A DNA stretch of 36,798 nt from Tateyamaria pelophila (GTDB taxonomy: Bacteria; Pseudomonadota; Alphaproteobacteria; Rhodobacterales; Rhodobacteraceae): positions 1 through 36,798 of the forward strand of contig NZ_JAIMIA010000047.1 in assembly GCF_019966495.1 (NCBI RefSeq), read 5' to 3'. The translations under genes and the position numbers were made by a program. The first letter of the stretch is position 1, and every line of letters begins with the position of its first letter. The notes beneath the pieces are model-generated. The model saw only the letters and a program-made list of their open reading frames with translations, was not told the DNA's origin and searched no databases. This document shows positions 1 through 36,798 of this stretch, one piece after another.

Positions 1-78
1 ACATCACGCAATTTCCTGTCGATGATCAAACTGGCATCCGTCAGGCTGTGGATCGAGTTTTATGAGTCCGCTGCCTAA
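1..78 (+). CDS. IS5-like transposase, C-terminal end only (cut by window edge)
   Basis: Frame 1 is open from the first base to a TAA at 76-78 and reads TSRNFLSMIKLASVRLWIEF followed by YESAA. This hydrophobic, Arg/Trp-containing tail ending in YES(T/A)A resembles the C-terminus of IS5-family DDE transposases common in alphaproteobacteria. Only 25 residues are visible and no catalytic residue lies inside the window, so the call rests on recall of the tail pattern. Bases 79-165 after the stop should hold the right inverted repeat of the element and the promoter of the next gene, but I could not define the repeat. Confidence 0.5.
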   Translation, partial: TSRNFLSMIKLASVRLWIEFYESAA

Positions 79-165
79 TCCTTGCGGCTGTTTTGTAAAA
101 ATCGTGATTTCCCTGAGCAGCAAAATTCGCTAAAGTAAGAAAAAAACAACAAGCGAGTGAGGCAG

Positions 166-756
166 ATGAGCAGACTCTTTCGCGCACTGACATTGGTATT
201 ATTGGCGGCCAGCTGTGGCGGCGGGTCTGGAACCTCGCCCAAATATCTGGACAATGCCTGTTCCATTTTGACAGAGCGCCCACAATACGCCCGCGCCTTC
301 AAGGCAACGGAGCGCCGCTGGGGCGTCCCCGTACATGTCCAGATGGCGACGATCTATCAGGAAAGTAAATTCGTTTCGAATGCGCGCACGCCGTATCGCT
401 ATGCTGCCGGGGTGATCCCAGTCGGCAGGCAGTCCAGCGCTTTTGGATATTCTCAAGCCCTCGATGGCACATGGGAAGAATACCTCGCGGCAACAAGAAG
501 CGGTTTCGCCCGGCGCGATCGCATTCGCGATGCGACGGATTTCATGGGCTGGTACATGAAGGAAACAGAGGAAAAACTGGGCATTCCGCTTTACGACACC
601 CGCAACCAATATCTTGCCTACCACGAGGGACGCTCGGGTTATGCACGCGGCAGCTATAATCAGAAGTCGTGGCTGGTTCGTGTTGCGGGTGAAGTCGATG
701 CGCGATCCAAGATGTACGCAACCCAATTGGAAAAATGCAGGGTACGCGGACTTTAG
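166..756 (+). CDS. Lytic transglycosylase-like (SLT domain) lipoprotein
   Basis: The product has 196 residues. The N-terminus (MSRLFRALTLVLLAASCGGG) is a lipoprotein signal with a lipobox-like LAAS-C, so the mature protein is probably anchored by the Cys near residue 17. The rest resembles SLT-type transglycosylases: an early Glu in IYQESKF is the likely catalytic acid, followed by SAFGYSQALDGTW, where family members have a GxxQ motif, and YLAYHEGRSGY, where they have YxxYxxG. The likely role is cleavage of peptidoglycan glycan strands at the envelope. A GTG at 157 is in frame, but the ATG at 166 has the AGG just upstream and gives a cleaner signal peptide. The gene converges on lolA and the two stop codons overlap. 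Confidence 0.75.
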   Translation: MSRLFRALTLVLLAASCGGGSGTSPKYLDNACSILTERPQYARAFKATERRWGVPVHVQMATIYQESKFVSNARTPYRYAAGVIPVGRQSSAFGYSQALDGTWEEYLAATRSGFARRDRIRDATDFMGWYMKETEEKLGIPLYDTRNQYLAYHEGRSGYARGSYNQKSWLVRVAGEVDARSKMYATQLEKCRVRGL

Positions 757-1343
757 TTTTCTCGGCTTGGCGGGTTGAACAGGCGGTTGGATAAAGTGCC
801 GCCTGTGGTCATCTCGCCGAGAATGACGGTGGTCTGACCACCGCCGCTGTCGTTTACGACCCACTGCCGCAATTGCACGGGCGCATCCGTAAATTTCATC
901 TGGATGCTCCCGTATTCGCTGTTTTCCGGATCTTGGGCGGTGATGACTGTCGCGGTCCCGTCAAAGTCATGTCCCACGACCATCTTCTCACGGGACAGGT
1001 CGACGTTGCGGGCAAGAATGATCGACAAGGGCGTTTGGCGCAGCGGATATGTCTCAGGCTGCTGGTTCGACTTGCTGTCGGCAATATAGACCGCGTTTGC
1101 GCTGGCCACGACCAACGCGCTGTTGGGTGGATCATATTCAAAACGCATCTTGCCGGGGCGTTTGATGTAAACGGTGCCGGTGTCCGTCGTCCCGTCGTCA
1201 TTGATCTGGGTAAACCTGGCTTGGACCGTTTTAAGATCGTTCAGATAACCTGAAATATCCGCTAACGGCAATTTATCCGCCCATGCGCCTTGCGCCACAA
1301 CGCTTGCCAATACGACCACGGCCATACGTTTCAAAAGCTTCAT
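753..1343 (-). CDS. lolA: Outer-membrane lipoprotein carrier protein LolA
   Basis: The product has 196 residues. The periplasmic chaperone LolA takes lipoproteins released by LolCDE and passes them to the outer membrane. A Sec signal peptide (MKLLKRMAVVVLASVVAQGAWA) precedes a LolA/LppX-type beta fold with recognisable blocks: VQARFTQINDDG, GTVYIKRPGKMRFEYDPP, NAVYIADSKSNQ and LRQWVVNDSGGGQTTVIL. An in-frame GTG at 1352 lies too close to the Shine-Dalgarno, so the ATG at 1343 with upstream AAAGG is preferred. It lies about 113 bases downstream of ftsK on the same strand, an arrangement conserved in Rhodobacterales. Its 3' end overlaps the converging lipoprotein gene by 3 bases. Confidence 0.92.
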   Translation of the reverse strand: MKLLKRMAVVVLASVVAQGAWADKLPLADISGYLNDLKTVQARFTQINDDGTTDTGTVYIKRPGKMRFEYDPPNSALVVASANAVYIADSKSNQQPETYPLRQTPLSIILARNVDLSREKMVVGHDFDGTATVITAQDPENSEYGSIQMKFTDAPVQLRQWVVNDSGGGQTTVILGEMTTGGTLSNRLFNPPSREN

Positions 1344-1456
1344 ACCGCTCACCTTTCCCGGCTTTTCCCTTTGGCTCAGATATAAGGCGTAGGCGCGCGA
1401 TATGCGATATCACTCAACAAATTGCGGCGGCAGACCGCTGGTACGCGGCAAATGCT

Positions 1457-4315
1457 TCAACCTTGTTCAGGCACAAGGATCTCGCGCTTGCCAACATGGT
1501 TCGCCGAACTGACGACACCCTCATCTTCCATCTGCTCCACCAGACGCGCGGCCTTGTTATAGCCGATCGCCAATTTGCGTTGGATGTAGCTGGTCGAGCA
1601 TTTGCGATCCTTGATTACAATCGCCACCGCCGTATCATAAAGTGCGTCTTCGCCATCCGTGTTGCCACCAAGACCCAGCACTTGATCAATGCTGCTTTCC
1701 TTGTCCTCAGGGGGCCCTTCCACCACGCCGGAAACATAGTCCGGTGCGCCGAATGCCTTGAGATGGTTCACAATCTCTTCGACCTCTTCGTCACTGACGA
1801 AGGGACCGTGGCAGCGCGTAATCTTGGCCCCGCCCGCCATATAGAGCATGTCGCCCATGCCCAGCAGCTGTTCGGCCCCCATCTCGCCCAGAATGGTGCG
1901 CGAGTCGATTTTCGAGGTGACCTGGAATGAAATCCGGGTCGGGAAGTTTGCCTTGATCGTACCGGTGATCACATCGACCGACGGACGCTGTGTGGCCATG
2001 ATCAGGTGAATGCCGCTGGCCCGCGCCATCTGCGCCAGACGCTGGATACAGGCTTCGATCTCTTTGCCCGCGACCATCATCAGGTCTGCCATCTCGTCCA
2101 CGATCACGACAATATAGGGCAGCGCCTCGGGTGTGATCTCTTCCGTCTCAAAGATCGGCTCACCGGTGTCATCATCAAATCCGGTCTGTACCGTGCGACT
2201 GAACATCTCGTCCTTGGCAAGCGCTTCGCGCACCCGACCATTGTAGCCTTCGATGTTGCGCACACCCATCTTGGACATCTTGCGATAGCGATCTTCCATC
2301 TCGCCCACAGTCCACTTGAGGGCCACGACAGCCTTCTTAGGATCCGTGACGACCGGGCTCAACAAGTGCGGAATACCGTCATAAACACTCAATTCCAGCA
2401 TTTTGGGGTCGATCATGATCAACCGACATTCCTGCGGCGTCAGCTTGTACAGCAGCGACAGGATCATGGTGTTGATCGCAACCGACTTACCCGAACCCGT
2501 CGTCCCCGCGATCAGAAGGTGAGGCATCTTGGCAAGGTTCGCGACAACCGAGTCGCCACCGATATCCTTGCCCAGGGCCAATGGCAGGCGCATATTGCTG
2601 TCACCGAAATCCCGGCTGGACAAAATCTCACGCAGAACAACTTTCTCGCGGTTCTCGTTGGGGAGTTCGATGCCGATGACAGACCGGCCGGGCACTGTCG
2701 AGACACGGGCCGACAAGGCCGCCATGGAGCGGGCGATATCGTCTGCAAGGCCGATGACACGCGACGCTTTCAAACCGGGTGCGGGTTCCAATTCGTACAT
2801 CGTGACGACCGGGCCGGGACGAACTGCAACGATCTCCCCTTTCACGCCGTAGTCATCCAGAACGTTCTCAAGCATCCGCGCATTTTCTTCCAACGCGTCA
2901 TCGCTGAGGTGATGGCGCTGAACTTCGATCGGGTTTTCCAGAAGGTTCAGTGGCGGAAGCTCAAACCCGGGATGGGTGTCTTCAAAGCGCAACGCAGGCT
3001 GCGCCTCGGCTTTGGCGCGGGTGCTGGGTTGGACAGGTTTGCGCACCGGTTGTTGAACAACCTTCCGAGGCTCGGCCACGGGGATTTTCGGAGCGACCGG
3101 GTCAGGTACAAATGTATTCTCGTGATCTGACGCATGTAGCGATTCAGTTTCGATGACCTCTTCGTCCTCGACCGGAACCTCCAATGGGGCAGTCAACTGC
3201 GGTTCGGCCCGGTTCAATGACGCCGCGGTCAAAGGCGGCTCTGGCGGCAGATGCGTATGCGGATGGGGATTCAAGAGCAGCGGATCCGGTCCCCGCCCCC
3301 GGCCCTTCGTCAGCGGCGCAACCGACCCGATCTGGATCGCGGGATTGGACCGCACACGCGATTTGATAATGTCAGAGATCCGGGCCTTGATGCGCTCTTC
3401 GCCGGAACCTGCGTCCATATCCAGTTCGTGATGTGTCTCGATCAACTCGGCTTCGGGCATGTCATCGGGGGCCGGATCGCTCCGTTTGATCAAGGTCGGC
3501 ATGCGTGACAAAAGGCTCGGCTTGGCCGGTTCCTCATCTTCGAAGTCTTCATCTTCGGGCAGGCTGGCAGCGTATTCATCTGCCTCCAGTGCTTCGGCTT
3601 GGCGCGCCGCACGCCGTTCCGCGTTGCGCTCCTGCATGACGCGTGCGGTTTTCACCGCCCCATTGGCACCGATGCCCAGGACGGTCATCAAACTGGCATA
3701 GGCCATGACAAGCCCGACCACCAGAAACCGCATCACACGGCGCAGTTCAGGCATGGTAAAGCCAAGTACGAAAGCCCCAAAGACAAGGATGCCCACCCCC
3801 ATCAAAAGAGACATCATCTTGACGGAAAAGGCCGATCCGAGCGGAAGAACCGTCAGGATCATCGCCATAACCGTGTCCCCGAACAGCCCGCCGAGGCCAA
3901 AACCGTGCGTGGCGACCCACTCTGATCCAGGCTGCAACGTCGCTGCGTAAATAGAGCCAAATGCGATTGCAATCGGTGCAAAGATCAACCGGCCCAGCGC
4001 ACGCTCCGTGCCCAGATGAAGGGCAAAACGGGCTCCCCAGGCTAAAAGAATTATCGCAATGCCAAAAATACCCCAGCCCGCGATCATGAACATCGGCGCG
4101 ACAAGCGCCGCACCCGTGCGTCCCATCCAGTTTTGTACCGGCGCATCCGTCGAAGCCATCCAGTTGGGATCATCCGGCGTGTAACTCAGCATCATCGCCG
4201 CCGCCATCGCACCCAAGATCAGCAGCGCAATTCCGATCAACTCACGGCCGCGCTTTTCAATCGCTGCCTGCATTCCATGATCAAAAAGTGGATCCCGTCG
4301 TGTCTGATATGCCAT
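1457..4315 (-). CDS. ftsK: DNA translocase FtsK
   Basis: The product has 952 residues. FtsK is a septum-anchored, ATP-driven DNA pump that clears the chromosome terminus at division and activates XerCD at dif. The N-terminus has about four membrane segments (roughly residues 20-220). A long acidic and proline-rich linker follows, then the motor with Walker A GTTGSGKS near residue 603 and Walker [13 protein letters not shown] near 735. A C-terminal winged-helix gamma domain ([20 protein letters not shown]) reads KOPS sites. An in-frame ATG at 4339 lies inside the upstream aminotransferase gene. The ATG at 4315 has GAGGGA directly upstream and begins MAYQTRRDP, so it is preferred. The gap from the aminotransferase stop is then 13 bases, suggesting one transcript. 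Confidence 0.95.
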
Positions 4316-4328
4316 GCTTCCCTCGTCT

Positions 4329-5507
4329 TTATTGGGCATAGATTACATCGCGAATGGCCCTCAGGCCGCGCTCCGTCTCTGCCTTTGGAGCGACCAAGGC
4401 CACCCGAATATACTTTTGACCGGGATTGAACCCATCGACCTCGCGAGCCAGATATGCGCCGGGCAAAACCCGCACGCCGGTCGCCTTCCACAGTTTAAGT
4501 GCCGCGGCTTCCCCATCCGCGACAGGCAACCACAGGAAAAATCCAGCCTCCGGGGCTACGTAGCCCGGTACGTCACCCAGAATGGCGTCCGCCATCTCAT
4601 ATTTCTCATGATACTGGGCCCGGTTCTCGACCACGTGCACCTCATCCGCCCACACAGCCGCCGCCGCATATTGCAATGGAGTGGGCAGAGGCGTGCCCGC
4701 ATAGGTCCGCAACTGTTTGACCTGCCGCATCGTTTCAGGGCCGCCGACGACAAACCCAGAGCGCAGCCCGGGCAGGTTCGACCGCTTTGACAGTGAATGA
4801 AACGCCACAACCCGTTCAGGATGAGCGTCGCTCACACATTCCAGAATGCCAACCGGCGGCACGTCACGGTATATTTCTGAATAGCACTCATCCGCAAAAA
4901 TCTGAAAATCATAGCGGTCTGCCAACGCGATCAGAGTACGCCAGTAGGCTTTGTCCGCGACGGCGCCCTGCGGATTGGCCGGCGAGCACATGTAGCACGC
5001 AACCGTTCGGTTCAGAATGTCCGGGTCGACCGACGCATAGTCCGGCAGATGCCCGGTCTCGGCGGTTGCAGGCACCAAAACAGGCTCGGCTCCGGACGAA
5101 ATCGCGGCCAACATATACACTTGGTAAAACGGGTTCGGCATCAACACGACGGGGCGCTGACCGTTCTTGGCTTCAGGGCACAGCGCCATGCCCGCATTGT
5201 ACAGACCTTCGCGGGTCCCGTTCAAAGGCATCACATGAACATCAGGGTCCATGTGAACGCTGTAGCGACGCGCAAGCCAGTCACAAAAGGCGGCGCGTAA
5301 TTCAGGAATACCTTCATTTGGCGGGTAGCTGTTGAACCCTGCCCCATGTTCCGCAATCACGTCCGTCACCCACGCCGGAAAGGCATGTTTCGGCTCGCCA
5401 ATGGTCATATGCACCACATCACCGCCCGACGGATGAACGTCCAACAGCGCGCGCAAACGCGGGAATGCATAAGCCGGAAGGTTCGAAAACCGCTCAGGAA
5501 ACGTCAT
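4329..5507 (-). CDS. dapC: PLP-dependent class I/II aminotransferase, DapC-like (succinyldiaminopimelate transaminase)
   Basis: The product has 392 residues, usual for fold-type I aminotransferases. The PLP lysine lies in [20 protein letters not shown]; the [15 protein letters not shown] form is characteristic of DapC-type enzymes. Other family blocks are [24 protein letters not shown], the SPANPQG loop and DECYSEIY. DapC makes N-succinyl-LL-2,6-diaminopimelate from the 2-amino-6-keto precursor, with glutamate as amino donor, in the lysine and peptidoglycan precursor pathway. It is immediately upstream of ftsK on the same strand. No other lysine-pathway gene is nearby, so a different substrate in the same family is possible. 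Confidence 0.7.
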
Positions 5508-5635
5508 AAAACTGCCTCAGGTTCGGGATCGTGTTCGCCCCGTTTGGGATAGGATACCCCAAGGCTGGTTCCCACGTCCAGAAAAACCACGTCAAAACCC
5601 AATCTTGTGGCAAATCGGCCAACGATCCTCTTCAT
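5504..5635 (-). CDS. Possible 43-residue small protein overlapping the dapC start
   Basis: An ATG at 5635 opens a frame of 43 codons beginning MKRIVGRFATRLGFDVVFLD. It ends at a TGA (5504-5506) that overlaps the aminotransferase start codon as ATGA, the spacing seen in translationally coupled genes. The product has a basic N-terminus, a hydrophobic middle and a charged C-terminus ([13 protein letters not shown]). I do not recognise a family. Against it: the ribosome-binding site is weak, and codon use includes AGG, CGA and AGA, with only about half of third positions G or C, which is poorer than the neighbours. It could be a leader peptide, a remnant, or chance. Confidence 0.3.
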   Translation of the reverse strand: MKRIVGRFATRLGFDVVFLDVGTSLGVSYPKRGEHDPEPEAVL

Positions 5636-5652
5636 CTTGCCAGGTAAACTCC

Positions 5653-5687
5653 GGGGGGAGCGCGTAGCGCGGGGGGTTGGCCCCCCC
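5653..5687. repeat. GC-rich double palindrome between amidase and dapC region
   Basis: GGGGGG (5671-5676), a TTGG loop and CCCCCC (5681-5686) form a very stable hairpin. Beside it lies GCGC-GTA-GCGC within 5660-5670. It sits just past the amidase stop. There is no T-tract on either strand, so a simple intrinsic terminator is doubtful. A repeated extragenic palindrome or a Rho-associated 3' end is likelier. Confidence 0.5.
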
Positions 5688-5712
5688 TGTTATCCATGCC
5701 ACGCCGACACGA

Positions 5713-7056
5713 TCATGGCTCGCCAAGCACCTGTTCGGCAGCAACCCCGATCCGCAACAATGCCTCTTCGCAATATGGCGCACCCATCAGCATGATACCG
5801 CAGCTGGGCACGCCGGTTGGCAATGTCAGCGCACACAACCCCATCAGATTACCGACGCGCGTGTTGCGCAATGTCAAAAGGTTTTCAGAAACATAATAAC
5901 CACTATCGCTGTTCAGACGACCAAGATCCGGCGGCAGGATGGGTGCCGAGGGAGCGAGAACCGCATCATACCCGGCCATACGTACACGCCAGGCCCGCCG
6001 AGCCGTCTCCAAACGCGACCAGGCTGCATTGTAATCGGGGGCGGAGAACGTTGCCCCAAGCCGGAAACGTTCCAGAATTTCCGCATACATCGCTTGCGGA
6101 TTGGCCTCGATGACATCGCGCCACAATCCATAGACTTCCCCCGGATAGAGCGGGCCAGACGTTGCCATCGCCCCATTTTCACCGGCCAGTTCCGGCACAT
6201 CAACGGGTTCGACCACGGCACCCGCCGCCTGCAACCGCTCCACCGCCGCAGTGTAGGCCGCCAGTGGCGCATCCCGGATATCATCCAGAACCACGGTTTG
6301 CAGCGCCGCAAATCGCCGACCCTTCAATGCTCCGCCACGCAAATCAAAAGCCTTCCGGCCCTCCAATGCGGACATCAAAAGGGCGGCATCCTTTACTGTT
6401 GTGGTCAGCGGACCGACAGTGTCGAATTTCAGGCTGAGCGGAACGCAGCCTTCCAAAGACAACCGACCCGCCGTGGTTTTCAATCCGACAAGATCGTTCC
6501 AGGCTGCCGGGATGCGTACGGATCCGCCCGTATCCGATCCAATGGCTGCAGGGGCCAAGCCAAAGGCAACCGACGTCGCAGCACCCGACGATGATCCTCC
6601 GGGCACGGCCGCAGAGTCATTCACGCAAGGCGGCGTGGCGGTAGAAGGGTTGTACCCGAGGCCCGAAAAGGCCAATTCGCTCATATGGGTCTTGCCAAGG
6701 CACACCAATCCGGCTGCGGAGGCGTTGCGTAAAACGGTTGCATCGCGCTCCGGCACACGACCTTTCAACAACTTCGAACCGGCCTCGGTCAGCGTTCCTG
6801 CGGTATCAAAAAGGTCTTTCCAGCTGATCGGGACGCCGTCCAGTGGCGATAACCGCTGGCCTGCCTTGGCGCGCAACCGCGCCGCTTCGGCTTCGGCCAA
6901 GGCGCGGTCCTCAGTCAGACGGGCATAGATGCGGTCGCGCAATTCATGGGTGTTGATCCGGTCAAGAAAAGCCTGCGTCAGATCAACGGGATCCAGCGCA
7001 CCCGATGCGATGGCATCCCCCAACTCCGCCGCGCTCTTGTCCAACCACTCTTGCAT
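5713..7056 (-). CDS. Amidase signature family hydrolase
   Basis: The product has 447 residues, the usual length. The Ser-cisSer-Lys triad can be read: Lys80 in PISWKD, the cis-Ser in GGSSSG (residues 153-158), and the nucleophile Ser179 in GSDTGGS. The family hydrolyses carboxylic amides in the cytoplasm; no membrane or signal segment is visible. It looks like a stand-alone amidase rather than GatA, because no gatB or gatC is adjacent. The substrate is unknown. The ATG at 7056 has GGAGG seven bases upstream and is preferred over the in-frame ATG at 7071. It is transcribed away from the UbiH-family gene, sharing a gap of about 110 bases. Confidence 0.85.
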   Translation of the reverse strand: MQEWLDKSAAELGDAIASGALDPVDLTQAFLDRINTHELRDRIYARLTEDRALAEAEAARLRAKAGQRLSPLDGVPISWKDLFDTAGTLTEAGSKLLKGRVPERDATVLRNASAAGLVCLGKTHMSELAFSGLGYNPSTATPPCVNDSAAVPGGSSSGAATSVAFGLAPAAIGSDTGGSVRIPAAWNDLVGLKTTAGRLSLEGCVPLSLKFDTVGPLTTTVKDAALLMSALEGRKAFDLRGGALKGRRFAALQTVVLDDIRDAPLAAYTAAVERLQAAGAVVEPVDVPELAGENGAMATSGPLYPGEVYGLWRDVIEANPQAMYAEILERFRLGATFSAPDYNAAWSRLETARRAWRVRMAGYDAVLAPSAPILPPDLGRLNSDSGYYVSENLLTLRNTRVGNLMGLCALTLPTGVPSCGIMLMGAPYCEEALLRIGVAAEQVLGEP

Positions 7057-7166
7057 TGCCGACCTCCACATCCAGTTTCAGCGACGGTAGCGACGTGCTG
7101 GCGCATGGACAATCCCAACCGCACCGCCATATTGCGGTCTATGCAAGTTTGATCCAAAGGCATGCC

Positions 7167-8393
7167 ATGACACGCGACTGCGATATCCTGATTGTCGGCG
7201 GCGGGCTGTCCGGCCCGATCCTCGCCCTGGCTCTGGCCCAAACCGGTTTGCAGGTCACCGTCATCGATGCGCTGAAGGAAAACGTGCGTAAAAACGCGGC
7301 TTTTGACGGGCGCAGCTACGCTGTCGCGCTGACGTCGCAACGTCTGCTGGCGGGCATCGGCGTGTGGGACATGGTCGCCGATAACAGCCAGCCGATCCTT
7401 GAGATCAAGGTATCGGATGGCCGCGCTGGCGAAGGACCGTCACCCTTCTTCATGCATTTCGACCATGCAGAAATCGAAGAAGGACCGATGGGCCATATGG
7501 TGCAGGACAGATATTTGCGCCGCGCCCTGCTCGACGCGATGTCCGGAACAGACGGCATCACACATCTGTCCGGCGAAACGGTCATTGAGCAAACGGTAAA
7601 CGCCAGTGGCGTAGAGGTGACGCTGAACTCCGGCAAGTCGCTCACGGCCGGGCTCCTGGTCGGGGCGGACGGACGCAGCAGCGGCACCGCGACGCGGGCG
7701 CGCATCAAACGGGTCGGCTGGGGATATGGACAAACCGCGCTGGTCTGTGCGATCGCGCACGAAAAACCGCATCACGGCATTGCCCATCAGTTCTTCATGC
7801 CGCCCGGCCCGCTTGCCATTCTGCCATTGCCGGGAAATGTCAGTTCGATTGTGTGGAGCGAAAGCGCCAAGACCGCAACAACGTTTCATAACCTGCCCGA
7901 CGACGCGTATCTGACGATGCTGCGCCCGCGCTTTGGTGATTTTCTGGGGGAGATCAGCCTGACCGGCCAGCGCTACACATATCCGTTGTCGTTGTCGCTC
8001 GCGCAGCGGCTGTTGTCGGATCGGATCGCCTTGATCGGCGATGCGGCACACGGCGTGCACCCGATTGCGGGTCAGGGATTGAATGCGGGCATGCGCGATA
8101 TCGCAGCACTGGCCGAAGTGATCACCGATGCCAGCCGTCGCGGCGAAGATCCGGGAAGCATTGCAGCACTGACCCGCTACGAAGAGTGGCGCAGGTTTGA
8201 CAATACCGCGCTGGCAATGGCAACAGACGGGTTCAACCGCCTGTTTTCGAATGATTATACGGCACTTCGCGGATTGCGCGATATCGGAATGGGGGTCGTC
8301 AACGCTATGCCGAGACTGCGCCGCAGTTTTATCCGCGAAGCGGCCGGCTTGACCGGCGATCTGCCACGGCTGATGCGCGGCCAACCACTCTAG
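7167..8393 (+). CDS. UbiH/UbiF/COQ6-family FAD-dependent hydroxylase (ubiquinone biosynthesis)
   Basis: The product has 408 residues. It has an N-terminal FAD-binding GGGLSG (residues 11-16), a middle substrate-binding region and the diagnostic IGDAAHGVHPIAGQGLNAG block near residue 290, which binds FAD and marks ubiquinone-ring flavin monooxygenases. These enzymes hydroxylate the polyprenyl-phenol ring with O2 and NAD(P)H. Which ring carbon is modified cannot be told from the sequence: UbiH, UbiF and UbiL types share these motifs, so no symbol is given. The start is the ATG at 7167, with AAAGG upstream and the Rossmann strand beginning at residue 6. The longer open frame from 7005 runs over the amidase 5' end and is unlikely. 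Confidence 0.88.
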   Translation: MTRDCDILIVGGGLSGPILALALAQTGLQVTVIDALKENVRKNAAFDGRSYAVALTSQRLLAGIGVWDMVADNSQPILEIKVSDGRAGEGPSPFFMHFDHAEIEEGPMGHMVQDRYLRRALLDAMSGTDGITHLSGETVIEQTVNASGVEVTLNSGKSLTAGLLVGADGRSSGTATRARIKRVGWGYGQTALVCAIAHEKPHHGIAHQFFMPPGPLAILPLPGNVSSIVWSESAKTATTFHNLPDDAYLTMLRPRFGDFLGEISLTGQRYTYPLSLSLAQRLLSDRIALIGDAAHGVHPIAGQGLNAGMRDIAALAEVITDASRRGEDPGSIAALTRYEEWRRFDNTALAMATDGFNRLFSNDYTALRGLRDIGMGVVNAMPRLRRSFIREAAGLTGDLPRLMRGQPL

Positions 8394-8398
8394 GTCAG

Positions 8399-8468
8399 GG
8401 CGGACGATGCGTCCGCCTTACGGTATCAGAATCACCGCCACCCCAGTAAGGCGGACGCATCGTCCGCC
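8399..8468. repeat. REP/BIME-like pair of inverted GTAAGGCGG hairpin units
   Basis: Two 23-base units, 8399-8421 and 8446-8468, are perfect reverse complements of each other across a 24-base spacer. Each unit is itself a hairpin (GGCGGAC..GTCCGCC) and carries GTAAG on the side facing the spacer. The pair sits between the convergent ends of the UbiH-family gene and the LysR gene, so it can also act as a bidirectional 3'-end structure. A related pair lies at 35016-35072 with the same orientation. Confidence 0.8.
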
Positions 8469-8486
8469 ATCGGCGTCGTGCCGTCA

Positions 8487-9407
8487 TCATGCTTGGGCAG
8501 TTTCGACCGGATAGAGTCCGTCTTGCAAAGATTCTTGCAAGAAAGAGATGAAATACTCTTTGGCGCTGTTTGTTTGATCCGTACGCCACACGACGATTGT
8601 ATCCAGATAGTCCGAAACCCCGTCCAGCGATACGACCTTTAATCCCGGAGCAAGCGTATCCGCCACAGAGTCTGTCAAGATCGTGATTCCCATCCCGCAG
8701 GCCACAAGACGCAGAATATCCGATGTCGCGAGGCCGATCTGTGCGACGACAGGTTCAAATCCGGCCTTGCGATAGAGCGGCATCAGGTAGGAATGGAAAT
8801 GCTCCCATTGCTCTGGCGCTCCGTGAATCATTGCCTCATTTGCAAATTCCTCAAGGCGAACGCTTTTGCGATCCGAAAACCGATGCCCGTCATAGACAAC
8901 ACAAACAAATTGTTCGCGCTGAATACAGCAATATCCGAACCCCGCACGTGCCACCGATCCTGTGGCGAACCCGAAATCGATTGTGCCATCTTCTAGATCG
9001 ACCAACTGGTCCGAGGTGACGGTATGCGTCAGTCTCAGTTCGATATCAGGCTGAGATACCTGAAATTCCTTCAGGATTTTCGGCGCGTTTCCGTTGATCG
9101 CATTGTCGGTATATCCGATCCGAAGGGTCCCGATTTTACCCTGATGAACCCGCTGGGTATCTTCGACGATTTGAGTGGTTCGGTTCAAAACTTCCTTGCA
9201 CCCTTTCAGAAAGGATTGACCGGCTGTCGTAATCTCCACGCTGCGGTTGCTGCGCACGAGCAAGGTCACGCCCAGCGCGCGTTCGAGGTTCTGAATGGTG
9301 CGGCTCAGAGCGGGTTGCGCCACGCCGAGTTTCTTGGCCGCTTTGTGAAAATGAAGCTCTTCGGCGACGGCCACAAAGCATCGGAAGTGTCGAAGATCTA
9401 TGCTCAT
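8487..9407 (-). CDS. LysR-family regulator, probably of the adjacent TRAP operon
   Basis: The product has 306 residues, typical for the family. The N-terminal winged helix-turn-helix (DLRHFRCFVAVAEELHFHKA then AKKLGVAQPALSRTIQNLER) is followed by an effector-binding domain of the periplasmic-binding-protein type from about residue 90. It is divergent from dctP with an intergenic region of about 100 bases, the usual arrangement for a LysR protein controlling its neighbour with a co-inducer. The ATG at 9407 (MSIDLRHF) is chosen over a TTG at 9416. The ligand is unknown and is plausibly the TRAP substrate or its hydrolysis product. Confidence 0.9.
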   Translation of the reverse strand: MSIDLRHFRCFVAVAEELHFHKAAKKLGVAQPALSRTIQNLERALGVTLLVRSNRSVEITTAGQSFLKGCKEVLNRTTQIVEDTQRVHQGKIGTLRIGYTDNAINGNAPKILKEFQVSQPDIELRLTHTVTSDQLVDLEDGTIDFGFATGSVARAGFGYCCIQREQFVCVVYDGHRFSDRKSVRLEEFANEAMIHGAPEQWEHFHSYLMPLYRKAGFEPVVAQIGLATSDILRLVACGMGITILTDSVADTLAPGLKVVSLDGVSDYLDTIVVWRTDQTNSAKEYFISFLQESLQDGLYPVETAQA

Positions 9408-9420
9408 GATGCCCAAATTG

Positions 9421-9443
9421 TATCAATACCGACTATTTTGATA
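9421..9443. promoter_or_regulatory. Inverted repeat in the LysR/dctP gap, candidate operator
   Basis: TATCAA (9421-9426), 11 bases, then TTGATA (9438-9443) is a perfect dyad. It lies between the divergent LysR gene and dctP, in AT-rich DNA 14 bases from the LysR start and 63 bases before dctP. LysR proteins bind dyads of this kind. Use by this regulator is inferred. Confidence 0.5.
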
Positions 9444-9506
9444 TTATACTCGTGAAAATTGTTGTGCAAAGCTCGCATGAAACAAAGGACTAACCGGGAG
9501 AACGAC

Positions 9507-10505
9507 ATGAACGCCTTTAATTTGAGAACATTTCTTGCGTCCGCCGCATTGGCAGGCGTGACAGCAACTTCCGCTTTTGCGGCAGACATCACCATGAACG
9601 TCGGGTTCGGCGCACCTGAAGAGTCACTCTACGGCCGTTTTGGCAAGATTTTTGAGCAGAAGGCCGAAGAATACACAAACGGCGCGATTGATGTGAAGCT
9701 GCGTTGCTGTAACCAGATCAGCTCCGAAGACGAAGCATTCAAGGCAATGCAACTGGGCACAGTCGACGGATTTTTCATCACCGCGAACAACGTGTCTCCG
9801 CACTGGCCGCTGATGGACGTAACAGTGCTGCCGTATATTTTTCAGAACAAGGACCATCTGGCAAATGTCCTCGATGGCGAAGTTGGCCAGATCATGAAAG
9901 AGAAACTACAGGCGGAAACCAGCGTGCACATGCTCGCGTTTGGCCCGGCGCTCTATCGCGATTTCTACAACTCCGTGCGCCCCGTCAACACGATGGCGGA
10001 CATGGACGGCCTGAAAATCCGCGTGCCCAAGAACGAGGTCATGATCGCCACCTTCGAAGCCTTTGGCGCAAACCCGGTGCCGCTGGCCTGGTCTGAAACA
10101 CCGACGGCACTGCAAACCGGTACGGTGGACGGCGGCGACAACGGCACGTCCTTCATTCGTGACATGAAATTCTATGAGTTCGAACCGCATCTGGTGATCC
10201 TGGAGCACTTCGTCTCCTTTGCGCCGCTCTTTGCCTCCGACAACTTCATGAAAAAGCTAAGCGATGAGCAGCGTGAGCAGATCATCCGCGCCGCAAATGA
10301 TGCCGGGGCCGAGTTCGCACTGCAGGTCGCAACCGAGACCGAAGAGATCCGCAACTGGCTCGCCACCGAAGGCGGCATGGCGATGACGACGCCGGACAAG
10401 ACAGACTTCGTAGAAGCCGCAAAAGGCGTTCAGGCGCAGTTTGCCGAACAGCGTGGCCCGGAATTCGTCGAGCTTGTTGGCATGATCCAGGCGGCGGCCG
10501 AATAA
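9507..10505 (+). CDS. dctP: TRAP transporter substrate-binding protein, DctP family
   Basis: The product has 332 residues. A Sec signal peptide ends at about residue 25 (TATSAFA-AD), leaving a periplasmic receptor. DctP-family blocks include DGLKIRVPKNEVMIATFEAF, where the Arg in KIRVP normally salt-bridges a substrate carboxylate, and WSETPTALQTGTVDGGDNG. It delivers a carboxylate solute to the DctQM membrane subunits using the sodium or proton gradient. The ATG at 9507 has GGGAG upstream; an earlier in-frame start at 9459 would bury the signal peptide. The cysteine pair in KLRCCNQ is unusual. The substrate is unknown; the downstream deacylase suggests an N-acylated amino acid. Confidence 0.9.
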   Translation: MNAFNLRTFLASAALAGVTATSAFAADITMNVGFGAPEESLYGRFGKIFEQKAEEYTNGAIDVKLRCCNQISSEDEAFKAMQLGTVDGFFITANNVSPHWPLMDVTVLPYIFQNKDHLANVLDGEVGQIMKEKLQAETSVHMLAFGPALYRDFYNSVRPVNTMADMDGLKIRVPKNEVMIATFEAFGANPVPLAWSETPTALQTGTVDGGDNGTSFIRDMKFYEFEPHLVILEHFVSFAPLFASDNFMKKLSDEQREQIIRAANDAGAEFALQVATETEEIRNWLATEGGMAMTTPDKTDFVEAAKGVQAQFAEQRGPEFVELVGMIQAAAE

Positions 10506-10518
10506 CAGGTCGATCGAA

Positions 10519-10542
10519 GGGGGCCCATGTGGCCCCCTTTTT
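10519..10542 (+). terminator. Intrinsic terminator or attenuator between dctP and dctQ
   Basis: GGGGGCC (10519-10525), a CATGT loop, GGCCCCC (10531-10537) and five T residues form a textbook Rho-independent structure 13 bases after the dctP stop. Lying inside an operon, it probably allows partial read-through so that the binding protein is made in excess over the membrane subunits. Confidence 0.85.
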
Positions 10543-10569
10543 ACGTGCCCCAACATCAAGGACGCCCCG

Positions 10570-11109
10570 ATGACAGCATTAAAGTGGCTCGAGCGACATT
10601 TCGAAGAACTGATTTGCTGTACATGTCTTGTGATTATCTCGGTCGCCGTATTTTCACAGGTCGTTGCGAGATATGTGTTTCAGGTCGCTTTGCACTGGAC
10701 CGAAGAAACCGCCTCGATGGCAATGGTCTGGGCGGTCTATACCGGTGCGTCCCTCTGCGTCCGTGAACGGTTCCACATTCGGATCATGGTCGCCGTCCAT
10801 GCGCTGCCACCACGCCTTGCCCGGTATGTTATCTTTTTGGCGGATGGGCTTTGGGCATTTTTCTGTGTCTTCATGGTGCGGGTCAGCATCGATTATCTCT
10901 ATATCTTCTGGCGCTTTCCCGAGACGTCCCCCAGCCTTGGGATCAATCAATTCTATCCACAGACGATTCTGGTGATCGGCTACACCCTGATGCTGATCCG
11001 GCTGATCCAGACCTATGTCCAATGGTACCGTGACGGGGCAGAGGGCCTGCCGGGCATGTTGAACGAAGATGGCTCTGATCCAATTGCAGATGACGAGGCC
11101 CACATATGA
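10570..11109 (+). CDS. dctQ: TRAP transporter small membrane subunit, DctQ family
   Basis: The product has 179 residues. There are four predicted membrane segments: about 15-35, 48-68, 90-112 and 132-152. The conserved HWTEETASMAMVWAVYTGAS region contains the paired acidic residues typical of DctQ. In the TRAP system this subunit forms the membrane complex with DctM. It follows dctP after the hairpin at 10519-10542, and its end overlaps the dctM start codon by 4 bases, indicating translational coupling. Confidence 0.9.
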   Translation: MTALKWLERHFEELICCTCLVIISVAVFSQVVARYVFQVALHWTEETASMAMVWAVYTGASLCVRERFHIRIMVAVHALPPRLARYVIFLADGLWAFFCVFMVRVSIDYLYIFWRFPETSPSLGINQFYPQTILVIGYTLMLIRLIQTYVQWYRDGAEGLPGMLNEDGSDPIADDEAHI

Positions 11110-12395
11110 GCCCCCTTGCCATTCTCGCGATCAGCTTCGTCGTTCTCACGATCATGGGTATTCCCCTATTCGTTGCTGTGGGTCTGACCACCGCTGTCGC
11201 GATTTATCTCATCGACATCCCCTACACACTTATGGCGCAGACCGGCTACGGCAGTCTGACGCCGTTTCCGCTGCTGACCATCCCCCTCTTTGTCCTGGCC
11301 GGGCGATTGATGGAAGTGGGCGGCATGGCCAACCGCATGATCGGGATTGCGACGGCCCTTGTCGGTGCCTATCGCGGGTCAATGGGGTTGGTGACAGTCT
11401 TTGCCTGTATGCTGTTTGCGGCCCTGTCGGGCTCCGGCCCCGCCACCACGGCGGCCATCGGATCCGTGACCGTACCCGCAATGAAGCGCGAAGGCTATGA
11501 CGTTCCCTTTGCTGCCGCGATTACGGCCAGCGCAGGCGCGCTGGGCAGCCTCATTCCACCGTCGAACCTGCTGATCATCTACGGTCTGGTCTCGGAAACG
11601 TCGATCCCGCGGCTGTTTCTGGCGGGTCTTTTGCCCGGTCTCATGGTCACAATTCTGCTGATGATCACGACATACATCATCGCGCGCCGTCGCGGCTATG
11701 GCGGCGATGGCGACCCGTTTGCCTGGGGACCGTTCCTCAAGGCGGCCTGGGATGGGAAATGGTCCATCGGCGCGCCTGTGCTGATCCTTGGCGGTATCTA
11801 TGGCGGGGCCTTCACCCCGACCGAAGCCGCGGGCGTGGCCGTGTTCTATTCCCTCTTTGTCGGTGTGTTTATCTATCGCGAACTGACGCTGAAAAAGCTG
11901 ATCGACGCGCTACGGTTTACCGCTCTGCTGACCGGTATCCTGATCTTGCTGACACCGACGCTGGCCTTCGGACAGCTCACCGCGTTTTTCGATGTACCCG
12001 CCGCCGTACAAGAGGGCATCACATCGATCACCGAGAACAAGTATCTCGTGCTTCTGCTGATCGGTATCTTCTATATCTTCATCGGCACATTTATGGAATC
12101 ACTGGCGCAGATCGTGCTGTTCACCGCCGTATTCCTGCCGCTCGTGACGTCGATTGGCGTTGATCCGGTGATGTTCGGCATCTTTACAGTCATCACCTGC
12201 GAGATCGGTTTTCTGACGCCGCCTCTGGGCGCGAACTTGACGGTCGCTGCGCGTATCTCGAACATCTCGATCGAACGTATCTCGGTCGCTGTGCTGCCCT
12301 TCATCGGGGCCTATATCATCGGCATGCTGATATTGATCGGATTCCCCGATATCGCGACGCTCTTGCCCAACTGGCTGTATGGTCCTGCGCTTTAG
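11106..12395 (+). CDS. dctM: TRAP transporter large membrane subunit, DctM family
   Basis: The product has 429 residues and is strongly hydrophobic with about twelve membrane segments. Family blocks are visible: the PLFVLAGRLMEVGGMANRMI region, the loop SGSGPATTAAIGSVTVPAMKREGYD, the PPSNLLIIYG hairpin and YGGAFTPTEAAGVAVFYSLF. This is the elevator-type transport subunit that moves substrate with sodium or protons. It overlaps dctQ by ATGA. The deacylase gene starts 12 bases downstream, so transporter and enzyme are very probably co-transcribed. Confidence 0.93.
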   Translation: MSPLAILAISFVVLTIMGIPLFVAVGLTTAVAIYLIDIPYTLMAQTGYGSLTPFPLLTIPLFVLAGRLMEVGGMANRMIGIATALVGAYRGSMGLVTVFACMLFAALSGSGPATTAAIGSVTVPAMKREGYDVPFAAAITASAGALGSLIPPSNLLIIYGLVSETSIPRLFLAGLLPGLMVTILLMITTYIIARRRGYGGDGDPFAWGPFLKAAWDGKWSIGAPVLILGGIYGGAFTPTEAAGVAVFYSLFVGVFIYRELTLKKLIDALRFTALLTGILILLTPTLAFGQLTAFFDVPAAVQEGITSITENKYLVLLLIGIFYIFIGTFMESLAQIVLFTAVFLPLVTSIGVDPVMFGIFTVITCEIGFLTPPLGANLTVAARISNISIERISVAVLPFIGAYIIGMLILIGFPDIATLLPNWLYGPAL

Positions 12396-12407
12396 GGAGG
12401 TATCGCA

Positions 12408-14015
12408 ATGTATGATCTGGTTCTGAAAGGCGGCGAAGTTTTTGATGGCTCCGGCGGCAGCAGTTTCATTGGCGACGTGGCCGTGAAGGATGGCATGATC
12501 GCAGCGATAGAGCCAAGCGGCACCCTTCAAATCACGGCTGCTGAGGACGTGATCGATGTGTCAGGGTTGGTGGTGTCGCCCGGATTCGTCGACATGCACA
12601 CCCATTCCGATTTCACGCTGATCGCCGATGGCCGCGCGGAAAGCCAGGTGCATCAGGGCGTCACGACCGAGGTGATCGGGCAGTGCGGCGCAAGCTGTGC
12701 GCCCGTGAATTCCAAAGACGACATTCGCCGCGTTGCCCCATGGTACACGGACAAGGCCACGCACAAACCCTGGCTGGGTTTTGGCGATTATCTGGACGTT
12801 CTGGACGCAACCCAGCTTGGCGTGAACGTGATGGCCTTTGTCGGCCACGGCACCATTCACCGCGCTGTTGTGGGCGGCGAATTGCATCCCGGCGAGGCGG
12901 ATGACGTGAAGCAAATGGCCCGCCTTGTTGATCAATGCATGGACGAAGGGGCCGGTGGGTTTTCCTCGGGCCTCGAATACTTCCCCGGCATATTGGCCGC
13001 TCCTGAACATCTGGTGCCGCTGTGCGAGGTCGCGGCCAAGTATAAACGCCTCTATGCCACCCATGTGCGCAATCGTGACACCCACTACGATCTGGGATTT
13101 GCCGAAGCGATTGCGACGGCCCGCCAATCCGGAGCCAAGCTACAGATCAGTCATATTCAGCCTAAGTTCGGGGCGCCAGACTATGCGATGGAGCACACGC
13201 TGGAAATGATCGAAACAGCGCGGCGTTACGATACTGACATCGCCTTCGACGTTATTCCACATGATTGGAACAACACGCTGATGGCGGCGATCTTGCCGAA
13301 ATGGGCGCAGGCTGGAACGCTCGATGATATCCTCAAACGCCTTGCCGACCCCGAGCAACGCGAAAGGATCAAGGCCAATCCACAACCGATGTGGTTGATC
13401 GTGAAAGCCGAGAAGTGGTCCGATATCGTGGTGCTGAACGCGACCCACAACAAGGATCTGGTGGGTATGGATTTTGCCGAGATTGGCCGGATGCGCAATT
13501 GCCACCCATACGATGCCGTACTCGATATTCTACTGGAAGAGGGCGATGACCTCATGTCGTGCATGTGGGCATCAAAGTCATTTCAGGACAGCGACATTGA
13601 TCTGTGTTTGCATCAACCCGAATGCGCTGTGATTTCCGACACCGTCGCCACAGCAAACGAAGGCGTGCTCAAGGACCACCTTGGCTCTTTGACCGGGTAC
13701 GGATGGGCCGCGCGGTTCTTGCAATACTACGTGAGAGACCGGGGTATTCTGACGCTCGCTGAAGGGATCGCAAAGCTGACCTCTGTCCCTGCGGCCCGGC
13801 TTGGGTTGAAGAACCGCGGGGTGCTCAAGGTCGGATATCATGCGGATGTATGCGTTTTTGATAAGGTCAATATCGCGAGCAATGCCACCGCAAAAAACCC
13901 GCGCCGTTATGCGTCAGGCATATGCCATGTCGCTGTGAACGGCCACCTCGCGATGCGCGACGGCGCGCGCGTGCCGGTGAATGCAGGCCGGGTCATTCGC
14001 GAATTCGCTGTCTGA
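12408..14015 (+). CDS. N-acyl-D-amino-acid deacylase-like amidohydrolase
   Basis: The product has 535 residues, within the D-aminoacylase range. Amidohydrolase-superfamily features are clear: the metal motif HTHSDF near residue 64, a Cys in GVTTEVIGQCG (the zinc-binding Cys position of D-aminoacylases), EGAGGFSSGLEYFPG, THVRNRD, LQISHIQ and the C-terminal GVLKVGYHADVCVF. D-aminoacylases hydrolyse N-acyl-D-amino acids to a fatty or short acid and a D-amino acid; relatives act on N-acyl-D-Glu or D-Asp. The true substrate is not evident. GGGAGG precedes the ATG, and the gene is the last of the TRAP operon, so it probably processes the imported compound. It converges with allE across 112 bases in which I see no clear terminator. 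Confidence 0.75.
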   Translation: MYDLVLKGGEVFDGSGGSSFIGDVAVKDGMIAAIEPSGTLQITAAEDVIDVSGLVVSPGFVDMHTHSDFTLIADGRAESQVHQGVTTEVIGQCGASCAPVNSKDDIRRVAPWYTDKATHKPWLGFGDYLDVLDATQLGVNVMAFVGHGTIHRAVVGGELHPGEADDVKQMARLVDQCMDEGAGGFSSGLEYFPGILAAPEHLVPLCEVAAKYKRLYATHVRNRDTHYDLGFAEAIATARQSGAKLQISHIQPKFGAPDYAMEHTLEMIETARRYDTDIAFDVIPHDWNNTLMAAILPKWAQAGTLDDILKRLADPEQRERIKANPQPMWLIVKAEKWSDIVVLNATHNKDLVGMDFAEIGRMRNCHPYDAVLDILLEEGDDLMSCMWASKSFQDSDIDLCLHQPECAVISDTVATANEGVLKDHLGSLTGYGWAARFLQYYVRDRGILTLAEGIAKLTSVPAARLGLKNRGVLKVGYHADVCVFDKVNIASNATAKNPRRYASGICHVAVNGHLAMRDGARVPVNAGRVIREFAV

Positions 14016-14127
14016 CCACCCCGTCAAAAAACCGGAATGCGTGCCGCGCTTGGGCGACAGCGCTTGAACAAGATGATGCGACGCTTCACCCGGCGCGCGC
14101 CTTGTCTTGGGATGTCCGACGATGCCT

Positions 14128-14964
14128 CTAGGGTTGTCGTGCGGACAGGCGCAGGCCCATGTGACGATTGACGTCTTTGTAGAGAAGATAGCGGAATTTA
14201 CCCGGGCCACCGGCATAACAGGCTTGCGGGCAAAAGGCGCGCAGCCACATATAGTCGCCCGCTTCGACCTCGACCCAGTCACTGTTCAGGCGGTAAACCG
14301 CCTTGCCTTCAAGCACATAAAGCCCATGCTCCATCACATGCGTTTCCAGAAACGGGATCACCGCGCCCGGTTCAAACGTCACGATGGTGACATGCATATC
14401 GTGGCGCAGATCGTTGGGATCGACAAAGCGGGTCGTGCCCCATTTTCCCTCGGTACCCGGCATGATCGTCGGTGCGATATCCTTTTCATTCGCGATGATC
14501 ACATCGGGATGATCCAGCCCCGGCACCGCCTCATAGGCTTTGCGTATCCAGTGAAAGCGCAGGATCTCGTCGGTCGTGTTGTGCAGCGCCCAGTCCGTCG
14601 AGGGCGGCAAAAAGGCATACCCGCCTTCCTCAAGGCTGTGCGTTACCCCCGCAATCGTCAGCGTCGCTGTCCCTTCGACGACAAACAAAACGCCCTCGGC
14701 TCCTGAATCGGATTCCGGCTGATCGGAACCGCCACCGGGCGAAACTTCCATGATGTATTGCGAAAACGTTTCCGCAAATCCGGTCATGGGGCGGGCGATA
14801 ATCCAAAGCCGGGTCTTATCCCAGAATGGCAGAAAGCTGGTCACGATGTCGCGCATCGTCCCCTTCGGGATGACGGCGTAAGCATCCGTAAAGACGGCCC
14901 TGTCGGTCAAGAGCTGGTCTTGGCCAGGATGCCCGCCGTTTGGGGCAAAATACTTCGCTGTCAT
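14128..14964 (-). CDS. allE: (S)-ureidoglycine aminohydrolase (bicupin)
   Basis: The product has 278 residues. This manganese-dependent bicupin converts (S)-ureidoglycine to (S)-ureidoglycolate and ammonia after allantoate is opened. The C-terminal cupin is highly characteristic: ETHVMEHGLYVLEGKAVYRL, then WVEVEAGDYMWLRAFCPQAC and GGPGKFRYLLYKDVNRHM, very close to the E. coli AllE tail as I recall it. His, Glu and Gln metal ligands are present in ETHVMEHG and FCPQ. The N-terminal cupin is also intact. It is downstream of guaD on the same strand but separated by 168 bases carrying an inverted repeat, so it may have its own promoter. Allantoate amidohydrolase and allantoinase are not in the window. 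Confidence 0.92.
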   Translation of the reverse strand: MTAKYFAPNGGHPGQDQLLTDRAVFTDAYAVIPKGTMRDIVTSFLPFWDKTRLWIIARPMTGFAETFSQYIMEVSPGGGSDQPESDSGAEGVLFVVEGTATLTIAGVTHSLEEGGYAFLPPSTDWALHNTTDEILRFHWIRKAYEAVPGLDHPDVIIANEKDIAPTIMPGTEGKWGTTRFVDPNDLRHDMHVTIVTFEPGAVIPFLETHVMEHGLYVLEGKAVYRLNSDWVEVEAGDYMWLRAFCPQACYAGGPGKFRYLLYKDVNRHMGLRLSARQP

Positions 14965-15049
14965 TGGTTGTCTGTCCTGTCGTACTGCGGTTTGATCCGT
15001 TTATGAGCCGGACCGCCCAAGCAAACCACCCGTATTTGCCAAGCAGCAC

Positions 15050-15071
15050 TTATCGTATCTGTTTGATAATG
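15050..15071. promoter_or_regulatory. TTATCG..TTGATAATG motif upstream of allE, candidate regulator site
   Basis: TTATCG (15050-15055) and TTGATAATG (15063-15071) contain the dyad TTATC-N10-GATAA, about 85 bases upstream of the allE start. The same two words occur in the xdhA/LysR gap at 22993-22998 and 23020-23028. This is the only obvious structure in the 168-base gap between guaD and allE. Confidence 0.4.
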
Positions 15072-15132
15072 GATGCAGATATTCCCAAATCCACCAAATG
15101 GCACCCGATCTCGTCGCCGAAAACAAACGGGA

Positions 15133-16521
15133 TCAGTATATCGGGAACACGGCGGAAATATCCGTATTTTCCAGATTGTCCTCTCTGGACGTGACCGAAT
15201 TTTCATCCGTATCGACGTGTCGAGACAGGGTCGCCTTGCACGGCACACCGTTGACATAAACCTCTGCGATGGCGCGATCATCGCCCATCATTTGCAGGAT
15301 GAACAGTTCCTCGGCCAGACTCCCGGCGCGCTCCATGCGCAAGGCCATCGCATCCGTACTTTGCGAATTCAGGACGACAATGTCGGCCTCCGTTCCGGCA
15401 TCCAGCGTGCCGATTTTGTCCTCAAGCCCCAGAACACAGGCGTTGCCGCGCGTAACCCAATGAAACGCCTGCAACGGGTGCAGCGATTGTCCTTGCAACT
15501 GAAGCACCTTGTACCCTTCGTTCAGTGTTTGCAGCATCGAATAGCTTGTGCCCGCGCCAACATCCGTGGCGATCCCGTTGGTGATGCCTTTTGCCCGCAA
15601 ACCAGCGTTGTCAAACAGCCCGCTCCCCAAGAACAGGTTGGACGTCGGGCAAAAGACCGGGTGCGCGCCCGTTTCGACCAACGCATCGATCTCGCGCGGT
15701 TTGAGGTGAATGGAATGGCCAAGCAGCGCGTTTTCGCGCAACAGCCCATAGGACTGATAAACGTCGAGATAGTCACGCGCTTGCGGGTAGAGTTCGGCAG
15801 TAAAAGAAATCTCGTCATGGTTCTCCGACAGATGCGTCTGGATGTGACAGTCGGGATGCTCAGACGCGAGGGCCTGTGCCATCTCCATCTGTGCGGGAGA
15901 GGACGTGATCGCAAAGCGGGGTGTGATGACATAGCTGTTGCGCCCGGTCCCCTGCCACTGTTCGATCAGCGCCTTGGTGTCGTCATATCCAGACTGTGGC
16001 GTATCGCGCAGACCGTCCGGCGCATTCCGATCCATCAGGACCTTGCCCCCCAGCATCCGCATTCCCCGGCTCGAGGCTTCGGAAAAGAAAGCATCTGCCG
16101 AGGTTTTATGGACCGAGCAAAAGGCAACTGCAGATGTCGTGCCATGCGCGATCAACTGATCAAAAAACTTCGACGCCATCCGGGCGCTGTGATCCGGATC
16201 GGCATATCGGGTTTCTTCGGGAAAGGTGTAATTGTTCAGCCAATCCAGAAGTTGCGACCCCCAGGACGCGATCACCTGCACCTGTGGAAAGTGGATATGC
16301 GTGTCGATGAACCCGGCCATCATCAGATGTGGCCGGTGATCCGTAACCGGCGTCGATGGTGCGGCGCTGCGGAGCGCGTCAAATGTGCCGAGCCTCTGAA
16401 TGGTCCCGTCCTTGATCAGCACTGCGCCATCTTCGAGGTACGTATAGGCACTGGCGTCATCACCATCGCGCGGTTCGCGATGAAACGTCAGCACACGTCC
16501 ACGGAGCAATTTCTGGGTCAT
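15133..16521 (-). CDS. guaD: Guanine deaminase
   Basis: The product has 462 residues. It hydrolyses guanine to xanthine and ammonia, feeding xanthine dehydrogenase encoded upstream. Amidohydrolase metal motifs are present: GFIDTHIHFPQ near residue 79, THLSENHDEI, GHSIHLKPREIDAL, and the GuaD-typical CPTSNLFLGSGLF and ATDVGAGTSYSML, whose Asp completes the zinc site. An in-frame start further upstream at 16536 is less likely than the ATG at 16521, which has GGTGA about eight bases before it. It follows the purine permease after a strong hairpin at 16553-16572. Confidence 0.93.
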   Translation of the reverse strand: MTQKLLRGRVLTFHREPRDGDDASAYTYLEDGAVLIKDGTIQRLGTFDALRSAAPSTPVTDHRPHLMMAGFIDTHIHFPQVQVIASWGSQLLDWLNNYTFPEETRYADPDHSARMASKFFDQLIAHGTTSAVAFCSVHKTSADAFFSEASSRGMRMLGGKVLMDRNAPDGLRDTPQSGYDDTKALIEQWQGTGRNSYVITPRFAITSSPAQMEMAQALASEHPDCHIQTHLSENHDEISFTAELYPQARDYLDVYQSYGLLRENALLGHSIHLKPREIDALVETGAHPVFCPTSNLFLGSGLFDNAGLRAKGITNGIATDVGAGTSYSMLQTLNEGYKVLQLQGQSLHPLQAFHWVTRGNACVLGLEDKIGTLDAGTEADIVVLNSQSTDAMALRMERAGSLAEELFILQMMGDDRAIAEVYVNGVPCKATLSRHVDTDENSVTSREDNLENTDISAVFPIY

Positions 16522-16552
16522 TCGTTGTCTCACCACATGCGAGGGGATGTCA

Positions 16553-16572
16553 GGGCGGCAGACCTGCCGCCC
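16553..16572 (-). terminator. Hairpin between purine permease and guaD
   Basis: GGGCGGCAG (16553-16561) and CTGCCGCCC (16564-16572) form a perfect 9-base stem with a minimal loop in the 60-base gap. No T-tract follows on the minus strand, so it may stabilise or process the mRNA rather than fully stop transcription before guaD. Confidence 0.5.
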
Positions 16573-16581
16573 CCGTGTGCT

Positions 16582-18183
16582 TTACGCCTGTTGGGCAGGC
16601 GTATCATCATCGATCAAATCCGGTTCGTCCGGGACGATGATCCGATGCTCAAGATCCTCTTTCGGCGCAACGGCCGGATAAACATAGAGGAACGCGCCGA
16701 TGATCAGATACCCGATGGTGATACCGTCCAATTGCGGCAATTGCAGCGTATTTGCATGAATAATGCCAACCGAAGACATCACCGCCGCAGCCAGAGCAAA
16801 CCCACCAGCCATCTTGAACCGCCCGTCGATCACATCCGCCACGATGGCACCCCAGACCAGGCCAGTGATGATCGCACCCTGGCTCAGGGCGAGGTGGCCC
16901 TCGTAATATGCACCGTTCATCAGCAAGGCGGCTGTCAGATTTTCATCGCCCAGCGCAGGCAGTCCTTCGACGCCAGATGCGCTCAATGAATTCATCAGAG
17001 CCCCCCATTTGATCATCAGGAACGCGGAGATATGCGGTAAAATCGCAAAGGAGACGGCGGCCATGTGCAAAGGCTTCACGGCCCACGCCGTATTCGTGAT
17101 CAGGCTGACCGATACAAAAACCAGGACGGGCGCAGCGGCGGCAATCGGAATGAGACCCGCAAAGAACGACAGGAACCCAAAGAACGCGGCGGCGGCGATC
17201 ACCAGGGCAACGCCCACGATGTAACCCGCATGCGCGTCCATCCGTTTGTAGGCGGGATGGCCGATATATACGGTCGTCGGAAACGGCGAGCCAAAGAGCG
17301 CGCCGATCATCGTGCCTGCACCATCCGTGACCTGACACAAGCCCACCGGATAACTGTCGCCAGCGGCCTCGGCCGATTCCACGTTATTCATCGTTTCGAT
17401 GAAGTTGTAGATTTGAACCGGGATCAAGACGAGGAACAACTCGGGGTTCGCGAAAAGGTACTGCACCCCGGCGATCAAATCGCCAAAATATGGAACGGGT
17501 GGATAGAAACCGATGCCGCTGACGTCAAAGCTGGACTGGCCCAACACGATTGCGATGACTGTACCGGCACCGATCGCCACAAGGCCCGCTGGCAGGTTAC
17601 CGGGCAACCGGAACCGCCCGATCAATCCCCAAAGGATGAACAAAAGCGACGTGAAACCGATGATCGGATGCTCGAAGATCTGCGCCAACGGGACGGATCC
17701 GATAAACACCAATGCGATCCCGCACAACGTACCCAACATCCCGGCCCGTGGCGTAATCCGTTTGAGATACGGCCCGACGATGGCACCCAGCGCCGCCACG
17801 ATACCGCCGATGAAGCCCGCGCCAATGCCGACCTGCCAGGCCAGCAGCGGGTCTTGTGTGGCCCAATAGATCGGCCCGATCACGCCGAACAGGTAAACGA
17901 ACATCACAGGTGTCGAGATACCGTATGGCAAGGCCGTAACGTCCTTGCCCTGCTTGTTCGCAGCCCATTTGGCGAGGTAGGTATAGACGGCAACCCCTGC
18001 CAGGATGGCAATGGCGGCCCCCGGAACGATACGTCCGAACACGATCTCGGTCGGCATTTGAAATACAAACTGGCAAACCCCGGTCAGGATCAGCAAATTG
18101 ACAAGGTTGTCGGTAAACAGCGCCCAAAACGCGCTGAAATCGCTGCGTGTGAACAGCTTGTAGCTATAGGTTCTACCGTCCAT
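16582..18183 (-). CDS. Purine (xanthine/uracil-type, NCS2-like) permease
   Basis: The product has 533 residues and is a polytopic membrane protein with roughly twelve or more hydrophobic segments from residue 20 onward. Blocks such as LFTDNLVNLLILTGVCQFVF, GKDVTALPYGISTPVMFVYL and GAGTMIGALFGSPFPTTVYI resemble nucleobase transporters of the NCS2 superfamily; the last corresponds to the region with the conserved T-x-Y motif. Its place between xdhC and guaD supports uptake of guanine, xanthine or hypoxanthine. The start is the ATG at 18183 with GAGGAGA upstream, 43 bases after the xdhC stop. A longer open frame from 18297 would overlap xdhC and has no such site. Confidence 0.8.
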   Translation of the reverse strand: MDGRTYSYKLFTRSDFSAFWALFTDNLVNLLILTGVCQFVFQMPTEIVFGRIVPGAAIAILAGVAVYTYLAKWAANKQGKDVTALPYGISTPVMFVYLFGVIGPIYWATQDPLLAWQVGIGAGFIGGIVAALGAIVGPYLKRITPRAGMLGTLCGIALVFIGSVPLAQIFEHPIIGFTSLLFILWGLIGRFRLPGNLPAGLVAIGAGTVIAIVLGQSSFDVSGIGFYPPVPYFGDLIAGVQYLFANPELFLVLIPVQIYNFIETMNNVESAEAAGDSYPVGLCQVTDGAGTMIGALFGSPFPTTVYIGHPAYKRMDAHAGYIVGVALVIAAAAFFGFLSFFAGLIPIAAAAPVLVFVSVSLITNTAWAVKPLHMAAVSFAILPHISAFLMIKWGALMNSLSASGVEGLPALGDENLTAALLMNGAYYEGHLALSQGAIITGLVWGAIVADVIDGRFKMAGGFALAAAVMSSVGIIHANTLQLPQLDGITIGYLIIGAFLYVYPAVAPKEDLEHRIIVPDEPDLIDDDTPAQQA

Positions 18184-18226
18184 GACGGTCTCCTCTTCTG
18201 ATGTGACCGGCCTTCGACCTTTTGCG

Positions 18227-19108
18227 TCAGGCGGAAATTCCTTTCCGGTCATGTTGGCGGCCCGGCTTGGGCGCTTTGTTTGCCCGGTGAAGGGCATTTG
18301 CGGCAGTTTCAGAGGTCAATTCAGCCATCACTTCAGCCACCACGAAGGAGGCAATGACGCTGGGCCGCTTGTCACGGCTGCCGCTCGCCCCGATGGGACA
18401 ATTCAGATGTTCGATGGAGTGGTGATCGCAATTGGCACGCACCCAATTGCGGAACTTGATCCGCTTGGTCGCGGATCCGATCATCCCGACATAGGCCGCA
18501 TCACCGCGCTCCAACGCAGCCGACGCGAGCAGGAAGTCCAAACCATGATCGTGGGTCAAAACGATAAAGGCGCTGCCTGCCGGAGCATTTGCAATATCGA
18601 CTTCGGGCATTGCACTGAGCCGCAGTTCGACATCCGCATGGCACAGGGATAATTCCTCGGGTCGCGTATCGACAAGGACGCTGCGCACCGGCAGGTGCTG
18701 CAATTGGATGGCCAGCGCCCGTCCGACATGACCGGCCCCCAGAATATACACGTGGGGCAGTGCATCGTCCTGGTCATGCGCCCGGACTGTGGCCGCGCGC
18801 CGGTCAGACCCGCGCATCCGCGACAGGCCAATCTCGACCCGCCCGCCACAGCATTGTCCAATCTCCGGGCCCAGCGGAATATCCAGATCCCTGTTCAAGG
18901 CGCCATCCCGAAGCATCTCGCGTGCCGCTTCGATCGCCATGTGCTCCAGCTGACCACCGCCAATCGTGCCCAAGAGCGACGTCTCGGATACGAACATTTC
19001 CGTGCCCGCGTTGCGGGGCGACGACCCGCGCACGCGGGTCAGGGCGATGCGGATCACCGATGTGTGGGCGTCCAGAAATCGGACCAGATTGTCGGACATG
19101 GATGCCAT
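18227..19108 (-). CDS. xdhC: Xanthine dehydrogenase accessory protein XdhC
   Basis: The product has 293 residues. XdhC binds the molybdenum cofactor, protects its sulfurated form and inserts it into XdhB; it is not part of the mature enzyme. Recognisable blocks are RGSSPRNAGTEMFV, GTIGGGQLEH, the GQCCGG Cys pair, the Rossmann-like ILGAGHVGRALA, and YVGMIGSATKR followed by CPIGASGSRDKRP. It starts 3 bases after the xdhB stop, with its GGAGG site inside the end of xdhB, so it is tightly coupled to it. Confidence 0.93.
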   Translation of the reverse strand: MASMSDNLVRFLDAHTSVIRIALTRVRGSSPRNAGTEMFVSETSLLGTIGGGQLEHMAIEAAREMLRDGALNRDLDIPLGPEIGQCCGGRVEIGLSRMRGSDRRAATVRAHDQDDALPHVYILGAGHVGRALAIQLQHLPVRSVLVDTRPEELSLCHADVELRLSAMPEVDIANAPAGSAFIVLTHDHGLDFLLASAALERGDAAYVGMIGSATKRIKFRNWVRANCDHHSIEHLNCPIGASGSRDKRPSVIASFVVAEVMAELTSETAANALHRANKAPKPGRQHDRKGISA

Positions 19109-19111
19109 GAC

Positions 19112-21430
19112 CTACGCCTCCGCCTTCATCCGCGTGACAGCCATCAATACCCGTTCCGGTGTCGCCGGGGCGTCAAGGCGGGGGCAAATCCGATAATCGG
19201 CAACCGACGCCACCGCCATCGACAAGGCCTCGAACACCGAAATACCCAGCATGAACGGCGGTTCGCCCACCGCTTTGGAGCGTTTGATCGTCAATTCCCG
19301 GTTCTCGGACCAATCCGCCAATTTCACATTGAAGATGCGCGGCCTGTCGGAAGCGAGCGGGATCTTGTAGGTCGACGGTGCATGGGTCCGTAACTGCCCC
19401 GCATCGTCCCACCAAAGTTCTTCTGTGGTCAACCACCCCATACCCTGAATGAACGCGCCCTCGACCTGACCCTTGTCCAAGGCCGGGTTCAGCGACCGTC
19501 CCACATCGTGCAGGATATCCGTCCCCTCGACCCGGTACTCCCCCGTCAATGTATCAATCGTCACCTCGGAGCATGCGGCTCCGTATGCGAAATAATAGAA
19601 CGGACGCCCCTGCCCTTTGCTGCGGTCCCAATGGATCTTCGGTGTCTTGTAGAACCCCGCGGCCGAGAGTTGGACACGCGCCATGTAGGCCTCTTTGACA
19701 AAGGCGTTAAAGGTCATCACATGTTCGCCGACATGGACTTCATTGGGATGGAAGGTCACCGCCTGCGGTGTCACGGCCCATTTTTCAGCCGCGAACGCCA
19801 CCAGCCGTTCCTTGATCTGCTCAACGGCGTTCAGAGCCGCCATGCCATTCAGATCCGTCCCGCTGGAGGCCGCCGTTGCTGACGTGTTCGGCACCTTTTC
19901 AGTGGTGGTCTTGGTAATCTTGATCCGCTCGAAATCAACCTGAAACGCCTCGGCCACAATCTGCGCGATTTTGGTGTTCAGACCCTGACCCATCTCGGTG
20001 CCGCCATGGTTCAGATGGATGGAGCCGTCGTTATAGACGTGCACCAAGGCACCCGCCTGATTGTACCAGGTGGCCGTGAAGGAAATCCCGAATTTGACCG
20101 GGGTCAGCGCGATCCCCTTTTTGAGAACCGGAGACGCTGCATTGAACGCAATGATGTCCTGACGTCGTTTGCGGTATTCGGCCGTTTCTTCCAACTCTCC
20201 GACCAGACGCTCCAGTATGTTGTCATCAACTTGCTGGTGATACGGCGTCACATCACGGCCCGCGCCGCCATAAAAGTTGGCCTTGCGCACATCAAGCGGG
20301 TCTTGCCCAGTGGCAAAGGCAATCTCTTCGATCATCCGTTCGGCAACAATCACGCCTTGAGGGCCGCCAAAACCGCGAAATGCCGTGTTGGACACGGTGT
20401 TGGTTTTCATCGGACGGCTTGTCAGGCGAACATTGGGATAGAAATACGCATTGTCCGCATGAAACAAAGCCCTGTCCGTAACTGGCCCGGACAGGTCCGA
20501 CGAGAACCCGCAACGCGCGGCAAAGATACCGTCAACGGCTTCGATCCGCCCTGCGTCGTCAAAAGCCACATCGTAATCGACGACAAAATCATGGCGTTTG
20601 CCCGTCGCGGTCATGTCCTGATCACGATCCGGGCGAATTTTGACGGCCCGCTTCCACTTTTTTGCAGCAATCGCCGCAACCGCACAGAACAGGTTCATCT
20701 GGCTTTCCTTGCCACCAAACCCGCCGCCCATGCGCCGCACATTCACAACGACCGCATTGGACGGCACACCCAGAACGTGGGCCACCATATGCTGCGCTTC
20801 AGAGGGGTGCTGGGTCGAGCAATGCACAACAACTTCGTCATCTTCACCTGGAATCGCAAAGGCGATGTGTCCTTCGAGATACATGTGATCCTGTCCGCCA
20901 ATGGCCATCCGCCCTTGAATGCGGTTCTGCGCTGCCGCGAATGCCGGATCAATCTCTCCGCGTTCCAGTTTCAACGGAGCCGTCACATTGGGATAGCCAG
21001 CCTCTTGCGCGGCGATCGGATCAAGCGCGTGCGGCAGTACTTCGCAATCAACTTTGGCCAGTTCTGCAGCGCGGCGGGCGGCGTCTCGGGTTTCGGCGAT
21101 GACCGCAAACAACGGTTGGCCGTAAAACTGGATCGTCTCGGTCGGGAACACAGGTTCGTCGTTCAGGCCGGTGGGGCTGATGTCATTGACACCGGGAATA
21201 TCCTCGGCGGTCAGCACTCCGATGACGCCCGGCGCGGCCAGTACATCCGTCAAATCCAGACCGTTCAGGGTGGCATGCGCAACATTTGAAACCCCAAGGT
21301 AGGCGTGCAAGGTGCCTTCGGGTTGGGCGATGTCATCGGTGTAATCGGCCTGACCCGTCACATGTTTGATCGCACTGTCATGAATACGGTCGGTATGGGC
21401 GGAACCGGTGATGGAAACGTTGTCTTTCAT
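19112..21430 (-). CDS. xdhB: Xanthine dehydrogenase, molybdopterin-binding large subunit
   Basis: The product has 772 residues, as expected for bacterial XdhB. It binds Moco and oxidises hypoxanthine and xanthine to urate. Features include the N-terminal a/b hammerhead domain (HVTGQADYTDDI), RRMGGGFGGKESQ, TAFRGFGGPQG, EMGQGLNTKIAQIVAE, and the C-terminal VGEPPFMLG, whose Glu corresponds to the catalytic base. The ATG at 21430 has AGGAG eight bases upstream and begins MKDNVSITG; an in-frame ATG at 21496 overlaps xdhA by 50 bases and is unlikely. It lies 16 bases downstream of xdhA. Confidence 0.95.
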   Translation of the reverse strand: MKDNVSITGSAHTDRIHDSAIKHVTGQADYTDDIAQPEGTLHAYLGVSNVAHATLNGLDLTDVLAAPGVIGVLTAEDIPGVNDISPTGLNDEPVFPTETIQFYGQPLFAVIAETRDAARRAAELAKVDCEVLPHALDPIAAQEAGYPNVTAPLKLERGEIDPAFAAAQNRIQGRMAIGGQDHMYLEGHIAFAIPGEDDEVVVHCSTQHPSEAQHMVAHVLGVPSNAVVVNVRRMGGGFGGKESQMNLFCAVAAIAAKKWKRAVKIRPDRDQDMTATGKRHDFVVDYDVAFDDAGRIEAVDGIFAARCGFSSDLSGPVTDRALFHADNAYFYPNVRLTSRPMKTNTVSNTAFRGFGGPQGVIVAERMIEEIAFATGQDPLDVRKANFYGGAGRDVTPYHQQVDDNILERLVGELEETAEYRKRRQDIIAFNAASPVLKKGIALTPVKFGISFTATWYNQAGALVHVYNDGSIHLNHGGTEMGQGLNTKIAQIVAEAFQVDFERIKITKTTTEKVPNTSATAASSGTDLNGMAALNAVEQIKERLVAFAAEKWAVTPQAVTFHPNEVHVGEHVMTFNAFVKEAYMARVQLSAAGFYKTPKIHWDRSKGQGRPFYYFAYGAACSEVTIDTLTGEYRVEGTDILHDVGRSLNPALDKGQVEGAFIQGMGWLTTEELWWDDAGQLRTHAPSTYKIPLASDRPRIFNVKLADWSENRELTIKRSKAVGEPPFMLGISVFEALSMAVASVADYRICPRLDAPATPERVLMAVTRMKAEA

Positions 21431-21446
21431 CGTATCATCTCCTGTT

Positions 21447-22910
21447 TCAGGCCGAAGCCAGTTGAATGGGGGCCGTGGTTTCAGCGTCGTGTTCAAGATA
21501 GAAACGGCGCAGCAGGTTCTGGGCGGACAGCATCCGATACTCGGATGAGGCGCGCCAATCGCTCAGCGGTTTGAAATCCGTCGGCAAGGCGTCGGCGGCG
21601 TTCTCAAAGCTTGCCTCTGACCAGGAATGGCCAATGAGCGCGCGTTCGGCCGCCGACGCCCGTTTCGGGGTCGCAGCCATCCCACCGAAGGCGATGCGGC
21701 ATCCGGTGATCGTGCCGTCTGTGACGGTCACATTGATCCCGACTGCGACGGACGAAATATCTTCATCCCGTCGTTTGGAAATCTTGTATACCGCGTTCAG
21801 GTCGTTGGCACCGGGCAGAGGCACACGGACGCTTTCGACAAACTCGCCGGCTACCCGATCCTGCTTGCCATAATCGATAAAGAAATCTTCGAGCAGAAGA
21901 ACGCGGCGATCCGTACCGCGTCGCAAAGTGATCTCGGCGCCTAGCGCGATCAGCACCGGCGGCGTGTCTCCGATGGGCGATCCGTTGGCGATGTTGCCAC
22001 CCACGGTACCCATATTGCGCACCTGCCACCCTGCGATCCGGTCCCAATAGGACGAAAGATGCGGCAGATGTTCGGACAGGCTTTGCTGGCAGTCGGTATA
22101 ACTTGCCCCGGCACCCATCAGCAGCGCACCGTCTTTTGCTTCGACCGTTTTCAGATCATTGAGATGGCCAGTAAAAATCGCCGGGCCGATATTGCGCAGG
22201 AACTTGGTGACCCATAGGCCGACATCCGTCGCTCCGGCAACAATTGTCGCGCCGGGATATTCCAGCAGGCAATCTGCCAGATCGTCCACATCAGTTGGCA
22301 AGATGCTCAGGTTGTCTGGCGGCCCTGAAACGACCCGTTGTCCGCTCCGCAAGGCTTGCAGGCGCCCGGTAATCGCGGACCTTTCCGTATTGAGATAATC
22401 TGCGGCGGGCGATCCATACCGACTGACCGCGACGGCGGCCTTGATGATTGGGTCATATCCGGTGCAGCGACACAGGTTGCCCTGCAAGGCGCTTTCCACC
22501 TGCGCTTCGGTTGGTTCCGGCACTTCCATCCAGAGCGCATAAAGCGACATGACGAAACCGGGCGTGCAGAAGCCGCATTGGCTGCCGTGATGGTCCACCA
22601 TTGCCTGTTGAACCGGGTGCAATCGCCCTTCCGGCCCAGAGAGATGTTCGATCGTCACCACGTGGCAGCCATCCACGGATGCCAGAAACCGTATGCATGC
22701 GTTGACGGGCGTGTAGACCAAACCGGCGTCCGACAAATGGCCGACCAGCACGGTACAGGCACCGCAATCGCCTTCTGCGCAACCTTCCTTCGTGCCCGTC
22801 AATCGACGTTCAATGCGTAGAAAATCGAGAAGGGTTTGATCCGCGCCGACAGCCCCAAGTGAGGTGTCTTTGCCGTTCAGCAAAAATCGAATGTCTGTGC
22901 GGTGTGTCAT
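21447..22910 (-). CDS. xdhA: Xanthine dehydrogenase, small subunit (2Fe-2S and FAD)
   Basis: The product has 487 residues. The N-terminal plant-ferredoxin-type cluster uses Cys44, Cys49, Cys52 and Cys72 (GCAEGDCGAC, then ACIRF). The second cluster uses Cys112, Cys115, Cys147 and Cys149 (QCGFCTPG, LCRCTGY). The FAD domain follows with IVAGATDVGLW and MGTVGGNIANGSPIGDTPP. It passes electrons from the Moco site in XdhB to NAD+. It is the first gene of the xdhABC-permease-guaD-allE run, with GAGGGA ahead of the ATG, and is divergent from a LysR gene. Confidence 0.95.
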   Translation of the reverse strand: MTHRTDIRFLLNGKDTSLGAVGADQTLLDFLRIERRLTGTKEGCAEGDCGACTVLVGHLSDAGLVYTPVNACIRFLASVDGCHVVTIEHLSGPEGRLHPVQQAMVDHHGSQCGFCTPGFVMSLYALWMEVPEPTEAQVESALQGNLCRCTGYDPIIKAAVAVSRYGSPAADYLNTERSAITGRLQALRSGQRVVSGPPDNLSILPTDVDDLADCLLEYPGATIVAGATDVGLWVTKFLRNIGPAIFTGHLNDLKTVEAKDGALLMGAGASYTDCQQSLSEHLPHLSSYWDRIAGWQVRNMGTVGGNIANGSPIGDTPPVLIALGAEITLRRGTDRRVLLLEDFFIDYGKQDRVAGEFVESVRVPLPGANDLNAVYKISKRRDEDISSVAVGINVTVTDGTITGCRIAFGGMAATPKRASAAERALIGHSWSEASFENAADALPTDFKPLSDWRASSEYRMLSAQNLLRRFYLEHDAETTAPIQLASA

Positions 22911-22990
22911 GGTTTGTTCCCTCTTGTCCCGGATGGAAGGACGATCAGCCTAGTTTGATCTTATGGGAAGTCATTGCATTAACAAATGGC

Positions 22991-23028
22991 CATTATCGGC
23001 AAATACTTTCAACAGTACGTTGATAATG
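22991..23028. promoter_or_regulatory. Long dyad in the xdhA/LysR gap, candidate operator
   Basis: CATTATC (22991-22997) and GATAATG (23022-23028) are perfect reverse complements 24 bases apart, in the 163-base gap between the divergent xdhA and LysR genes. Such long dyads fit a tetrameric LysR regulator contacting two half-sites. The words TTATCG and TTGATAATG recur upstream of allE. Confidence 0.45.
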
Positions 23029-23073
23029 AACCGTACAGATGCAAAGTTAATCCGACCCGACCAAAAGGTGAGC

Positions 23074-23976
23074 ATGTCCTATATCGAGAGTCTGCGCGTA
23101 TTTGTCCGCGTCTTGGAACTTGGCAGCATCACGTCTGGCGGGCGCGACCTCAGACTGACGCCCGCGGTCGCCAGCAAACGCATCAAAGAGCTTGAAAAGA
23201 AGCTGGGCGTGCGTTTGTTCAACAGGACGACCCGGTCGATCACACCGACGGAAGTTGGTCTGGTCTTCTACGACGAGGCAAGGGGCATCTTGCTCGCGCT
23301 GGACACAGCCGAGGCCAAGGTCGCCAATTTTTCAGCCAAACCGCGCGGCGCGATCCGTGTCACGGCCCCCCTTGGTGTCGGGCGCAGGATTGTCGCGCCC
23401 ATGGTCCCCGATTTTGTCGACGCTTATCCGGAAACACAGGTGCGCATGCGCCTGTCCGACCGCAAGGTGGATATCCTCGCAGATGGTCTGGACGTGGCCT
23501 TTTTCATCGGCGAGCCGAGCGATTCCAATATGAAACTGCGCAAAATTGCGGATTGCGCGCGCGTGCTCTGTGCCGCGCCTGCGTATTTATCCGAATTTGG
23601 CGTGCCTGAAGTGACCGAAGACCTTCTGGATTCGACTCATAACTGCCTGCTCCTGCGCTATCCGCGGTCGCCGGAATATTTCTGGACGTTGCAAACGGAC
23701 ATGGGTCCGCGGAAACTTGAAGTGAGCGGGAAATACGACGCCGACGACGGGGATGTCTTGACAGATTGGGCGTTGGCGGGGCGCGGTATCGTCAACAAAC
23801 CGCGTTTCGACGTTGCAGAACATCTGACCAGCGGGCGCCTCGTCGAAGTCTTGCCGAACGCGCCACCCCAGCCGACGATCTTTGGATGTTTGTATCCACA
23901 CAAGAGATTGCAGGACCCGAAGGTGCGCCTTTTCGTCGACCATATCGCTTCTCGCAGCAAGGCGATATTTGCCTGA
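23074..23976 (+). CDS. LysR-family regulator, likely of xanthine/purine catabolism
   Basis: The product has 300 residues. It has the N-terminal winged helix (MSYIESLRVFVRVLELGSIT, then LTPAVASKRIKELEKKLGVR and LFNRTTRSITPTEVG) and a ligand-binding domain starting near residue 90 (GAIRVTAPLGVGRRIVAPMV). It is of the AaeR/CrgA-like class by N-terminus. It is divergent from xdhA, so control of xdhABC and possibly guaD and allE with a purine co-inducer is inferred. An open frame reaches back to 22963, but the ATG at 23074 has AAAAGGTGA upstream and matches the family start. Confidence 0.88.
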   Translation: MSYIESLRVFVRVLELGSITSGGRDLRLTPAVASKRIKELEKKLGVRLFNRTTRSITPTEVGLVFYDEARGILLALDTAEAKVANFSAKPRGAIRVTAPLGVGRRIVAPMVPDFVDAYPETQVRMRLSDRKVDILADGLDVAFFIGEPSDSNMKLRKIADCARVLCAAPAYLSEFGVPEVTEDLLDSTHNCLLLRYPRSPEYFWTLQTDMGPRKLEVSGKYDADDGDVLTDWALAGRGIVNKPRFDVAEHLTSGRLVEVLPNAPPQPTIFGCLYPHKRLQDPKVRLFVDHIASRSKAIFA

Positions 23977-23997
23977 CAGTCACCAAACCGGCCGCAC

Positions 23998-25011
23998 CTA
24001 ACAGGTTGAGCGTATGACCAGATCCGAAGAACAACACTGGTTCTCCTGCACCATTTCAGGCGAAATGATGGACTGCACCAACGCCGCGCCGCCGAGCGTT
24101 CCGATCATCTTGGCGGGTATACGGATCGTCGTGATGGCCGGTTCGACCTCTTTGGAGCCTTTGAAATCCCCGACCCCGGTGACGGCAATGTCTTCGGGCA
24201 CCTTCAACCCCAAGGATTGCGCCGCATAGATCGCGCCGAGGGCAAGAATGTCATTGCCGCAAACGATCACATCCGGCCTGGCTTGGGATGTGAGATACTC
24301 AATCACGACCTTCTTGGCGGAAGAAATGCTGTAGAACGTTTCCAGTCGGTCCACCGGATCAGGGGCAGCACCCCTTTGCTGCAGCATTTGCATGACGCCA
24401 TCCGCCCGAGAGGTCGCACGGTCATTCCCGTCCAACGGCGGAAACAGCGTCGCAATCTTGCTATGACCCCGATCCAACACATGCCGCGCGATTTTACAGC
24501 CCGCCTCATGGTTGTCCGCCCCAACGCAAATCAACCGCGAAGTTGGCGCATAATTCCAAAGCGAAACGGTCGGGATTCTCTGGCTTTCGATCAGGTTGTA
24601 CACCTCTTCGGAGTGGTGCAGGCCAACAACGGCCACACCATCAACCCGATGCTCCAGAAACTTGCGCAATACGTCATATTCCTGTGCGTCGTCATAGTTG
24701 TGCGTACCAAGCAGGATCGTGAACCCGTGTGAGCCGACTTCGTCAGCAAAGGCCTGTATCATTTCCGCAAAGATCGTGTTGTCGATCGTCGGAACGACAA
24801 GGCCAATCGTCCCGCTGCGAATGCCATGAATGGTTTGCGCCGCACGATTGCGGATATAGCCGAGTTTTTTCACTGCCCTGTCGATCTTGCGACGAGTCGC
24901 CAGTTTCACCAGTTCAGGCCGATTGAAAAACCGCGATACGGTCGCCGGAGACACTTTTGCCGCGAGTGCGACAGCTACAATATCGGCTTTTTTGTTATTT
25001 TTATCAGACAT
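23998..25011 (-). CDS. LacI-family repressor, likely of the tct/sau operon
   Basis: The product has 337 residues. The helix-turn-helix and hinge are at the N-terminus (DIVAVALAAKVSPATVSRFF, then TRRKIDRAVKKLGYIRNRAA). A periplasmic-binding-protein-like sensor follows, with the family blocks GLVVPTIDNTIFAEMIQAFA, DGVAVVG, GADNHEAG and GNDILALGAIYAAQSLGLKV. LacI proteins repress until a ligand binds. It is divergent from tctA with a gap of about 100 bases holding LacI-like operators, so it probably governs this transport and catabolic operon. In context the ligand may be the transported acid or its CoA derivative. It converges tightly with the upstream LysR gene (21-base gap). Confidence 0.93.
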   Translation of the reverse strand: MSDKNNKKADIVAVALAAKVSPATVSRFFNRPELVKLATRRKIDRAVKKLGYIRNRAAQTIHGIRSGTIGLVVPTIDNTIFAEMIQAFADEVGSHGFTILLGTHNYDDAQEYDVLRKFLEHRVDGVAVVGLHHSEEVYNLIESQRIPTVSLWNYAPTSRLICVGADNHEAGCKIARHVLDRGHSKIATLFPPLDGNDRATSRADGVMQMLQQRGAAPDPVDRLETFYSISSAKKVVIEYLTSQARPDVIVCGNDILALGAIYAAQSLGLKVPEDIAVTGVGDFKGSKEVEPAITTIRIPAKMIGTLGGAALVQSIISPEMVQENQCCSSDLVIRSTC

Positions 25012-25036
25012 CTATCTCGCAAAAATCAGAATTTTA

Positions 25037-25062
25037 TGAAAACATTTGCAAAACTATTTTCA
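25037..25062. promoter_or_regulatory. Two overlapping LacI-type operators before tctA
   Basis: TGAAAACATTTGCA (25037-25050) fits the LacI-family pattern TGNAAA-N2-TTTNCA. TGCAAAACTATTTTCA (25047-25062) is a second, slightly wider dyad sharing the TGCA half. They lie midway between the divergent lacI-type gene and tctA, so one bound repressor could control both promoters. Confidence 0.6.
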
Positions 25063-25110
25063 TGATTTAGCCTGAGACGTCAATTGCAGTTCTGGGGGAG
25101 GATCTGGCGT

Positions 25111-26622
25111 TTGGAATTCGTAGGCTATCTTGGTGACGTCTTTTTGCCGTTCAATTTCCTGCTGCTGTTGCTGGGCACAATTGGCGGGCTGATCCTCGGT
25201 GCGACGCCTGGCCTTTCACCGACGATGGCTGTGGCCCTGCTTATTCCGTTCACGTTTCAACTGGCGCCAGCGCAGGGTCTTATCCTGCTGGGTGCTGCGT
25301 ATACATCGACCGTCGCGGGCGGTGCCGTCAGTGCGATCTTGCTCAAGATCCCCGGCGCACCTGCGAATATCGCAACCACGCTCGATGGCCACACGATGGC
25401 GCAAAAGGGCCAAGGCGCAAAGGCGTTGCAACTCTCCTTTCTGGCCTCGGCGGTCGGGGGGATATTCGGCGTTCTGCTGCTGATTTTCCTGACACCAGTG
25501 CTTGCGAAATGGGCCTTGGCATTTGGCCCGTCACACTTGTTCTGGTTGGCCATCCTTGGGGTTACAGTGATCGGCACGCTGGATTCCAGCTCGGTGGTCA
25601 AAGGGTTGTTGTCCGGATGTATCGGCCTGTGGCTCGCCACTATCGGCTTTGATGACATCATGGGGGCGCAACGGTTCATCTTTCATCCGGCATTGGGCGG
25701 CGGGATCAACGTGATCCCCGCCTTGATCGGACTTTTTGCCATCCCGCAAGTCATCACGATGTTCGCAAAGGGCCGGGCCTCTACAGCCGCCGAGGTTATC
25801 GTGGTCCAGAAAAGCCCGATCAAGGAAGCCATTGCCGAGGTATTCAAGCGCAAGCGTGCATTGGCCATCGGCACAGGCGTGGGGAGTATCATTGGCCTCA
25901 TCCCCGGCGTGGGCGGGCAGATCGCGGGCCTTGTCGCTTACGATCAATCCAAGAAGTTCAGCCCCGAAGCCGAGAAGTTCGGCACCGGCCATAGCGAGGG
26001 CGTGATTGCAGCCGAAGCCGCAAACAACGCGATGGTCGGCCCGTCACTGGTGCCCCTGCTGACGCTGTCGATCCCCGGATCGCCAACGGCCGCCGTTTTG
26101 CTGGGTGGCCTCCTGATCCATGGAATTTTCCCGGGGTCTGACCTCTTTGACAACCACCCGGATGTGGCGTGGACCTTTATCAACTCAATGCTGATCGGTC
26201 AGGTTTTGATGTGCATCTTTGGGCTTTATGTGGCGGGGCTTGCTGCCAGCGTTGCGCGCGTTCCCCACTCGGTCATGGCGGCTGTGGTTCTGGGGTTGGC
26301 GGTTTTCGGCAGCTATTCAGTGCAGAATTCGATGGGCGACGTCTATGTCATGGCGACGCTGGGCGTGGGGATGTACTTCCTTGAACGGTTCGGATTTTCC
26401 GCCGCACCTCTGGTGCTTGGCCTGATCCTTGGCCCGATTGCCGAGGCGAACTTCATCCAAGGCTCGATGATCGCAAACGCAACCTCCAGCATCACAAGCT
26501 ACTTCTTTACCGGCCCGCTGAACCTGACGCTGATCGCGATCGTGGTCGCCTCTGTCGGCTATTCCTTCTGGATGGAGCTTCGCAGCCGCCGCTACACCTC
26601 GAAAGAGGAGATCATGGGATGA
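25111..26622 (+). CDS. tctA: Tripartite tricarboxylate transporter large permease, TctA family
   Basis: The product has 503 residues, the usual TctA length, with about eleven or twelve membrane segments. Family hallmarks are GTIGGLILGATPGLSPTMAV near the N-terminus and the repeated SIIGLIPGVGGQIAGLVAYD in the second half, both glycine/proline-rich half-loops of the internal repeat. The start is assigned to a TTG at 25111 with GGGGGAGGA about eight bases upstream, giving MEFVGYLGDVF; a TTG at 25084 lacks a site. TctA, TctB and TctC form a secondary uptake system for organic anions. The tctB start overlaps its stop (ATGA). Confidence 0.92.
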   Translation: MEFVGYLGDVFLPFNFLLLLLGTIGGLILGATPGLSPTMAVALLIPFTFQLAPAQGLILLGAAYTSTVAGGAVSAILLKIPGAPANIATTLDGHTMAQKGQGAKALQLSFLASAVGGIFGVLLLIFLTPVLAKWALAFGPSHLFWLAILGVTVIGTLDSSSVVKGLLSGCIGLWLATIGFDDIMGAQRFIFHPALGGGINVIPALIGLFAIPQVITMFAKGRASTAAEVIVVQKSPIKEAIAEVFKRKRALAIGTGVGSIIGLIPGVGGQIAGLVAYDQSKKFSPEAEKFGTGHSEGVIAAEAANNAMVGPSLVPLLTLSIPGSPTAAVLLGGLLIHGIFPGSDLFDNHPDVAWTFINSMLIGQVLMCIFGLYVAGLAASVARVPHSVMAAVVLGLAVFGSYSVQNSMGDVYVMATLGVGMYFLERFGFSAAPLVLGLILGPIAEANFIQGSMIANATSSITSYFFTGPLNLTLIAIVVASVGYSFWMELRSRRYTSKEEIMG

Positions 26623-27083
26623 ACGATCTGCCCCGCAACCAGCATATTATCGCGTCAGGCGTCGTCGCCGCCGTTGGCATCTGGGTCACCTATGTCAGCT
26701 ATACGCAAGAGCCTGCCGCCGCATTCCTGTTTCCACGCATGATCTCGACCGTCTTTGTCGTCCTTGCGCTCTGGACGTTCGGCAAAGCGGTGATGGGCCG
26801 CAGCAAGGTCGGCGCGGGCCTGTCAGCCGCAGCCATGAAGAACATCGCGCCGGGGCTGATCGTCGCCCTGATCTATATCTTCTGGGCGGCCCGGGGGCTT
26901 GGCTTCTACACGGCCTCAACGATCACATTCTTCATACTGCTCAGTCTTTACGATCCCGCACCGCATGCTGAACTGCGCTCGTGGATCAAACGCATTATCA
27001 TCACCGCTGGATTTCTGGCGGTGATGTACGCCCTCTTCGCGGGCCTTTTGAACGTCTACACCCCGCGAGAGATATTTTTCTGA
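26619..27083 (+). CDS. tctB: Tripartite tricarboxylate transporter small membrane subunit, TctB family
   Basis: The product has 154 residues with four hydrophobic segments (about 10-27, 39-55, 75-92 and 95-111, plus a C-terminal stretch at 123-145). The N-terminal block SGVVAAVGIWVTYVS and the FLFPRMISTVFVVLALW motif are typical of TctB. It partners TctA in the membrane. It overlaps tctA by 4 bases and precedes tctC by 40 bases. Confidence 0.88.
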   Translation: MNDLPRNQHIIASGVVAAVGIWVTYVSYTQEPAAAFLFPRMISTVFVVLALWTFGKAVMGRSKVGAGLSAAAMKNIAPGLIVALIYIFWAARGLGFYTASTITFFILLSLYDPAPHAELRSWIKRIIITAGFLAVMYALFAGLLNVYTPREIFF

Positions 27084-27123
27084 ATCGCAAGAGCGGCAGA
27101 TCAAACCCAAGGGAGGAACTACA

Positions 27124-28092
27124 ATGAAAAAATGGATCGCAGGGGCCGCCACGGCCCTCATGACACTGACCGGAGCAGCCTTCGCGGAAGGGCATGGCGA
27201 TTACCCGGATCGTCCCATCATGCTGATGGTCAGCTATGGCGCGGGCGGCGCCACGGATTTTCAGGCGCGCATCGTGACCATGACCGCCGGAAACGAAGAC
27301 GCGTTGGGTGTGCCCATCGCCATCATCAACAAACCGGGAGCGGGTGGCCGCGTCGGCTGGAACTGGCTTGCGTCCCAAGCCGAAGCGGACGGGTATACGC
27401 TGGGGGCCTACAACATTCCGCACTTCATCGCGCAATCGATCGAGGGCGGCGTGAGCTATACTGCCGACAGCTTTGAGCCCATTGCGAACTGGGGGGCGGA
27501 CCCCGCCGTGTTTGTCGTAGCCGCTGACAGCCCTTTCAACTCGATGCAGGATGTCGTGGATTATGCCAAGGAAAATCCCGGCGGGCTGACATTTTCCGGC
27601 GCTGGTCTGTTTGTCGGGCATCACATCGCTGCGTTACAGTTGGAAAAAGCGGCGGGTGTCAAACTGGCCTATATCCCCAGCAATGCGGGTGGTGCAGGCG
27701 CGATGAAATCAGTCATCGCTGGCGAAGTTCTGGGCGGGGTGAACAACCTGTCGGACGCCTTCCGGGCGCGCGAAGCGGGCAACGTCAAGGTCCTCGGGGT
27801 CTTTGATCTGGAGCGCAACAGCTTCATGGAAGACGTACCGACGATGGCCGAACAGGGCTTTGACATCGACAACGCGTCCGTCAACTTCCGAGGGGTGATG
27901 GTGCCCAAGGGAACACCGCAGCCCGTGATCGACCACTTGGCAGCCGTTGTGCCGACGATGTTCGAAAACAGCAGCGTTCAGGGCAAAATGTCAGCCGGTG
28001 GCAGCCCGATGCACGTCATGACCCGCGAAGAGGTTCAGGAAATGTGGACGGCCCGTCAAGCGACGCTTCAAGAGCTGCTTGCTGGCCTGTGA
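27124..28092 (+). CDS. tctC: Tripartite tricarboxylate transporter binding protein, TctC/Bug family
   Basis: The product has 322 residues. A Sec signal peptide (MKKWIAGAATALMTLTGAAFA) is followed by a Bug-type periplasmic binding protein: DYPDRPIMLMVSYGAGGATD near the mature N-terminus, INKPGAGGRVGWNW, and an AGGAGAMKSVIAGEV loop. In Bug proteins such loops clasp the carboxylate of the ligand. Given the sauS/sauT-like genes downstream, sulfoacetate is the suggested ligand. GGGAGGA precedes the ATG. A hairpin follows the gene at 28101-28126, compatible with higher expression of the binding protein. Confidence 0.9.
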   Translation: MKKWIAGAATALMTLTGAAFAEGHGDYPDRPIMLMVSYGAGGATDFQARIVTMTAGNEDALGVPIAIINKPGAGGRVGWNWLASQAEADGYTLGAYNIPHFIAQSIEGGVSYTADSFEPIANWGADPAVFVVAADSPFNSMQDVVDYAKENPGGLTFSGAGLFVGHHIAALQLEKAAGVKLAYIPSNAGGAGAMKSVIAGEVLGGVNNLSDAFRAREAGNVKVLGVFDLERNSFMEDVPTMAEQGFDIDNASVNFRGVMVPKGTPQPVIDHLAAVVPTMFENSSVQGKMSAGGSPMHVMTREEVQEMWTARQATLQELLAGL

Positions 28093-28100
28093 AGTCTGAC

Positions 28101-28126
28101 GAAGGGGCGCGACGTTGCGCCCCTTC
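28101..28126 (+). terminator. Perfect 10-base hairpin between tctC and sauS
   Basis: GAAGGGGCGC (28101-28110), a GACGTT loop and GCGCCCCTTC (28117-28126) form a perfect stem. No T-tract follows, so it is more likely an mRNA-stabilising or attenuating element within the operon than a full terminator. Confidence 0.55.
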
Positions 28127-28147
28127 ACCAACCAAAGGATGCACGAA

Positions 28148-29551
28148 ATGACCACAACAGACCCGATCCAGCATGTAGAGGATATGGTTGCCCGTGCGCG
28201 CGCCGCCCAACTGCGGTTCGAGGCAAATGGCAGTCAGGCACTGTACGATCGGGCAGCGGCGGCAGCCGCCTGGGCCATCATGGAACCGTCCCGCAACGAA
28301 GCATTGGCCAGGCTTGCGGTCGAAACGACCGGGCTGGGCAATGTTGCCGACAAGATCATCAAGAACCATCGCAAGACCCTGGGTCTGATGCGCGATATCC
28401 AGCAGGCCAAGACATACGGCGTGATCAGTGATGACCCGGAAACCGGCCTCACGAAAATTGCGCGGCCCATCGGCGTGATCGGTGCGGTTGTTCCGTCCAC
28501 GAACCCCGGCGCCACGCCGGCCAACAACATCATCAACGCGCTGAAATGCGGCAACGCCATTGCCGTATCGCCGTCCCCGAAAGGTGTACCGACCTGTGAG
28601 GCTTTGCTGGGATACATTCACGCCGAGTTCGACAAATCCGGGATTGACCGCGATCTGGTGCAGATGATCCCCGGTCGCGGCTCCAAGGAAACAACGCAAC
28701 GGCTGCTCGAAATCTCGGATATGATCGTCGTGACCGGCAGCCAGAACAACGTGCGCCGCGCCTATACGTCGGGCACGCCGGCGCTGGCCGTCGGGGCCGG
28801 CAACGTGACCGTTATCGTCGATGAAACCGCCGATCTGACAGCGGCGGCCCAGAAAATCGCAGCTTCCAAGACATTCGACAACGCAACGTCCTGTTCGTCA
28901 GAGAATGCGATTGTGGTGATCGACGCGGTTTATGACGCCTTTGTCGCCGAGATGGCCGAGGCCGGGGGCGCGCTGATCACGGATGACACCCGCATCATCG
29001 AAAAGCTATGGGTGAAGGGCCACCTCAACCCCCGCGCCATCGCGCAAGATGCAGACAAGTTGATTGCGGCGCTTGGCCTCACAGGAGAAGTGCCGGAAGA
29101 CACGCAATTCATCGCAGTGGAGACGACCGGCATCGGTCCGGATCATCCGCTGTCCGGTGAAAAACTAAGTCGCGTTTTGACAGTATACCGCGCCACTGAT
29201 TTCGACGATGCGGTCGACATCACACGCAAGGTGCAGTTGTTTCAGGGGGCGGGCCATTCCGTCGGCATTCACTCCACAGACACAACCCGCCCGATGACGC
29301 TGGCACAGGCCATCCCGACCAGCCGCGTCATCGTCAATCAGGCGCACACATTTGCCACGGGCGGTGCGTTTACCAATGGCATGCCCTTCTCGCTCTCCAT
29401 GGGATGTGGGTCCTGGGGCGGCAACTCGATCGACGACAATCTGCATTGGAGACACTTCATGCAAACAACCAAGATCGTGCGCGAAATCCCAGCGCGCGAA
29501 CCCAAGGTCGAGGACATCTTCAAGGACTACTGGGCGGAGACCGGCGGATGA
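28148..29551 (+). CDS. sauS: CoA-acylating aldehyde dehydrogenase, probable sulfoacetaldehyde dehydrogenase SauS
   Basis: The product has 467 residues. It belongs to the acylating aldehyde dehydrogenases (AdhE/EutE/PduP-like) rather than the hydrolytic kind: IARPIGVIGAVVPSTNPGAT (residues 105-123), SPSPKG near 141, and the catalytic Cys249 in ATSCSSENA, with AVGAGNV where hydrolytic enzymes carry their general-base Glu. SauS interconverts sulfoacetyl-CoA and sulfoacetaldehyde with NAD(P)+. The assignment comes from the pairing with a CoA ligase and an anion transporter, as in the sau genes of Cupriavidus necator, and from overall resemblance. Start: the ATG at 28148 with AAAGGA eight bases upstream; a TTG at 28115 lies in the hairpin. 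Its stop overlaps the ligase start. Confidence 0.68.
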   Translation: MTTTDPIQHVEDMVARARAAQLRFEANGSQALYDRAAAAAAWAIMEPSRNEALARLAVETTGLGNVADKIIKNHRKTLGLMRDIQQAKTYGVISDDPETGLTKIARPIGVIGAVVPSTNPGATPANNIINALKCGNAIAVSPSPKGVPTCEALLGYIHAEFDKSGIDRDLVQMIPGRGSKETTQRLLEISDMIVVTGSQNNVRRAYTSGTPALAVGAGNVTVIVDETADLTAAAQKIAASKTFDNATSCSSENAIVVIDAVYDAFVAEMAEAGGALITDDTRIIEKLWVKGHLNPRAIAQDADKLIAALGLTGEVPEDTQFIAVETTGIGPDHPLSGEKLSRVLTVYRATDFDDAVDITRKVQLFQGAGHSVGIHSTDTTRPMTLAQAIPTSRVIVNQAHTFATGGAFTNGMPFSLSMGCGSWGGNSIDDNLHWRHFMQTTKIVREIPAREPKVEDIFKDYWAETGG

Positions 29552-31038
29552 TCCTTGATCTGCAAAATCCACCGAGAGGCACAGTTCGAGACTGGATTGA
29601 CCATCGCGCGGCCCAAGGTGGCGTCGCCATGGTCTTCCCCGAAACCGACGAGATGCTGGAGTGGGGCACATTGCGATCCGAGGCCATCGCAATCGCGAGG
29701 ACACTCACTGCCGCAGGCGTGGCCAAAAGCGAAAGCGTCGCGATCGTCCATCCCAACGGTCCGGAGGGGATTACCGCGCTTTACGGGGTCCTGTATGGCG
29801 GCTTTCGCGCAACGATGATCAACCTCGCGGCTGGACGGGACGCCATCAACTATGCGCTGGGTCACAGCGGCGCGCGATTTGCCTTTGTGCACGAGAGCGC
29901 CGCCGATCTGTACCACTCTGCTGCACCGGATGGCTTGACGCTCGTATCCGGAACCGCCGAAACTGACATCGCCCTGCATGCTTTGGCAGCCGAAGATCAT
30001 GCACTTTTGATGTACACATCAGGCACGACGGGAAAGCCGAAGGGTGTCGTTCATACCCATGCCAGCCTTTTGGCGGGCGGATGGACCACGACAATCGCCC
30101 ACGCGCTGACACCCGACGATCGCGGATTTTGCGTCTTGCCGCTGTATCATATCAACGGGCTTTGCGTCTCCTTGATGGGATCGCTCGTCTCAGGCGGATC
30201 GCTTGCGGTTGTATCCCGTTTTTCGGCCAGCCAATTCTGGCATCAGGCTGAGCGCGCGCACGTCACGTGGTTTTCAGTTGTCCCAACGATCATCAGTCAC
30301 CTGCTGCACAGTGCGGAAAACCCGGATCCGGATTGTATCGAACGGTTGCGCTTTGGCCGCTCCGCGTCGTCCGCGCTGGCCGTCGAGACGCAGCGCACCT
30401 TCGAGAACCGCTTTGGCGTTCCCATCATCGAAACCATGGGGCTGACCGAAACCGCGGCCCAGATCCTGTCGAACCCCTTGCCACCCGGTCTGCGCAAAAT
30501 CGGCTCGCCGGGGCTTGGCTATGGTAATCAGGTCTGCATCCTCGCCCCGGACCAAAGCGAATGCGCGCGCAACACAGAAGGTGAGATCGCGGTCAAAGGC
30601 CCGAATGTGATGTTGGAGTATCTGAACAACCCAGAAGCCACCGCCGCGACGTTTACCGGCGATTGGCTGCGCACCGGTGATTTGGGCAAGATGGACGATG
30701 ACGGCTACGTCTATGTCACGGGCCGGATCAAGGAATTGATCATCAAGGGCGGCGAAAACATCGCCCCACGCGAAATCGACGAAGCCCTCTATTCCCATCC
30801 CGATATCATAGAGGCCGCCGCCTTCGCCCGCCCCTGCGCCACCTATGGCGAGCGGGTCGAAGCCGCCGTTCGTGTGGCAGAGGGCTCAACGCTTCAAGAA
30901 AGCGATTTGATCGAGGCCTGCCGAGAACGACTGGGCGCGTTCAAATCTCCGGATGCGATTTTCTTTCTGGACGAGTTGCCCAAAGGCCCGTCGGGGAAAA
31001 TTCAGCGCCTCAAACTGGCCGAAGCTCTCAAGGGCTAG
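29548..31038 (+). CDS. sauT: AMP-forming acyl-CoA ligase, probable sulfoacetate-CoA ligase SauT
   Basis: The product has 496 residues, a complete ANL-superfamily enzyme. Motifs in order: the P-loop YTSGTTGKPKG (156-166), ETMGLTETAAQ near residue 295, the ATP-ribose Asp in DWLRTGDLG, the hinge VTGRIKELIIKGGENIAPRE, and the C-terminal catalytic Lys484 in GPSGKIQRLKL. It activates a carboxylate with ATP and CoA. Coupling (ATGA) to an acylating aldehyde dehydrogenase implies acid to acyl-CoA to aldehyde. With sulfoacetate as substrate this yields sulfoacetaldehyde, the substrate of Xsc, which is not in the window. Another short acid cannot be excluded. It converges on alkB across 35 bases. Confidence 0.65.
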   Translation: MILDLQNPPRGTVRDWIDHRAAQGGVAMVFPETDEMLEWGTLRSEAIAIARTLTAAGVAKSESVAIVHPNGPEGITALYGVLYGGFRATMINLAAGRDAINYALGHSGARFAFVHESAADLYHSAAPDGLTLVSGTAETDIALHALAAEDHALLMYTSGTTGKPKGVVHTHASLLAGGWTTTIAHALTPDDRGFCVLPLYHINGLCVSLMGSLVSGGSLAVVSRFSASQFWHQAERAHVTWFSVVPTIISHLLHSAENPDPDCIERLRFGRSASSALAVETQRTFENRFGVPIIETMGLTETAAQILSNPLPPGLRKIGSPGLGYGNQVCILAPDQSECARNTEGEIAVKGPNVMLEYLNNPEATAATFTGDWLRTGDLGKMDDDGYVYVTGRIKELIIKGGENIAPREIDEALYSHPDIIEAAAFARPCATYGERVEAAVRVAEGSTLQESDLIEACRERLGAFKSPDAIFFLDELPKGPSGKIQRLKLAEALKG

Positions 31039-31073
31039 GCGCGGGGGTCACGAAAAAACCCGTCATTCACGCC

Positions 31074-31673
31074 TCACGTCACCACCCGACAGGTCAGATT
31101 GATCCGCCCGCCCTTTGGCAACAGCGACGACGACCCGAACCTGATCCGATCCACCCCGTGATAGGTCAGGCGCGCCGCACCGCCCATCACCACCACATCA
31201 CCGGACTCGAGCCAGAGCGATTCCGTCTTGCCGCCCCGTGTCTTGTTTCCAATACGGAAAAGACCCGCATCACCCAGAGACACCGACAAAACCGGCCACG
31301 AAAAATCCGCCTCGTCGCGATCCTGGTGCATGCCCATGCGCGCGCCTTCCCCGTAATAGTTGATCAAGCAGCAATCGGGCGCACGCTCCAGTCCGGTCAG
31401 ATCATGCCATAACGCCAAAACGGCGGCCGGAATTGGGGGCCATTTCGTACCATGCGGATGGGTCGGGGCATAACGATACCCCGTTTTGTCCGCATACCAC
31501 CCGACCGTGCCGGCAGACGTCATATGGACCGACATCGGTTTGCCATAGGGCGTCTGTGGCGAAAACATCGGTGCTTGCGATGCAACAGCGCGTACATCTT
31601 CGACCAAAGAAATTTGTGCCCTGACATCCAAATATTCCTTGTAGATGTCAAAACCCCTTATTTTTGCCCGCAT
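31074..31673 (-). CDS. alkB: AlkB-type Fe(II)/2-oxoglutarate-dependent DNA dioxygenase
   Basis: The product has 199 residues. It repairs 1-methyladenine and 3-methylcytosine by oxidative demethylation. The iron ligands are His and Asp in MGMHQDRDEADFSWP and the distal His in RLTYHGVDRI. The 2-oxoglutarate Arg pair is in GGRINLTCR. INYYGEGARMGMH is a further AlkB block. No SOS box or Ada site was recognised upstream. It is divergent from dnaK across a gap of about 190 bases and converges on the sauT-like gene. Confidence 0.92.
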   Translation of the reverse strand: MRAKIRGFDIYKEYLDVRAQISLVEDVRAVASQAPMFSPQTPYGKPMSVHMTSAGTVGWYADKTGYRYAPTHPHGTKWPPIPAAVLALWHDLTGLERAPDCCLINYYGEGARMGMHQDRDEADFSWPVLSVSLGDAGLFRIGNKTRGGKTESLWLESGDVVVMGGAARLTYHGVDRIRFGSSSLLPKGGRINLTCRVVT

Positions 31674-31729
31674 TTTCGATAACCTTGGCGAATATGTGCA
31701 AATTTGCTGTTTTGGACTCCGCTACAGTG

Positions 31730-31759
31730 GTTGCAGCGTCAAATGACCCTCCTTATATA
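31730..31759 (+). promoter_or_regulatory. Possible RpoH-type heat-shock promoter for dnaK
   Basis: GTTG at 31730-31733, then 17-18 bases and CCTTATATA at 31751-31759, resembles the alphaproteobacterial sigma-32 pattern CTTG-N17/18-CYTATNT, with one mismatch in the -35 region. It would leave a leader of roughly 100 bases before dnaK, in which a small GCGCA..TGCGC hairpin (31769-31786) is visible. No CIRCE element was found. Confidence 0.45.
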
Positions 31760-31865
31760 CGGCCCAGCGCGCAGGGAAACTTGCGCATTTCATTGCGTGG
31801 CGTCGATGCCGAAACGGGTCGCCGCCTCGTGTCATCGCCTTGAACGAACATGAGGGATCGAAAAC

Positions 31866-33776
31866 ATGGCCAAAGTAATTGGTATTGACCTAGGAACGAC
31901 AAACAGCTGCGTCGCAATCATGGATGGCAGCCAACCCCGCGTTATCGAAAACGCAGAAGGCGCACGTACGACACCGTCGATCGTCGCATTTACCGAAGGC
32001 GAACGCCTGGTCGGGCAACCCGCCAAACGGCAGGCCGTCACAAACCCCGACAACACCATTTTTGGTGTGAAGCGTCTGATCGGTCGTCGCAACGACGACC
32101 CGGATCTGGCGAAAGACAAGAAAAACCTGCCATTCAACGTCATCGACGGCGGCAACGGCGACGCGTGGGTCGAAGCGCGCGGCGAAAAATATTCTCCCAG
32201 CCAGATTTCTGCCTTCATCCTCGGCAAGATGAAAGAGACAGCGGAAAGCTATCTTGGCGAAGACGTGACCCAGGCGGTCATCACCGTCCCCGCCTATTTC
32301 AACGATGCCCAGCGTCAGGCCACCAAAGATGCGGGCAAAATTGCCGGTCTGGAAGTGCTGCGGATCATCAACGAACCGACAGCCGCTGCCTTGGCGTACG
32401 GTCTCGACAAAGAGAACACCCAAACCATTGCAGTCTATGACCTTGGCGGCGGTACCTTTGACGTAACCATCCTCGAAATTGACGATGGCCTGTTCGAAGT
32501 GAAATCGACCAACGGCGACACCTTCCTGGGTGGCGAAGACTTCGACATGCGCATCGTGAACTACCTCGCGGAGCAGTTCAAAAAAGAGCATGGCGTTGAC
32601 CTGACCCAAGACAAGATGGCCCTGCAGCGCCTCAAGGAAGCGGCGGAAAAAGCCAAGATCGAATTGTCATCGGCCAATCAGACCGAAATCAACCAGCCGT
32701 TCATCTCGATGGGCTCGAACGGCCAGCCGCTGCACATGGTGCTGAAACTGACCCGCGCCAAGCTGGAACAGTTGGTTGGGGATCTGATCAAGGCATCAAT
32801 GAAACCTTGTGCCGCCGCTCTGAAAGACGCCGGTCTCTCCGCCTCCGACATCGACGAAGTTGTTTTGGTCGGTGGTATGACACGGATGCCCAAAGTGGTC
32901 GAAGAAGTGACCAAGTTCTTTGGCAAAGAGCCGCACAAGGGTGTGAACCCTGACGAAGTGGTTGCCATGGGTGCCGCCATTCAGGCCGGCGTTCTGCAAG
33001 GTGACGTCAAGGACGTTGTCCTTCTCGACGTGACACCATTGTCGATGGGTATCGAAACTCTCGGCGGTGTGTTCACACGTCTGATCGACCGGAACACCAC
33101 GATCCCGACCAAGAAGTCGCAGATCTTCTCGACCGCCGAAGACAACCAGAGCGCCGTGACGATCCGGGTCTTCCAAGGCGAGCGCGAAATGGCTTCGGAC
33201 AACAAGATTCTGGGCAACTTCAACCTGGAAAACATCCCGCCAGCTCCACGCGGCATGCCACAGATCGAGGTGACCTTTGACATTGATGCCAACGGCATCG
33301 TGTCGGTTGGCGCCAAGGACAAAGGCACCGGCAAAGAGCAGCAGATCACGATTCAGGCATCCGGCGGTTTGTCGGATGAGGACATCGACAAAATGGTCAA
33401 GGACGCCGAGGAAAATGCCGAGGCGGACAAAGAGCGTCGCGAGTTGATCGAATCGAAGAACCAGGCCGAAAGCCTCATCCACTCGACCGAAAAGTCGATG
33501 GAAGAGCATGCGGACAAGGTCGATCCGACAACGATCGAAGCCATTGAACTGGCGGTTGCCGCGCTCAAGGACGAGTTGGAAACAGACAACACCGACAAGA
33601 TCAAGTCGGGCATCCAGAACGTCACGGAAGCAGCCATGAAACTGGGCGAAGCGATCTATAAATCAGCGCAGGAAGACGGCGACGCAGAGCCGACAGCCGC
33701 TGATGAACCAGGCTCGCGCGATGACGACATCGTAGACGCCGAGTTCGAAGATCTGGACAACGACAAGCGCGCTTAA
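31866..33776 (+). CDS. dnaK: Hsp70 chaperone DnaK
   Basis: The product has 636 residues, full length. It is the ATP-driven chaperone for nascent and heat-damaged proteins. The ATPase domain (1-385) carries [17 protein letters not shown], the Hsp70 signatures [14 protein letters not shown] and [13 protein letters not shown], and [11 protein letters not shown]. The hydrophobic linker [11 protein letters not shown] leads to the peptide-binding domain and a helical lid, ending in the acidic [24 protein letters not shown] precedes the ATG. dnaJ follows 78 bases later on the same strand; grpE is not adjacent. Confidence 0.98.
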
Positions 33777-33803
33777 TCTTGCGCGCCAGGGAACCAATCA
33801 CGG

Positions 33804-33826
33804 GGCCGGTCCACATCGGGCCGGCC
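33804..33826 (+). other. Hairpin in the dnaK-dnaJ gap
   Basis: GGCCGG (33804-33809) and CCGGCC (33821-33826) can pair across an 11-base loop. No T-tract follows, so this is probably an attenuating or mRNA-protecting structure that lowers dnaJ expression relative to dnaK. Confidence 0.4.
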
Positions 33827-33854
33827 TCAGACGTTCCAGCAAAGGATATGATCC

Positions 33855-34994
33855 ATGGCAAAACGTGACTACTACGAGGTGCTTGGCGTCTCAAAAGGGG
33901 CAAGCGCCGACGAGATCAAAAAAGGCTACCGTGCAAAGGCCAAGGAACTGCACCCGGACCGGAATGCAGACAATCCAAACGCGGAATCCCAATTCAAGGA
34001 AGCCAACGAAGCCTACGACGTCCTGAAGGACGGCGACAAAAAGGCGGCCTATGACCGCTTTGGCCATGCCGCCTTCGAGGGCGGAATGGGTGGCGGACGT
34101 CCCGGCGGCGGCCAGCAAGGCGACTTTGGCTCCGCGTTCTCCGACGTCTTCGATGATTTGTTTGGCGACTTCATGGGTGGCCAACGCGGAGGTGGTGGAC
34201 GACGCGCAGCGCGCGGATCTGATCTGCGCTACAATCTTCGGATCAACCTCGAAGACGCGTTCTCGGGCATGCAGAAGACCGTCAATGTACCGACATCCGT
34301 TGCCTGTGACGGCTGTAAAGGATCAGGCGCCGAGGGCGGATCCGAGCCGACCACATGCCCGACCTGTTCCGGCATGGGCAAGGTGCGCGCGCAGCAGGGC
34401 TTTTTCACAGTGGAACGGACCTGTCCCACATGCTCCGGCATGGGCCAGATCATCAAGAACCCGTGTAAAAGCTGCGGCGGCGCCGGTCGCGTAGAGAAAG
34501 ATCGGTCGCTCAGCGTGAATATTCCGGCCGGGGTTGAAACCGGCACGCGCATTCGTCTTGCAGGCGAAGGCGAGGCGGGAATGCGGGGCGGACCGACAGG
34601 TGATCTCTACATTTTCATTGATGTGGCAGAGCATAAACTCTTTGAACGGGACGGCTCGAACCTCTTCTGTCGTGTCCCTGTGTCCATGGGGACCGCGGCA
34701 CTGGGCGGGTCCATCGAAGTGCCGACGATTGACGGCGGACGCGGACGGGTTCAAATCCCGGCCGGGTCTCAATCAGGTCGGCAAATGCGACTGCGGTCCA
34801 AAGGTATGCCTGCCCTGCGTGGCGGTGGCTTGGGCGACATGTTCATCGAGCTTGCCGTAGAGACGCCAGTGAATTTGACAAGTCGTCAGAAAGAATTGCT
34901 GCGCGAATTCGAAGACCTCTCCGAAGAGAACAATCCTGAATCCTCCAGCTTCTTTTCGTCGGTCAAATCGTTCTGGGACGGCATGAAGGGCTGA
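33855..34994 (+). CDS. dnaJ: Co-chaperone DnaJ (Hsp40, type I)
   Basis: The product has 379 residues. It stimulates DnaK ATP hydrolysis and delivers unfolded clients. The J domain has the HPD motif at residues 33-35 (ELHPDRN). A Gly/Phe-rich linker (about 75-115) follows, then four zinc repeats: [24 protein letters not shown] and CKSCGGAG. The C-terminal client-binding domains follow. All parts are intact. It lies downstream of dnaK, the standard order. Confidence 0.98.
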
Positions 34995-35015
34995 TGTAGC
35001 GATCAAGGACTACCG

Positions 35016-35072
35016 GTAGGGCGGGCTAAACCCCGCCTTACTTGGGCCCCGTAAGGCGGATTTTAATCCGCC
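35016..35072. repeat. Second REP/BIME-like pair of inverted GTAAGGCGG hairpin units
   Basis: The left unit (35016-35041) reads GTAGGGCGGGC..CCCGCCTTAC and the right unit (35051-35072) reads GTAAGGCGG..CCGCC. As at 8399-8468, each is a hairpin and the GTAAG ends face a short spacer. Stems agree in design but differ in inner bases, as expected for a dispersed family. It lies between dnaJ and the acetyltransferase gene. Confidence 0.75.
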
Positions 35073-35095
35073 ACGCTTTCCTATATGCTCCGAGA

Positions 35096-35602
35096 ATGCG
35101 CTTGACCTCAGGAACCACCACGTTGCGCCGTTTGCAGCCTGCTGACCTGTCGATCTTTCAAGCCTATCGCCAAGATCCAGACATTGCCCGCTATCAAGAC
35201 TGGGAAGCGATGTCAGACGCGCGGGCCACCGGTTTTCTCACTCATATGGCCAGGATCACCCCATTGATGCGTCTCGGTCAGTGGGCGCAAGTGGCCGTCA
35301 CACACACAGAGACTGACGTTTTGATCGGCGATATGGGTCTGTACCTTTCTGAGGACGGAACGGAAGCCGAAGTGGGCATCACCCTTGGCGCTGCGCAGCA
35401 TGGACAAGGGCATGCCACCCGCGCTGTACGATTGGCATCACAGTTTCTTTTCGATGAAACTGAAATCGCACACATCAGGGCCTATGCGGATGTGCGCAAT
35501 ACACCATCGCGGGCCTTGATGAAACGCGCAGGTTTTACACAAACAGGCACCTCGACCACGGCTGGTGTTAAAGAAGCTGTGTTTCTCTTGAACCGCCCCT
35601 AG
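35096..35602 (+). CDS. GNAT-family N-acetyltransferase (RimJ/RimL-like)
   Basis: The product has 168 residues. The start TLRRLQPADLSIFQAYRQDP is typical of the RimJ/RimL subgroup. The acetyl-CoA loop is LGAAQHGQGHATRAVRLASQ (the Q-x-x-G-x-G/A motif), followed by the C-terminal VRNTPSRALMKRAGFTQTG, where Asn and the mutable GF turn are conserved. The acceptor, whether a protein N-terminus, an antibiotic or a small amine, cannot be told. The frame stays open upstream to 35042, but that part is the hairpin repeat, so the ATG at 35096 is preferred despite a weak ribosome-binding site. Confidence 0.85.
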   Translation: MRLTSGTTTLRRLQPADLSIFQAYRQDPDIARYQDWEAMSDARATGFLTHMARITPLMRLGQWAQVAVTHTETDVLIGDMGLYLSEDGTEAEVGITLGAAQHGQGHATRAVRLASQFLFDETEIAHIRAYADVRNTPSRALMKRAGFTQTGTSTTAGVKEAVFLLNRP

Positions 35603-35678
35603 CGTCGACTGGCCGGACTCTAAAACATTTTGTCAGATCATTAACCCGGCGCTACCCAAAGGCACCCATGCTTTTCGC

Positions 35679-36428
35679 ATGTCCCAATTCTCAGAACGTC
35701 CCCTTCCCTTTGACCTCGACGAAGCCGCGCCTGTTCTAATCCCAAAGGGTAAAACGCCATCTTACATGGCCGACCATCGCAAGCGTTTGCGCACCAGGTT
35801 TGTGCAGGGTGGCGCGCAGGCAATGCCCGACTACGAACTTCTCGAACTCATCCTGTTTCGGGCCATCCCGCGACAGGATGTGAAACCGTTGGCGCACAGC
35901 CTGATGGCTGCGTTCGGGGATTTTAACCGCGTGATCACGGCACCGGTGGAGCGGTTACGTGACTTCAAAGGTATCGGTGAGGCCGTCATCACCGAATTCA
36001 AAATCGTCGAAGCCGCGGCCCAGCGACTCGCGCGCTCGAAAGTTCTGAACAAACAGCTTATTTCAAGCTGGGATGCACTGATCGACTATTGCCACACGAC
36101 CATGGCCCACCGCGAAACAGAGCAGTTCCGGGTGCTCTTTCTGGATCGCAAGAACGTATTGATCGCAGATGAGGAACAGGCCAAGGGCACCGTCGACCAC
36201 GTACCCGTTTATCCCCGCGAAGTGGCGAAACGGGCGCTCGAACTGAACGCGTCGGCCCTCATCCTGGTGCACAACCACCCGTCGGGCGACCCAACGCCAA
36301 GTCAAGCCGACATCGACATGACCCGCCAGATGGAAGCGGCCTGCGCCGCGCTCGGCCTGACCTTGCACGACCATTTGATCGTCGGAAAATCGCGCGAGCT
36401 CAGCTTCAAATCCGAAGGATACCTCTAA
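35679..36428 (+). CDS. radC: RadC family (JAB/MPN domain) protein
   Basis: The product has 249 residues. An N-terminal helix-hairpin-helix-like part (LRDFKGIGEAVITEFKIVEA) precedes a JAB-type metalloprotease-like domain with ILVHNHPSGDPTPSQADIDM, the zinc-binding HxH-x(n)-D signature. RadC was once named for DNA repair, but its biochemical role is unsettled. The stop codon TAA at 36426-36428 lies at the apparent border of the IS element that follows, and the C-terminus (GKSRELSFKSEGYL) is the normal family end, so the protein seems undamaged. Confidence 0.93.
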   Translation: MSQFSERPLPFDLDEAAPVLIPKGKTPSYMADHRKRLRTRFVQGGAQAMPDYELLELILFRAIPRQDVKPLAHSLMAAFGDFNRVITAPVERLRDFKGIGEAVITEFKIVEAAAQRLARSKVLNKQLISSWDALIDYCHTTMAHRETEQFRVLFLDRKNVLIADEEQAKGTVDHVPVYPREVAKRALELNASALILVHNHPSGDPTPSQADIDMTRQMEAACAALGLTLHDHLIVGKSRELSFKSEGYL

Positions 36429-36440
36429 AGCATTTTGCAT

Positions 36441-36798
36441 TTAATCTGAGGCATATCCGGCGGCTTTGAGAAAGTTCCAGCATTCTACTGGTTCGTAGAG
36501 ATCGCAGATGTCGCCAAGCGCTTCAAACAAGGCATCGTAGGTTCTGGCTCCGATGCGCCGCAGATGGGATTTGAGCTTTGAGAATGCCATTTCAATTGGA
36601 TTGAGGTCCGGACTGTAAGCAGGCAGAAACAAGAACCAGCAGCCGCGCTTGCGCAGAACTTCGGCTGCGCGCGGACTTTTGTGGGTGGACAGATTGTCCA
36701 GGATCACAACGGTGCCGGGGTCGAGCACCGGAGCGAGTTGTGTTTCGATGTAGGTGTCGAATGCCGGGCCGTTCATCGCGCCTGTGATGACCCAAGGC
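36441..36798 (-). mobile_element. IS630-like transposase, C-terminal part (cut by window edge)
   Basis: The frame is open from the window edge to a TAA at 36441-36443. It reads PWVITGAMNGPAFDTYIETQ, then VVILDNLSTHKSPRAAEVLR, where the Asp is the second DDE residue, and FLPAYSPDLNPIEMAFSKLK, where the Glu is the third. This is the standard C-terminal half of IS630-family (Tc1/mariner-related) transposases, often made as a second ORF by frameshifting. About 118 residues are visible. The first DDE Asp and the left end lie outside. The element's right end is probably the stretch 36428-36440. Confidence 0.88.

Follow-up and report, generated by a model that had tools for sequence, protein, structure and literature searches.

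Gene content and neighborhood of the locus

The window (the whole analyzed stretch of 36,798 nucleotides from Tateyamaria pelophila) contains five open reading frames on the + strand, which end at positions 26622, 27083, 28092, 29551, and 31038 and correspond to tctA, tctB, tctC, sauS, and sauT. The first gene, tctA (25111..26622), starts with TTG at 25111 and encodes the large permease of a TTT transporter (PF01970; 448.1 bits), followed by tctB (26619..27083) for the small permease (PF07331; 46.7 bits) and tctC (27124..28092) for a periplasmic binding protein (PF03401; 123.5 bits), which is proposed to be a sulfoacetate receptor. The product of sauS (28148..29551) is a predicted CoA-acylating sulfoacetaldehyde dehydrogenase (Pfam Aldedh; 97.9 bits); the likely start is the ATG at 28148, and an ATG at 28139 is in frame as well. 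The last gene, sauT (29548..31038), encodes a predicted AMP-forming sulfoacetate–CoA ligase with PF00501 (AMP-binding; 221.4 bits) and PF13193 (AMP-binding_C). Divergent from these genes, lacI (23998..25011, − strand) encodes a LacI-family regulator, and the lacI–tctA gap holds a 28-bp operator-like element (25036..25063, + strand).

A sequence-only reading of this DNA had described a co-oriented set of TctABC, ligase, and aldehyde dehydrogenase genes under a LacI-type regulator, and the open reading frames and Pfam matches agreed with this description. The ATGA overlaps, which it had called several, were found at two of the four junctions (tctA/tctB at 26619 and sauS/sauT at 29548), and the other two junctions are short gaps. 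The same reading placed TctABC where an MFS carrier would be expected. Pfam identified all three TTT components, and the operon had no MFS carrier of the Cupriavidus necator SauU type, so that it belongs to a hybrid type with a TTT transporter rather than to the C. necator type.

Upstream of the operon region, we observed a LysR gene and a region for xanthine dehydrogenase and guanine deaminase. Downstream lies an AlkB-like gene on the opposite strand that scored under its model cut-off, followed by open reading frames that we take to be dnaK and dnaJ. None of these flanking genes appears to be linked to the operon.

Of 292 genomes in the order, 51 encoded proteins above the SauS model cut-off given below, at 53 places in total; among 398 genomes sampled across the phylum, 6 did so. 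Neighborhoods were fetched for 40 of the 53 places in the order, and 32 of these contained the full six-gene set of LacI, TctA, TctB, TctC, SauS, and SauT, which argues that the gene combination did not arise by chance. A LacI homologue was present in 35 of the 40. The other arrangements included L067, with every gene except sauT, before which the fetched stretch ends; L055, with LacI, SauS, SauT, an MFS gene, and Xsc together; L056, with LacI, SauS, SauT, and another TTT; L058 and L082, with SauS and SauT and no LacI; and L047, L048, and L084, with only a SauS-like gene (48–51% identity). In L082, which comes from the operon's own genus, SauST is accompanied by a TauE/SafE gene and by a TTT that differs from that of the operon.

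Enzyme assignment and downstream steps

We searched the dehydrogenase against NCBIfam profiles. It scored 673.7 bits against NF047625, the NCBI curated equivalog model for acylating sulfoacetaldehyde dehydrogenase (cut-off 600 bits), and the remaining 24 of the best 25 of 33 families were all under their own cut-offs. The gene was the only one of its kind in the genome, where the next match reached 39.5 bits. The lone SauS-like proteins of L047, L048, and L084 also passed the model (759, 752, and 637 bits), with neither SauT nor xsc in the sequence fetched around them, and passing it is therefore no proof of substrate by itself.

For the ligase, none of the best 25 of 105 NCBIfam families reached its own cut-off, and we turned to phylogeny. 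In a tree of 41 sequences, all 23 SauS-adjacent ligases, including that of the operon, fell on one side of a single branch (support 100/99). These originated from Rhodobacterales, other Alphaproteobacteria, gammaproteobacterial MAGs, and Burkholderiaceae, and the clade takes in the ligases of Burkholderiaceae SauS-SauT-MFS sets, a gene order found in L193 and L194. The other 18 sequences, all outside the clade, comprised 14 paralogues from the same genome together with four ligases that lie in sau loci but away from SauS (L053, L113, and two in L164). One in five close Rhodobacterales sequences was kept for this tree, and seven sequences (six long-branch paralogues and one near-duplicate) were removed beforehand. 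Plasmid loci of Caballeronia and Paraburkholderia stood in for C. necator in the SauT and SauS comparison; the contig scan of named genomes yielded at least 80 loci, with no Cupriavidus among the matches listed. The operon ligase shared 40% identity with Caballeronia SauT.

Several loci linked the same genes to xsc. The Paracoccus sp. TOH plasmid (L196) carried LacI, SauS, SauT, an MFS gene, and xsc in one place, and a gammaproteobacterial MAG (L191) carried TctABC-SauS-SauT-xsc behind a GntR gene. A Methyloligella MAG (L165) encoded LacI-TctABC-SauS-SauCD-xsc-acetate kinase. TctABC was of the operon type in both L191 and L165 (69, 44, and 60% identity in L165), so that two distant genomes have this transporter type next to sauS and xsc. 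Azospirillum L199 combined another TctCBA (TctA, 38%) with SauS, SauCD, a Soe-type complex, and xsc.

These links bear on the strongest competing explanation, namely that the operon serves another short acid (for example, oxalate or malonate), which the ligase would convert to an acyl-CoA and the dehydrogenase to a semialdehyde. The solved ligases closest in sequence are oxalate–CoA ligases, the best PDB match included, and the known ligands of TTT binding proteins are mostly carboxylates in the available text of one study (PMC8556258). However, the dehydrogenase passed the SauS model, the ligase belongs to a clade that takes in the Burkholderiaceae SauS-SauT-MFS sets, L055, L191, and L196 each group these enzymes with xsc in a single locus, and L165 combines the transporter type of the operon with sauS and xsc. 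We consider another acid unlikely, and oxalate, suggested by the PDB matches, was set aside on the basis of the xsc links.

The sequence-only reading had expected the steps after sulfoacetaldehyde to be encoded elsewhere in the genome, and this proved to be the case. In the source genome (280 contigs; stated completeness, 100), xsc was found outside the operon on contig C208 (896.6 bits; cut-off 676.4), in a gene series consisting of a MocR-like regulator, xsc, pta, a molybdopterin subunit, an iron-sulfur subunit, and a DmsC-like subunit. We take the last three to be a SoeABC-type sulfite dehydrogenase. The presence of xsc, pta, and this complex on another contig removes the main concern of the sequence-only reading. 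Within the order, xsc was detected in 48 of the 51 SauS-positive genomes vs 149 of the 241 SauS-negative genomes (Fisher p = 1.9e-6, a value that overstates independence owing to kinship), and it was common regardless (197 of 292). Three SauS-positive genomes (G176, G240, and G033) had no xsc match, and the few neighboring genes tested in them suggested no other route.

According to the available parts of two papers (PMC12625764; PMC12890257), sulfoacetate arises when taurine and sulfoquinovose are degraded. The SauS model, the SauT clade, and the xsc links support sulfoacetate as the substrate of the two enzymes, as the sequence-only reading had claimed, and we consider it very likely that the operon imports sulfoacetate and converts it to sulfoacetaldehyde, with Xsc and Pta completing the route and LacI acting as repressor. 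TctC would bind sulfoacetate in the periplasm, and TctAB would bring it into the cell. SauT would then form sulfoacetyl-CoA from sulfoacetate, ATP, and CoA, releasing AMP and PPi, and SauS would reduce sulfoacetyl-CoA to sulfoacetaldehyde with NAD(P)H. Sulfoacetaldehyde would be converted by Xsc and Pta to sulfite, acetyl phosphate, and acetyl-CoA, and the DMSO-reductase-family complex encoded beside xsc-pta probably oxidizes the sulfite.

Regulator and conserved intergenic element

The regulator encoded by lacI showed both the Pfam LacI and Peripla_BP domains. The 28-bp element in the lacI–tctA gap, ATGAAAACATTTGCAAAACTATTTTCAT, is proposed as its binding site. Allowing up to three mismatches, it had a single match in the whole genome, the reversed-pattern control gave none, and its 26-base core gave none in 100 shuffles of the window. 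Since there was one match only, no copy lies upstream of xsc, which is probably under separate control.

In the order, the element was found within two mismatches in all 35 fetched loci with LacI and in none of the five without LacI, where the best matches had 8–10 mismatches. Among the matches listed in the named-genome scan, 66 loci over 10 kb showed 8 to 13 mismatches. The element was kept in L055 and L056, both with a different transporter, and was present in L196 with its MFS transporter, and variant forms occurred in L165 and in L109, which belongs to the same class and another family. As a modest additional finding, this candidate operator tracks LacI independently of the type of transporter.

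We propose that LacI acts on the 28-bp element to repress the operon and would be released by sulfoacetate or sulfoacetyl-CoA; the dedicated regulator gene and the operator-like element offer a ready test for sulfoacetate sensing. The regulator adjoining sauS in Caballeronia was IclR rather than LacI. SauR of C. necator is stated to respond to sulfonatoacetate in the available text of PMC7057948.

In the lacI–tctA gap, a sigma-70 scan gave no + strand promoter, and its − strand result was a single weak match (25083–25056) that could serve lacI; three sites were found in the region vs 1.7 in shuffles. By eye, a weak pair of TTGCAA (25046–25051) and TAGCCT (25068–25073) with 16 bp between was seen.

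Transporter history and relation to known systems

Weinitschke 2010 is said to have described sauRSTU of C. necator H16 with an MFS transporter, SauU, and Liu 2023 reportedly described sauS-sauCD with SauXYZ of Bilophila wadsworthia. The C. necator cluster shares SauS and SauT with our operon and differs in having an MFS carrier where the operon has TctABC. The B. wadsworthia system shares SauS and a TTT transporter, whereas its ligase, SauCD, is ADP-forming and its sulfoacetaldehyde is converted to isethionate, according to the part of PMC12890257 at hand. Closest by description are sauST clusters of sponge symbionts, in which a TTT replaces SauU and which the accessible text of PMC12625764 (mSystems 2025) calls a hybrid type, citing SauXYZ of B. 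wadsworthia and counting sauST in 4 of 99 other bins. Thus, the combination of sauST with TctABC in place of an MFS carrier, which the sequence-only reading had put forward as new, is already in print, and the operon is a well-supported further example of the hybrid type, recurrent in the order and known in outline. With its full form in 32 of 40 fetched loci of the order, the TTT form is not confined to sponge symbionts. The main text of PMC12625764 mentions no LacI, regulator, or operator, and neither a link of LacI or an operator to sulfoacetate nor repeated TTT recruitment was found in the text passages searched.

The suggestion that a C2 sulfonate recognized by TctC would be a new ligand class for Bug proteins was likewise anticipated, as SlcHFG of Roseovarius nubinhibens is listed as a sulfolactate TTT in the available portion of a 2018 review (PMC5812351). 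By description, it resembles the operon transporter in being assigned to a sulfonate, in this case a C3 compound. The same precedent favors a second alternative, that TctABC carries another sulfonate (sulfolactate or isethionate) and merely adjoins sauST. Against this, tctABC and sauST share one orientation with little space between the genes, and this type of TctABC goes with sauS plus either sauT or sauCD. Moreover, TctA matched 24 records in a plasmid collection; the four at 80–90% identity all had a SauS match nearby (both enzymes in the annotation for three), and the next TctA was at 42.7%. We regard this alternative as improbable.

We also examined TctC for structural hints of its ligand. 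Its AlphaFold2 model (25 sequences) showed a Bug fold with a mean pLDDT of 89.8, and the 17 best Foldseek matches were chains of TTT binding proteins; the TM-score with BugD was 0.84 by query length and 0.90 by target length. None of the 17 match titles named a sulfonate ligand, and the predicted structure is silent on the ligand. An Arg in the motif [NQR][FY]R was present in all 66 sau-linked TctC sequences from four groups (a few genes fetched twice). It was rejected as a sulfonate-specific residue because it also occurs in the solved 4x9t and 25hk and in 16 of 35 background sequences, some of which are miscalled open reading frames and two of which (L240 and L251) are of the sau type.

AMP-forming ligases favor the activation direction. 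That the enzymes run in reverse, making sulfoacetate from sulfoacetaldehyde for excretion like SqwD and SqwKL of a sulfoglycolysis variant, is the least probable explanation, even though SqwD, by its description in the available text of PMC12890257, is a CoA-acylating sulfoacetaldehyde dehydrogenase working that way: that variant has an ADP-forming ligase, whereas the operon ligase is of the AMP-forming family, and the operon transporter is of the binding-protein-dependent uptake type.

To place the uptake system, we built a TctA tree of 42 sequences, in which the sau-linked permeases formed four groups, each with support of 100/100: W (operon type; 11 sequences, thinned from 40), A (5 sequences of the Azospirillum type, L056 among them), M (9 sequences, each accompanied by SauCD), and V (7 sequences, including L082). 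These groups were defined after a quick tree. Partial, duplicate, and very long sequences were left out, and with them L155 and L176, which are sau-linked. The program issued a warning about meeting long branches, of which one adjoined W, and only ten other permeases stood between the groups, with substrate unassigned and six from the same genome. Monophyly of all four groups was rejected (AU p = 0.0055), as were W+A (p = 0.0003), W+A+M (p = 0.0027), and W+V (p = 0.0063). From this rejection, TTT uptake appears to have been recruited to sulfoacetate probably more than once, a finding that is likewise modest but open to testing. We lean toward a history in which several TTT lineages were recruited while sauS and sauT stayed constant and, in the order, LacI and the putative 28-bp operator were kept through swaps to MFS or other TTT transporters. 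Such swaps on a constant enzyme pair provide a natural comparison of how TTT binding proteins might recognize a small sulfonate.

Operon-bearing genomes without an xsc match

The LacI–TctABC–SauST operon was complete in three genomes of the order, G176, G240, and G033 (loci L049, L052, and L061), in which xsc had no match. The missing xsc reflects either an assembly gap or a different fate of sulfoacetaldehyde, and the four neighboring genes checked in these xsc-less genomes gave no hint.

Transporter, regulator, and replicon within the genus

In L082, a locus from the genus of the window's genome, SauST was paired with a TTT of another lineage, and both the LacI homologue and the 28-bp operator-like element were absent from the stretch. 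Compared with the window, both transporter and regulator are swapped within one genus. L082 also contained a gene of the TauE/SafE sulfite-exporter family. The entire LacI–TctABC–SauST cluster was carried by the 84-kb Tateyamaria omphalii plasmid pDOK1-4-1 (L195), near repAB and near paired genes for phosphate acetyltransferase and acetate kinase.

Proteins related to SauS in other contexts

Proteins scoring over the NCBIfam SauS cut-off were found in loci L047 (6506–15101), L048, and L084, and SauT and xsc were absent around them in the fetched stretch. Genes of beta-oxidation type and one for an ADP-forming CoA ligase neighbored the L047 protein. The NCBIfam SauS model may therefore span enzymes that differ in substrate.

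Loci L085–L092 from genomes of the order encoded a second SauS-like dehydrogenase, which fell under the cut-off (34–38% identity to the window's SauS) and adjoined a ThDP enzyme with 26–28% identity to Xsc (e.g., L089: 8524–11621). These genes look like a putative parallel acyl-CoA reductase/ThDP enzyme pair.

Region of the window upstream of the LacI gene

An ORF at 16582–18297 (− strand, 571 aa) had no match in Pfam at 1e-8 or in NCBIfam at 1e-40. Guanine deaminase and XdhABC, of purine catabolism, were encoded at 15133–22910, and a divergent LysR gene (Pfam; 22963–23976) was located immediately upstream of the LacI gene.
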